NCBI GenBank assembly: GCA_025765595.1
Contig: JAIVFH010000069.1
Location: 62,001-126,000 of the forward strand
Origin: Obelidium mucronatum
Lineage: Eukaryota > Chytridiomycota > Chytridiomycetes > Chytridiales > Chytriomycetaceae
DNA length: 64,000 bases
Direction of reading: 5' to 3'
Shown: in pieces, positions 1 through 64,000 of the stretch
How the letters are laid out: the number at the start of each line of letters is the position of its first letter
How positions within the stretch are numbered: position 1 is the first letter of the stretch
Translations under genes and position numbers: made by a program
Notes under the pieces: model-generated
Databases searched by the model: none
The model's input: only the letters and a program-made list of their open reading frames with translations
What the model was told of the DNA's origin: nothing

Positions 1-1120
1 GGGAAGGGTGGATATTGGTTCGCTCCTAATTCACACGCATCACCCCTTACTTCTGGAAAAGGCAAGTTTGTTGAAGAAGTTTGATCATAAATATTAACGT
101 TTTGTTCACGAAGCGCAAACTGGGGAGGCGGAAGAATAGAGGAATGTTGGAGTGGAGATGTTCGTTGTTTGTTGGTGTTGTTGAAATTCGGAGTTGGAAA
201 TAAAAGAGGATATGCGCTTGCTTCTGATGCACTGTTAAATCGAGAGGAAAGAGTGGGTTGCTGTTGGTATTGTTGCGATGAATATTCTAGTGTTGATGCC
301 GTTGAAGCAAAGTCTTGCAGCTGTAGTAAGCTATCATTGCCATTACGCACAGCTGGGGCTGATACATTCGGGGATGATGCTGCCAGAATTGCTGAAATGG
401 CTTGTCTGCTGGCGGTGCGAAATTGCTCGTAATTTCCCATTTGGTGTTGCTGTTGAACTTGTCGTACAGGGTAGTTGTGGAAAGCCGGCGTTCCCAAAAG
501 ATTTGGCAGGCTCATATTGGGTAGATTTCCAAAATTCGGCTGTTGTTGCTGTTGTGCATAGTGGGAGTGATTTGGGGATGGCAACGATGTTGATTGATGT
601 GTCATTGGGGGCAACGGCGAAAAGCAGGCAGACGAGATTGGCTGATTATATTGCGGCGTATGAGGGTAGGAAAACATTGGCGTGGTGGCGGGATAGTGGG
701 CGTCAACAAATACGTGGCTGGTTCTGCCAAGTCCTGACTGGAGATTTTGGGGCTGGTTGTTCCCGACATCGTCTCCACAAATCTGTTGGAAGAACTCCAG
801 ATCCACGTCTAATCCGGCGCTGGCAGTATCCAATCCGACATCAAAGGCAGAGTATAAGGGGTCGACTGATCGGGGGGAAGAAGTCAAATCAGTTTCGGCT
901 CTTTTTAGTTGCAAAAGAGCAAAACGCCGGCTGCGCTCTCAAAGAGCCCAACTCGCTTTCACTGCATCTAAATTCATATAAACTCACCATTGTGGTGTTT
1001 TTGGTGCTTTGGCAAAGCATCTGCCCCATCAAAGTGGTTTGCTGCCGGCTGCAGCGGCGAAGGCGCCTGGAGAATGGAGGCCATATCGGGCCTGAGTTCG
1101 TTGAAAGTTGCGTCGTTCAT
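1..1120 (-). CDS. Q/N/S/P-rich protein, N-terminal part (runs off left edge)
   Basis: Minus-strand gene beginning at an ATG at 1118-1120 (protein starts MNDATFNELRPDMAS). Exon 1 (1120-988) ends in a GTGAGT donor. A phase-1 intron of 89 bp (899-987) ends in AG, and exon 2 is open from 898 to the window edge without a stop, giving more than 330 residues. The protein is rich in Gln, Asn, Ser and Pro with short Q runs (QVQQQHQ, SSQQYQQQP). No fold is recognisable in the visible part. Such composition is common in fungal transcription regulators, and the neighbours are zinc-finger genes, so a regulator is plausible, but any DNA-binding domain would lie outside the window. It lacks the G-P-G-G motif of the adjacent zinc-finger genes. 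Confidence 0.6.
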
Positions 1121-1366
1121 TCGGATGTTTTTCGTCGGCGTGGCGGTGAAGTGCGTTTTGTCCGCGTAAGTGTGGCAGGTTTTGGAACAGTTTTGTGATG
1201 AAATTTTCTGTTCTTCGATCTCCACAGCAAAAGAAAAAAGCACTCAAAGCTGTAATCAGCGGCTTCGCGCAGCAGACTGATTGTGGGGCCAGCGTGGCGT
1301 GGCCACTGGCTTGAGTGGTGCAGCGCCGGCGACATGGGCTTAGTTTTGTGGCGGCGGCCGTGGGCT

Positions 1367-1968
1367 TTACGTGGTTGAAACCTTGCGACTGGCAGCCTTT
1401 GCACTTGAATATTGCTTGAATATTCTATCTGAAAACTCGTTTATTATCATGAAATAGTGCGAATTTTTTACTCCGCAGGACTCGATAACCCAAACCCCAA
1501 TGCAACTATCCTTTGAATGTCGAGCAAGAGAATCCTTCCTTGAAAACGTGATTCCACACACCCCGCATTTATGAATTGGCGTCCCAACCATCACGCTTTT
1601 GTGTACAGTCCGCTGATGCCGCACCATATCTCGACGGCGTACAAAGTCAGATGAACATTCGTTGCATCGATACGGTTTAATATTGCTATGGAGAAAGTAA
1701 TGTGACTTGAGGTTTGCAGCGTCCGAGAATTCTGAAGAAGCACGGTATAACTGACAGTCAGCCACCACCAAGCAGTCCCAAAAAACGTCAAACTTTACCT
1801 TTCTGGCAACCTTCCCAGGGACAAATAAGCAGACTTGCCTTCGCTATTTCGGACGAAACTTGATTTAGGTCGTCTGAAACTGTGGTGCGTGAAGATTCCT
1901 TGGAAGTGCACGAACAGACAGTCTGACAAGAGATTCACCCCTCCCGGACCTTTGAAGTGTGGTATCAT
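1367..1968 (-). CDS. C2H2 zinc-finger protein A, apparent frameshift between motif and fingers
   Basis: First member, reading from the left, of a seven-gene array. Exon 2 (1731-1367) carries most of three fingers: finger 1 CPWEGCQK|EF...LKSHYFLH, finger 2 YRCNECSSDF...VRHQRTVH, and finger 3 HKCGVCGITFSRKDSLARH followed by Cys instead of His (C2HC). A phase-1 intron (1732-1798, 67 bp, GTAAAG...CAG) splits finger 1 right after C-Q-K. The exon upstream encodes the array motif KGPGGVNLL at 1953-1927. However, the motif and the C-P-W-E-G-C start of finger 1 are in different frames, with a stop in each frame, so a one-base break lies between about 1926 and 1870. The ATG at 1966-1968 leaves only five residues before the motif, so the 5' end may be truncated or on an unseen exon. 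Likely a sequence-specific DNA-binding protein; targets unknown. Confidence 0.6.
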
Positions 1969-2197
1969 GATATTGCTAAAGTTATTTCTTAAGATGCATG
2001 ATCCTTCAATTGAGATGATGTAACTCGAATCGAGAGCTTACGATAGATAAGGCATAGGATTTACGGCGTATTTCGAATCCACTGATGTGGAGGTTTTTTT
2101 TCTCAAAAGAAAGTCAGCAGCACAACCAAAATTTAAAACTTGTCAAAGATTTATTAAAAATGACAAGGTTTCTATTTTTTTTTAGATCGAACACAGT

Positions 2198-3063
2198 TTA
2201 TAGTTTACGACACGTTTGCAAATGCCTTTGAAGGGAATCCCTCCTTGAAAAAAAGTCATGGCAATAAAGGCACTCAAACCCTTTTGAAGCGGCGGCATCG
2301 GCAGCGGTTAAAGAATTCGACGATTTGGCCGCACACAAGCCTGGCCGTGCTTGGTGCCTCAACAACGAATCTCGGCGACCGAATTTCGAATCACAAGCAG
2401 AGCAAACAAACTCTTTAATGTCCTTATGGACACTCATTTGGTGACGACCGAGGTCTCGGGCGCGAGCAAAAGCCAGCGGGCACGAAGGGCACTTGAACTG
2501 GCGGCCGTTTGTGTGGAGCAAGTAATGTGGCTTGATGTTGTAGGATTGAGTGAATTCTTTCTCGCACCCTTTCCAAGGGCATTGGTATCGTTTGATATTG
2601 CCTGGTTGTCGATATATGATAATTGGTTGTGGGCTAGTATCAGGAGTAGAACGAGTACAATTGCTGGAACCTAGCAGACCAAGTCCAACGCCTGTGCTTG
2701 TCGATGGCGGAAGTTGGAAGTTTTTGGTGCTTGTTGTTCTGTTGAAGAAATTTCGTAGCGGCCGCCATCGAGATGGAAATTGGGTGGCGATGAGCCAGTT
2801 GAAGAAGGGTAGCAATCCAAGGTATCGAGAAGAGGAGACATTTGAAAAAGTCCAGAGGGTGAATGGAAGGGGTGCTGATTGTTGTTTTGGGCTGGTATTA
2901 TGGGCTGGTTGAAATCGGGGCTTGCCAGGACCAAGGAGATACCTCCTGGTCCACGTAAAGAGGGTGGTGATGCGAGTGGTGCCGCCGAGTAAGGACTTGC
3001 TTGATAGGCTTTATCGTACTCAGCCATGGTCAGTGTCGGGCTTTCCTCATCCAAATCGATCAT
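2198..3063 (-). CDS. C2H2 zinc-finger protein B (four fingers, no finger-1 intron)
   Basis: Minus-strand gene. The N-terminal part (from an ATG at 3061-3063, M-I-D-L-D-E-E; a second candidate is MAEYDKAYQ at 3027) holds the array motif RGPGGISLV at 2955-2929. The C-terminal part holds four fingers: YQCPWKGCEKEFTQSYN...H, FKCPSCPLAFARARDLGRH, FVCSACDSKFGRRDSLLRH with a terminal Cys, and FECLYCHDFFSRRDSLQRH with a terminal Cys. Unlike five other members it has no intron inside finger 1. The fourth finger resembles the third and looks like a duplication. The motif part and the finger part are in different frames; the switch falls near an AAAAA run around 2725-2735 and no GT-AG intron fits, so it is either a sequence error or a real mutation. 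Presumed DNA-binding regulator. Confidence 0.65.
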
Positions 3064-3284
3064 TTCGTGGGGCGTTTTCTCTCCCTTTTTTTGAGTGGGG
3101 ATTGGCTTTTCACAGTCCAAATTTCCACCTCTTCCTTTGCCACCCGTTGCCAACACAGCCGCAACATCGCCACTTGACCAAATTTTTAAATGATTAAAAC
3201 GAAAAACGCGCACGAAGAAGAGAGATAGAAAGATAACTTTATTGCAAAAAATAGAAGGTTTTATTAAATTGTTGGTAAATTTGG

Positions 3285-3927
3285 TTATCTCGCGTGAAGC
3301 TTTGTATGCCGCTGCAAAGAATCTAACCGACCAAACACATCCAAACACACTGAACACGTGAATTCCCTTAGTCTTTTCATGGATTGCTTTGACATGCCGG
3401 CTTAAATCGCGAGGGACGAGCAAAAGTGGCAATACAAGTATCGCAATTGTATGGCCGAACGTTGAAATGCAGCCGGTAGTGCGGTTTTACGTTGTATGAT
3501 TGGGTGAATATCTTGTTACACCCTGGGAACGGGCATTTCAAGTTCTTTTTACACGGCGGCTGCGATAGCGATGGTGGTATCGTGTCGGGATTATAATCAA
3601 TGCTCTTTTGGGGTAGATGATCAGGTGAGTTTTGCTGAGGCCAAGATTTGGGACTTTCGAGAAGAAAGCGTTTGCACTGGCAGATCAGGAGACTTGGGTG
3701 ATGGATATCGCAAATCGGTCCGTTTGTTGATATGGGTGTAGCTGGTATGGATACGACCGGCGTTGGTCTGAGAAGCTTTTGGCTTGATGTTCCGGTAGTG
3801 TTTCCGGGTGGTTGATGCTGTCATTGCCGAATATTGAAACTAGTTCCACGCCGCCAGGTCCTTTGAGAGAGTGCATTGCCATTTTGGGGAGCAAACCTTG
3901 CTTAACCCAATAAATGAAAAATATCAA
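3285..3927 (-). CDS. C2H2 zinc-finger protein C (intronless, several frame breaks)
   Basis: Minus-strand relative of its neighbour at 2198-3063. Motif KGPGGVELV lies at 3864-3838. Finger 1 reads LKCPFPGCNKIFTQSYNV...H, finger 2 YNCDTCIATFAR then, after an extra base, RDLSRHVKAIHE, and finger 3, after another shift, FTCSVCLDVFGRLDSLQRH-TKLH, ending in TAA at 3285-3287. Its last finger is a canonical C2H2 (H-x3-H), whereas the other members end in C2HC. Like gene B, finger 1 is not interrupted by an intron and shares the T-Q-S-Y-N-[IV]-K-P-H-Y core, so B and C form a pair. At least three frame changes separate motif from stop. This is the most damaged-looking member and could be a true pseudogene, although sequence error is also plausible. 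The start is uncertain (ATG at 3925-3927 or 3880-3882). Confidence 0.5.
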
Positions 3928-4137
3928 GGAAATCGCTTAATTTTCAGCTGTGTGGCCCACGATTCCGCCACATTTTCTTTTTTTTTTTTTACTTGGTGGA
4001 GGCTTACGGATCTCCATTCCATCCATCACCAGCCCGGAACAGCCGTTGATTGGACACAGTGTATCCGGTCCGCATATCAACAAGCAAAAAAAAAGTCGAA
4101 ACGGAAAAAAGCTTTATTCTAATTTCCACATCCCTTC

Positions 4138-5010
4138 TTACCGCGAAACCACACCACCCCTCTTTTTGGTGGACCCGCAGATACGAACATGCCTTTGCAA
4201 ACTATCCCGCCTTGCAAACCCATTCCCACAAAAAGCGCAACTAAAATCCTTTGTCTCGGCATGAACAGTTTTCTTATGCCGCTCCACATCTCGTTGTCGT
4301 ACGAAATCAGCACTACACTGCAAACACTTGTAAGGACGTAGATTCGAGTGTAAAAAGTAATGGCTTTTGAGATTGTATGATTCAGAAAACTCTGCATTTT
4401 TGTTGGTTTTTTTTTTTTGTTTTTGTATTTTTTTTTTAAGAACCTTGTCAAAAGGGTTGCTGTACAAATTACCTTTTGTGCAAGATGGCCAAGGACATGA
4501 ATATATTCTTGTCACTCCATCTGCAGCGAATTTGACTATTGGCTGAAAGTCATTCATGGTGTCGGACAGGGAGTAACGGTTTATTCGATGCGAAGAAACT
4601 GTGCGAAAGTGAGAGTATGAAGAACTTGAAGACGAAGGACATGGTTCAGGAGAAGATGGTGGCTGGTCTTGCTCCAATTTGTAATTGTGGCTGTGGAAGT
4701 GGCGAGGGTTGATTTGAGTGTCGAATTGGGTATCATCCGCAATCAATATCGGATAAGCAGCGGAAGGACCAGTAGCATTGCTTTTATATTTGCGTATATG
4801 TGATGTGGTTTCTGGTGTGGTGCAAGTATCCGTACGGCTTCCGGTGCTAGTGCGGCTTTCATATCGTTGATTACTGAAACCAGTGTTGCCACTGCCCACT
4901 TCGTTGAGCAAGTCTACGCCTCCTGGTCCTTTGAGAGAAATAGGTGCGGTGACAGGATTACTGGAGGGTTGCATTAGGTCCGAATGGGAGAGAGTCGTGA
5001 CGTGTGGCAT
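4138..5010 (-). CDS. C2H2 zinc-finger protein D (frame intact)
   Basis: Best-preserved member of the array. Exon 1 runs from ATG at 5008-5010 (M-P-H-V-T-T-L-S) through the motif KGPGGVDLL (4932-4906) and a Ser/Pro-rich linker to CPWPSCTK. An 81-bp phase-1 intron (4392-4472; GTAATT...GCAG) interrupts finger 1. Exon 2 gives EFSESYNLKSHYFLH, finger 2 YKCLQCSADFVRQRDVERH, finger 3 FSCAFCGNGFARRDSLQRH-VRIC (C2HC) and a short basic tail, with stop at 4138-4140. The intron happens to be open in frame, so a naive ORF fuses exon and intron. Expected nuclear DNA-binding protein of about 260 residues. Methionine codons further upstream are in frame, but the peptide they add is hydrophobic and unlike the other members. 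Confidence 0.75.
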   Translation of the reverse strand: MPHVTTLSHSDLMQPSSNPVTAPISLKGPGGVDLLNEVGSGNTGFSNQRYESRTSTGSRTDTCTTPETTSHIRKYKSNATGPSAAYPILIADDTQFDTQINPRHFHSHNYKLEQDQPPSSPEPCPSSSSSSYSHFRTVSSHRINRYSLSDTMNDFQPIVKFAADGVTRIYSCPWPSCTKGNLYSNPFDKVLKKKIQKQKKKTNKNAEFSESYNLKSHYFLHSNLRPYKCLQCSADFVRQRDVERHKKTVHAETKDFSCAFCGNGFARRDSLQRHVRICGSTKKRGGVVSR

Positions 5011-5326
5011 GCCCAAATTTCGAATGATTTTTTTTTTGCGTGCTCCACAAAGCACAAAAGTGGCGATCAAGAGAAAAAAAACACACATTGAGGTTCCAAA
5101 AAAAATCATATGGCTGGTTGTGGCGGTGATACCAAAAAAAAATCGACTTTTTTTTTGAACTCAGAAATTAGAATCAGGTTTATGTTACAAGTATAAAAGA
5201 TATAAGACAATCTATTTTGGTCACAATAATAAAAACGGGAGGTGTGATAAAAAAAAGTAGTGGGGTAAAACATTGAAAATCTACAAAGAAGTGACAAGCG
5301 AGAGAGACGAACCATGCGGAGGGCAT
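5011..5326. other. Intergenic region between zinc-finger genes D and E
   Basis: A/T-rich with A8-A10 runs and a TATAAAAGATATAAG stretch near 5193. It should hold the promoter of gene D and the 3' flank of gene E. No gene. Confidence 0.4.
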
Positions 5327-6310
5327 TCAAATAGTGCAAGACTTTTCATGCCTTCTCAGGGCATCAGATCTTGAAAATGCCATCCCGCAGCTTCGGCAGC
5401 ACGACATTGACTTTCCTCTTGAGTGCACAGTTCGTTCATGCCGAAGCAAGTCGTGTTTACGAGTAAACTTGATGGGGCAAGAGGTGCATTCAAAAGGACG
5501 GATATTATTGTGTTCGTTATAATGTACTTGTAAAGTGCAAGGACGTGCAAATGCTGAGGATGGAATTATTGTTGTTGGTGGTTGGTATTAGGTAAGCCAC
5601 AAAGAACACATTATTTTGTTTCATTAGAACTTACATTTAGAACACCCTTCAAACTCGCACTTGTATTTTTTAGGCCGAGGTTTCGTTTTAAAAGAAGCTG
5701 AGCCGTGTCGTTGTTTTGATGAAGATGAAGATGATCTATTGGCACCAACAGGAGAAGCCACATTTTCCGAGATTAAAAAGTCCCCATCCTCGTCGTCGTC
5801 GTCCGGGCGCGACGCCGCAAAAGACGCTTCCGAGTGGGATGTGGACTCTTCGCGCGCCGAGGCGCGGTTGCGCGCGTATGAGTCACCCCTTTGTGGGCTT
5901 GACCATTGGTCATCCAAACGCACGTCGGCGTACGCTGCGGCGGCCTCGGGCTTGGCAGGCGGGCGCCAGGGTCGGCGACGGTGGCGGCGGGTCGAGTAGC
6001 AGGTTGACGCCGCCGGGGCCGCGGAGCACTGGCGGGTTTTGCGGCGTTGATTCGTAATACATTGGAGGAGTGTGTGTGGCTGCGGCGAGGCGCTTCGGCG
6101 TGTGGGATTCGAGGCCGGCAGAGAAGAGGCGGTGGGAGAAGGCGGTGGGCGCGGTGTGGCAGATTGGCATATCAGAGGATCTAGGGCAACTGGTTCAGCA
6201 CAGGGAAGTACTTGGTATTTTGTGCTGGCGTTGTAACTGCAGAATGAACAAGGCTGTAGAATGTACTGGCTGAAGACTGGAGGGCGATACGGAGCTTGGG
6301 TGTCGTGCAA
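5327..6310 (-). CDS. C2H2 zinc-finger protein E
   Basis: Exon 1 from ATG at 6308-6310 (M-H-D-T-Q-A-P-Y) to KYKCEFEGCSK at 5635. An 81-bp phase-1 intron (5554-5634) splits finger 1. Exon 2 (5553-5327) gives SFARPCTLQVHYNEH, finger 2 FECTSCPIKFTRKHDLLRH and finger 3 MSCCRSCGMAFSRSDALRRH-EKSC (C2HC), then stop. The array motif RGPGGVNLL (6023-5997) is present but lies in another frame than the flanking exon-1 sequence, implying two compensating one-base breaks in this very GC-rich stretch (about 5780-6110). The simplest explanation is sequencing indels, because the motif itself is perfect. Asp/Ser-rich segments (DDDDEDGD; a Ser run) precede the fingers. Confidence 0.65.
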
Positions 6311-6704
6311 TAAAGCTTACCAAGAAAATATTCGAAAGTGGCTCGACTCTTTGGTTTTTTAAGAAATTTTTCTTCTGTGGTTTTGCGAATTTGTCTGGTG
6401 ATGGATGACCAAGCAAAAAAAAAGGGGAAACGTGACGTTGACTTATCCTGGTATCACACTTTGTCATTATGCCTGGTGCTTTACATCCCAGTTGCCGCAA
6501 TCAAAAGCACAGAGAAAAACTCAGGAAGTCGCCGGTTTCTGTGAAGCTGCCGGGTGGTCGGACTGTCCGCATCCCACAGACACCAACGAACAAAAAAACA
6601 AAGAAATTCACATTATTCAAGAGGCTTTATATAATACGACATACATACACACAAAATTAGGTTTTGTAAAACAAATAAAAAATAAAAACAAAAGTTGATT
6701 TCCA
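6311..6704. other. Intergenic region between zinc-finger genes E and F
   Basis: About 390 bp with A/T runs and an AATAAAAAATAAAAA stretch just past the stop of gene F. No gene. Confidence 0.4.
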
Positions 6705-7731
6705 TCACTGTGGCAAGCAAATCTTTTCATGCCTCCTCAACGAATCAGGCCGAGAAAAACCCCTTCCCGCATCCCGAACAAACGTCCATTTTGGGACCAT
6801 TCGAATGAACAGTCTTTTCATGTCGAAGAAGGTCGTTTTTCCTTGTAAATCGAGACAAACAATACGTGCAGATATGCGAAGGGACATCTGGATGAGTAGA
6901 ATATATATGAGATCGTAAATCGCTTGACTTTTGGAATTCTGTTGTGTTTTGTTTGGTATGTATTTGGTTAAATGAATTGGAGGTAGATAAGCGGGTGGCG
7001 AAGTCGCATTTTCACAAACCTTGGTCACAGCCAACATGCGAACAGACGTAGATACGATCGCCTTGTGCATTCACTTTAATGATTGCAGAGGAAGTGCTAG
7101 ACGTGACACTCCAGTCTCCTTCGGGACTCCGAGGCGGAGCCGCCGCCGCTGGTGGTGCTGGCGCAGCGATATCAATTGGTCGCAACAAGTTCTGGTTCCC
7201 AACAATAAACTCCCCATGATATTGACTCGCTATCGGCCCCAACGCTCGCATCAAGGTAGGGTTCCGGAAGTCCTTTGCAAACGTTCCGGTACGAGGATCG
7301 CGGATAGGTAACGAGCCAATCAGCATTGCGTTGTGATAGTCTCTTGCTTGGATACGTGTTGAAGGAGACGACTCTTCGCTGAAGGCGCGGCTTCTTTGGT
7401 GATAATGAGGACTTGGTTGGGGATCGGGTAAGATGTATTCTGTCATGTAGATATCGTCTTCTTCGGGGCTGCTGTTGTCGTTGAGGAGGTTGACTCCACC
7501 GGGTCCGTACATTGGGGCGGAGGAAGAGATCATTGTTTTGATGTTCATTGGCGATGAGGCGGTTGGAGTAGCGTACATGTGTCTGCTGGCGCCGGGAATT
7601 GCGATAGGGAGTGGGGGTGATGAAGGGAGAGAGGTAGCGCCACCGCCGATTGCACTTGGTGTTGATTCGATTTCCATGGATTCGTAAGGCAGATTTTCGA
7701 AAGGATTGTTGAGGGTGGAGCGAGCGTGCAT
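6705..7731 (-). CDS. C2H2 zinc-finger protein F
   Basis: Exon 1 from ATG at 7729-7731 (MHARSTLNNPFENLPYES) contains the motif YGPGGVNLL (7509-7483), an acidic stretch (PEEDD) and a Pro/Ala run, and ends at YVCSHVGCDQ. An 81-bp phase-1 intron (6939-7019; GTTTGT...CAG) sits inside finger 1. Exon 2 supplies EFQKSSDLRSH, finger 2 HICTYCLSRFTRKNDLLRH, and finger 3 DVCSGCGKGF-SRPDSLRRH-EKIC. The third finger is read only if one T is dropped from a TTTTT run near 6760; otherwise a TGA follows. The closest relatives by finger sequence are E and G, which share [HK]D/ND-x-L-R-H-x-[KR]-T-V-H-S. Presumed DNA-binding regulator. Confidence 0.68.
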
Positions 7732-8064
7732 TCTTCCTTGTTCTTAATTGAAGTGATGAACGAACGGGGGGGTAACAGCTTTCCAAATTTCTTATTGGAA
7801 AAAAGTGATAGGGGTATCTAAAAAGTGGCGTATGTCATCAACTTTTCGTGGACCGATAGGGTTTTTATCTACCTGTTTCACGGAAGTGCAAAAAAAAAAA
7901 AGTAACAAGAAGACACTGGAAATAACGAACAAAAATAGAACCGATAGGAACCCTGCCGCGGCGGCCAATCAGGCGGCCAATTCCAATTTCGAAGGAATAA
8001 AATGCGATATATATTTACTAAAGACAGAAGATATGTACAACACGATCTAAAATAAAACAGCGAT
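7732..8064. other. Intergenic region between zinc-finger genes F and G
   Basis: About 330 bp, with an A12 run and the 3' flank of gene G. No gene seen. Confidence 0.4.
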
Positions 8065-8931
8065 TCAACCCAAACACTTTCTCTCATGTCTTCTCAAAGA
8101 ATCCGGTCGACTAAACGCCTTCTGACAATGCTGGCAAACAGAATTCGACTGAACAACACCATTTGAATGAACAGTTTTGAGGTGTCTCAAGTAGTCATGA
8201 CGTCTAGTAAACCGAGCTACGCAGTGAACGCAGTTGTGTGGTTTACTGTTTGTGTGTTCGTTGTAGTGTGCTTCGAAAGTATCGGAGCGGAGGAATGCTA
8301 ATTGAAAAAACATTTTTGATATTAGTTTCGTTTGTTGTAATTAGACAGGGAAGAGTGTGGCGTGTTACACCCGCCACTCTCTGTTTTAGTACTCACATTT
8401 TCCGCATCCGTCCCAAGGACATATGAGCACGTTTTGCTTTCTAGAGTTTTGGGCCATGACAGGAGATGCGTTGTTTTTGTTGTTGAATGGCGACATTGAA
8501 GTGGCGATGGTTGTGGCGGAGTGATTGTGACATGGAAGTGGTGTAGAGTAAAGCGGCACTCGGGGTGGTGTATGCAAGTTTGAAGGGATTTGCATTGCGT
8601 GGAAGTGTAGTTGCTTTGGCGCCGTCCGGTGAGGGATACTGTGATATGTGTGAGACTCTGGGAGGTGCAAGTCGGGGACGAGGGCTGGAAAGAGGGGTGC
8701 TGCTGCTGGCGATAGCTCCGGGCTGTCCAAGAGCAAGTTGATTCCTCCGGCGCCTCGCACACTAGAAGATGTAGAAGTGGTGCTGAAAGTTGAAAGCGAG
8801 GAGATGGCAGGAGAAGCCATGTTGGGGACGGGAGGCGATGGAGGCATCATGCTGTATGGCTGTTGGTGGCTGTAGTTGTGTGGCTGGTATTGACAGGTCG
8901 TTTCTTGATAAGCAGCTTGTGTGTGGGGCAT
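8065..8931 (-). CDS. C2H2 zinc-finger protein G (frame intact)
   Basis: Seventh and 5'-most member. Exon 1 (8931-8398) runs from M-P-H-T-Q-A-A-Y through a Tyr/Gln/Ser-rich region and the motif RGAGGINLL (8757-8731; Ala replaces Pro) to NVLICPWDGCGK. A 100-bp phase-1 intron (8298-8397, GTGAGT...TTAG) follows. Exon 2 gives SFLRSDTFEAHYNEH, finger 2 HNCVHCVARFTRRHDYLRH, and finger 3 SVCQHCQKAFSRPDSLRRH-ERKC (C2HC), with stop at 8065. About 250 residues with no frame break. The start resembles gene D (M-P-H-...). It is separated from the divergent SIN3 gene by about 1.07 kb. Confidence 0.78.
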
Positions 8932-10001
8932 ATGTTATATTCCGTTTTGATTTCGAAGATGTTTTTTTGATCAAAGCCACCCTGACAACGAGGGGAAAAG
9001 CAGGAAGTGAGATATGAAATTTTTCTTGGAACAAGCATGCCTCCAGCCACCTAGATAACAATTTTTTCTGGTAGCACCCCTTAGATAACCGACAGGAGTG
9101 GCACAGCAAAGGAAGTGGTGCTTGGGGAGGCGCTTCGATCAAATGTCACCAAAACCATCGTCGCCACAACATTTACCACAAAGTGATTAAAATGTTATAC
9201 ATGATGGTACACTTAGATGCACCCGTAAAACAAGAATTTGAATGTGGCTTGCGCTTTTGCCCCTGATCGCGACATTATGCGTCTATCAACCAAGGCAACA
9301 TCGAAAACTGTACAAGCAATAATGCTCGCATCACCACATTTTATTCCTCCTGATAAATTTCTTTTAACTTTGAAACATGATGATTTGTGATTAGGTACGA
9401 AATCTCTTGGATGTTTCAAAATACCCTAAAACAAGATTGAAAAAGGGATCCACCCGCAGCAATGAATTATTTCTGATGCTCTGAGCTCCCATTTCCCCGA
9501 AAACTTACCAGACAAAGAAAAGGGACTTGAACACTTCATTTTCAACCGATGCCTGTGGCGGTGGCGGAAAACGCTGGAAAATGAATGTACATCTCTAGTC
9601 GGTCAAGTCAATTATATTCATACTGCGTCTCGTTTTCTCGGTTTTCCTTGTTTCCGAAAAACTCAACACTCCATACCGCAAACCCCCTGTTTACTCGAAA
9701 CTCATGGAATATCACTCATACAAATACACGCAAGAACTCTACTGCATTCTTCTATTTTTAACTGTCACTAATCAATTGATGAGTGAGACTGTGAGTGAAA
9801 GGAAAAAGAATTAGCGAGTGGATATATCTACGAAGAAAATGTGCAAACCTATTTCAGTAAATTAAAATAGTCTTCTGCCTAGTTTTATGCTCAAAGTTCT
9901 CTTGTTGGTTGTCTTTCTCCCATTACTTTATTTTCTACCATGTTTATTATTTTTCACTACTTGCTTTTTTATTTTTCCGAGTTTATTCAGCACCAAATAA
10001 A
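8932..10001. other. Intergenic region between zinc-finger array and SIN3
   Basis: About 1.07 kb between two divergently transcribed genes, the zinc-finger gene ending the array (-) and SIN3 (+). It must hold both promoters. I see only short spurious open frames, no RNA gene and no repeat. T/C-rich runs precede the SIN3 start codon. Confidence 0.5.
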
Positions 10002-13000
10002 ATGTCAGAACCCGAACAAGCAGCACCGCCGATGCCGACGCAGTGAGTGGCGCCGACCGAAAGAAAAATGCAAAAACTAAACTTACTTCTTTCTTTCTTT
10101 TTGTCTCCCGCCGCGCGCAGCCCGGTCCTCGTTCCGTCGCCGACGCTTCCGCCGCAGAGCGTCGACGGCGTTCCGCTTCCGCTTCCGGCGCCTTCCGCGT
10201 CCGCGTCCGCGCCGCCGCCGCCGGCGGAAGAGCCAAGCGGGCACGGCCAGCAGAGCCAAAGCCAGCAGCAGCAAACACAGCAAAGCCAACAGCAACTGCC
10301 GCGTCTCGCGCCGCTGTCGCCGCAGCTGCCGATTCCGCAGGGAATGGCTCAGCAGCAGCAGCAGCAGCAGTTCAGACTGCCGCAGCCACAGGCTCAAACT
10401 TACCAACAGCCTCAGCCGCAAATACACCACCAACCACAACCACCTCCACCACCACAGCAACAGCAACAGCAACAACAGCAGCAGGAAGGGTCGCGATCGC
10501 TTAACGTCAAAGACGCACTGACCTACTTGGATCAGGTGAAGGCCCAGTTCGCAAACCAACCAGACGTGTACAACAGATTCCTGGATATCATGAAGGACTT
10601 CAAGTCGCAAGCGTGCGTTTCCTTTTTTTCTTCCTATTCTCCGAAAATACCGTGTGCTCAAAAAATGCGACTTTTTTTATTCCAGAATCGACACGCCAGG
10701 CGTAATTGATCGCGTCTCGAATTTGTTTCGTGGCCATCCATCCCTCGTCACTGGCTTCAACACGTTTCTGCCCCCTGGATACCGCATTGAAGCAACTTCC
10801 AACCCCCTCGAACCATTTCGTGTTATTAATCCGAATGATGGTCCCAGAAACTTTGGTGCTCCTGTAAAACCTGTCGCGCTTCCTCCGGCTTCTTCTTCTT
10901 CATCAACTGCTCTTTCTCTTGCTCCTTCTTCTTCGGTTGGTCCTGGGAGTAGACATGCTTCTATTCCGCCGGCTCCTGCTCATACTTTGTCTCCCAACGT
11001 TCCTCATTACAGGTTTGGTTTTTTTTTTCGCGCCGAAGGCGAGATCCTGCCGCCGTAGGCGGGTTTCTTACCGCCGTAGGCGGTTCTTTTACCGCCGTAG
11101 GCGGTTGTCTTACCGCCGAAGGCGGTCGTCTTACCGCCGAAGGCGGTGTGTGTTTGGTATAGGTTTTACTTCCAAACTTAACTCCAAACTCAATGTGTAC
11201 TAAACATCTCTTTTCGAAAAAACAGCGTGGGACCACCAATACCCCCACAACAACACCAACAAAGCGGACCACCCCTGCCACAATACTATGCATCGCATCA
11301 AGTTCAACCCGGACCTGGCTTTCAAACTCAGCGTGACCATCCACAAATTCCAACTCATTCTTCACTTCCTCAGCCATATCCTGCACCAGTAGCAGTTGGA
11401 GTTGCTCAGCAGCAGCCACCACCGCCTCCGCAACCTCCAGTTGATCTTGCGGGTGCAGCTAAAAAGACACCGGTTGAGTTTAGTCAGGCCTATTAGTTAT
11501 GTCAACAAGATCAAGGTAGTGTTCCTTTCACTCTTTTCTTTTGGGATTATATGACGCTTATACATGACAATTATCAGAACCGCTTTGCAAATGATCCCGA
11601 CACGTACAAACAATTCTTGGAGATTCTTCAAACGTACCAAAAAGAAAGCAAACCAATCCAAGACGTTTATGCCCAAGTTCAGATTTTGTTCAAGAGTGCT
11701 CCGGACCTGTTGGATGAATTCAGGCACTTTTTGCCAGAAGTTAATTCAGTCATTAATAACAACAACAAAGGTTTTTGGTTTTTCCTTTTAACTTTTATTT
11801 ATACTTAATTAACATAATTTTTTAAAAAAAAAAAAAAGCTCAAGCGGCGAATCAAGGTCCTCCAAGAGGCCCTCCAATCGGTAACTGGGTTGGACCTGAT
11901 GCCCGTCGAGTATCAGCAACAAATATCCCAGCGCCGCCACCCGCACAACCGAAAAAAGCGGCGGGAAAGAGACCCGGAGTGTTCAGTGGACCACAACCAG
12001 GATACCCACAGCAACCTGGTGGCCAACCTTCCGGTGGTGCTGCTGCTCATGTCCCTATGGGAGGCGTGAATCAGCAACCTGCAGCAACAGCAGCAGCAGC
12101 GCAACCACCAAAGAAGCGAAAGTATGAAACCACTCGTGGCAGTACCAATGCTGCGAATCCGGCTATTGGTGGTTACGTTCAGGGCGGGCCTCTTGCCTCT
12201 GGTCCTGGAACAAGTGCATCTGCATTCCCAGGGGATACTGGTGTCCAAAACAATGCGTATGCAGCATCGTCGGCGGCGGCCACTGGTGGAAGTGCGCAAC
12301 TTCAGCTTCCACCACCTGGTCCCAACGGCAATGTGGAAGAGCTGGAATGGATTGATCGATGCAAGCGGTCGATTGGGAACAAGGCAACATACAATGAATT
12401 CCTGAAAGTGTTGAATCTTTTCAGCAATGAGATTATTGACTCCAAGACATTGGTGGAGCGGGTGGAGCCGTTTTTGGCAAAGAGTCCGGATTTGTTTCAG
12501 TGGTTTAAAAAGTTTGTAAAGTATGAGGAGGAGCAGATTGTTTGTGAGTATTTTTTGTTTTATTTTATATATTTTTTTGGCGTTTCTTTTTTCTGACTGT
12601 TTTTAACTTTTGGTCCATTGTGTGTAGATAATTATCCGGCACAGAGAGCTGAAATTGATCCCCGTAGTTGTCGTAAAAGTGGACACAGTTATCGCCAGCT
12701 TCCTGAAAACGTGAGCCTTTCAACGGTTTTTAAGCCTCTTTTGCTAACTCTTTTTTTTGGACAGTATCCTCGCTCTCAATGCTCTGGTCGAGATGACCTA
12801 TGTCGCGAAGTCTTGAACGATGATTGGATCTCCCAACCAGAATACGTTTCCGAAACCGGATTCATTGCCCACAAAAAGACAATCTACGAAGAAGCTCTGC
12901 ACAAGTGTGAAGAAGAGAGATATGAATTTGACATGAACATTGAAGCCAACTTGCACACGATTTCTCTGCTTGAACCGATTTACCGAAGAATTCAGGCCAT

Positions 13001-15408
13001 GACACCTGAAGAGAGGAGTCGGTTCAAGTTGCCTGTGGGATTGGGAGGTAAAAAAAAAAAGTGTTTTTGTTTTTTTTTTATAGGTATTGACGTGTTTTTT
13101 TTTTGGATTAGGCTCGTCAAAGACAATCTATCAACGCGTTATTAAAAAGATTTACGATACGGATAAGGGAATGGAAGTTATTGAGGCGTTGCATAATAAT
13201 CCAAGTGTTGCTGTTCCAGTTGTGTTGAAGAGATTGAAGCAGAAGGATGAAGAATGGAAACGATGCCAGGTGAGATTGTCATCTTGAAAAAAAATTTAAA
13301 GGCTTTCACTTAACTGAATGCTGGTTCGTTTTTTTTTTTTTATTTTGCTGCAGCGCGATTGGAATAAAGTCTGGCGAGAAGTAGATTCGAAAAACTACCA
13401 CAAGGCGCTCGACCACCAAGGAATCAACTTCAAAACAACAGACCGAAAGCAACTAAGCATCAAATCACTCACATCTGAAATCGAGAACCTGTACCGAGAG
13501 CAGCAAGACCGGAAACGCAACAACCAAGTAACAGCGCACTATGGGTTCCACAGCACGAACCCGTCTTGCAGCGGTGTACTAACGTCGAATGCGTATTCGC
13601 GGCATCAAATGGATTTCGTGTTTGGGGAGTCGACGATGGTGTTTCGGGATGCGAGGAAGTTGGTGTTGATGCAGGTGGGTGTGACTGGAGCTATTAGTCA
13701 GAATGAGGAGGAACGGATTGGAGAGTTTTTGAGCAACTTTTTGAAGAGGTTCTTTTATTTGGATGGAGTCTCTGGGTTGGAGAATGGGGTTGTGCCGGAT
13801 GAGGAAAGTGGTGGGGTTGGGGAAGAGGACGATGTTGTTGTTTCTGGGAAGGAAGAGGGCAATGGTGGTGCTGCTGCAGCTGGTGGTGGTGGTGGTAAAT
13901 CTGGACAGACTTTGAGACGAGAAGTGTTGTTGAAGCAGGCTGCTGCGGCTGGGAATGCTGGCTCTTCCAATGGGATGGATATTGATTCCATGAGTGATGG
14001 GGGTGATAGTGTGAGTGGGAAAGTGACAACAAATCATGTACGACCGGTTCAAAAGAGGGAGTATTATCCCGTTTTTTGCAAATACCACGTTTTATGTCTT
14101 TTTCCGATTGTATGAGGTTTGAAGTGTTTTTTTGTGGTGAGTTTGGATGTTTGTAAACTGACTTGATTTTTTTTTTTGATGTAGATTCTGTGTTCGCGTT
14201 TGAGAAAGATGAAGGAACTTTCGGATCAATTTCAAAAAGACCCTCCTCACCACACCAGCACTCTGAACCCCATTGCTGTAAGCCTTGGTATCCAAAGTCC
14301 CGACTCCCTTGAGACTGTCCAACCCAAAGGAAAAGACCGCTACACTGATTTCATCCGTGCAGTCCACGACCTGTTCGACTCCAAGATTGAAAACACAGAA
14401 TTTGAAGACCGTCTACGAGGCCTTTTTGGAACCTCCGCGTACCTGAGCTACACCATTGATAAACTGGTACAATTGATTGTAAAGCAGATCCAGAGCATCA
14501 TTTCGGACCCCGTGTGCTTGGACTTGGTTGAGTTGTACATACGAGACCGGAATAAACCCGTGAGTAGTTCGAGACAGGAATCAGTGTATCGGTTGAATGC
14601 GGAGCGGGTTGTGGAAGATGATGCTTTGTATCGATTGGAATATGTATGTTTCAAAACAAAATCTTTGTGCTTTTTTGTGTGTTGGAGGGGAGGTAGTTCC
14701 TAATGTTGTGACGGGTTTTTTTTTCTAGCATGTGACTCCTCGGGTTTTGACGTTTCAACTGATCAACAAGGACGATCCAGTCATTCATGAAGGATCTTCG
14801 GTAGAAGAAAAGTGGTCTGTGTATGTAGACCAATTCATTCAACTATCGTCATCCTCTTCTGCCACTGGAACCACTGGCGGTGGAATCCATCTCCTGCGTC
14901 GCAACAACAAGGCGGTAAAGGTTCTTGACCCTTCCTGAACCTGTACAAGGAACCGAACCCTTTTTGCGTCGCAACTTGCCGCAGCAAGTTCCGTTGGGGC
15001 CGTTGACGGGGGATATTGTGGAGATGCGGTCTGGATTGGAACTTAAAATCTGTTTGAACACGTACAAGATGTTTTTTGTGGAAGATACAGAGGATTATTT
15101 TGCGCGGCGTCGGAGTGGTGGTGGAGTTGGTGGTAATGTTCGCGGTGGTGGTGGTGCGGCTCGTAGTGTGGCGACTGATGCTGTGAGTAAGAAGAGGAGG
15201 ATTGGGATGGAGTAAAGCTGGGCGGGAGAAGGGAAATCTTGTGAGGTTGAACAAGTTCCAGGCTTGGATGGAACAGAGGATGGAGGGGATTTCAAAAGAT
15301 GAAGCAGAGTGGGTTCTGGTGGATAAGGCTATCGCTGTGAAGGGCGATGATGAAGTAGCAGGGGCGCAGCAGCCGGTTGATGGGGATGGGGATGTTGAAA
15401 TGAAGTGA
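10002..15408 (+). CDS. SIN3: SIN3 transcriptional corepressor scaffold
   Basis: Scaffold of the Sin3-Rpd3 histone deacetylase complex. Start ATG 10002-10004 ([13 protein letters not shown]), then about a dozen exons. Visible domains in order: Q/P-rich N-terminus; PAH1 ([17 protein letters not shown]...; 10500-10790); PAH2 ([21 protein letters not shown]; 11470-11750); PAH3 ([19 protein letters not shown]; 12350-12540); HDAC-interaction domain ([30 protein letters not shown]; 12650-13120); and Sin3 C-terminal region ([15 protein letters not shown]; about 14070-15400). Introns at 10043-10120, 10613-10685, 11013-11225, 11516-11577 and 11771-11838 among others. The conserved frame breaks at about 11494 (extra T), 14076 (T6 run), 14925 and 15200, so the locus contains at least four apparent indels although the protein is expected to be functional. 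The 213-bp third intron carries a palindrome array, listed separately. Confidence 0.93.
11030..11147. repeat. 21-bp-period array of GC-rich palindromes inside SIN3 intron 3
   Basis: Six tandem copies of a 15-bp perfect or near-perfect palindrome ACCGCC-GWA-GGCGGT: a degenerate first copy at 11030-11044 ending GCGAG, then 11050-11063, 11070-11084, 11091-11105, 11112-11126 and 11133-11147. The last four are exactly 21 bp apart with 6-bp T/C-rich spacers. Centre is GTA in some copies and GAA in others. Each unit can form a 6-bp GC stem with a 3-nt loop, in DNA or RNA. The only other copies I see in the window are in an intron at 62604-62638. Confidence 0.85.
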
Positions 15409-15838
15409 ATGAAAAGCACTTTTGTCTTTGTTGGTTTTGGAATCCCTTTTTTATTAAAGCAATCTTGATTCACCTTTCATTTTCTGGGTTTTTGTGTTAC
15501 TCAAAAAAAAAAAAACTGTTCAAATTCTCACTGCAGGAAGCTTATCAATACCCAAGTACATTAAAAACAAAGAATTTTACACACAGGAATGATTTCAGTT
15601 GTCGTCACTTTGATCGTTCTCTTGTCAGCGGCATTTTCGACCAGGAGCTTTTCGAAATTCGATTGCGGAGGGCTTTTGTCCTTGCAGCCTTGCGCGTCCG
15701 GATTGCTGTTGATTGCCTAAGTTCTTGGACGGCTGCAAGTAGCGCGGCGCGATGCTCAATCTCTTGTCTGATCTCTTGTTGGCGATACTGATGCCATAGG
15801 ATGAACCAAAACATGTTATCCATCTCGTCGTTTTTTAT
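15409..15838. other. Intergenic region between convergent SIN3 and syntaxin-5
   Basis: The 3' flanks of two convergent genes. A 72-codon minus-strand open frame starts 16 bp past the syntaxin stop, but nothing supports translation. Confidence 0.4.
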
Positions 15839-17186
15839 TTAGCTAATAACAACAAACAACATGAAAAAGACCACCAGAATCCCAAAAACTTGAATCATGA
15901 GCCACCGATTCCCTTGCAACCGTTCCAAAAATTTAGCCAACTCATTATGAGCATTGGTAACATTGACTTCCGTGTCCATCACATTCACATCGATCCTCTG
16001 CACCATTTCCCTCTGTTGCGACAAAATCTGGGTAAACTGGCTGTAAATCTGGCCGAGTTCAGCGATGGTGGATTCAATGGATTCAATGGCTTGGCCCCGG
16101 GATTCAATGTATTCCATTGTTGCTGCATTGTTTCCTTGAACCAATTGCTGCTGCTGCATACTACTGCCGCCCATATCAATGACAGAATCCCCGCGATGAT
16201 GTTCTGAAGCGGCAGACCCACGGTTTCGAATACCATCTTCCAAAGCGCCGTCAAAAGAGTTATTTTGGAGTTTCCGTTCGGGATTGTAAAGTGGCGATGA
16301 GTAATTTGTTGTAGATCCTGGGTTGAAGAGAGAGGAGGAAGTTGATTCACCTGCGAATAAAGGGCTTGCAGAGGATTGCGGGATACCAAAGAGCGGCTGT
16401 TGGTGTTGTTGAGACTGATTGGGGTGGCGGAGCGAAAGGGGTTGATTGGGGAGGTGTTGGAACGCCTTGGATGTTGTACCCCGATGCAGATGCTGTTGCT
16501 GCCGCAGGTGAAGATGAGGCCTGGTTGAATGAATATTGATCCCGCCTGTTTTTCTGGTCCTTCATGTTTTGCGTGCGTAACTCGAGGATAGATTTGAATT
16601 CGTTTGACGTGGAAGCGAGTTTTGTTTGGAGGGATGTAATCACATTGGAGGAGTGTTCTTGGATTTGTTTTGACGCTTGAGGAGGGCCGCTGCTGTTGAG
16701 AGATTGGGCCATGTTGCGTTGGTGTTGTTGCAGGAGTGAGATGTGGCGGTTGACGCTGGTGATGTCCTGTTTGATCCCGAGCACCAGGTCGTTGATTTCA
16801 TTCGGTCGATCGTCGAATAGAGTCTTCTTTTTCGCGAGACGAGTCAAGGAGTGTAGTTTGGCTGAGTTTGGCAATTTGTTAGTATTTTTAGAGTATTGCG
16901 TTGGGTACCGGAGAGAGGGGTATGATAAGTGTGGCTGCAACTATCCAGTATCATCAGCTAAGTCAAAGTACATGTATGTCGGGACAGAGAAACAGTGGTG
17001 CTTGCAGTGGACTAACCCATCGTGGCATTTATCTCTCTGGCGAATTTGGGAGGCAGCTTTGGCAAACTCGGACTTATTTGGCACTGCCGTCTGAGAAAGA
17101 AGTCTTGCCGAGGCAGTAACATTGTTCCGTTGCGATAGCGAATCGGCACAGGCGTGGAATTCTGATGTTCGGTCCTTCAACGTCAT
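15839..17186 (-). CDS. SED5: Syntaxin-5 / Sed5-type t-SNARE
   Basis: Qa-SNARE for ER-Golgi vesicle fusion. Exon 1 (17186-17017) encodes M-T-L-K-D-R-T-S-E-F-H-A-C and KSEFAKAASQI, the typical Sed5 N-terminus with its Sly1-binding D-R-T motif. A 155-bp intron (16862-17016) follows. Exon 2 encodes LAKKKTLFDDRPNEI, LQTKLASTSNEFKSILE, a Q-rich linker, the SNARE helix (QAIESIESTIAELGQIYSQF...) and a C-terminal membrane anchor (MIQVFGILVVFFMLFVVIS) ending at 15839. Two one-base breaks are apparent: one in exon 1 near 17045 (restoring the conserved I-A-R-E-I-N-A-T-M) and one in the low-complexity linker at about 16390-16500. Both hit a conserved housekeeping protein, so they are probably sequence errors. 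Confidence 0.93.
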
Positions 17187-17355
17187 TTTGAATTTCAACA
17201 CAAAAATTTCACAACATAACTTCTCGATTATTGTGATGGGATAATTAAACATCCCTTTCGTTCACTTTTTATTTAGGTTGCAAGCGAAGCCCAGTTGCCA
17301 ATCATCCACACACAAAGAAAACAAACATCCATGTACGCACTATGATACTAAGTAT

Positions 17356-17989
17356 TTATTGGCTGTAGGTCCAGACGCTGTGAGTTTCCAAAAAAAGAGT
17401 GAATTAGTCCATCGATATTCTGAGCCAGTGAACACAAAAGCCTTACCTCTTCAAGAGACCGTCTTGGGTAGCAAGGCGGTTGATGGAGTCATCAGCCTCA
17501 CCAAGTCCACGGACGAATCCGGAAAGGGCGTAAGCCTTGGTGGATCCAGTAAGACGTCCAGCGGCATCGACTTCAGCAATGTTGATTTGGACGGAAGCGT
17601 GGTCCTTGGCGGTGATGAGACGGCCAGTGGCGGAGCACTTTCTTGGAATGTACAAGTCAACGATCTAAAAACGTCGAAGGCAACTGATTAGACATCCTTC
17701 GTTTGGTTGCTGGGTGAATATCAATTTCGGGTATCATGTGTCCACTGCCATCACAGAATCCTTCGTCCTGTTTTTGCATCATCCTCCTCCTTCAGCTTAC
17801 TGAATGAATTTTGACAACAGATTTATAATTGATCGATAGGATTCTGAAGTCCACAGTGCTGTCGCATCCACAGTGTATTGTTCCAGAAAATCAAGCTGCA
17901 GCACATAACAATCGGGAACACAAGCAGATGCATGATATAGATAACGGCAGAATAGATCGTCAACTCACTTCACCCTTGTCGTTCTCCAT
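17356..17989 (-). CDS. RPS21: 40S ribosomal protein S21 (eS21)
   Basis: Three exons give an 86-residue eS21. Exon 1 (17989-17969) is 21 bp and encodes only MENDKGE, ending in a GTGAGT donor. A 304-bp intron follows. Exon 2 (17664-17447) encodes [31 protein letters not shown] and [20 protein letters not shown]. Exon 3 (17377-17356), after a 69-bp intron, is 22 bp and encodes the tail VWTYSQ and the stop. Length and sequence match the family throughout, with no frame break. The plus-strand open frame over the same bases is an antisense shadow. Confidence 0.95.
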
Positions 17990-18352
17990 TTCTAAGAAAG
18001 AAAGACAGATGAGTTAGTGTTCAAGATATCAATGATCACACTGAGAATGGAGGCAGCCGAGCAGCAACAACAACGACTCCAAATCCAGATCTTCTTTCTC
18101 TAGCCGCAGAGTACTCCGTTCGTGCATCGGTGCTGGCTTCAGAGATGCGACCCCAGCTTGATGGCATCTCTCCCACTCCTCCCTCCACCCATCCCCACGA
18201 CGCCCAGCCATCGCATCCCGCATCGCTTCGTCCGCCTTGTTTCTGTCTACTCTTTGATGCTGCTGCTCGGTGTTTCAGTCCCGTCCGATGGGTTGTTGTG
18301 GCAGTGGCAGGCGGCAGCGACTCACTTGATTAAAGCAAAGAGAAAATCGAAC
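17990..18352. other. Divergent promoter region RPS21 / CTF18
   Basis: About 360 bp between two divergent genes; no other feature seen. Confidence 0.4.
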
Positions 18353-21300
18353 ATGTACCCAACAAAGTGCCAACTAAGTCCGGACAAGCGCTCGATGGAC
18401 TGCGACAACAACGACTTTGACGCCGATGCGCTCGATGCGCTCAGAGAAAGTGAGAGGGACGAGGAGAGAGAGAAGCTGCGCGTGGACGAGGACAAGACGC
18501 GCCGTGGGTGCTCTTCTGTTGACAGTCAACAATCATCTAACAGCAAAACACAGACATATTCACTGAAAAGTACGCTTCAAACACGCGCGGCTTCAATCCA
18601 GTCGTGACGCATACGCAAACTGTCTTTTCGTCATCGCCTCCTGCCTTCTCCTCCCCTCTGTCCGGACCAAGTGCTGCAACGCAAAACCTGTGCGTTCCCT
18701 CGAATTGGGAGTTGAAGACATTGACAAAGACCGTTTCTACTCCGTCAAAACTTAAGCTCAGTAAACCAGTGGATCTGGACAGCAGCGACGACGATGACGA
18801 TGATAAACCAGAGTATAAGTTTCCTGCCTGGATGAATATGGACGACAAAACCATTCCGCAGAAGCCCAGCACCATTCAAGAGTCACAAGTTTCTTCAGCG
18901 TTTGATTTCAATGAATCGGACTCTGAAAAGGATGATGAGGCAGAAGAAGACAAGGAAAACAACGCGACTGGCGAGTCCTTCACCAAACTGACGTCTAAAA
19001 ACGCTGATGCATCCGAATCTAACGCGTCAGCAATGCGAAGGAGACTCGAAGAAGCAATGGAAATGGAAATGTTTGGGAGTGGTGTGAAACCCAAGACACA
19101 TACATCCCCTTTAGACATTCCGCCGCATGAAGAAAACGACGAAGAAGACGATGGTGGGCTCTTTAGTGATAGCGACGTGGATGAGAACATCTTGAAGCCT
19201 TGGGAGAACCAACAAACAATCGTGACGGACCCCAGCATAATTGGAGTCAAAAGGAAAATGCTGATGGACAAGAAATCAGCCAGAGGTATTGTGGTATTCA
19301 GCAGTGATGATGACGAAAAAGTCACCGAATCTGTGGCGAAACGGAAGTTTAAGCCAAAAATCAGTCTGAGTGACAGTGAATCCGATTCAAACGATGGAAA
19401 AGGGTTTGGTGATGATGACGACGATGTCACGCAAAGACCTATCGCCAAAATCGGGGAAACCGGTTTCTACGGACAAGTTCGAGTGTCGGACAAGGAAATG
19501 GGTTTAGAACCTCAACGTCAAACCAATGCACCACCGATTCCACGGCCTAGATCACCAATAACAGAGTACGACGAAGATGGAGAACCCATATTTCATTACC
19601 CTGATTCCAGCGACGACGACGAACGTGAAGGAGACACCAACATGAATATTGACGACAACAGGGATCCGAACTCGCCTTCTCATCGATCTCATCCCCTGCA
19701 CCGCCAGCAACAACAACCAAATCGCCAACAGCGGCGACAGCGGGGTGAAGACGACGACCCAACGAAACCGCGCGACTTTTCACGGGACCAACCCCGCTCG
19801 AAACCGCTCTCTCCACTTCCAACTGGAGGACGTAAAAAAGCGCCCTCCAAAGCAGAAATAGAAGCCAAACGGTACAAGGAGCTAATGATTATCGCGCAAC
19901 AAATGAAACGCGAGATTGAAGCGCGGAAAGTAGGTGTCTGTGATGGAGTGAAAGGAGAAGAGGATGGAGGAGACTTGTTTGGTCGTCGTGGCAATGATGG
20001 TGATGAGTATGAAAGGACATTGACTGGAGGACATTTTAACTTTTTGTTGATGCCAACGGATGGACGGAGTTGGAGAACGGCTGTGGATTCGAAAGGTCGG
20101 AGGTTGTATTTCCCGTATAAAAAGAAGAGCGAAATTTTGGCGTTGCAAGGAGTAAGAAGGGGTGCGAATGGGGAATTCGATGGGCGTGGTGTTGGTGGTG
20201 GAGTTAGAAAGATGGACTTGCTTGGTGAGAGTATTCATGTCTTGTTGAGGAAACTAGAGGAGGAAATATCTAAAAAAGCAGATGAAGAGGAAGCAAGGCG
20301 GTTGATTTTTGAAAGAATGGGGAGTCAAGAAGGGAGGGAAATGTTGGGTGAAGATCAAGATGAAGAAATGGGCAACGCGTCCGCAACTGCCGATGCTGGA
20401 GATGGCAAATTATGGGTGGACAAGTATGCTCCACGAATGTATATTGATTTAGTGGGAGACGAAAGAATCAACCGTGAAGTTCTGACATGGGTGAAGCAAT
20501 GGGATCATTGCGTTTTCAAGAAACCCATCAAAAAGAGTCAGACAAACCAATCGGAATGGCAGAGGGTACCTTTTTATTTATTTATTTTTACGACTTCTTG
20601 TTGACAACTCATATCCTTTTACAAGCCTGTTGACGCCTATAATCGACCAGAAAAGAAGGTTAGCTATTTTGTCTTTCGTCATTTTTATTTTATGACTCAA
20701 CTCTTTCTTTCGCTTTTATGTAGATTCTTCTGCTTTCAGGACCGGCTGGTTTGGGAAAGACGACTTTGGCTCATATTGTCGGACGGCATTCTGGATACAA
20801 TGTTATTGAAATCAATGCAAGGTGTTTTGACTCGCCATGAAAAAAATACCGTTCAAGGTTTAACATTTTCTGACGCATCTTGAAAACAGTGATGACCGAA
20901 CTGGAGAATCTCTAAGGAATAAGCTTATTGGAGCGATTGAATCTCAATCCTTGAATAGTAGGAAACCAAACTTGATTATCATTGATGAAATCGATGGTGC
21001 GAGTGCGACTGGTGGAGAAACGGTAATTCTTTTTCTTGCCCATAGCAGAGGGGTTCCAGCATTGACATTTCATTTCAAAGAGTTTCATGCAACTATTGGT
21101 GGATTTGGCTAATGGCGAGCTGAAGAAGGGTGGCGCAGCAAGTAAAGAAAAAGATGGCGAACCGGCAGAGAAGAATGGTGATAAATACTTTGTTCCTTTA
21201 ATTTCTTAACTTTTCATTCTTACAGCCAAGAAGGACAAATCAAAGACTCGAGTGCTACTGCGGCCGATTATTTGTATTTGTAATGACCAGTTAAGCTTAT

Positions 21301-23279
21301 CGTTTTTGCTTCTTCAAAACTCCCAAATGTTAACGAACCAATTGTGCGGGAAAAAAAAAGATATGCACCAGTTCTCCGACCTCTTCGAATGATTTCCCAA
21401 GCCTACGCTTTCAGACCACCCGCACACAGGATCCTCGCCAACCGATTAACTGAAATCTGTAAAAACGAAGGATTGCAAACAGACTTGCGAACCTTGATGG
21501 CGCTTTGTGAACTCACTGATGGTGATATCCGATCCAGTTTGAACACACTCCAGTTTTTCAAGCGACGGACTAAAGTTCTTACAATGGAAATGCTGGCGGG
21601 TTTGGATGTGGGGCATAAAGATATGACGAGGGGGTTGTTTAAAGTGTGGGAGGACATTTTCATGATTCCGAGTGCAAAGAAGCGGAAGAAGTTGGGAATG
21701 GGGGAGCAAGGGAAAGGTAATTGAGTTTTTTTTCTTGGGGTGGGTTTGTTAATAGTGCTTTTTTTTTAAACAACAGACAACGACGCGAATCGGTATATTC
21801 ATAGGCTATTGTCTCTCATATCGGCGAGCGGAGAGATTGACAAAATAGTTCAAGGTTTGTTTTAAGGCCGATGAATGCAGTTTGAATGCCAACACCAAAG
21901 TAAAAACTAATTATTCTGTAGGATGTCACGAAAACTACTTGAAAATGAGAATCGTGGATTCGATTTCCTCTTCTTCAGATGCAACTCGATCATCAACGAA
22001 AATTGAGCAGGCTTTAGATTGGCTAGTGTTTCATGATCGACTGGATCGTTTCATCAATGTTGATAAAGACTTTGAACTGTTCAAGTATCAGCCGTTTACG
22101 ATCGTCAATTTCTACCGACTTTTTGCGGGCGTGGCTAAACCCGCGATAGAATTTCCTCGCGCTGAATATGATGTGAGATGATTCTATTACGTTGGGAATT
22201 CGTTATGTTAAAATTGAGTTTTGGCAGAACTTTGTGGCTCACCGATCCAATGAGAATATTATCAGTGCATTCATTAATACTTTATCGCTGAATGAGCGGG
22301 TCACTTGGGGAAATCGGGGCCGTCTTTTGCAAGAATTAGTGACAGCCGTTGTTGGATATCATTTCTCCAGACTTCAGAGCCGTATGTTGCATCATCTTAA
22401 GTTTTTTGCTGTAACGACATTTTTTCATCCGGGAATAGGTGAATGTGAATCTGTTGAAGTCAAATGAAAAGCTCGTTTTGGACAAACTGGTCAATATCAT
22501 GGTTTCTTTTGGGTTAAAGTTTATTCAGGAAAAAGGAGAGGACGGTCATTATTTGTTCAGGCTTTTTCCGTAAGTGGTGGTTGTTGTGTGTTTGTGTTGG
22601 ATCTGAAAAAAAAATCGCGTCCTTCCAGTCCTATTGAGAAACTCATCATTGGAAAAGAAGATGCCAATGCTCCATCATGTTCAGCAAATTACGTATCCTG
22701 TGAAGCAGTTGATTTCCAACGAGGTTTGTTCCATTCGACGTTCTTGCTTTTTATGTTTCATTAACACGGCCCAAAAATCAAGATCGAAACAGAGTCTATT
22801 CGGCGATCTATTGCAACGTCCAATGAACGAATGAAGAAATTGGGTGGCCAGGGAACAGGAAACTTGTTCAGGCGACAGCAGGAAGTTGTAGGTGATGGAC
22901 CAGACAAGGAAAACGAGGAAGAGCCAGCAAGTCAAGTTGGTAAAACGCCAAAGAAACGGTGAGAATAAGACACTCTCTTCGGTTGTTTCCTTGTTAGTTT
23001 AAATGTTCTTCCATTCACAGGTCTGATCCGACACCATCTCAGACGATCGTACCAGCTCCAATCAAAGCCATTAAGGCAATAGCGAAGGACTTTTTTGGGA
23101 GACCAATTGTGGTTGTGGAGGATGATGATATTCCGGAGGAAGTGGCAACTGATGGTGTGACCGTCATCAAACGCAAAAAAGTGATCGAAAAGGCGCCTGA
23201 TCCTGTCATTAGTTACCGGTACAATGAAGGGTTCTCGAATGCAGTTCGTAAACCAATGAAGGTCCGCGATTTCCTGTAA
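18353..23279 (+). CDS. CTF18: CTF18, alternative RFC large subunit
   Basis: Large AAA+ subunit of the Ctf18-RFC clamp loader, which acts on PCNA in sister-chromatid cohesion. The N-terminus is long and acidic with D/E/S runs. [18 protein letters not shown] (about 20410) opens the AAA+ core, then a 33-bp exon 20626-20658 ([11 protein letters not shown]), Walker [10 protein letters not shown] with I-E-I-N-A-S|D-D-R (20724-20920), Walker [10 protein letters not shown] (20980) and the sensor region [13 protein letters not shown] (21260-21370). The C-terminal domain ends [19 protein letters not shown], as typical for Ctf18 and not RFC1. No BRCT domain is seen, which also separates it from RFC1. 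At least ten introns. The join between the first coding stretch (ATG 18353 or 18395) and the exon opened at about 18545 is unresolved. Confidence 0.9.
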
Positions 23280-23330
23280 TTATTTACAATAAAAATAAGA
23301 AGAATAAATCAAGACTGATTTGAAATTTTG

Positions 23331-24652
23331 ATGGCATCATCATCACCGTCATACTTGATTTCCCTCCTGCTTGGAGTCACTGGCTTGGCCGCATGGAATG
23401 CGTGGATCACTTCAGTTCCGCTGTTCCACCGGCGGCTGGCTGGAACGCCTTATGCCGCCACATTCGAAGCGTGGATCTCGCTTGTGTTTTCCGTTTCGAA
23501 TCTTGCAGGTCTTTCGCTCGTGCTTCTCGTGAAAACAGATGCACTCCTGCGGCTTAAAGCTGGCCTCTTTTTGCATGGATTTGTCTTTGTTTTTGTCTTG
23601 TTTCTGTTGCAATTTGAGCTTGAAGCGACGCTCTTCTTTGGACTTGTTTTGGTGTGTGTTGCTGCAAGTGCTGTTTCGGCCGCGCTCCAGGTATTCCTCT
23701 TGTAGCTGTAATTGGTTGCTGTTCGCTGAATCCCGATTCATGCACGAATAAGATGGCGGCATTTGCAGTACTTGCCTGGTACAAAGCCCCAGTTTTATGT
23801 TCAAATGCCATTAGTGCGGGCCAAGGCGTGGCTGGGCTCGCCGTGTCGATTCTTGCAGCTGTTAATGTAGTTACGAAGCTGGATAATGATGAAGCTATGT
23901 TTGTTGTTGCTGTGATTCTTGCTGGTGCTTCCGTCTGGGGATTACACGTGTTGCCAGGGTACATTGCGTTGGAAGCTGCAGCTCCGCTGGAGAAGAAGTG
24001 GAAGGGCTTGTGCAAGATGATTTGCTGGATGAAGGGGATTCGTTTCTTCCAGTTAGCAGGATTAGTGTGTTGTGGGCGGTGAAGGAATACGGGTTTGCTA
24101 TTCTTTGGGACTTTACGGTTACGCTTGCTGTTTTTCCGGCTTTGGCTGCTTCCATCAAGAGTGTGAGGTACGATGATCCGAATGCGCCAAGTCTTTTCAA
24201 GGAACTGTTTGTTCCAATCATGTTTGTTGTGTTTAATCTTGGGGATCTGACGGGAAAGGTGAACTCAAATTTCTGGCTTTTTGCATCTTATCAATGATGA
24301 CCAATATTCTTCATAGTTTATGCCTGGGTGGAAGGGGTTTAAGTTGCCAGGAAAACATGTGACACTTTGGTTCTCGCTGCTTCGAGTTCTGTTTATTCCT
24401 CTCCTGATGTGCTGCAATGTTCCACAACCCAGTATATTTCCTCGAATTTTCGGGGACGCGGAGTTTATGTTCATCATTTTGATGCTTGGAATCACAAATG
24501 GCTGGATTGCCAGTGACATTATGATGCATGGACCGATGTCGATTTCAGAAAGTTACGGAGTCGAAGGGCAAGGGATTGCAGCGGATGGTTTAGTTTTTAT
24601 GCTTACTTTGGGACTGGCCGTTGGAGGGGCGAGCTCAATGCTTTTTGTATAA
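23331..24652 (+). CDS. Equilibrative nucleoside transporter (SLC29/FUN26 family)
   Basis: Multi-pass membrane protein for facilitated nucleoside transport, in fungi often vacuolar. Start ATG 23331. Exon 1 to 23690, intron 23691-23752, exon 2 23753-24258, intron 24259-24316, exon 3 to the stop at 24650-24652. Family marks: GLAAWNAWIT in TM1; G-Q-G-V-A-G-L in the middle; FNLGDLTGK in a late helix (family F-N-x-x-D-x-x-G-[RK]); and ITNGWIASDIMMHGP near the C-terminus. A one-base frame break at about 23995 separates PLEKK from VEGLVQDDLLDEGD in the large central loop and is probably a sequence error. Confidence 0.88.
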
Positions 24653-24729
24653 GCTCGTCTCTTTTGTTAATCTGGGGAAATAATATCAGCTGTTTTTATT
24701 TGGGATCTGAATTATGTCGAGATTACATA

Positions 24730-26448
24730 TTACTTTATTAACATAAGTTGGTTCCAATTGTGGCAGATGCATTGGAAAGCGAGGCCAGGATTCCTGATGG
24801 GGTCAATTTCCAAAATCCCAAACAGCTGCAAGCACTTGTAAATCAATTTTCCTTCTGGGGAATCAATGTCTGACTGTTCTTTTTCATTTCCTGCGAGAAA
24901 GCGCATCAAGGTCTTTTCAAATACAGCCTGATGCGATAATGGTCTTGCATGTTGAGGCGATACTAAATGTCGAGTATTTTGAATGGTTTCTTGATTCCTC
25001 GTGGCATTGATGAAAGCCTCGTTGCGGTGCAGAATCGGCACAACCCGTCGATCGATAGTTATGATGTCCAAAACGGACAAATGATTCTTTCTAGATGCTA
25101 CCATCAAAGCGCTTTCTTTCCCAGCCAACGGATCCACACGAGGATCAAGTAGCAGTAATTTGACGACTGATGCGTGGCCATTTGCCGCGGCATTTCTAAT
25201 TGCTTCATTTTCACGAGCAGCTGAGTTGACGCGCGCATCCATGAGTAATAATCGAACTACATCCACGTGCCCTTCTTTAGAAGCAATTCGAATGGCTTCG
25301 TTATTCATGGCAGACGGATCAACGCGGGGATCCGACATAAGAATTCTAACGCCTTCCACCATTCCAATCCGTGAAGCAATTCTTACAGCCTCATTCTCCA
25401 ATGCAGAAGGATTGATTCGGGGATCTGCCAATAGCAAGCGAATCACACCTCCCCTCCGATTCTCAACTGCTATCTGCAAAGCGAGACAGTCATCTTCAGA
25501 AAGATCGATTCTTCCATCTTGAATAACAAGCTCTATAATCGCATCCAAACTTTGACTCCCGTGTTCAATCTTGTCATAAACTTGCTGCCGTAGAACAACC
25601 ACATCCATTCTACCACTGGAAAACAGAACCAGTTTCCACACTGCAATACCACCGTTTGTGAGGACTAATTCTAGTAAATCTTGATTTTCCAACAGTACCG
25701 TCTTCATTCTGAAATCTTGGAGAAGGAGGCACACCAGTCCATCGTTCCCTCTGTCAGAGAAATTCCGGAGAAGCAGGTGATCAATCGCAGCAGGATCAAT
25801 TCTGGGATCTGCTAATAATACTGAGAGCAAGCTTGGCGCAAGGGGGTGGTTGAGAGCACAGGACAGAATTGCTTCATTGTCGCACAAAGTTGGATCCACG
25901 CGAGGGTCTTTGAGCAGCAGCTTCACCGTATCAACGTCAAAATTCAAAGCCGACCATCGAATCGCGCGGCTCTTGTTACAAGAGGGATCAAAAGAAGGAA
26001 ATGGACTTGTCAACAGTTGGTTCATGACAACAAAGGCAGTCTCGTGGCCAAGTGCCCAGTATCTTGCATCAACACGGGGACCAGTCGGACAAGCGCAAGT
26101 TTCAGACGAAAGCAGCTCTTTATAGATGGCCACGCGATAGGTTTTGGGGAGGGTGTCCCAATGGGATATTTGTTTTTGGGGAAGGCGTTTGATCCCGTTC
26201 GAGTGGAGGAAGCACCAGATGCAGCTGCTTCGCGATGATGAAAAGGAGTGCTTGAAGTGCTTCCGGGCAAAGAGTGGACTGTGTACTAGAAAGGTGGCAA
26301 AGGACTTTGCAGTGAGAGACGTGGCAAGAAGCCGGTCGTTAATTGGAAGCTGCAGCAGAACTTCCTGTATTAGTTCGTTCGGGAGCGATTCGAAGCTGCG
26401 AGAGAAGGCAGGTTGGTCCAGCAGGTGTTTGGTCTCTTTGGTGGTCAT
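24730..26448 (-). CDS. F-box protein with ankyrin-like repeats
   Basis: Intronless 572-residue protein. The N-terminus carries an F-box (FESLPNELIQEVLLQLPIND, about residues 16-36), predicted to bind Skp1 in an SCF ubiquitin ligase. The rest is a run of ankyrin-like repeats of about 33 residues with a recurrent D-P-R-[VI]-[DN]-P turn (e.g. LLKDPRVDPTLCDNEAI, LLLMDARVNSAARENEAI) and the helix pair I-A-S-x-x-G-H-x-x-V-V-x-L-L-L. The chosen start M-T-T-K-E-T-K precedes the F-box; in-frame ATGs up to 26601 would add a hydrophobic stretch that is probably untranslated. Likely a substrate receptor; substrate unknown. No frame break in 1.7 kb. Confidence 0.82.
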   Translation of the reverse strand: MTTKETKHLLDQPAFSRSFESLPNELIQEVLLQLPINDRLLATSLTAKSFATFLVHSPLFARKHFKHSFSSSRSSCIWCFLHSNGIKRLPQKQISHWDTLPKTYRVAIYKELLSSETCACPTGPRVDARYWALGHETAFVVMNQLLTSPFPSFDPSCNKSRAIRWSALNFDVDTVKLLLKDPRVDPTLCDNEAILSCALNHPLAPSLLSVLLADPRIDPAAIDHLLLRNFSDRGNDGLVCLLLQDFRMKTVLLENQDLLELVLTNGGIAVWKLVLFSSGRMDVVVLRQQVYDKIEHGSQSLDAIIELVIQDGRIDLSEDDCLALQIAVENRRGGVIRLLLADPRINPSALENEAVRIASRIGMVEGVRILMSDPRVDPSAMNNEAIRIASKEGHVDVVRLLLMDARVNSAARENEAIRNAAANGHASVVKLLLLDPRVDPLAGKESALMVASRKNHLSVLDIITIDRRVVPILHRNEAFINATRNQETIQNTRHLVSPQHARPLSHQAVFEKTLMRFLAGNEKEQSDIDSPEGKLIYKCLQLFGILEIDPIRNPGLAFQCICHNWNQLMLIK

Positions 26449-26947
26449 TGTGGCGCTGGAGAAAAAGAAGAAAGTAAAAGGAAGAAAGTTCAAACGATAG
26501 AACTGTAACATTTTGATGACCTGACTGGAAGGCAGCCGCTGGAAGAAACAAATGGACGGTATTGGACGAACACTGTGGAGTCGAATTTTTAATTGACCCA
26601 ATTCATTGTACCCGATTCAAGTTTCCCCAGTACACCTCCAGCCACCGTCTGCCAATGCACGATGAGAATAACCAGATTGGATCGCGCTTTCCCTTAGTTT
26701 TGGTAGGAATATGTTGTGAAGTCTGGTCAGAATGCCAGCCTGCCGGGGCTTGACCATTATCTCACACACCATACATCGCTTTGTAAACGGCAGGGTAGAA
26801 CACTGAATCCTTAAGATACTTATCAAGGGAAAATTGGTTATAGATGAGACTGTCAAGACACTTCAGTAATTTAATCACGGTATTACACAAGCCTGCCAAA
26901 AACACGATAAAAAAAGCCAATCCCCGCCCCAATTAAGATCGACGAGA
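26449..26947. other. Divergent promoter region, F-box/ankyrin and metalloprotease
   Basis: About 500 bp between divergent starts. Contains a short in-frame extension of the minus-strand gene; otherwise nothing recognisable. Confidence 0.4.
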
Positions 26948-28279
26948 ATGAAGTTGATTGGTTTCATTCTGGCGTCGGCGTCCGTTGCTCTTGCCATTTG
27001 TGGAGTTCAGGAAGTTCCTCTCAGTGACAAGCTGGCCATTGAAGCCTTCATTGCCAACAAGACAGGCTCCTTCAGACTTGAGGCTGTGTCATTTGCAGCA
27101 GTAGCACCCCCCACAATCGAAACCTGGTTCCATGTACTTTCTGACGGTGTCAGCGGCAACGTTCCTGATAAAATGCTTGCTGACCAAATCTCTGTCTTGA
27201 ACAGAGACTACAGTGGCAATTTCAATTTCGTTCTTTCTGGAGTCACCCGGACATTGAACCCAACATTGTTCACCGTGGATCCTACCGCTGGGAACGCTGA
27301 TCTCGCATCTTGGATGGGCTCTATGCACAGAGGAGATTGGGGAACGCTTAACATCTTTTTGGGCAATCCACCACCACCACTTTTAGGAGTTGGTGGGTAT
27401 CCTTGGCAACCCACTGTAACTGCTGACTGGGTCTATTTGCGGTACTCTACTTTGCCGGGAGGAGAATATGGGCCATTTAACTTGGGGCGAACAGCCGTCC
27501 ACGAAGTGGGGCACTGGCTTGGACTTTACCATACTTTCGAAGGTGGATGCTCGTCTCCTGGTGACTATGTCGATGACACTCCTGCGGAGGCCAGCGCCGC
27601 TAGAGACTGCGCACTGAGTCGTGACTCGTGCACTGGCCCTCAGTTTCCTGGTCTGGATCCAGTCCAGAATTACATGGACTATGGTTCCGATAGCTGTATG
27701 AATCAATTCACTGTTGGCCAGTTTGCCCGAATGGCGATCATCTACGCGACATATCGAGGTCCCCTCAGAACCCGTGTTGAATGTTACCCAACCGTTTGGA
27801 GCCCCACCGCAATTTATGAATATATTTCCTACGTTACGCACGAAGGTAACAATTATCGCACGTGGTGGTGGTCACAAGGAGACATTCCGTCTCCAACGAA
27901 TCCCAGCAACGCTTGGAACTATGAAGGCCCATGTGGAGCTCTCAAACCGTCGACAACAACTACTACCACTACTACAACGACAACAACAAAGCCAACGACC
28001 ACGAATACAACGACGACCACAACGAAGCCAACCACAAGTACTACCACGACAACGACAACAAAGCCAACCACAAGTACTACCACAACTAAGCTAATCCCAA
28101 CTACCACCACCACAACTACAACTAAGCCAACTACAACTACCACAATTACTACTACTACAAACAGTGGAGGTCCAGTTCCAGGTCAGCCATGTACCGGAGG
28201 AATTTCGCAATGTTACGCCAACAAGATGTACTACTGCCAAGGATCAACCTGGATCTTTTGGTACAACACAACCTGTTAA
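26948..28279 (+). CDS. Secreted M43-type metalloprotease with Thr-rich linker and C-terminal Cys module
   Basis: Single-exon 443-residue protein. A signal peptide (MKLIGFILASASVALAI) precedes a pappalysin/cytophagalysin (M43B-like) metzincin domain. It has the zinc site HEVGHWLGLYH at about residues 185-195, the D-D-T-P motif, three Cys-rich loops, and the Met-turn region NYMDYGSDSC with FTVGQFARM. After the catalytic domain comes a Thr run of about 80 residues broken by K-P-T-T and K-L-I-P, a probable O-glycosylated spacer. The last 33 residues are a small module (GQPCTGGISQCYANKMYYC...W-x-x-W-Y-N-T-T-C) that recurs in the chitinase and CBM5/12 protein of this window, so the enzyme is probably tethered to cell-wall polysaccharide. 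No intron, no frame break. Confidence 0.9.
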   Translation: MKLIGFILASASVALAICGVQEVPLSDKLAIEAFIANKTGSFRLEAVSFAAVAPPTIETWFHVLSDGVSGNVPDKMLADQISVLNRDYSGNFNFVLSGVTRTLNPTLFTVDPTAGNADLASWMGSMHRGDWGTLNIFLGNPPPPLLGVGGYPWQPTVTADWVYLRYSTLPGGEYGPFNLGRTAVHEVGHWLGLYHTFEGGCSSPGDYVDDTPAEASAARDCALSRDSCTGPQFPGLDPVQNYMDYGSDSCMNQFTVGQFARMAIIYATYRGPLRTRVECYPTVWSPTAIYEYISYVTHEGNNYRTWWWSQGDIPSPTNPSNAWNYEGPCGALKPSTTTTTTTTTTTTKPTTTNTTTTTTKPTTSTTTTTTTKPTTSTTTTKLIPTTTTTTTTKPTTTTTITTTTNSGGPVPGQPCTGGISQCYANKMYYCQGSTWIFWYNTTC

Positions 28280-28694
28280 TGCGCGCAGGAGTTAAATTTG
28301 CTTGCTTGTTTGTTTGTTTTGTTTGATTCTGTTGTAATTTGCTTAGTTGGTGTTTTGTTCTTTTTTTTTCTTGGTCATGCAGTTGGATTTGGTTTTTTTT
28401 GTTTTGCTAAGCGTGATGAAAGTATGCAAATTTCTCTCTTCATTTGAAATTCATTTCTAGCCTCTTTTTTTGTTGTTTTTTTTGGATTGTTAAGTTTGGC
28501 TTCCTCATACTATTATAAAAACGTTTATTATGAAGTTTTCATCAAGGTGGTTATTGATTTCGAATGTGGTGACAAATCGGAGAGTAATCAACAGAAAATT
28601 CGGAATCAACGAATGATTTCGAACGTTTGAGAAACAAGTATAAAAGCAACGCATTTCCATCTTCGAAAGAACAACAGTCTTAAGTAAACAAACA
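28280..28694. other. T-rich intergenic region
   Basis: About 415 bp with several T-rich runs (3' flank of the protease gene) and, near the right end, the TATA-like element of the GST gene. No gene seen. Confidence 0.4.
28639..28646 (+). promoter_or_regulatory. TATA-box candidate for GST gene
   Basis: TATAAAAG 49 bp upstream of the GST ATG at 28695, at a distance that fits a TATA box with a short 5' UTR. Position and sequence only. Confidence 0.4.
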
Positions 28695-29336
28695 ATGCCA
28701 GCAACTCTCTACTACACCGCGACTTCCTGCGGCGCCGCTAATTTCATTGCTGCCCACAAAGCCGGCATCCTGGGTTCAAAACTCAACGCTTTCCAAGCCA
28801 ACATCTACACCAAGAAGGTTGCCACCGGTCCCAACGAAGGCGCCGACTACCTTGCCATTAACCCAAAAGGAAATGTTCCTGCCATCATTCTCGAAGATGG
28901 AACTCTTTTGAACGAGAACGCTGCCACCCTGCAATGGATCGTTGACAATGCAGAAACCTCAGTGGGACCAAAATCAGGAACCTCTGAGCGATATGTTCTC
29001 CAATCCAAGCTTTCCTACGTGTCTTCCGAAGTGCACGGAACTGTTGGAGGCCTCTTCAAGCCAAACTTGTCTGAGGAAATCTCTACTTACTTGCACGAAA
29101 AGTATGCACTCAAGCTCAAGTTCTTGAACGATGTTGAGCTTGCAGATGGTCGAAAGTTCTGGGTTGGTGACGCCTTCACTGTTGCCGACGCCTACTTGTA
29201 CATTGTTCTTAGCTGGTCTGGATACTTGAAGATTGATTTGACTCCATACCCTGCCGTCAAGAGTTACTTTGATGGAATTGCAGCTTTGGACCACGTCAAG
29301 GAAGCACACGCTGCGATTGCCGCACACACTGCTTAA
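28695..29336 (+). CDS. Glutathione S-transferase, bacterial beta-class-like
   Basis: Single-exon protein of 213 residues. The thioredoxin-like half starts ATLYYTATSCGAANFIA, with the Cys at residue 12 matching the catalytic Cys of beta-class GSTs. It is followed by NPKGNVPAIILEDGTLLNENA, the cis-Pro and glutathione-binding (E/N-E-N/S) elements. The helical C-terminal half contains FWVGDAFTVADAYLYIVL, the conserved N-capping box/D of GST folds. Conjugates glutathione to electrophiles; cytosolic. No intron, unlike most neighbours, which together with the beta-like active site suggests possible bacterial ancestry. No frame break. Confidence 0.88.
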   Translation: MPATLYYTATSCGAANFIAAHKAGILGSKLNAFQANIYTKKVATGPNEGADYLAINPKGNVPAIILEDGTLLNENAATLQWIVDNAETSVGPKSGTSERYVLQSKLSYVSSEVHGTVGGLFKPNLSEEISTYLHEKYALKLKFLNDVELADGRKFWVGDAFTVADAYLYIVLSWSGYLKIDLTPYPAVKSYFDGIAALDHVKEAHAAIAAHTA

Positions 29337-29432
29337 AGTCTTTGTATAGACCAATAATAGTCAAAATAAAATGCATTTCTCTGTGAGACTTTCTGTTTTT
29401 GCATAGTGAAATAAAGGAAATAATAGAAAATA

Positions 29433-30607
29433 ATGGTGCATTTATTGGATGGCGGGCTTGCCACTCATCTCGAAGAGCTGGGAGCCGACCTTGGTTGTGA
29501 CCCATTGTGGAATGCTCGACTATTACTGAGCAAAGAAGGGCGGGAGCTAATTGAAAGGGCTCACTTGGACTACTTATCGGCAGGGTGTGGCAAGTATTGA
29601 CATCACATACATCCACTTCTAACAACCACAAGAAGACATCTTGACGACTGCATCCTACCAGGCATTCGTCCCGACTGCAGATGTTCCCAGCACAGTATCG
29701 GCTGATATTGATCTTCCGTCGTTGTTTCCCCTTGCGATGAAAGTGGTGCGAGACGCTGTGGAGAAGTCTGGTCGGAAAAGCGTTCGAGTAGCTGCTTCGA
29801 TGGGCTCTTATGGTGCAGTGCTGGCGAACGGGGCGGAGTATACTGGTGACTTTGGGGGCATCAGTTGGAATTCGCTCGTCGTGTTTCATCAAACGCGCAT
29901 TGAAACTATTCTGAAGACGCAGCCAGGTATTTCGGTATTTCTTTTTTAAATTTGGTCTTTTGAGAGAACGCCGAGGCCACTTGAGATGATGATTTACTGA
30001 CGTGGGAGAAACCTGGCCAGATTTGCTAGCGTTTGAAACCATACCCTCCATTTTCGAATCAACGGCTATAGTGGAAGCACTTGAACAATGCTCTAGATCA
30101 AAAGAGATTCCCCCGGCTTGGATCTCGTTTTCCAATACATCAGAATCAAGGGAATGCGCTGCATCAGTCAAGGGCTCGACCAATATATTCGCGGTGGGAG
30201 TAAATTGCGTAAAACCAGAACTAGTTGAACCGATCCTGAGGATTTATAAAGAAGAACTGGCTGAATCGGGCAAAGAGCTCCTGTGCTATGTATGTTTCTT
30301 GTGGCATTACTCGTTTTCTTAAAAAACATATTCCAGCCAAATAAAGGAGAGACTTGGGACGCCATAGGTCGCGGTTGGGTTCAAGAAAGCGGGGTGCAGA
30401 GTGAGGAGGCTTACGTGAACATGGCAAAAACTTGGATTTCAGCTGGAGCCTCGATTGTTGGTGGCGTGAGTAGTATTCCAAGTTCTAAGTCAGTTCAATA
30501 CTGAATCTGATTTTTTCCAGTGTTGTCCGTATTGGACCGAAGCACTTGATGTGTCTCAAATCGACATGGCCCTGCTTCATAGGATCAGAATAGAAATAAA
30601 ACCGTGA
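29433..30607 (+). CDS. Homocysteine S-methyltransferase
   Basis: Zn-dependent enzyme that makes methionine from homocysteine using S-methylmethionine or AdoMet (Mht1/YagD family). Start ATG 29433 ([19 protein letters not shown]). Later blocks: [42 protein letters not shown] and [10 protein letters not shown] (first Zn Cys), then GG|CCPYWTE (the paired Zn Cys, split by an intron), ending at 30605-30607. About five exons, with introns including 30291-30338 and 30468-30520 approximately. Near 29998 one extra T must be skipped to join P-L-E-M-M-I-Y to D-V-G-E-T-W-P-D, and the first intron join is not resolved exactly. All Zn ligands are present. Confidence 0.88.
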
Positions 30608-30740
30608 CGAACCTGCAGCTGTTATTAATATTCGAATTCGATTTTAATTCTTATCGTTGCCCCTTTGGTTCCCCCTTTTACAATGCATTTTTTGTTTTCA
30701 ACCCTCATTTTTCTGTTCCTTGAACTGACTCTTTTATTGA

Positions 30741-33370
30741 ATGCACCCACAACGGCCACCACCACCAGACGTGGAGCTTGCAAAGTCCATCCGAGCGTCA
30801 ATTGAGACGCTTCCTTTTCGTATGCGTGGCTTCATTGTCCGCCTTTGTCCAATGGCATCCTGGATACATCGATACAACGTGAATTGGTTCATCCATGATG
30901 CGATTGCTGGTTTCACTATTGGTCTAGTTGTAATACCGCAAGTTAGTTTTTTATTTATTTCTAATGCAGAGCAAATTGAATGTGTTTTGGCTTATAAGCT
31001 TTGGTATTAGTCAATTGCATACTCGTCAAAGTTGGCTCATCTGCCGCCCCAGTATGGACTCTATACCGCCTTCATTAGCGTCGTCGTGTATTCTTTATTC
31101 TCTACATCTAAAGGTATCAATATAACTCGAAACGAGCGAGGGATAGTACTTGTGACTCATTAGACTTCAACAAAGACGCAACGACTGGGCCAACCTCAAT
31201 AATCTCCCTCCTGATTGCACAAAACGTTGCAGCAAATCTAGAGCTATTTCCGACGGTACAAGACCAAGTTGTGTTGGCATCAACTCTTGCGTTCTGGTCT
31301 GGCATTGTTCAAGTATTGATGGGGATGTTTCGACTGGGAATCATTGTCGACTTTATACCCTCTCCTGTTATTGCAGGTTGATAAAACATCTTCTTCCTTT
31401 CTTTTGCGCATTAATTTCGATTTTTTTTTTCGTTCTGTTTTGTGAGTTAGGCTTTTCTGCAGGCGCTGGAGTACAAAGTGCTGTTGCGCAGCTCCCTTCC
31501 TTATTGGGTATCAAGGGTGTCAAAACAACAGACGCGCCGTATTTAGTTCTCGTCAACTTTTTCAAGGCAATTGGAAATTCAACCAAAGTAGATCTCCTTT
31601 TCGGTTGCACGTCCCTCTGCGTTCTGATGCTCATGAAGAAAGTCGGCCAAAGCGGCAAGAAAAACGGAGCAGTAATGAAATACATTGGAATCCTTCGGAA
31701 CGCAATCGTGATCCTTCTATGCACGATTATATCGTATTTATGTCGTGATCTAATCTCCATCACTTTGGTTGGAGATGTCCCGTTTGGCCTGTCTGACTTG
31801 GTTCAACCGAAACTGGATTCGACAGAGTATACTCAATGTGTGCTGAAACTGTTGCCGGGAATTTTAATTGCATCTCTGCTGGAGCATATAGCGGTTGCAA
31901 AGTCGTATGGGCGATTGAATGGTTACGTGGCGGATGAGAATCAAGAGATATTCGCGTTGGGGATGTCAAACTTGGTTGGATCCTTTGTCGGCGCGTACAC
32001 GTGCTCCGCGTCTTTTTCGCGTTCAGCTATACAGTCGTCGTCTGGAGTGAAAACTCCCATGGCTACAATGTTCACGGGAATTGCTGTCATAATTGCCTTG
32101 TATACAATCACTCCAGCGCTGCATTACATACCCACCGCCGTCCTCGCAGCCATTATCATCCCAGCTGCTTCGGAGCTCTGCTCAAGCGTTAAAACAGCGA
32201 GTTTCATTTACAGGATATCGCTGGTGGACTTCATTGGTTATTGGCTCGCGTTTCTGGTTTCCTGTTTTGTTTCAATTCAAGTGGCAATCTTTACGTCAGT
32301 TGGATTCTCTGTCGCTGTTTTGTTGCTGCGAATTGCGAGGCCCCAGTTCACAGTGTTATCAAGCAACAAATCAAATCCGAAGGGGAACTGGGTGGATATG
32401 GAAGGTCTTGAGCTTGGAGAACGGGATCGTGGTGGACAAGACTTGCAAGTCCCAGAAGGAATACTTGTATTTCGGCCTGAAGAGTCGGTGACTTTTCCAA
32501 ATAGCTCGTACATCCTTGGGTGTGTGAAAAAGTGCATGACGGCGTTTCGGGCCCCGGCTATTTCACTGCCAAAGAGTGACAGGGTTTGGTCAGAAGAAGT
32601 GGATTCCAAAGAATGCGTCGTTGATCAGGTAAACCTCTTTCGATTCTGATCTAATTTTTGCTGACTTCACCTATTTTTTTTTCAAGGATAAACCTCTGCT
32701 AAGGGCGGTTGTGATTGACTTTTCAGCAGTGAACCATATTGACTACAGCGGGATGCAAACACTTCTTGATGCAAAACAAGACATTGAAAAGTTTGCTGGT
32801 CGAATGGTTCCATTTCACTTTGCCAATGTTCGCCCTCGGCATCTCAACACTGTTTGGTGTATACCAAACGGCACTCGTGCTTCTGAAATTGATATGACGC
32901 CCGGAATTATTGATGGGTTGGTGGAGGAGAGTCAGGAAGAATCGAGCGGGAGCAGCAGTGGCAGTAGCCGCAGTAGCGGCAGTTACAGTAGTAGCAGTAT
33001 TAGCAAGTACGAGAATGAAAGGATTCCGACGCTAATGAGAAGGCCATCTCGAACAACGTACTGGAAAGCCGTGGGAAAAGATTGGATTGAAACAATGTTG
33101 TGGAAGTTATCTGATGAAGCAAGAAAGCGCGAGAGGCGGAAAGAAATGTTTAAAAGTGCCGGGAATGGGAGATACTTCCATTCTTCACTTCAAAGAGCGA
33201 TTGATGCTGCGCAGCGACAAGCCGATAATTTGATTGATCTGGAAACATTAGGAGATATTCCATTCGCAATTGACGACGGTATTGATAAACTATCGGAGTA
33301 TAACGACGATGCTGATGATGAGAATTTTATGATATCGATACGGCCAAAAGATTTGATGGAAAATAAATAG
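30741..33370 (+). CDS. SulP/SLC26 anion permease with STAS domain
   Basis: Sulfate-permease-family membrane protein in five exons: 30741-30941, 31011-31113, 31164-31376, 31451-32628, 32687-33370, all joined by GT-AG introns without frame breaks. Key blocks: DAIAGFTIGLVVIPQ|SIAYSS (the family TM1 signature across intron 1), LPPQYGLYTAFI, EHIAVAKSYGRLNGY, and SNLVGSFVGAYTCSASFSRSA. A C-terminal STAS domain is split by the last intron (VVIDFSAVNHIDYSGMQTLLD). A Ser/Gly run (SSGSSSGSSRSSGS) and a charged tail of about 120 residues follow. Probable plasma-membrane sulfate or related anion transporter; substrate is not decidable from sequence. Confidence 0.93.
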
Positions 33371-33449
33371 GTTCCCTCAATCATTTCTTTTCATTCAACC
33401 TGGAAGTTAACAATGATAAATCTACAAATAAAAAAAATTAAAATGGTTT

Positions 33450-34390
33450 TCAGAATATTGCAGCGAGTTGTGTTAGATACTCACACGTGTTCCATCCGGT
33501 GGCAATTGTATTCTATATTTTCGAGTGTCAAAATACTCTCAAAAAAAAATCCGGGACAGATACAAACCACTACAAGACTGCGATAAAGCAACGGAACAAA
33601 CGCAAAGTTTACCATCTGAACAGCTGGCCTATTTGGAAGCGCGTTTTTAAAAAAAAATAATGTACCAGAAAAAAAAGCAGGTCAACAGCATGCCAGAATA
33701 CTCACCAAACTTTCCAATTATTTATCAGTGCTTCGCTATATCCGTCTTTTAAACGCGTCTTGACATCGGCAAACGAATGCCCATTCATGAGGGTGGTTGA
33801 TGTGATGAAGATTCCTGAAGTAAATTTGAATACCATTTTGAATATCGATTCGCCACAGCCGCCAAAGATATACCCAGAAACGTAGGGGCAAAGAGGGTCT
33901 ATTGTTTTTTTGTAAGTTTTTTTTTTTATAGTGGAATCAAAACAAACAACCTGATCCAACACAACTCGAGCCACGACATTTTTAGTTTCAGTCCCTAATT
34001 TAATATTTTTTTGCAAGAATGGATACCAAAGTGCAATGCTTGGTCCTCTAATTCAAGGGCCACCTTTTTCAGAATGAGCGGATGTTGGCAAGGTGGAAAC
34101 ATTACGCAATCAAGCCTCCGAAAGCCCCGAGTTTCAAGGTTCTCAAGATATCGTGTTTGTCATTTCGTCTTTCCACGACTTGTTGTGCGAGAACGTCCCC
34201 TGAAAAGGAAATTGTTTGGTTTGATGGAAATGATTTGCGGTTGCCTTCATACCAAGGATGAATAGTCCAGCAGTGGTCAATGCCTGTGTTCCGATTGGGT
34301 GTTTACGAAGAATCTTATTTGTGGGATGCTGGTTAATAGAAGCATTGAAGATGTAGGCCGCAATATACTTGGTCGTAGAATTTGAACATA
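33450..34390 (-). CDS. MPV17/PMP22-family membrane protein
   Basis: Small membrane protein of the Mpv17/Pxmp2/Sym1 family (mitochondrial inner membrane or peroxisome). Reconstructed from short exons: KHPIGTQALTTAGLFILG|DVLAQQ, LRTLKLGAFGGLIA|GPSIALWYPFLQKN, VLDQVV, DVKTRLKDGYSEALINNWKVW|P, VQMVNFAFVPLLYRSLVV, and a last exon NTIATGWNTCEYLTQL with stop at 33450-33452, reached through an intron ending ...TATAG. Conserved family features are the G-x-x-x-x-x-W-Y after the first helices, N-W-x-x-W-P and the W-N-T near the end. The start codon is not resolved: the reading frame is open past 34380 without an in-frame ATG, so a frame error or an upstream exon is likely. Confidence 0.8.
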
Positions 34391-34463
34391 TATTTTTTTA
34401 TTTTTTCATTTTTAGGCATGAGGTATACGGAACTTATGAAGCATAGATAGGTTGAAATAAATT

Positions 34464-35584
34464 CTAAGGGTTGACTTGATTCTGGGATTGCCGACATAGC
34501 AAACGCAATAGTTTTTTGGACGCGGAAAGATCGGCTTTACTCATTCCATTCTCCACTTCCTCTTTCAAATCCAAGTAACGAAATGTTGTAAGCCCTAGAA
34601 TAGCTAAAAAAAATGCGGTTTGGTCAGCAAAATTTCGTCTATAGTTGTTTTTGCTTTCGTCTGCTTTTACCAAGTTTCAAGTGAAATCCCAAGAGACTGA
34701 GAATCACGATATCAAGAAAAACGGAAATTATCATGAGAATAAATAAAAAGGATGCAAACAATTCTGGAAGACCGGAAGTGTTTGATTGAATGATTTTGAA
34801 GACTATTTCGTTTGTGTTTTCAGTAGGACGGAGTTACTTTCGAATAAATTGAGGGGGGTAACAAACCAGTGGTATTAAAACGCGCATGATCTTTGAATAT
34901 GAGGGAAAAGGCATATCCCGCCATAATAGCGGAGGCCGAAGTAAGAATTGCACCGAAAAATGAGGTCAAGATGAAAAGCAGATAGTTGCGTTTGCCTATG
35001 CAAACATTCAAGTAGCCACAATGATGATCAAAGTTGGAGACACACTTGTTACATTGCTATTATTGTAAGAACGATAATTTTAATATCTGTCAGGGATCAG
35101 GAAATCGAGGCTATTTTTTAACCGACCTTGCAAGTGTTTCGTTTCCAAGCCAACGATAACGTTACAGATGTTACAGAATCCAGAGGTATCAATGACTGCG
35201 ATTCCTGCCTTCTTACATACGAGATATTTCGTTTGATTCCCTCCACTTCCCTTCCTCGTCGTGCTACTGGGTCCTCTGGGTCAACATAGATTGTGCAGAT
35301 CGTCAACACGAATTGCATGATGGCCACAACAGCAAGCGATATGGCAATATTGACACTATAGAACTGACAGCCTGATTGCAAATGTGCCGAAAGCAACCAT
35401 GGCCCACAGTAGCCAGTGCAGCAGAAAGAGGCCTGTATTACATAGTGTTCATGACGTCAACCACTTTCCAAGGGATCGTACCCGTGAATGGTGTTTGGCA
35501 GCCCGACACCCTCCGCCAGTCCTGATCAACAGCGACCTGCGGATCGTTGAAGTAGTCGTTTGAGGAGCACACAAACGGCTTCAT
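34464..35584 (-). CDS. DHHC-type protein S-acyltransferase
   Basis: Palmitoyltransferase. Exon 1 begins at ATG 35582-35584 ([14 protein letters not shown]). Two hydrophobic helices (one [18 protein letters not shown], one around [21 protein letters not shown]) precede the zinc domain [37 protein letters not shown], with the catalytic Cys in the D-H-H-C tetrad. Then two more helices ([39 protein letters not shown]) and a short tail with G-L-T-T-F (T-T-x-E position), ending at 34464. Apparent one-base breaks lie after TM1 (about 35375) and inside KHC (CACTTGC instead of CACTGC, about 35130). Membrane enzyme of Golgi, ER or vacuole; substrate unknown. Confidence 0.87.
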
Positions 35585-35622
35585 CGCCTTTGATCTTGAT
35601 TAAAAAACAAAGAATTCACAAA

Positions 35623-38600
35623 ATGCAAATCGACTTTTACGAAAGCGACTCGTCCGACGACGACGCCGCCAGCTTCTTCTCGGCCGATGAGTCACCGGCT
35701 GACTTTTGCGATTCCGATTCACAACTGTCGATCGACGCCGGCGTCGTGTCGCACTTCGAGGCGCAGCGGCCGGTGCTGGCGGCGCCGCTAGCGGCGGTGT
35801 GTTTTTTTTCTTTTCTTTTTCTTTTTCTTTTCTTTCGTTTTGGATCTGATCTGATTGCGCAGGGCGTGTCGATGCTGGCGCAGACAGCAAGGTGTGTGCA
35901 GTGTGTTTACTCGAGGATCTGACTGCTCCAAACACAGACTGTCGCTGGCGGCAACGGGCGCTGTGTCGGGTGCGGTTCTCTCTACGGCGAGATGGTGCGT
36001 TGGCGTTGGTTGGTGGGTTCCACTGCTCTTTCTAATCAGTAATTCTGCAACACAGGTCCACAACTCTGACGCTGAGCATTGGCCGATCTATAATCGTGGG
36101 CGCTTTGTCTAGTGCACGGATTCTTCGAAGTAAATCCTCGGACTGAAAGTACTTCAAGCCTGGAATATGTACGGAGTGTGATTGATGATCCCATGAGTTT
36201 CTTGTTCAACCCCAAATTCCAGATCACAGATACATCCATCAAAGCCGTTACAGATGCATTCAGTCTTGCGGAACTATTCACATACGGAACTTGGCATTTG
36301 GCGGACTCAAGTATTCGCATGAGTTTGACAGTTGAGTGAAGGTTAAATGGGGCTTGGGTTGGCATAACGCGATTCTGAAGATACGTAAAAACAGGCTGCC
36401 ACTGAAACGATACAAATCTTGGATGGCATTTTTGGGAGCACAGAAACTTCTCGCGCCATATCAAGCATTGTTGCTCTAATACAGGATGAAATCCGGCAAG
36501 GAATCAGTAACGGGGAAGGAAGATCAGCCGAACTGACTATTCTTGGTACATTGGGAAGCATTGCTACTTTGGGCAGTGTTTCTAAAGCACTCACGGCTTT
36601 CGCGTGTCCTTCAAGCAGCAACATACCAAAAGTCCTTGAGGGAGCGAAAGCAAGTGGAAACAGTGTTTGACGGTGTTGTAGATAAAGGAGGTGAAGAAGG
36701 CGATGTTAGTGTTCGGTGGCATCATGAAAAAATGAGCTTTGATGGAGCAATGACTCGGATTGAAGTAAATCAGTTGGGGGTTCGACAGAGGACTTCAATG
36801 CATACCATACGCAGGCCGACATTATTGGAAATTACAAGAATGTAGTACCGACGATGATGAATTCAATGGAATTGTCACTCTGGAAGATGCCAAAGTACTG
36901 GTGCAAGAGACTCAATTGCAAGGAAAGAATGTTCGAGTTGTGGAATCTGTTGATTCATTTCGAGTAGCCGTGGCTCAGCAATCCGCGATCTTGCCTGATG
37001 GACTCGTTTCAATTGGCTCAGATGGAAAAATGAGTGGAGATAAAGCGTTTTTGGACAGAGTCAGCCGAGACTTTTCTGGAAAGGACATGAACGGTTTAAT
37101 GAAAGACTTTGAGAACGAATCGCTTGGCGTTGAAGCACCTGCACGAACATCTTCGCATCAAAATTCTAAAGGGAAAGGAAGAGCCTTCTCTTTTTTTCGT
37201 GCGTTAATTGGAAGCAAAGCGGATGAGTCTGAGACACCTCAATCGCCAGCAATACCCGATGAAAAACGCGATTCTGCGCTTATTAGTCCACAAAAGCAGC
37301 CAAAGCAAGTCAGGAAGAGGCAAAGTGTAGTTACCATGTTTGATGAGGTTTGTTCTGAGTTCTTTTTTATTATATTGGTTATCTAAAGCAAAAGTACAGA
37401 CACGGCGAACTCAAGCAATCTACTGATGGAGCATATATTGAAAAATTTGAATATCGCGTCAATAATCATCAAATGAAATCGTCGGAGCAAAACTCTAATA
37501 CAATCACAAGAGCAAGCGACGGCCACAATTACAAGCAATATCCGTTACCGCACCTTCTGCGCAATTTTGAGCGATATTGTCGATTCTCTTCTGCCGCCTA
37601 TGGAGCCGAATTCATGAAACTAATGGGTGTTGGGAACCTGCGAGACATTCACACATCCGATGAATCGATTCATGCCAATCACTTTGCTTTTGCAATCCAC
37701 GCGGGAATACCCGTAAACGATATCATCCTGTCATCATACACAGACTACATGCTTGAAACAGGCATCACACAAGCGAAACCAGTGTTTGATCCTGTTTTCC
37801 ATTATGTAGCCTTGGATCGTTTCGCCAAAGTGGTGGTTGTAGCGCTTCGAGGGACTCTAGCGTTGAATGATGTGTTAACGGATTTGAAAGCGGATTACGC
37901 TGATTTCATGGGACATCGAGTACATAGTGGCATGTTACGCAGTGCTGTACTCATGTACCGGAAAGGAGCGGCGGTCCGAGAAGCGGTTCGACAAGCTTTG
38001 GAACAGAATCCAGGCTATGGATTGGTTTTGGTATGTATAAAACTTTCACACGTTTATGGGCGTATTCTCTAAGAATTTGTTCAGACTGGACATTCTCTGG
38101 GTGGCGGAGTAGCATCTCTCTTGGCATTGCGATGGGCCTGCCCAACACCGGAACTTGGAATCCCGCCAACATCACCATTCCACCCACCAACTCCGTTTGT
38201 CACATCTGGCCGCGGTGGGTTCCCACGCGGCCGTCCTGTCCACTGCTTTGCGTATGGATCCCCTTGTGTCGTGTCTCTAGAATTCAGCGTATTCGCAAAG
38301 GGTCTCGTCTCAACACTTGTCAATGGGGATGATATCGTTCCAACGCTTTCTATTGGATTGGTTCGGGATATGAAGGCTGTGACAATGAGTTTGTTGGATC
38401 CAAAGAATCGTGGATTGAGTGAACGTATCATTTGGAGAACTCTTGGATTTCACAATGGATCTTCGCCCTCCTCTACTACTGCCAGTAACAGCAACAAAAC
38501 GGGCAGCACAGGAGGAGATGACGATGATTACTTGTGGAACATATTTGACGCAATTGAAGGGAACAATGCAGAATGAAAGGCTCTTTGTTGCTGGAAACGC

Positions 38601-38883
38601 GTATTGGATGGTTTCATCAGAGACAGGTTCGCACTCTCTAATCAAGGAAGTTTGATTTGATTTTGGTTGTCCCTGACTTCTTCTCTCTTTTCAGTAACTC
38701 TGGACTAGTGTGTCCCATAGAAAAAAATCCACTTGGCACGTCAAGTTGGAACGAATGGACGATGTTCAAGAAATGAGTCAAGAGCCGCGTTTTTCCTCCC
38801 GTCTCCTCTCGGACCACTTTCCAACAAACTATGAGCAGACGCTGGGATCGTTAATCCAAGCCGTGTTTGAGAATAATAAATGA
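35623..38883 (+). CDS. Diacylglycerol-lipase-like class-3 lipase
   Basis: Long multi-exon gene starting MQIDFYESDSSDDDAASFF (ATG 35623). The catalytic part (about 37540-38880) contains FERYCRFSSAAYGAEFM, VVVALRGTL...DVLTDL (oxyanion-hole region), the nucleophile elbow TGHSLGGGVASLLALRW split by an intron around 38034-38083, NGDDIVPTLS with the acid residue, and a conserved end PRFSSRLLSDHFPTNYE. This matches sn-1 diacylglycerol lipases and related fungal class-3 lipases. The N-terminal about 500 residues (35623-37400) are poorly conserved, with several exons whose joins I could not settle (notably 36340-36850) and a final join near 38690 that is also unclear. No clear transmembrane helices are seen, unlike animal DAGL. 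Confidence 0.78.
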
Positions 38884-39468
38884 ATTCTGAAACAATAGAT
38901 TTGGATTAATTCTGGTTGCTTGAAGCAATCCAAACCAAAAAAAAAATACGAACAAGGGGCCTCCTTCTGTAATTTCCCGCCCCTTTTTCGCTTGTTTTTC
39001 ATTTTATTTTCGATCAAAGTGTCAAAGCACTTGAAATTTCTGTCGAATTGTCAAAGTACAAAAGGCAGCTGATTTTTTCTCTCTCACAAAACAACATCTC
39101 ACGAAAGGTACTACCATCCACCCCTCACAACTCCCATCATCCAGCACTGCCTCTTCAAGTCTTTGTGATAAGGCGTCGCGCTCTGGGCTCTCATACTGTC
39201 TGTACCTGTCAGAGGACGGAGGACTTTGTTGGCTTTGTTTGGACGAATATTCGGACGGAGTTGAACATCAACAACTATAGTCCTCCAGGGCCCACAGCGT
39301 CCAACCGACCCTCTATACTATGATGATGCTATGCTGTCTGCGTGACTTTGTCTCGCCCTCAGTCCCATCCATCCTCCCCTGTCCCGCCCAGCACACTATA
39401 TTTTCCGCTGTCAAAAAACAAATCACTGACAAACATCCAAACAAAACAACCAAAAAAAAACAACAGAC
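38884..39468. other. Intergenic region upstream of Cys-rich protein gene
   Basis: About 585 bp holding the 3' flank of the lipase gene and the promoter of the next. A-rich just before the ATG at 39469. No further feature recognised. Confidence 0.4.
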
Positions 39469-42286
39469 ATGCGCTCCTTCGTGATTCTTTCCGTCGGGGC
39501 CCTTTTGGCCAATGCGCAATCATCATCATCCGTCGTGGCCGCGAGTTCCTCATCCAGTGCCGCTCCAACAACTACAACTGCCGCCGTTGTCTCATCATCA
39601 TCATCCGCCGCCGCCACCACCACAGCTGCTGCTGCCACCACCACTACAACAACCGCGGCTCCAAAGCCAAGCACAAACGCATACTTTGCTGCTCTAGAAT
39701 GTACACCAGGATACACTGGAATCAAGTGTATTGACTCTGACTACTTTCAAAGTTGTACCAACGGAGGTTTGTTATTTTTAATCTTTTTTTCATCTAGGTG
39801 TGTGTCTATTTCGGTGATATTAACCCCCAAAACGCATTCTTTTTCCCTAGTTGCCGACACATCTGCTTCCAACAAGTGTGTAGCTGGAACCTACTGCTGT
39901 GGTGGAAAGGCTTACTGTGACTACGACAAGACTTGTGGTGGAAAGACTGAATACTGGTCCAAGTCTGGAAGCACTTCTGGGATCTACTGGTGGTTCTACC
40001 GGTGGTTCGACCGGCGGTTCTACTGGTGGCTCTACTGGTGGTTCTACCGGTGGTTCTACCGGTGGTTACACTGGCCCCAACCCAAACACTGGTTCATGTG
40101 CTGGAAAGGCGAATGGAAAGATTGTCTGTGTTGATGACCTCAACTACAGAATCTGTGATGGTGGTATGCCATCTTATGAAAAGTCTTCTTCCTGTTCTGC
40201 TGTTGGATACGGTCTTCACTGTTCTGAGTTCAAGAATGGTTGCGACTGGCAATCATGGCAACCAGGTACTTCTACCGGAGGCTCTACTGGCGGTTCCACT
40301 GGTGGATCTACTGGAGGATCGACTGGCGGTTCTACTGGTGGTTCTACTGGTGGTTCTACTGGTGGTTCAGGCTGGATACTACCCAACTGCGTGCTCGAAC
40401 GTTGGTGGTATCGGAATGAGCTGCCAGGACTCTAAAAACTTCTACATTTGCGAAAAGGGCGGTGAGTAGTGAAATCCGAAAAAAATGCTTTGTGTAAATA
40501 CTAAATAAGCAAATAGTTGCCACTACTAAGGGAGAATCTCCTCTCATTTCTTGTGGACCAAACACTTTCTGTTGTGCCGGTCAAACTTCTTGTGGATGGG
40601 ACGCTACTTGCAGCAACACTTACAACCCAGGCTACCTCTGGTACTGGCTCAACTGCCGGAACCGGAACCGTCATTGCTGGATCTGGTGCCGCCAACACTG
40701 GAAAGTGCGCTGGAAAGACGAACGGTCAAATCGCCTGTCTTGCTGGAAACAACTATGGAATCTGTGAAAACAATGCTCTCGCCTACGGCAACCTCTGTTG
40801 CCCAGTTGGTCAAATGTGCTGTGAAAACAAGAACAGATGTGATTGGAGCTGTGATGCTGCTGGTCCAGCTACCCCACCAGTTACTGTTCCATACGTTCCA
40901 GCCACCACATGTGACAAGCTTCCGGACAAGTACATTGTCTGCAACGGTGCTACTAAATTCAACATTTGCAAGGATGGAAAGCCTGACCCAGCTACCTTGT
41001 CTTGCCAAGCTGGCCAAGTCTGCTGCCCGAACTTGAACCGTTGTGACTGGGCTGGTTGCCAATCCTACAACCCACCATCTGGTATTTGTGCTGGAAAGCC
41101 AGACAACTACTGCTATGCCACATCTGCTACCACCTTCAACCAATGTTACAATGGTGCCGCCGTTGTCGCCGCTAGTCAAAGTTGTCTCTTTGGCCAGGTC
41201 TTCTGTGAGAACCTTCAACGTTGCGACTGGCCAGGATGCAGTGGAACCCCATCCCCAGCCTGGACTGGTACCTATGTTCCAACTTACCCAGCTCTTCCAT
41301 ACAACCCAACTTGTGTCGGAAAGAAGAACGGTGCCATCACTTGTCTTAACGCTTACCAATTCCAAACCTGTAACGGAGACGGCACTGCTGCCACTGGTAT
41401 TCAAAAGTGCGCCAACGATGGAACTGTCTGTTGCGAGAACCTTGGACCACAAGGACAGTGCGGATGGCCAGGTTGCATGCAAGCCGGAACCACCACTGTC
41501 CCATTGTTCCCAGGAGGCCCATCCAAGGACTACTGTGACTCTCAAACCCACGACTACGACCACATGGGCAAGTTCTGTGTCGGAACCCGTTCCAACATGT
41601 GGTGCAAGGACGGTGAGCTCTCTAGAATCAACTTCTGTCCAAGTGACCAAATCTGTTGCGAACAAACTGGTGAATGTGGTTCTGCTGGAAAGGCTTGCTT
41701 TGTTCCAAAGGGAATCCCAACCCGCAAGGAAGGATGTGTCGGAACTCTCAACACTTGTACCGACTTGGCTGACGCTGCTCGTGTCTGTACCGGCGAAAAG
41801 ACTTTCTCTTACTGTCTTGACCAAAAGGTGTTTGCTCCACTTCAACAATCTTGCCCAACTGGAACCAAGTGCTGCCCCAAGTTGGGTGGTCGTTGCGAGG
41901 AGGACTGTGACTACCCAACTCAACCAGTTGGTCACTGTGATGACAAGCCAGATGGTGCCACTGTCTGTAACGGATACAAGTCGTACAAGATTTGCCACAA
42001 TGGTGGATGTCTCGGAACATTTGACTGTGTTGGTGCCGACAAGGTCTGTTGCCCACTTACTGGATCCTGCACAACCAAAGGAAAGTGTGACTCTACATCC
42101 TTCTGGCCGGTTGTTGACCCAGAGTGTGTTGGAACTTTGAACAAGCGTGTCTGTGCCGTTAACAAGAAGACTGTCAGCATTTGTTTGAACGGAATCAAGG
42201 TTGCTTCATTCCCAGCGTCATCAGACAAGTACAACTTTGGATGTGACGACGACTCACTGACACCAGACTCTACATTGTACAACTAA
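39469..42286 (+). CDS. Secreted multi-module Cys-rich protein (about 11 CBM19-like modules)
   Basis: Signal peptide (MRSFVILSVGALLANA), then a Ser/Thr/Ala-rich mucin-like segment, then about eleven copies of a 45-55 residue module C-x-G-K-x-x-G-x-I-x-C-x(5-6)-Y-x-x-C-x-x-G-x(6-12)-C-x-x-G-x-x-C-C-x(5-7)-C-[DG]-W-x-x-C, for example CAGKTNGQIACLAG and CDWSC near 40700-40860. Two S-T-G-G-repeat linkers lie at about 39977-40065 and 40268-40370. The C/G spacing resembles CBM19-type chitin-binding modules, but that is by eye only. Introns interrupt modules 1 and 3 at the same codon (phase 1, after the C-x-x-G; donors at 39767 and 40462). Three one-base breaks occur near 39977, 40369 and 40628 in repetitive sequence; from about 40640 to the stop the frame is open for 540 codons. 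Probably an extracellular wall or adhesion protein. Confidence 0.8.
39975..40370 (+). repeat. Gly-Gly-Ser-Thr codon repeats (two blocks)
   Basis: Two minisatellite-like blocks (about 39975-40070 and 40268-40370) of the 12-bp unit coding G-G-S-T, one before and one after a Cys module. Such tracts can change length by slippage, and the frame breaks of the gene cluster at their edges. Confidence 0.8.
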
Positions 42287-42819
42287 AATGGGTCGTGTAA
42301 TTTTGGCCACCAATTTTTTCACCATCCCTTTTCCTGTATAATTTCTTGTCTCTTAAATAGTTTTTTCCTGGTATCCTGTTGAGTTATTCTTCTCTCCTCT
42401 CCTATATTTCTGACAAAGCCTCTCCTTTCTTTGGATGCGAGGTTGATTATCTTTTTTGGCTGGTCTTGGGTATTACTGTGGCTGCATTCTTATTTATTGC
42501 GCCCTCTGGAGCACTGGGTTTTTTAATGTTGCATTATGGACTTGCCTATTATTTATTGGCTGCCTTTGGCGCTGTATTACTTTTATTTTGCATTCTGATC
42601 TTTTTGATCCTCGTTTTGTTGGGTTGATCTATATTCTTTTCGGTTGGTTTCGGGTTACTATTTATTCTTTATTGTATAGATTTGATTTTTCTTATTTATT
42701 AGTGAGTTGTTTTGAGTGGAAGAAAATACAACAGTTGAATCCCTTTAATTATTGAACTCTTTTTGAAAAATTCTTTGACATCGCGATGAATTGACATTTA
42801 CGATCGACGAAGAATAGAA

Positions 42820-42931
42820 TGGGTTCATTGAATTTAAAAAAAAGAATACACATAGATCAACAAAAAAGGAATGCTTTTATTTGTTGCTTCTAATACAAGA
42901 ATATAAAACATCAGCGCAATTTTTCGCAAGG
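42820..42931. repeat. Direct repeat, copy 1 (about 112 bp)
   Basis: Begins TGGGTTCATTGAATT and ends CAGCGCAATTTTTCGCAAGG, matching the copy at 43206-43320 with scattered substitutions and small indels. Both lie downstream of the desaturase stop (43452), so they could be a duplicated 3' UTR or terminator segment. Confidence 0.75.
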
Positions 42932-43205
42932 TTGTTATCTTTGAATAATTCTTTGACATCGATGGACCTTTACGATCTACGATGTTGAAATCCATTAGCG
43001 GCATTAAGTCAAGATCAACCTTCGGCAATAAGACCAGACGATGACTTTGATTGTCCGGGAAAGGGAGGGGTTCGTCGGTCTACTTGCGATGTTTCAGAGA
43101 AACTTTCGACCCCGTGTTTCGTAAACAATAAACACGCTCTTTTACTTTATTTAAGAACACAACGTTGGATTAGCGCAGGCGAATCCTGACATACGAAGAA
43201 AAGGA

Positions 43206-43320
43206 TGGGTTCATTGAATTGAAAAATAGAACACACATGCACAGATTATCAATAAGGGAATGCTTTTATTTGTTACTTCTAATAAAAGAATATACAACAT
43301 CAGCGCAATTTTTCGCAAGG
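43206..43320. repeat. Direct repeat, copy 2 (about 115 bp)
   Basis: Same orientation as the copy at 42820-42931 and about 385 bp from it. It lies 130 bp past the desaturase stop codon and probably within its 3' UTR. Confidence 0.75.
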
Positions 43321-43451
43321 CAAAGGAAACGACTTATAATATAAAGAGAAAGAAACGACAGCGGCGATAAAGGACGATCAAGTAAAAAAAAAAGGATAGA
43401 AAAACAAAAAGGGGAAAGGACAGGGAAAAGATTGAGATCAACAAAAGAATT

Positions 43452-45111
43452 TCAGTCTTCCTTCTTGCTGACCAGCTCCTTTTCTTCTTCCGAGTAATGC
43501 AAAGTAGACTCTTCATCTGAATCTCTAACACGAGTATCTTTTACAAGATCGTCATGAGAAAGAATCGTGGCAGCACCCGACGGCAAGACATCCCTCGTCA
43601 TATTTTCCGAATGTTTCAAAAACTCTCTCATTCCTTCAATATATCCAGAAACACGCGTATACGGAACTCCAAACTCAAGACACGTTTTCTTTACGATTTT
43701 CGAAACCGCCGTCAAATGGCAATGATTGACTGTCGGGAAACAAGTGATGCTCCATCTGCAAATTCAGTCCTCCACTAAACAACAAATGGAACCACCACGT
43801 GGAGCTTTCGGGGTCTCCAAAGTTCTGGGCTGTAATGACTTGATGGATTGTCCAGTCGAGACTTTGCGTTTTCATGGCTGTCGGGGTCAAGTGATTGATT
43901 TGAGTGTTTACCATAAACAAGACACTGAACACCATTGCTGGAATCAATGAAAAGGCAAGACGCGTAGCAACACCCGTTCCACTCGGGAGCAACACAAACG
44001 GCCACAAGAACTGAAGACTATAATACCCAATCCGGGATACCACATGGATAGCGAGCTGCATCTGCGTGATTGGCATACGCGGGGTGAATCCATTGTAACT
44101 TTTTGTTTTCGAAAAGACGAGTTTGAAGTCATTGATGGCGCCCAGGCCGACCCAGGTTCCCACCATGAAATGGAAGACCATGTTGATTACGCGGGTTTGG
44201 TACTTGTGGGCTAGGGTTAAGGGGTGTGCGGCGTGGTCTCGTCGGATTTCGGTTCCGTGCACGAGGTCGGGGTCCAGGTATTCGAGGTTTGTGTGGATGT
44301 GGTGGCCGATCATGTGCTTATTTTGCCGAGGAGGAAGGAGTTTTGGTTTAGTTTTCATTGATTTAATTAAAAGACAAGAGCAGATTGGAGTTCAATTTTT
44401 CGTTAGATATTACCTGGTGATACCATGCAAGAGGGGATGCAAAGAAGGGGAACATTGCACCGACAAAAGAGTTGATTCGCGGATTCGAAGAAAGCGAAAA
44501 GTGCAGTGCATCGTGGAAGCAGTTGACGCCGCAGAACCAGCCGGCCAGGGGCGCAAACACAATCATTGGCCAGTTCCCGCGGAACAGAAACACCAGCGAC
44601 GCCATAAACACGACGAAGCTCGAGACGATCAGCGCCCACTTTGCGGGGGTCGCCTTTGTCGCTTCGATCAGCGACACGCCGCGGCGCGCGGCCTCCTGCT
44701 CGAAGTGTGCGCGCACGCGGGCGACGACGGCGCGCCTGAATTCGGAGTCGAAGTCCCAGTCGACGGCGCGCGCGACGGCCGTGTCGCGCTGCACGGCGGC
44801 GTCGAGCGTCTCGAGGCCGCAGCGCGCGCACGGCGTCGGCGCCCAGGCGGTGCTTCGCCAGCACGGCGCCGACGCGCGCGGCGTCTGCGAACACGTGGCC
44901 GCTCTCGAACAGCGCCGTGGCGTCGCGCCCCGCTACCGAGCCGCAGCGCCGCGCGTCCGCCCGGGTGGCGGTCGGCGAACCCGGCGAGGTCGTACCACGC
45001 CCCGTGCACGAGCACGTACAGCGACTCAGGCGTGTGCACGTCCGCGTAGAGCTCGTCGAGCGACGGCTTGGCGCCGAACATGAGCTGCTCCAGGGGCGCC
45101 GGCGTTGCCAT
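43452..45111 (-). CDS. Cytochrome-b5 fusion front-end fatty acid desaturase
   Basis: Membrane-bound desaturase. Exon 1 (45111-44414) holds an N-terminal cytochrome b5 domain with the heme motif DRHPGGRAAL, a charged stretch, two hydrophobic segments and His-box 1 HDALHF. A 97-bp intron (44317-44413) follows YHQ. Exon 2 (44316-43452) begins with His-box 2 HMIGHHIHTN and ends with His-box 3 LQMEHHLFP (Q-x-x-H-H, typical of front-end desaturases, with Met in place of the usual Ile). The N-terminal 450 bp are extremely GC-rich and need two frame changes (about 44930 and 44810); another break occurs at CTGTTTCCCG near 43735. Delta-5, delta-6 or sphingolipid delta-8 activity cannot be told apart here. 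Acts at the ER. Confidence 0.88.
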
Positions 45112-45265
45112 TGCTTTTTTTCAGTCTTTTTTTCTGAAACACACAAATTGGGGGGGTGCTTCACGACGCTTATTAGAAATCGCACATCATTTGGACTCAC
45201 TTGCTTTTATTTGTTGACCAATTCAATTACTAATGAGAAAAAACAAAAAACAAACAAGAAGCTGA

Positions 45266-45431
45266 TCAACAGCCAGTGTACCAAACACTCCATGTAAGTC
45301 CTTCGTTCGTGTAATACGCACACAAGTACGTGCTTCCATCAAAGCATCCAGTAGCTCCATGAGTAGAGCACACGGATCCCTGGACCTTTACTGGAACAGT
45401 CGTAGTTGGAGATGGCAATTCATTAACAGTT

Positions 45432-45466
<35 letters not shown>

Positions 45467-47043
45467 TGTTGTTGTTGTAGTGGTCAACGTAGCTTCAGAT
45501 GAAGTGGTCACAACAACACCGACAGTCGTTGAAAAAGTTGGAGCAACAACGACAACACATGGTCCAAGTGCGACCCAAGCGACTTCAGTAGCATTGCTTC
45601 CTGGAATATTAGAGACACTGGTGCGTCTCTGGTAGTTGATACCGTTGGAGCTGACAATGCTTCCTTCAGCATAAGAAACAGTTGCCTGCCATGCCTCAGC
45701 ACAAGAAGTAATAGTAGGAGTTGATGTTGTAGATTGAGTTGCAGCAGTTGTGGTGGTGGTAGTTGTGGTTGTAGTGGTTGGAACAGTTGTGGTGGTGGTA
45801 GTGGTAGTGGTGGTTGGGGCAGTAGTGGTGGTAGTAGTAGTGGTTGGAACAGTAGTAGTGGTGGTCGTGGTTGTGGTTGGAACTGGAACAGTAGTGGTGG
45901 TGGTCGTGGTTGTGGTTGGAACAGTAGTGGTGGTAAAAGTGGTACTGGTTGGTTTGGTGGTAGTGGTAGTTGCTGCAGTGGTTGTGGTGGTCACAACAGA
46001 AGCCGATGGAATAGGTGGCAAACTTCCAGCACATCGAGACTGTCCAGGGAGAAGCTGGTTACAAAGCTTCTGAGACAAAGTGTTGACATCGATATTCACA
46101 GCAGAATCGGCAGCCTTGAACATTTCCCAGTAGAAACCACCTGGGTACTTGTTCTGAGTGTTTGATTGAAGCTTGGCAAACTCACTGATGGTCAAGTTGG
46201 CCATGAGCTCAGGTTGCTTGGTAACATCAGGGTACGCTGGAGTACCGATTTCGTAACCAACGTAGATACCCGCTGGGTTTCCACCAGTCATGGTCAAGTA
46301 AGTTCCCATGTAAAAGTCGACTTGCTGAGAAATGGAGCAAACGCCTGGTTCCGGGCATTCATCAGCAGCAGTGGAGATATCGTACGACATGACATTCAAA
46401 CCACCAGCATTCACACCTTGAGTCATGAACTTGGTCAACTCAGGCATAATCAAGTTCTGGAAATACGAAAGCCCCTTCATATTCCCACCCCACCAGTTAC
46501 CACTCCAAGCACCCACAGCAGCCGCAGCAGTCGACAACTTCAAAGTCGGATAAATCGCCTGAATACTCAACTGCAAGTCCCGCACAATCGCAGAATACTT
46601 GTAAACAGTCTGATCCAAACGACACGGCTCCGCACACTTGTCATCCCCCGTCTTGAAGGTATCAGCATGCCAGAACTCTTCATAATCCAAATCGATACCG
46701 GAGAGTCCCAAGTCTTTGGCAAGGTACACCAAGTCTTGGTACGGGTCGCGTTTGAGGTCCGCGAATGTATGGGCTCCTGCTACGATTTCGGATCTTCCGG
46801 TTTTCGGGTCGATCCAGGTTTGTCCACCGTAGATTTCTGGGTGCCATTTGGCAGGTGGCATTGTGGAGGATTGCTTTGCTTGGGCGGCTTCGACGTCTTT
46901 GGTGGCTTGAACCCATACGGATGACCACGCTGGTTCAGGGAAGATGGCGAAACTGTCTGGAGTGTTTCCGTTGGAAGGCGGCTCACTGTAAAAAAAATTT
47001 ACGAAAGTTAGCCCCTTGAATCAGAAAGTGAACCACCACCAAT

Positions 47044-47081
<38 letters not shown>

Positions 47082-47569
47082 TACCAAGCATAACACCACT
47101 GATTACTAGCATCACAGTTATCAATATTCCCATTCCCATACTTCTTGATAACATCCGCATTCGGCCCTCCATACGGATTAATAGAATACCGCAAATACAT
47201 TGCCGGCCAACAGTTATAATCCCAACCACCCACAGAAAGAAACACCTCAACTCCAGCCGCCTGGATCTTGGCCACAGCCGCCTTCACTTCCGCGAACCCA
47301 TAGTCTCCCGTAAGTGCATAGTTGAACCCAACAGTGGCAAGAGTACTACTTCCCGGGATGTAATACATGTCTGGACGCACAAAGGACAAAGTCACTCTGT
47401 TGATTGGAAGCGTGGCTGCCGCGGAAACGACTTGCGCTAGCTTGGAAGGGCCTTGGATAGGGTCAATCAGCAGGTAGGCGCCAACAACGTTTCCAGGAGT
47501 GCCAGCACGTTCTTGGAGGACTGGTGTGGCTGCCACTGTGATGGCGGTCAGCAGCGAAGAGAGAACCAT
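45266..47569 (-). CDS. GH18 chitinase with CBM5/12 and C-terminal Cys module
   Basis: Secreted chitinase. Exon 1 (47569-47085): signal peptide (MVLSSLLTAITVAATP), then NVVGAYLLID and the substrate strand FLSVGGWDYN. A 99-bp intron (46986-47084) contains a 35-nt poly-T on the sense strand. Exon 2 (46985-45266): catalytic D-x-D-x-E as GIDLDYEEF with the Glu acid, then MSYD and YVGYEIG. A Thr-rich spacer of about 90 residues follows, then a CBM5/12-like module (CAEAWQATVSYAEGSIVSSN...ALGPC), a second poly-Thr tract, and a final 35-residue module with paired Cys ending W-S-V-W-Y-T-G-C. No frame breaks. Role: remodelling of the fungus's own wall or breakdown of external chitin. Confidence 0.94.
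47045..47079. repeat. 35-nt homopolymer A (sense-strand T) in chitinase intron
   Basis: Uninterrupted A35 on the plus strand, beginning directly after the donor on the coding strand (GTAAG then T35). A similar T40 lies in the ERG25-like gene intron. Confidence 0.9.
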
Positions 47570-47841
47570 AGATGATACTTCGAGTCAAATAATTAGTGCA
47601 GGAGGGGGGACGAAAAAAGAAAGTCAAAATCTCGTCCTTTGAAAGGGATTAAATTTTTCCACACGTCAAGTCACATGACGTAAATTGAATTTTCCCACCT
47701 CCGCATCCACACTTCCACATATCCACCCACAGATTAAAAACCTGAGAGACTTCCAAAAAAACACACACACACACACATACATACACACAAGGATAAAGAG
47801 GAGTAGGAAAATGCAAAAATTGTGCAAGTTTTATTGTTCTT

Positions 47842-49786
47842 TTAGCAGTAGTTGTACCAGACTTCCCACCGATGCGGCAAATTGTTACACACAAACGTAA
47901 CTCCCCCGAAACACTTTGAAGATCCAAACTCTGTACACGGTTGTCCTAATGGACTCGCCGGTGTCATCGCCGTCGTCGTTTTTGGAACGCTTGGTTTTCG
48001 CGTTTTCGTTGCTGTTGGTTTGGGCTTTTTGGTTTTGTGGTGTTTGCGTGTCGTTGTTGTTGTTGTTGTTTTTGGTTTGTGCTTTCTGGTTCTGGTTCTG
48101 ATTCTGGTTGTTGTTGCTTCTGTTTCAACTGTAGTGGTGATCGCAGTGGTGGTGGTGGTGGCGTCCTTCAATTTCGGTGGATGTTGGTTGAGTCGCGGTT
48201 GTGATATCTGTCGGGGTAAATGAATCTGAAGTTGCAATCATTGTCGGTTCCGCAGTGGTTACTGTTGGTTCCTCGACTGTTGTAGTTGCAACTACGGTTT
48301 CCAGACTGGAATGCGTTGAAGTCGTTCCCGCTTCAATCGGCTCTTCTGTCATTGATTCGCCGTGAGTTGTAGTACCAGGGGCTGGGTTTACAGACTCAGA
48401 AGCAGTAAGGGTAGATTCGACTCGACTTGTCGCAGTGCCAACATCAGTACTCGTTGGAGCGCCAGTTTCTTCAAACACTGTCGTTGTGGTGGTGCCAGGT
48501 ACGTCAATGTCGGTCACAGTGCTGGAAATAACTGGCTCAGTGGTTTCAACTGGCTCTTCCGTCTCCTCATCTGAAGTAGTCCAAATTTCAGTTACACTCG
48601 CAGAAACAGAGCCAGTAACAATTGAACTTGAAACAGCAGTCGCAGATGATGCTGCTGTTTCAGTTGCACCACTGCTGCTGCTTCCTGTGGCAACTTCAGT
48701 TGCACTTGCAGATTCCGTTGGCACCGTAGAAACCGTCTGGCTCGTTGTAACTACTTGACAAGGTCCAAGAAGCTTCCAAGCTAATTCAGGCTCACCCCCA
48801 TTTCCTGGAGCATTGGAAACCATTTCCCGTTTATCGTTGGATCCGTTGAAGCTTACAATACTTCCATCAGCGTAAACAACTGTAGATTGCCATGGCTCGG
48901 CACATGGTGTAATCGTAGGAGTAACTGTCGCTGGAATGGCCGTGCTTGTTGTTGTGGTCGCGTCTGTCAACGTTTCAACGGTACTGCTAGCGACAGTTGC
49001 AGATCCAGTGACACTTGTTGACTCAAAAGAAACTGTAGGTTCGATTTGAGTTGTCGCGGTGGTGGTGGTGGCGGTGGTAGTAGCCGTAGTAATAGTGCTA
49101 CCCTCGTGGCCCGAGTTTGTTCCAGATTCTTCAAACGTCGTCGTTGTTGATACACCAGGACTTTCTGTTGCTTCAGACGTGGAAATAACTAGGTCGATGG
49201 TAGTGCTACCACCACCTGTTGTTGCTGTTGTTGTTTCAACTGGTTCTTCAGTCTCCTCATCAGAAGTTTCAGTTTCTGTTGACGTAGTTGGCCATGAAGT
49301 TGTCGCTTCAATCGTAATACTTCTCACAGTTGAAAGCAATGTGATACCATCTGTTGTAGTAGCAGTAGTAGATTCCGTCTCTCCATTGGAGGTAGACGCC
49401 ATCATCGTAGTAGTAGTAGTACTACCACCCGTTGTCTGAATCGTTGTCTGATTCGTTGACACTTGACAAGGTCCAAGAAGCTTCCAAGCAACTTCAGGAC
49501 CATCACTACCTGGAACTTTGGACGCCGTTTGCCGTTTGTAGTTTGATCCGTTGAAGCTTACAACGGTTCCTTCAGTGTACATAATGTTTGATTTCCATTG
49601 CTCAGCACATGGGGTAACCGTTGGAGCAACCGTATCTGTAATTGAGCCAGTGGCTGTTGTGATTGTAGGCGGTGTGATGCTTGCAGTTGCAGTACCAGTA
49701 GTTGTAGGTGGGGCTGATCCAGAAACAGATGTAGCCATTGTAGTTGCTACGGCCAAGACGGCGGTAACAGCCAACGACAAGATCAT
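47842..49786 (-). CDS. Secreted Ser/Thr-rich protein with two CBM5/12 modules
   Basis: Signal peptide (MILSLAVTAVLAVATTMA), then a CBM5/12-like module CAEQWKSNIMYTEGTVVSFN...KLLGPC, a long Thr/Val/Ser/Glu-rich stretch, a second near-copy CAEPWQSTVVYADGSIVSFN...KLLGPC, another Thr-rich stretch, a K/R/T-rich segment, and the C-terminal module GQPCTEFGSSKCFGGVTFVC...W-E-V-W-Y-N-Y-C. The last module is in a different frame from the rest: one base must be dropped near 48160 in a run of CAC/ACC codons. No catalytic domain is visible, so it is probably a chitin-binding wall protein. The long T-rich parts are likely O-glycosylated. The two CBMs are more like each other than like that of the adjacent chitinase. 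Confidence 0.82.
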
Positions 49787-50051
49787 TGCTAAGGAGACTG
49801 GGAGTTTTTTTTCTGATACAGTATTTTTGCGGCAGAACGGGCTGATTATGAAACAGGATCAGGGAGCTGAAACTGAATTTTTTTTTTTTAGGCGTGTCAG
49901 CTGTCTGTTTTTGATGACCACAAATTAAAATTTGAAAGCAAAGTCAAAATAAACACTAAAATTGACTTTGGGTTTAGGGTGTATCCTCGAAAAGATTGTC
50001 CTTTTCTTTGAACCTTTGTTTTCTTGTTGAACACCAACCGAAAAAAAATTG

Positions 50052-50060
50052 TATATAAAG
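50052..50060 (+). promoter_or_regulatory. TATA-box candidate
   Basis: TATATAAAG 54 bp upstream of the ATG at 50115. Position and sequence only. Confidence 0.35.
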
Positions 50061-50114
50061 GATACTGCTGTTTTTGGCGGAGTTTGAAAAATAAAAACAA
50101 GCAGAGAGACAGAA

Positions 50115-50811
50115 ATGTTTGCAAGAATCCAACTCCTCATCTGCGTGATTCTCACCATCACACAGACCGCCTATTCCGCGCCCACAAACATCTGCGCATC
50201 CATCAAACACAACGCCATCGCTTGTAAAAGCAACACCACATTCACAATTTGCGAAGGCGGATGTAAGTTTTTTTTGCGAGAGTTTTCACTCGAATCAATT
50301 TAACCATAAAAGAATACATCAAGTTGAGACAAATCCTCAGACATGCGCGTTGGATACAGTTTGTTGTGGAGAACCAGGATTTGGCGAATGCGTTTGGTCC
50401 ACGGATTCCCTCTGCAAAAATACGACATTGGCTAGTACCACCACCGCCAGTAGTACAGTCGCGTCAACTGCGAACGTCGAGACAGCCACGTCCCAAACCC
50501 ATCCTGCGTCATCTATCACAGCGGCAACGTCCACAACGCGTCAATCATCGTCGCTGTCTTGCGATGGAGTTCCAGAGGGAAAGATTATTTGCGCCTCAGA
50601 CAACAGTTTCAGTATTTGTTCAGATGGAAGTAAGTCCCCAACGTCTCTTTTTTTTCTTGACGCGTTTTTTTTTTTAAAGAAAAAAACTTCATTTCTAGAA
50701 CCCTCTGCAATTCAAAACTGCGTTGATAAAACATTTTGTTGTGGAACATGGTCTTCAGCTTGTGTGTGGAAGTCGGATGCATCGTGTCTGGATGCTTCTC
50801 AATCCGTATGA
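50115..50811 (+). CDS. Small secreted protein with two Cys-rich modules
   Basis: Signal peptide (MFARIQLLICVILTITQTAYSA), module 1 (ICASIKHNAIACKSN...ICEGG, then TCALDTVCCGEPGFGECVW), a Ser/Thr/Ala linker, and module 2 (SCDGVPEGKIICASDN...ICSDG, then NCVDKTFCCGTWSSACVW), ending at 50809-50811. Each module has a phase-1 intron at the same codon just after the C-x-x-G (donors at about 50263 and 50631), the position seen in the large protein at 39469-42286. It is a two-module member of that family and probably shares an extracellular or wall-binding role. All exon joins work without frame errors (introns to 50321 and to 50699 approximately). Confidence 0.8.
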
Positions 50812-51016
50812 CTCCGAAAAATTCAACTAAAATAAGAGACCAGAATAAACCTCTCCTCTCCTCTCTCAAAAAACAACAATACTTTATATACTGGGACTAC
50901 TTTCTACTTTTTACACACACACATCAAAGATCACCAAGACGGCCGACCCAATATCAAATCCATGAACACCATTGAAATAGAAGCCTTCAGGATACTCGTC
51001 TTCACCTGACTCAATA

Positions 51017-51516
51017 TCAATTCATACGGATTCCCCCTCGTTTTCCTCCAAACGTTTTTTCGTTCTCAGCTTCTTCTGGATCATCCGTGTCGCAGAGTTG
51101 ACGCATGGGCAAGCGGCCGTCCAGCCACCACGTTGTGAGTCTGTAGCTCACTGCCGCGAGGACAGCCGCAAGCAGCTTGATTGCCGTTGCGGTTGTTTTC
51201 GACACTGTCGTTGTTGTTTTTGCGGCCTTCAACAGCTCCTTCTTTGTCTTTTCAAACACGCAGAAAAACACGACAAAGCCCGCGGCGCCGCGCATCGCCG
51301 CCACCGGAACGGAAGCAGACCCGGAACCGGAAGACCCGGAAGCCGCCGCGCCTCGAGTGCCGGCGCCACGCCCAACAGCGCCGCCGCAACCGCCTGCGCC
51401 GCGCCGCCCGCCGCAGCCGCAGCCACCGCCGCCTCAGCGCCCGGCGGCAGCGCTGCCGCGACTCGCTTGCGCGTCTGGCCAAGCACAAGCGACGGCAGAA
51501 ACGGTTTGAGAAACAT
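51017..51516 (-). CDS. Ala-rich small protein, unknown
   Basis: Open minus-strand frame starting MFLKPFLPSLVLGQTRKR, an Ala/Gly-rich hydrophobic stretch (51230-51460, GC near 75%), then, after one frame change at about 51300, GAAGFVVFFCVFEKTKKELL, another Ala/Leu hydrophobic segment (AIKLLAAVLAAVSYRL), RLPMRQLC and an acidic-basic tail. The two G/A-rich membrane-like segments vaguely resemble Tim17/Pmp24 or carrier-type helices, but I cannot assign a family. A plus-strand Pro/Ala-rich frame covers the same bases and is the competing reading. The acidic/basic C-terminal tail makes the minus reading more natural. Confidence 0.4.
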
Positions 51517-51532
51517 TTTTTGTTATAATTAT

Positions 51533-52999
51533 TCAAATATTCATTGCGGCCAGATACGCGACCACATCCTGCATCTCGGCGTACTCTGCTTGCAGCCGCG
51601 TCAACACTTCCAGTGCATTCCCAAGAATCTCATAGTGTCCTTCGCGAAGAATATTCACAAAATGCAGTCGCTGTGCATTGTCGATTTCAAAAGAGCTGCT
51701 GTTGTTGTCATCATCATCATCATCATCATCATCGGCAACAGCTTGGGTGCTACCATCCGGTTCTGATGGCTCGCTCATTGTCAGTGCAGTTGCTCGTTCC
51801 TCGATAACATTGAGAAGGATTGTCCAGATACGCAGATACATGACATTTAAAAGTGGGTGCCCCAAAAAGAGTGTCGTTAGTTCTTGTTTTGTTTTACAGT
51901 CCCAGAGAGACGACTCTTCAAAGTCAGATGGCGTTGAAACGCAAACAAGAAGCGTCAACAAGGAGTCAACAGAGATGATATGAGAACACGATGAAAGAAT
52001 TGAATCAAAAGCGTTGGATTCTGATTCGGATTCGAATGAGCCATCTTGTGGAGGTAGACGAATCAAGACATTGGGTGGAAGTCCAGCCGTTTCAATCAAG
52101 AGCTGCTTTTGCTGAAACACTGCAAATTCTTGTTCCGTTTCGCCGTAAGCTTCCACGATGGGTGCTGGGAATGAGATTGAGTCATTCTTGTTGTTTTGCA
52201 AGGCGAATCCATGGATAAACAGCAGTTCAGCGTTTGGCTTTTCTCCATAGGAGATGTGGAGTTCGGTTCCTACAGGAATCGTTTCTTCGGAGACGGTAAC
52301 AAGAGAGATTGAGCCGTCGTCTGAAATCTTCCAATGCATTTCAGGTGTTTCTGAGTGGTTTGCGAAGTCAATCAGTGGAACCAAGTTGTAGTCTGGAGAA
52401 TCAGGTGTAGTTGATCCCGCAGATTTGAACGAGATGACACGCGACCTTTGAGAGAGAGGAAGAGAGAGTAAGAGAGAGTGAAGAGAGAGAGTGAAGAGAT
52501 ACCAGAACACGGCGTCCGCCCACATCCACGCAGCCAGGTCGACGCGCGCATCCAGTGCTTCGAGGGCGTCGCTGGCGGCAACAAACTCGCGCTGCAGGCG
52601 GGCCAGCTTCGCGTCCGTCGCGGCGTCGACGCCGGTGCCCGCAAGCAGCGCGCGCTCGTTGCGCGAAAAGAAGACCGGCGTCGCGAGGCGCCCGGGCAGC
52701 GCTGCCGCGTACTCCGCGAAGCGCGACTCGGTTTTTGTACCACTGGCACGCCGGAGGCGCAGCAGCGCCAGCAGCAGCACCGTGCGCTCGTCGCGCGCGT
52801 CGATGCGCGCCAAGGCCGCCGCAAGCGGTGGATCCGCCGCCGCAAGCTGCGCCGCTGTCTTAGTGTTCAGCAAATCCTCGCGCGCAACTGTCGCCACTTG
52901 CGTCCCGGCGCAGAGCGGCGTGAGCGCAAAGAGGCCAACGCCCTTGTCGACAGCGCCCGTCGACGACCGGAAGGTAACGCTGGCGTTCGGCTTGAACAT
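51533..52999 (-). CDS. SET-domain protein (SETD3/RBCMT-like lysine methyltransferase)
   Basis: About 470 residues from ATG 52997-52999 (MFKPNASVTFRSSTG). The split SET domain shows KGVGLFALTPLCAGTQV near the N-terminus, then a long helical insert. A 57-bp intron (52446-52502) splits W|SRVISF; its length is a multiple of three, so it reads through in frame. Then YNLVPLIDFANHSETPE (the N-H-S motif for AdoMet) and ISYGEKPNAELLFIHGFAL (catalytic Tyr region). A C-terminal RuBisCO-LSMT-like substrate-binding part has a poly-Asp stretch (D9) near residue 420. The family methylates non-histone lysines such as ribosomal proteins. The first exon is very GC-rich (52500-52960). Confidence 0.88.
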   Translation of the reverse strand: MFKPNASVTFRSSTGAVDKGVGLFALTPLCAGTQVATVAREDLLNTKTAAQLAAADPPLAAALARIDARDERTVLLLALLRLRRASGTKTESRFAEYAAALPGRLATPVFFSRNERALLAGTGVDAATDAKLARLQREFVAASDALEALDARVDLAAWMWADAVFWYLFTLSLHSLLLSLPLSQRSRVISFKSAGSTTPDSPDYNLVPLIDFANHSETPEMHWKISDDGSISLVTVSEETIPVGTELHISYGEKPNAELLFIHGFALQNNKNDSISFPAPIVEAYGETEQEFAVFQQKQLLIETAGLPPNVLIRLPPQDGSFESESESNAFDSILSSCSHIISVDSLLTLLVCVSTPSDFEESSLWDCKTKQELTTLFLGHPLLNVMYLRIWTILLNVIEERATALTMSEPSEPDGSTQAVADDDDDDDDDNNSSSFEIDNAQRLHFVNILREGHYEILGNALEVLTRLQAEYAEMQDVVAYLAAMNI

Positions 53000-53110
53000 T
53001 TGATGTGTTTATCAAGAAGTTTTTGGTTTATTTTCCCAAACTGATGTATCCAAACACCTTCCACACCGCCGTAATCCTCCTTTTTTGAAAGTACAAAATA
53101 GCAGCAATAT

Positions 53111-53629
53111 TTACTTGAGTGGGATGAACCTAAAGGAAGAAGAAGAATCATCAGTCCTGCTATACACAAACCCAAAAACACAAACAACAAAGATAACTCA
53201 CTTGGAAGAACCAGAAGCTCCAATACCTGGACGACCGTGACCAACTGGCTTGTAAGTAATAGAGAACTCAGCAAGGTAGTGCCCAATCATCTCCGCCTTG
53301 ATTTCAATCTGGTTGAAAGTCTTTCCATTGTACACTCCCACAACAGATCCAACCATTTCTGGAACAATAATCATGTTACGCAAGTGGGTCTTGACAGTCG
53401 CTGGCTTCTCGCCATCCACTGCCTCCTTCTTGGCCTTACGGAGCTTCTTGATGAGTCCCATTGGCTTACGCTTGAGACCACGTTGGAATCTTCTACGGGC
53501 ACGCGCGTGCACGAGCTCAGTGAGTTGCTCGGAGCTCATGTCCAAGAGCTGTTCCAAGTCTACTCCACGGTAGCTGAATTTTCTGAAGGATCTGTTCTTC
53601 TTGAGGGTCTCGGCGTCGATTTCGTCAGC
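53111..53629 (-). CDS. RPS15: 40S ribosomal protein S15 (uS19)
   Basis: Exon 2 (53629-53202) encodes [36 protein letters not shown], the basic [10 protein letters not shown] and the core [38 protein letters not shown]. Exon 3 (53129-53111), after a 71-bp intron, is 19 bp and encodes FIPLK and the stop. Only the extreme N-terminus is missing: the exon opens right after an acceptor (ACCTAG|GCTGAC), so a very short first exon carrying the start Met must lie upstream in 53640-54200. I could not identify it with confidence. Confidence 0.93.
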
Positions 53630-54424
53630 CTAGGTTGATAGGGTTATTAAACCGTTCCTAAAAAGCTGAGCGGGAGTGGGAATGTGTCGGTGGTCTAACG
53701 GGATATCTTGTTTGTTCACCCTTTTCTCGTTTTGATATCCCCTCGACCTTTCAGACCCTCGATCCCTCCCCTCCTGAATTTTCAATCGCTTCAGTAATAA
53801 CAACTCCCCGAATTCCCTCCTTCCAGATGGAGTCCTGGTTACAATTTGCTCGCATGTGCTTGTTTTCGACGCATCTCTTTGTTCAATCCCCATCCATCAC
53901 CCACCCCATCCATCGCATCGCCATTCTGAATCGACACTCAGCATCGCCATTCGTCTGTCGTTCCAGATCTCTCGTCCGTCGTCTGATGATGCGTCCTGCT
54001 TCGATGGGGATTGGGCACAGGCCAGGCACTTGCCATTTTTATTAGGAAAGGGAGCGTCAAAAATTTCAACCACACACAACTACAACAACACGATATGATG
54101 CACCATTTATTTCGCTCTCAAGATTCTCATGAATCAGTGGAAAGACGAGGAGCAGCGAGGAGTTCATTCAATAAATCACAAAAATCCAACGTTTATCTTT
54201 TTGGTGTCAAGTCTCTTTTTCGAACAGCCAACCCCTTCCCCCCGCCGCCGCCGCTCTGTTTTGGATCTTGATATTCTGCTGTGTTGTTTTTATTTAAAGG
54301 CAAAAAAAAAATTGAGGCTTCAGTATTCCTGTGCATTTGTTTATTCCTAAAAAGGGATTAGCCCTTTCCCTTTTTAACCATCCATCCATCCAATTATTGA
54401 GTCCATCCCCTCTTTTGTCCGCGC
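53630..54424. other. Region upstream of RPS15, past the ALDH stop
   Basis: About 800 bp that should contain the RPS15 promoter and its tiny first exon, plus the 3' flank of the aldehyde dehydrogenase gene. Pyrimidine-rich (CATC/TCC) stretches at 53700-54000 and T/A runs near 54300. No further gene seen. Confidence 0.5.
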
Positions 54425-56194
54425 CTAATGACGAAAGTGGAAAGCTTTGGGTCGCGTCAAAGCATCAAACCCTAAACTCGACAACGTCACACCCCGCCCA
54501 GAATCCTTGACCCCAGACCACGGAAGCGCTGGATCCAAATAATCACATCGATTCAAAAACACTGTCCCGGATTCCAATTCATTTCCAATTGCAAGCGCCG
54601 CTTGCTGGTCTTTGGTCCAGATGGAAGCTGTCAAGCCAAAGTCGCTGTCGTTCATTAAACGAATTGCTTCTTCATCTGATTTCACCTTTTTATAAGGAAA
54701 GGAATGGAAGAAGATGAATATTCCATAAAAGAAAGTCAAGACGGTAGCCAACAGACGTTTACCTTCATAACTCCAACAACAGGCCCAAAAGTCTCCTCCT
54801 TCATAATCCGCATCGAATGATCCACATTCACAAGAGCCTGCGGCGCCACATACGCCGTCCCCGGTCTCGCAATCGCAAACCCTGCCTTTTCCTCATCAAC
54901 CAACAATTTGGCTCCTTTCTCCACCGCATCCTTGATTTGCCCACGGATCCCATCCGCAGCCGCGATACTCACAACAGGGCCCAGATTCACAGCAGGGTCT
55001 ACAAGAGAGTCGCCGAGTTTGTAGAGAGACGCGACTCGCGCTGCTTCCGCGATAAAGGGCTCGTAAATGCTTTCGTGCACGTAGATTCGCTCGATTCCAC
55101 AACATGATTGCCCGCTATTGTACATTGCCCCGTCCACCAGGTTTTCAGCCGCATGTAACGGGTCCGCGTCATGGCGGACGTAGGCAGGGTCTTTCCCACC
55201 CAACTCCAATCCCAGACCTTTTTTTTTTTTTTTTTGGAATTCATTAGTTTCATTTCAATCTTTCAGCCGCAAGTAACCAAACTTCCTTACCCATAAACTT
55301 ATCCGCCACAATCCTCGAAACCTCTCGTCCCCCACGAACAGAGCCAGTGAAATGCGCGTGATTTACGCGTGGGTCTTTTAGAACAGATCCCGCAACGGCA
55401 TGGTCAATAGGGAGGACTTGGAAGACACCCTCCGGGATTCCCGAGCCGCTAAAAGCCTTCACGAAGCGGTCCGCGCATGGGAACGTTTGCGGTGCTTGTT
55501 TTAGTAAGACAGTGTTTCCGGCGAGGAGGGCGGGGATGACGCCGTTCACGGAAACAAGGTACTATTTTTTGTATTTCAAAAAAGGGTCAAGCGGGAGAAT
55601 CTTGTGTGTGTGACTGTGTGTGTGTGTTGGCTTCTTTTTTTTTTTACTTACTGGGTAATTCCATGCTGAAATAATCAAAACGACTCCCAACGGTTCACGG
55701 CGGATGAATCGCGTGAATCCTTCTTTGGGTGGGAGGTGTTTATCGGCGAGGGCTTCTTGTGCGATTGACAGGAGGTATCGGGCTCGTTCTTCGAATCCAC
55801 GGACTTCGTTTCGACAGTGTTGAATTGGTCTGTTTTTTATTATTGTTGGTTTGGTTTTGGTTTGGTGGCAGTGGCCATGCTTTTTTACCGTCCAATCAGA
55901 GTCGCCAGTTCAACAGCAACCGCTTCTCCATCCGCTACAAACGCATCTACATATAAAATAAAAAAAGAGAGAGCCTATAAGATCGAGTACGGAAGGCGCA
56001 AAAAAACAGGAAGACAAACCAACAAACTTTGACACAATTTGAATTCTAGTTTCAAGACTCGTTTTCCGCCACGCGCCGCCGCTCGCTGTTTTTGAAGCAG
56101 CGACTCGGGACAGCGCTTCGCTTTCAGAGAGGAGCGAATGCGTGGCGATGACGGCGTTTGTTGTTGGAGACACGATTTGGTGGAGTTGTGGCAT
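54425..56194 (-). CDS. NAD(P)-dependent aldehyde dehydrogenase
   Basis: Start M-P-Q-L-H-Q-I-V-S-P-T at 56194. Short exons follow: residues to IQIVSKF; then the segment EVRGFEERARYLLSIA; EPLGVVLIISAWNYP, the NAD-binding fold entry; VNGVIPALLAGNTVLLKQAP; HAHFTGSVRGGREV; LGLELGGKDPAYV with the catalytic Glu; and YNSGQSCCGIERIYVHE with the catalytic Cys. The last exons are KEETFGPVVGVMK, then VKSDEEAIRLMNDSDFGLTA and GVKDSGRGVTLS with stop at 54425. Introns fall at about 54681-54760, 55216-55250 and 55560-55650 among others. Family assignment is firm; substrate is not determinable, but the shape resembles fungal family members that carry C-C-G after the catalytic site. Confidence 0.9.
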
Positions 56195-56352
56195 TCCTTT
56201 TTTTTTTTTTTTTGGTTCTGTTTTTTATTGCACAAGTTGTTCTTGAAGATTATTGCCATTATTCAGTGATTGTTGAATCTTTTATCGTTCCAGTTGTTTC
56301 AACGATTCGGGCTTGAATCAATTCAATGATCAAGCCTTAAAAAAACACAACA

Positions 56353-57455
56353 ATGAGTCTGCCCCAAGGATACACATACCAGTCCCTCCCCCGCTTCGAC
56401 TGGGACAACCTATCGATCAACCTAGTTACATCACCCGTCGTTGCCGCCAACGAAGCCGACTGTGCCGTGCAAACATTCAACCGCGGAGGCCACTTCTTCT
56501 CTTACAACGATGCCAACAAGAACTGCTGGCCAAAGGATCCACTCTTGGCAACTGGCCGCTCGGTGCTCTACCCAAACTCAGCATCAACCTTCTTTGAAAT
56601 CCCGGGAAAGGACTTCATTGACATGTTCGACATGATTCCCCAAAGTACAGACAGTTTCTCCAAGGAAGGCTGTGTCGATCTTTGCAGAAAGACCACAGGA
56701 TGCGTTGTGTGTACAAGTGCTGGGAGCCTTTGTGTCTTGAAGCAACCAAAGTACAGCGGAGGGCTTACTCCCTTGTCGTCGGCGGGGGTTATCTACCAGC
56801 TACCGCCATGTGTTGCTGCTACGATTTGCTCCGCATCTCAATGTGGTACTACTGTGACCGACAATTGCGGCAATCCCCTTGTTTGCCCTGCTTGCGAAAC
56901 CGGAAATATAGTATCACTATCATCTGCTTCTTCCACTCCAAAGACAGTTGTCGTTGTGGTGACTGCAACAAATCCAGTTTCTCAACTCGAAGGCAAAGGT
57001 GACTCCGCAAGCAAACCACCAAACATGGGTCTTATAGCCGGAGTGGCTGTTGGAATCCTTCTTTTGCTTGGTATTGCCGGGTTGGTCTGTTGGAACAAGA
57101 GAAAGAGACTGCAGGATTCTGGCGATGATATGGGAACCCGCAACAACAACAACAAGGCGCCAAACCAGGTCTGCCAACAAAAGAACTGGACGCAACTCTT
57201 CCACAATACCAATACACTACTTCTCCGGATATCGACCCCGCCGCGTTGGTAGCAAGGAATACATATAATGTTAAATCTGTGCCTGGGTTTTATCGTGCAA
57301 TTGTCGATCACCAGCCGTTGAAGCCAGGCCAGCTTCCACTTACGGTTGATATGCGGTTGTATGTGACTTCGATCGACAGTCAGGGTTGGTGTAATGCTCT
57401 GGTGGGGAATCAGCAAGGATTCGTTCATGCTGATATGTTGGGACCAGTTGGTTGA
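56353..57455 (+). CDS. Single-pass membrane protein with Cys-rich ectodomain and SH3 domain, copy 1
   Basis: No cleavable signal peptide: the protein begins MSLPQGYTYQSLPRFDWDN. A Cys-rich N-terminal domain follows (DCAVQTFNRGGHFFSYNDAN-KNCW, then a PAN/apple-like CVDLCRKTTGC), a second Cys cluster (CSASQCGTTVTDNCGNPLVC), a Ser/Thr/Val stem, a transmembrane helix (GLIAGVAVGILLLLGIAGLV) with a basic stop-transfer K-R-K-R, a short linker and an SH3 domain (FYRAIVDHQPLKPGQLPL...GWCNALV...GFVHADML). The linker between helix and SH3 carries a one-base break in a CAA repeat near 57150; dropping it gives the sequence seen in copy 2. The layout resembles yeast Fus1 in general plan only. Candidate surface sensor with cytoplasmic Pro-peptide binding. 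Confidence 0.78.
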
Positions 57456-57731
57456 GTTTCCACTTCATTATGTGTGCATTTCTATGATTGTTTGAGCGAA
57501 TAAACTGTCGTTGTGCCAAGAAAATGCGGCAGCGGGGCGCTTTGCCGTCAGATAGAAGTTCGGATGGCTTCTTTTTCCGGTAGATATCTTCAAGAAGTTC
57601 AAGTACTTGTCATTGTCATCTAGCTGTTGTATCCTTTATATTGCTCTCCGAGTTTTTTTTTTTTTTTTTTAAGTGTCGCTTGAGAAGTTTTTGGGCTTGA
57701 ATCAATCAATCACCCTAAAAACAAAAAACAG

Positions 57732-58898
57732 ATGAGTCTTCCACCTGGATACGCATACCTATCTATCCCCCGCGCCGATTGGAACAACCCCAAGATCGAC
57801 TTGGTCAAAACCGCCATAATCGTCGCCGACGAAGGCGATTGCGCCGTCCAAACACTCAATCGTGGAGGCCACTTCTTTTCTTACAACGACGCCAACAAGA
57901 ACTGCTGGCCAAAGAACCCACTTCCAGGGTTCACTGATCGCTCAATGCTCTTCCCAAACTCACCATCCACTTTCTTTGAACTGCCCGGAACCGACTTTGA
58001 ATTCATGTTCGACATGTTGAAACAGAATGCAGTCGGTCTTTCCAAGGACCAGTGCGTGGATCTTTGCCGAAAGACCTCGGGATGCGTGGTTTCAACAAGA
58101 TTGACTTCGGGGGTTTGTTCCTTAAAGGAACCGATTTATAGTGGCGATATTAATCCCTTGTCATCGGCTGGAGTTGTTTACAAGCTGCCGCCATGTGTTG
58201 CTGTGACTGTTTGCTCGGCGTCGCAATGTGGTACTACTGTTACCGATAACTGTGGGAATCCGCTTGCTTGCCCTAGTTGTGAAATTGGAAAAATCGTAGT
58301 GACATCTTCAAGTTCTACACCCGTAACATCTTTGGTAACATCTTCGGTGCCTCCACTACCAACCGGGGCGACAGTTGTCGTTGTGGTTACTGGTACAAAT
58401 AGCGCTCAACAGGGCAAGGATACAACATCGGGAGGCAATCAAAACATTGGCCTTATTGCCGGGGTAGCCGCTGGGATTCTTCTTTTGCTTGGAATTGCCT
58501 TCTTTGTCTGTTGGAACAAGAAAAAGCAACCGGATTCTCGAATCGACAGTGACCGCGAAGAGCTTGTAATGAACCCCCAACACCACGGTGCCAAAGCAAT
58601 CAACAATTCAACTGTTGCTGCAACAAGAGAACTGGATCCAACTCTTCCACAATACCAATACACTACTTCTCCAGATATCGAATCCTCGCTTGCAGAAACG
58701 AATGCACGCAATGTTCAAGCTGTTCCAGGGTTCTACCGCGCAATTGTTGATCATCAACCGTTGAAGCCGGGCCAGCTTCCGCTGACGGTTGATATGCGGC
58801 TGTATGTGACTTCCATTGACAATCATGGTTGGTGTAAGGCTCTTGTAGGAAATCAGCAAGGATTCGTTCACGCCGATATGCTAGGACCAGTTGGTTAA
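57732..58898 (+). CDS. Single-pass membrane protein with Cys-rich ectodomain and SH3 domain, copy 2
   Basis: Frame-intact 388-residue paralogue of the gene 276 bp upstream. Begins MSLPPGYAYLSIPRADWNN and keeps every Cys of copy 1 (DCAVQT, K-N-C-W, QCVDLCRKTSGC, the CSASQCGTTVTDNCGNP block). Then a longer Ser/Thr/Val stem, the transmembrane helix (IGLIAGVAAGILLLLGIAFF), a basic stop-transfer, a linker with S-R-I-D-S-D-R-E-E, and the SH3 domain (FYRAIVDHQPLKPGQLPL, GWCKALVGNQQGFVHADML), which is nearly identical in the two copies. Single exon. The SH3 is the most conserved part, the stem the least. Confidence 0.85.
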   Translation: MSLPPGYAYLSIPRADWNNPKIDLVKTAIIVADEGDCAVQTLNRGGHFFSYNDANKNCWPKNPLPGFTDRSMLFPNSPSTFFELPGTDFEFMFDMLKQNAVGLSKDQCVDLCRKTSGCVVSTRLTSGVCSLKEPIYSGDINPLSSAGVVYKLPPCVAVTVCSASQCGTTVTDNCGNPLACPSCEIGKIVVTSSSSTPVTSLVTSSVPPLPTGATVVVVVTGTNSAQQGKDTTSGGNQNIGLIAGVAAGILLLLGIAFFVCWNKKKQPDSRIDSDREELVMNPQHHGAKAINNSTVAATRELDPTLPQYQYTTSPDIESSLAETNARNVQAVPGFYRAIVDHQPLKPGQLPLTVDMRLYVTSIDNHGWCKALVGNQQGFVHADMLGPVG

Positions 58899-59034
58899 GT
58901 TCGACTTCTGTGCAGGACTAAGCCACACAATCTGTGGCGCGTTACAATAAATTGGCATTAAAATTTTTCGAGGTTGAATTGTTCAAAACTTGAATTATCA
59001 TTGAACTAGAAAGTCGGGACCTCATACAACTATA

Positions 59035-59935
59035 ATGCCGTTCGAAGTCATCAGAAACCTTACTATGACCAATAACATGAGTCCAATCATTCCGATTGGA
59101 TACACTCCAAACTATCTGGAGCAAACCTGGTTCAACTTGTTTCAAGGAGGCATCAATCCGTCCATCAAATTAACAGTTATCATCTTTATGCTACATCAAA
59201 TTGTCTACTACTTGGGATGCCTTCCTTACATCATTCTTGACCACGTACCATCATTCAAGAAATACAAGCTTCAGGTACGTGATGGTGTTCAACACAGATG
59301 CCAAGTTTGCTAATTATACTACCAGCCTGACCAGACCGTATCCAGAGCTGCTTTTCGAAATGTCTTTACTTACGTTATACTTGTCCAGCTACTTGTTCTA
59401 CTCCCCGTAACACCTCTTATTAAACCAGTGACTGAAACGCTGGGAATGAAGTTCTTTGAAGCTCCATTGCCATCAGTTTCCTCGATTTTCTTCCAATGCA
59501 CTTTTTTCGTAATTGTCGAGGACATGTTATTCTATTGGGGTCACCGCGCACTTCACTGGGGTATTTTGTACAAGTACATCCACAAGCACCATCACAAGTA
59601 CCATGTTTCATTTGGGATCGATGCTGAATATGTATCTCTTTCTGATGCACTTGTTCTTGGCGTTGGGTTCTTTTTGGGTCCTGTGATCTGGTCTGTTGCA
59701 ACCATGGGTGAGTGGATCGAAGGTCCAGAATGTTCACAAGGGGGGTTTGTTGAATGGGTTTTGGTTGGATGCGGTGGACGCTATGCAAGTTCCGATTACT
59801 CCCTTCATGTCGTGAGCTTTTTGGCTTGGTTGTCTTTGAGAACGATATTGAATGTTAACAATCATATCGGTTATGACTTTCCTTGGTCGATTAGACATTG
59901 GGTTCCTTTTTGGGCTGGTGAGGAGCATTTATTCG

Positions 59936-59982
<47 letters not shown>

Positions 59983-60184
59983 CTTTTTTATATTATAATT
60001 TGGTTCATGGGGTTGTTAAAGATTTATCATAGGTGCTGAATTCCATGACTACCATCACGAAAAGTTTGTTGGAAACTACGCCTCTACTTTTCGATTCTGG
60101 GACTGGATTGCTGGCACTGACGTGGGATATACCACACACCGAGCGGCATTGAAGCAAATGAACAAGTCGGTGAAGTCGGATTAA
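59035..60184 (+). CDS. ERG25: C-4 methylsterol oxidase family (ERG25-like)
   Basis: Di-iron membrane oxidase of the fatty-acid-hydroxylase superfamily. Start ATG 59035 (MPFEVIRNLTM). First intron after YKLQ (about 59275-59326). His boxes: FYWGHRALHW (about 59540), HKHHHKYH (59580), GYDFPWS, and FHDYHHEKFVGNYASTFRFWD after the last intron (about 59919-60033), ending YTTHRAALKQ and the stop at 60182-60184. The last intron contains a 40-nt T run (59940-59979). The join around 59705-59805 (VATMG to the helix HVVSFLAWLSLRT) is not resolved and may contain an indel. Acts in ergosterol synthesis at the ER, removing the C-4 methyl groups; a paralogue with another sterol or lipid substrate is possible. 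Confidence 0.87.
59940..59979. repeat. 40-nt poly-T in intron of ERG25-like gene
   Basis: Uninterrupted T40 about 20 nt after the donor of the last intron, on the coding strand. Together with the T35 (coding strand) of the chitinase intron this is the longest homopolymer in the window. The exact count may be affected by sequencing. Confidence 0.9.
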
Positions 60185-60376
60185 ATAGTCAAAAAAACGG
60201 CAAACAGCGGTTTCTTGTTTTGCTGGGATGTGCAATGTTTGTGGGCGTTTGTCAAGTGTTTGTTTTTACAAGAAAAATCTCATAATTCCTCTTGCCAAAA
60301 AAGATTCATAATGAAAGAGTCAACCATCAAACCGCCTCATTAGCAGAATGAGAAGCTGGATAAAACTATTCTAGAA

Positions 60377-61316
60377 ATGAGATTCAGTGGACCCTTGTTT
60401 GTTGTTGCCGCCTCGACGTTCGCTTCATTGTGCATTGCTACGAGTAGTACCACAACTTCATCAACAACAACGCGGCGGCCATTCGCGCCTCTCAACGGAA
60501 ACAACAATCCGCTCATCTCAGAAGCAACTCCAACTCCAACAACTGCAAGCAAAGAATCACCGAAACCCATCGCCGCCGCTGCCGCTGGAGAACTGAAACC
60601 ACTCCAACAGAAGGAACCAACCAATAACACCAACACCGGCATCGTCAAACAAGACACACCCGACGGCCACACTGTTTCGACAAACTTTAATCCAAGCCCC
60701 CAACAACTCGCACAAGACGAGTGGGACTGCGAAGACGTTGCTGATGATGAAGACGCGGTCTGTTTCGATGTGAGCCCGAACGAGAAGCTACAAGACCTTG
60801 AATGCGTTGAAGTGTTTGATGATTTCGTTGATTTTGCATGTGAGATTGATCGGGTACGTGTCTGTTTTGTGACATATGGTTTCTTTGACTGAAAATACTA
60901 AAACCCAAACCTTAAAGGTGGATAACTGGGAATGTGATTCAGATCCTTGGCCAATCGTTTCTCCATTTTCGTTTGGTGGGGCTTTGGGGTCAAATGGAAT
61001 TGCACCCATGATGCCTGGAGGAATCATGATGAGCCCACCGGCAAGTGGTACCATGGGATCGAATGGTACGATTGGAGCAGCCGGCGGCGCTGGTGGTAAT
61101 GGAGGTAGCGCGTCGGGCGGAAGTGGAATCAAAACCCCATCAGGAGAAAATGGAGACACTACCGCATCGCAAGGAAATCCCAACTTGGGAACCAACGGTA
61201 GTCTTCCATCAGCAGGGGTGAGTGGGCTGCCTGGATTGAAGCCAAATGGTGGAGCGACATTCAAAACAGTAACACTACTTGCATTTACAGCCATTGTTTC
61301 TGCATTGCTTCTTTAA
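60377..61316 (+). CDS. Secreted, probably GPI-anchored protein of unknown function
   Basis: Two exons. The N-terminus is a signal peptide (MRFSGPLFVVAASTFASLCIA) followed by Ser/Thr and Pro/Thr/Ala-rich sequence. Then an acidic Cys-bearing domain (WDCEDVADDEDAVCFDV, LECVEVFDDFVDFACEIDR) interrupted by a short intron (about 60855-60917) and continued as VDNWECDSDPWP. The second half is Gly/Ser/Asn-rich (GGAGGNGGSASGGSG) and ends in a hydrophobic tail (TVTLLAFTAIVSALLL) after a small-residue site (NGGATF), the plan of a GPI-anchor signal. No homologue recognised. No frame break. Confidence 0.7.
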
Positions 61317-61401
61317 ATCTTAAGTAAATGGAATATTATTTGAGTTTGGTGTATAAAGAATTCTTTTTTGTCAAGCATGGTGAATGAAATCAGTCTAAAA
61401 A

Positions 61402-63234
61402 ATGGCATCGATAGAATCGCAGCCACTCATTGCATCGCAAAGCAGCAATCGGTCGCGGTCCTCGCTGATTCGATACTATCCAGACACGTATACAGGGCGC
61501 GACGATGACGGTGACAGTGAAAGCGATGACGAGTGTTCGCGGCCAGGGGCGATTGATGTGGGAGTTCTTGGTGGAGGAGGAGGCGAGGTGCCAATTTTAT
61601 TATTTCAATTTTATTTCAATTTATTTTAATTTTAATTTATTTAATCTCAATTCTTTTTGCAGCCGAAAGACACGCTCTTTGCGCTAGTGTTTGTGCTCGC
61701 GTTCCTCGCGTTCGTCGTCGCGGGGGTGTCTGGCGTGCAGACGGCGCACCACGACGAGCGCGACACCCTGCGCGGCACCGTGTACGCGGCGCTGCGCAAC
61801 TCGCTCGGCGCGCTGCTCGGCGCGGCCGCGGTATGACTCATGCTGACTGCGCACGCTGACTAATCGCAAACGGCAGGCGGCGGTGCTCGGCGGCGTCGCG
61901 TGGATCGTGGCGCTGGCGGCCTTCGTGCGGCCGCTCGTGTGGGCGTCGCTGGCCGCAATCCCGCTGCTGTGCGGGGGCGTCTTTGCCTTTGTGCTGACGG
62001 ACGCGCTGCTCGGGAAGGCAAACGACCCCGTGATCCTGGATCCGCAGTACAACGCAATGATTGGCGTGTCGTTCGTGTTTCTGATTGCGTCGTTTGTGTC
62101 GGGCTCCTTCCTGTACAAGGAGCGCAAAAACATTGACAAGGCAATCAACATTATCCATCTCGCGTGCCAGATCATTTGGGAAACTCCTTCCATCTTCTCC
62201 CTCTCGCTCGGCATCCTCGGATTCTACTCGCTGTTTTCTTTTGCCTGGGCTTTTGCCTTTTCCCACTTGTTTCTCTCACGCGACCCCTCAGCGCCGCCGT
62301 CAGAATCCTTGACTTTTTCAACAGAAGTTACCATTCTGTATTTTGTCTTTATTCATTTCTGGACTACCGCTATTCTCTCTTCTATCGTTAAAATGACGAT
62401 TGCTGGTGTCGTTGGTCAATGGTACTTTGGAAGGCATTCGGATGATACTTTTGATGATGATCATGGAAACAGTTTGGTGGCAAAGAGTTTAAAGAATGTT
62501 GTTGGCCCCGCTTTTGGTTCTGTTTGTTTTGCAAGTCTTGTTGTTGCTACTGTCGAAATTATTCAGTTTGTTGTGAGGACTGTCCGGAAGGTGTGTTACG
62601 ATTACCGCCGAAGGCGAGCTTTCACCGCCGAAGGCGGTGTAGTAATTTTTCAGTCCCACTGCCTGCGGCGGCCCAGATATTCATCGTACTCACTCATTGA
62701 TTTCTTCAGAACTCACGAGGAAGAAATAGCCCAATCATCAACTTTGTGGATTCTTGCATGGACTGCACAGGACGCGCAGTCAGTCAAATCTCATCGTACA
62801 CTCTCATTTACTGTGGTCTCACTGGTGCTGGAGTCTGCGAGGGAGCTTTCGAATGCACCCGCTTATTCAGGCGGAATCTTGTGATTGGAATGGCGACCGC
62901 CGGAATCACTCGAACTCTCTTGTTTTTCGGCGCCAGTGCTGTTGCTGGCGGAGTTGGCTCTGGGACTTTCTTTTACTCTGCAAGAGGAACTGGAAGTCCA
63001 TATGCCTGGGTTGTGGGGAGCATTGGTGCTTTCGTTCCTTTCTATATCATCCGGTTCATGTCCCAGATTATTCAAAATACGTGAGTATTTTCAAGTTGTC
63101 TTCGATTATTTCAATCAACTAACAGCAATTCTAGCGTGGATGCAACTTTCATCTGTTACATGTTGGATGTAGATTCGAACGCAAATAATTGCCAAGAAGC
63201 ACACGAAATCTTTGAGAATGATCTGGGTATTTGA
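61402..63234 (+). CDS. Choline-transporter-like protein (CTL/SLC44, PNS1 family)
   Basis: Multi-pass membrane protein. Cytosolic N-terminus MASIESQPLIASQSSNRSRS, acidic D/E/S stretch, then an intron (about 61588-61662) and the first helix (LFALVFVLAFLAFVVAG). Intron 2 at 61831-61876. The next exon carries most helices, the loop KERKNIDKAINIIHLACQII and MTIAGVVGQWYFG, a family block. The intron 62591-62709 contains two copies of the GC palindrome. Then VDSCMDCTGRAVSQISSYTL, GVCEGAF, and a last exon DATFICYMLDVDSNANNC (family D-x-x-[FV]-x-C-Y) ending at 63232-63234. The first long exon (61680-61990) is very GC-rich. No frame break needed. Confidence 0.88.
62604..62638. repeat. GC-rich palindromes inside choline-transporter-like gene intron
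   Basis: Two copies of ACCGCC-GAA-GGCG(GT/AG): 62604-62618 ending GCGAG and 62624-62638 perfect, about 20 bp apart. They match the array in SIN3 intron 3 in sequence, spacing and order (first copy ends GCGAG), and lie in the same orientation relative to transcription. Confidence 0.85.
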
Positions 63235-63503
63235 CCCACTTGTAGGGGAGCTTTGGATATAACATGAATTTAGTTGTAAATATTTTTTATATTAAGAGGC
63301 ATTTCAGCTGTTATGAATTATCAGTTATTATTAAGTATGTATTCTGTGTGATTGCAGTGTTTGTGTTTGTCTTTGTCTCGAGATTTACATTCCACCAACT
63401 ACTCGACCAACCTCGCCACCTCTGTCAAACTCCATCGATCGATCGAGCGCGATTAATTATCGATTCTGATTTTATTCTCTGATTTGTCTTTGAATCATCA
63501 GCA

Positions 63504-64000
63504 ATGGGTGCAACTCTATCGTCGCGTGTTCAATGGGCAGCTTCCAACGCCGCGGCAACTCAACAAACTGCCGATCATCAACAATCGCAAGGAAACCTGC
63601 AAACCAGCATCGTCAACCAGGATTTATTTCACGAACTGATTCACTTGATTGAAACTCTTGTCACTCAACATGCCACAGAAGCCAAAGCAGAGTTCAAACG
63701 GCCGTTGCAGTGGACAAGTGTCTCCTTGAGGCCTTCCCATTTTTCTGCAGCCGCTGCTGCTGGAAGTGGTATTTGGACAATTACAACTCCAACACCAAAG
63801 TAAATTATTGGCTGCAGTCGGGGGGTCTTCGCGAAATTAAATGCTTCTTGTATTACTAGGAATCCAAAAGCATCAGTTACTTCTGTTGCAACACGCGCAG
63901 ATGGATCGCCTTTGTTTACACTTGAGCAGCAGCATCACGCGGCGGCTGGAGGAGGAGCTGGCTCAAGTGATTCCGCCACATTTATTGCGAAAGTCGCAAA
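63504..64000 (+). CDS. Unknown protein, N-terminal part (runs off right edge)
   Basis: Begins MGATLSSRVQWAASNAAA, with Gly at position 2 suggesting N-myristoylation. A Q/H-rich stretch, a short helix-like segment (LFHELIHLIETLVTQHATEA) and an Ala/Gly/Ser-rich part follow. A 78-bp intron (about 63801-63859, GTAAAT...ACTAG) joins T-P-T-P-K to NPKASVTSVATRADGS. The frame is open to the window end. No family recognised. Confidence 0.55.

Follow-up and report, generated by a model that had tools for sequence, protein, structure and literature searches.

A short GPGG motif shared by most proteins of a tandem C2H2 zinc-finger array in the chytrid Obelidium mucronatum

Layout of the array and integrity of its genes

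The window, a stretch of 64,000 nucleotides from Obelidium mucronatum, contains seven C2H2 zinc-finger genes with a short glycine-rich motif ahead of the fingers (genes A to G, Table 1). An earlier note on this DNA had located seven minus-strand motif copies, each followed by C2H2 fingers, and all seven were confirmed. It had also described a seven-gene array, which was right as to the head-to-tail order on the minus strand but not as to size, since the window cuts an array of 18 genes, about 21 kb long, of which these seven form one end and other genes reach 12 kb beyond the window start. Fingers were recognized, by pattern or by eye, in all 18 genes (not three in every gene), and the motif was carried by 15; genes T, U and Z of the array gave no motif even with a lax pattern. 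An intron at one shared place inside finger 1 is kept in most members. Searches with the fingers of Z and D gave no near-identical second array from another haplotype.

Table 1. Genes and motif copies in the window (window coordinates equal contig coordinates minus 62000)
Feature	Position	Strand	Description
Gene G	8065..8931	-	three-finger C2H2 factor; exon 1 8931-8397, intron 8396-8298, exon 2 8297-8065
Motif copy of gene G	8731..8754	-	GAGGINLL
Gene F	6705..7731 (ends approximate)	-	intron 7019-6939; Siphonaria orthologue P0161
Motif copy of gene F	7483..7506	-	GPGGVNLL
Gene E	5327..6170 (ends approximate)	-	finger-1 intron 5634-5554; Siphonaria orthologue P0007
Motif copy of gene E	5997..6020	-	GPGGVNLL
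Gene D	4138..5109 (start codon uncertain)	-	intron 4472-4392
Motif copy of gene D	4906..4929	-	GPGGVDLL
Gene C	3282..3882 (ends approximate)	-	finger 1 uninterrupted
Motif copy of gene C	3838..3861	-	GPGGVELV
Gene B	2198..3062 (ends approximate)	-	four fingers; finger 1 uninterrupted
Motif copy of gene B	2929..2952	-	GPGGISLV
Gene A	1367..1968 (ends approximate)	-	intron 1798-1732
Motif copy of gene A	1927..1950	-	GPGGVNLL
Gene Z	1..1120 (continues outside window)	-	canonical three-finger C2H2, without motif, inside array

The spliced model of gene G was identical to NCBI BDR26DRAFT_868928, and the intact models of W and X were likewise identical to annotated proteins. After splicing, gene D had one frame for the motif and three fingers, and gene F kept the motif and fingers 1 and 2 in frame, with a frame break within finger 3 as assembled. 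As assembled, motif and fingers lay in different frames in B and E and were spread over more than one frame in C, while the motif of gene A stood only 115 nt before finger 1, in another frame. The claim that each of the seven genes joins motif and fingers was thus borne out for their adjacency but not for their frames (A, B, C and E, with F broken in finger 3), and the proposed spacing of 100-180 residues applied to B, C, D, E and G (105-140 residues to finger 1) and to the F model (about 155) but not to A. Across the array, motif and finger 1 were in different frames, with no convincing intron, in six of the 15 motif genes (A, B, C, E, V and Y). Gene R was likewise out of frame, but only its second finger was usable, so a finger-1 intron may explain the shift, although none was found. 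A search for a single intron, restricted to a limited set of donor patterns, left A, B, C, R and Y without a candidate and gave two weak ones each in E and V. The frame differences may reflect errors in the assembly or decay of some array genes.

A second C2H2 array of the same genome, on contig 80, could be compared between two haplotigs. Over 5060 aligned bases there were 124 mismatches and 31 indels. Most of the listed indels of 1-2 nt fell between genes, and at least two genes, paired by match scores, had a long open frame on one haplotig (C274) and a short one on the other (C80).

Form, conservation and distribution of the motif

The motif had been described as nine residues long; the conserved stretch proved longer, with the extended form hydrophobic-[KR]-G-[PA]-G-G-[IV]-[NDSE]-L-[LVM] followed by an acidic tail. 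Its core is hydrophobic, and acidic residues occupied 50 of 144 positions directly after it, as compared with 36 of 473 further on. Two further array copies were degenerate (GPGGRSIL and GPGAISLV). In the AlphaFold model the N-terminal region was predicted to be disordered, and the motif inside it appeared as a low-confidence coil with neither strand nor helix (mean pLDDT 49-55, residues 51-70); the N-terminus had no structure in the prediction. Most of the proteins are laid out as a disordered N-terminal region with one short linear motif, and a C-terminal finger block.

When the codons of the first and third glycines were compared in 15 copies, entropy was zero at positions 1 and 2, partly by construction because most copies were picked by pattern, and reached 1.71 and 1.78 bits, respectively, at position 3, which was free of that choice. 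With residues fixed and third positions near-saturated, selection acts on the motif at the protein level, in agreement with the earlier note. Since third positions were not pattern-selected, their near-saturation also argues against recent gene conversion. The flanks of the motif copies had no residues in common. In seven of 11 pairs compared, the motif was identical at 6-8 of 8 positions versus 30-47% for the remaining N-terminus. Motif identity was not above background in every pair: it was 5/8 against 69% in F/P0161, 4/8 (one column being an alignment gap) against 45% in G/P0086 and 6/8 against 92% in P0132/P0158, and in P0160/P0008, where the global alignment missed the motif, it was 2/8.

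Searched with a degenerate DNA version of the motif, the 48.3-Mb genome gave 24 matches, and the reversed pattern four. Of the 24, 13 fell on the same strand of a single 20-kb stretch, the array. None of the 11 matches outside the array had a C2H2 finger in the 3-kb locus around it, and at 24 other loci in the genome that bear fingers, haplotype pairs among them, the strict motif did not occur. The clustering of the motif is not due to chance. Among 162 proteins fetched in all, the 21 carriers of the strict motif were all from Chytriomycetaceae, representing 21 of the 22 named proteins retrieved from that family (four of the 21 from Obelidium), and none of the 140 other proteins had it. Absence from related species, which the earlier note had regarded as fatal to its proposal, was not observed, as the motif was kept in 17 of the 18 named proteins that came from other Chytriomycetaceae genera, the exception (P0024) being a partial model.

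Five groups were marked in the tree, namely G with P0086, F with P0161, E with P0007, D, A and B with three Chytriomyces rows, and P with eight Chytriomyces rows. The motif was present on both sides of each, P0042a (one of the three rows) having only a degenerate copy; in the first half of P0042 the degenerate copy lacked the Gly frame. Judged from these sequences, the five array lineages are older than the split of the Chytriomycetaceae genera. Gene Z grouped with genes from other chytrid families. The tree and the family-wide distribution of the motif uphold the idea of a lineage-specific family grown by tandem duplication, and the GPGG motif combined with C-terminal C2H2 fingers, found in several genera, delimits that family. 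In PMC, we found no mention of a GPGGV-type motif with a zinc finger (for broader queries, among the matches listed) and no literature on Chytriomyces zinc-finger transcription factors; NCBIfam, a prokaryote library, gave no matches for five proteins.

Fingers and candidate functions of the motif

The family is mostly three-fingered. All five array members scanned matched PF00096 (zf-C2H2; E up to 0.01), the Pfam scan of these members from the motif onward returned families of the zinc-finger type plus a single weak match to FOXP-CC, and precomputed Pfam annotation listed only C2H2-type domains in full-length G, W and X. Base contacts were variable in finger 1 and nearly invariant in finger 2 (R-1 13/13, D3 13/13, R6 12/13) and finger 3 (R-1 9/9, D2 9/9, R6 8/9).

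We infer, with a probability of about 0.65, that the GPGG stretch is a cofactor-docking motif in a Chytriomycetaceae-specific C2H2 family, a fungal analogue of the KRAB, ZAD or FiNZ clusters. Through the motif, all proteins that carry it would dock on a single common cofactor. Its Gly-rich turn probably sets the orientation of a short strand, [IV]-x-L-[LVM], for addition to a groove or sheet, and the acidic tail would meet a basic rim. By the recognition code, fingers 3 and 2 would share a core target near 5'-G(T/A)G-GCG-3', resembling Crz1/CrzA sites, with the variable finger 1 setting the last triplet; the targets of the array's factors would then overlap, and their effector would be the same. 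If the motif binds one cofactor, it would serve as a bait for that protein in a phylum that branched early among fungi, and as a signature with which to search for members of a family labelled only as generic C2H2 in domain libraries.

The least unlikely alternative is that motif and acidic tail form the core of a transactivation domain in loose contact with Mediator or similar coactivators, and not a specific docking peptide. The hydrophobic core and the acidic residues after it would suit such a domain, but the Gly positions are fixed although third codon positions are near-saturated, and activation domains rarely keep fixed positions; Gly and Pro also speak against the amphipathic helix usual in them.

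Less probable again is a diverged form of a known class (CtBP PxDLS-like, SUMO-interacting, HP1 PxVxL-like or MAP-kinase D-site). Relaxed patterns, made after the motif had been seen, overlapped many of 34 instances, with 32 for [PG][VI][DENS][LI][LVM], 30 for hydrophobic-x-hydrophobic-hydrophobic plus acid and 24 for a loose one-basic D-site, yet none of these classes accounts for the fixed G-[PA]-G-G. A motif of a known class would be a docking motif too, with a known partner, and this alternative overlaps the preferred one to that extent.

The class patterns themselves were also applied to the 34 instances. The CtBP motif P-[LVIPME]-[DENS]-[LM]-[VASTRG] fitted none in both forms, its relaxed version alone fitting, and there were no matches to the parallel or antiparallel SUMO-interacting motif, nor to PxIxIT, EAR, eh1 or RVxF. 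The two-basic MAPK D-site matched one instance, and the Cbk1 docking pattern [YF]xFP overlapped the motif in none. HP1 PxVxL matched one, and a genome search for Chromo_shadow gave no match, with a control search equally silent everywhere. None of the linear-motif classes tried fits, which agrees with the earlier view that no named motif has this form.

We give little credence to the motif packing inside the protein (in dimerization or finger autoinhibition) or serving as a processing or degradation signal. In its favour, eight of 24 non-redundant copies have an SP or TP no more than two residues beyond a hydrophobic residue at the end of the motif; the coil predicted at the motif speaks against it, weakly so at that pLDDT. 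That the likeness merely reflects recent duplication or gene conversion, or an array made up mostly of pseudogenes, with no function needed, is highly improbable, for although motif and fingers are out of frame in six or perhaps seven of the 15 genes and finger 3 of F is broken, third positions are near-saturated, the flanks share nothing, orthologues in other genera keep the motif along five lineages, and G, W and X are intact.

Comparison with known zinc-finger systems

The array had been put forward as a new system, which is too strong, since C2H2 clusters with a shared short N-terminal effector are already known (KRAB, ZAD, FiNZ); what is new is the GPGG motif itself and its occurrence in a fungus. 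These animal clusters have in common lineage-specific C2H2 genes, partly in tandem, with a common N-terminal effector stretch. That of FiNZ is 28 residues long, glutamate-enriched and without significant similarity to known domains (PMC10547256), and ZAD proteins have variable linkers, with 37 of 91 fly genes placed in clusters (PMC7655104). Unlike in these clusters, the Obelidium stretch has about 10-16 residues, belongs to a fungus and precedes three fingers in most members. No KRAB or ZAD domain was found in the Pfam scan of five members or in full-length G, W and X. Because the base contacts of fingers 2 and 3 are conserved, nothing points to an arms race of the fingers with transposons, and the array does not fit a KRAB-like arms-race cluster with diversified base-contact residues, as only finger 1 varies.

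In the contig-80 array, a different motif, [FL]EN-x-x-[LIV]-L-[EQ]-x-F, was N-terminal in four of about eight genes. Tentatively, and at somewhat less than even odds, tandem C2H2 clusters each with its own short effector motif may have arisen in chytrids independently of those in animals, with the N-terminal tag and not the fingers defining regulatory output. If the GPGG motif does bind one cofactor, the animal pattern of clusters with a common short effector would have a counterpart of separate origin in fungi, in this array with conserved rather than diversified DNA contacts.

Among three-finger factors, Crz1/CrzA differ from the Obelidium array members other than Z, which lack the HTGERP-type linker. 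The finger contacts of the array may agree with those of Crz1. Calcineurin docking, as a Crz1 hallmark, was rejected: the PxIxIT-like pattern was sporadic, in two of eight array proteins tested (W and X) and once in Z, and overlapped none of the 34 motif instances. One copy in W ended directly before the W motif, and an LxVP-like calcineurin docking pattern occurred in two of the eight proteins. The array also resembles the Swi5/Ace2 family in F.RNHDL.RH of finger 2, and the record of one relative, P0139, calls it 'Metallothionein expression activator', a name also used for yeast Ace2.

Extent of the array and its gene models

The earlier note had described seven C2H2 genes in tandem, each with a short Gly-rich motif upstream of its fingers. 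All seven motif copies were found at their positions, but the array holds 18 C2H2 genes, all on one strand (named P to Z and then A to G in contig order) and reaching C69:49.6 kb, so that the window (C69:62001-126000, in an Obelidium mucronatum assembly of 48.3 Mb) truncates it and further C2H2 genes lie outside. The spliced models of G, X and W matched letter for letter the annotated proteins BDR26DRAFT_868928, BDR26DRAFT_921587 and BDR26DRAFT_623180. The motif was present in 15 of the 18 genes, thirteen times in its strict form (G-[PA]-G-G-[IV]-[NDSE]-L-[LVM]) and as GPGGRSIL in S and GPGAISLV in Y, while a lax pattern applied in three frames found none in T, U and Z. An intron in finger 1 was inferred at the identical place in twelve genes (P, Q, S, V, W, X, Z, A, D, E, F and G), which argues for common descent; B, C, U and Y have an uninterrupted finger 1, and in R and T finger 1 was not located.

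Several neighbouring features were recorded. A SIN3-like gene with Pfam PAH repeats, one at E 1.6e-17, lies on the strand opposite to gene G and begins some 1 kb upstream of it; SIN3 is a corepressor. A 477-residue open frame, ankyrin-like by eye, lies immediately beyond the last array gene. Between its motif and fingers, gene F has a long block in common with its Siphonaria relative P0161 (approximately QARDYHNAML.GSLPIRDPRTG...DFRNPTLMR), not noticed in other array members.

Coordinates of features in and around the array and of the other C2H2 clusters
Feature	Location	Strand
Block shared by gene F and P0161	window ~7200-7350	
SIN3-like gene	window 10047-12596	+
Open frame with GSTGGSTGG-type repeat run	window 39884-40432	+
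Ankyrin-like open frame, outside window	C69:48046-49476	
L060, second C2H2 array	C80:119001-129000	
L062, haplotig of second C2H2 array	C274:18001-28000	
L061, third C2H2 cluster	C38:138001-148000	

Conservation, distribution and history of the motif

A degenerate DNA pattern of the motif gave 24 genome-wide matches as compared with 4 for the reversed pattern. Thirteen of the 24 lay in the array, all on one strand, and none of the other 11 had C2H2 fingers in the 3-kb locus around it; the strict motif was found in 0 of 24 other finger-bearing Obelidium loci, some of them haplotype pairs. The concentration of the motif in the array is not due to chance. Over the 15 copies, positions 1 and 2 of the codons for the first and third Gly were invariant, in part because the pattern by which most copies were chosen requires Gly, while position 3 reached 1.71 and 1.78 bits of 2, close to saturation, and the flanks held no common residue past a few motif-adjacent positions. 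This near-saturation, together with the unshared flanks, speaks against recent copying and also against an element acting at the DNA level, and bears out the claim that the motif is selected for; judged from these sequences, it is under selection as protein.

Two observations count against the docking reading proposed below. Motif identity was clearly higher than that of the rest of the N-terminus in seven of eleven protein pairs, but not in F/P0161, G/P0086, P0132/P0158 and P0160/P0008 (P numbers denote database relatives), the last of which had an alignment that missed the motif. As assembled, the motif and finger 1 were in different frames in 6 of the 15 motif genes (A, B, C, E, V and Y), with no good intron found to reconcile them. 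In R the motif frame differed from that of the second finger, its out-of-frame status being uncertain since finger 1 was not located; F was broken in finger 3 and C at more than one place. In another array the open frames of two genes were short on contig C80 but long on C274 (125 vs 395 and 125 vs 285 aa), indicating that frame breaks in the assembly can be haplotype-specific or errors.

The matches listed by three protein searches comprised 162 proteins. The strict motif was present in 21 of these, every one a Chytriomycetaceae protein: Obelidium has 4, and the other 17 belong to related species in other genera (Chytriomyces sp. MP71, C. confervae, C. hyalinus, C. cf. hyalinus JEL632 and Siphonaria), where the motif is thus kept. 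The only named protein of the family without it among the matches listed was P0024 of Rhizoclosmatium, a partial model with the last fingers only; P0153 and P0157, from chytrids of other families, had canonical fingers and no motif. Run with a profile of the sequence preceding the fingers and a cut-off of E up to 10, the third search returned eight proteins. All eight are Chytriomycetaceae; six contain one complete finger or more, and two (P0039 and P0162) end within finger 1. Among the matches listed, the motif is restricted to Chytriomycetaceae; since the second search listed 120 of 569 matches, candidates had to share five-residue words exactly and metagenome proteins without a name carry no taxonomy, wider absence does not follow from this sampling.

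Strong groupings in the finger-region tree (32 rows, 91 columns, Q omitted, several rows partial; long branches for V, W, P0008, A, B and Y) united G with a protein of Chytriomyces, F and E with one Siphonaria protein apiece, D/A/B with three rows from Chytriomyces, and P with eight such rows; at least five array lineages are thus older than the split of these genera. The motif was retained in each of the five, the first half of P0042, in the D/A/B group, having a degenerate copy only. P0042, P0039 and P0064 are annotated proteins with two motif-like stretches each and are apparently gene-model fusions of two adjacent array genes. The Siphonaria orthologues of F and E have consecutive locus tags (HDU68_006623 and HDU68_006624) on contigs of one size, and JEL632 has four family genes each on a contig of 607,412 bases; the clustering is therefore probably common to Obelidium and other genera. 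Gene Z grouped with Boothiomyces and Phlyctochytrium genes, not with the motif genes, and looks like an old motif-free relative within the array.

Putative docking function and predicted DNA contacts

We propose that the motif would dock its carriers onto one shared cofactor. Its extension was counted over 34 instances, reduced to 24 by removing those at least 60% alike: a hydrophobic residue stood two before the first Gly in 22/24 and K or R immediately before it in 16/24, and the six residues after the motif held 50 D/E in 144, as compared with 36 in 473 further on, and a single K/R in 144. In the AlphaFold prediction for gene G (13 sequences; mean pLDDT 61, pTM 0.31) the fingers were modelled with confidence (mostly 84-95), and the N-terminus came out disordered (41-56) and unstructured at the motif. 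A fixed Gly-rich turn leading into a short hydrophobic strand and then acidic residues, within a disordered tail, would be the usual form of strand-addition peptides. None of the linear-motif class patterns compared with it fits, in line with the claim that no named motif is known to have this form.

Contact residues of the Obelidium array were nearly fixed in finger 2 (R at −1 and D at 3 in 13/13, R at 6 in 12/13) and in finger 3 (R at −1, D at 2 and S or A at 3 in 9/9, R at 6 in 8/9), while in finger 1 every contact varied (14 rows). Such conserved contacts are the reverse of what would be expected from a transposon arms race acting on the fingers. Through the recognition code, the contacts predict a common DNA core near 5'-G(T/A)G-GCG-3', the third triplet being variable. 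This predicted core is close to the presumed CrzA site of A. nidulans, 5'-G[T/G]GGC[T/A]G[T/G]G-3' (PMC2818617).

Comparison with known systems and other clusters

Lineage-specific C2H2 clusters with a short common N-terminal stretch are a kind already known, the nearest to the array being FiNZ of cyprinid fish, with 28 residues without known homology (PMC10547256). This C2H2 family, with its motif and fungal setting, was not found in the PMC literature among the matches listed, and excerpts of two surveys covering factors and gene families in fungi (PMC5415576, PMC10406608) and of PMC8778642 made no mention of it.

Contig 80 of the same genome (C80:119-129 kb, haplotig C274) carries another tandem array, whose C2H2 genes have two fingers each and lack the GPGG-type motif. 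Four open frames of its approximately eight genes carried [FL]EN-x-x-[LIV]-L-[EQ]-x-F (FENQEVLEQF, FENGELLESF, FENGSLLESF and LENGDILQEF), a fifth had a weaker form and the others had none. These few sequences, from one genome, suggest that every cluster may have its own effector tag. A third cluster, on C38, has several fingers per gene, with no strict GPGG motif and, on a quick look, no obvious common N-terminal motif. C80 and C274 differed by 124 mismatches in 5060 aligned bases, so that the organism sequenced appears to be diploid or strongly heterozygous.
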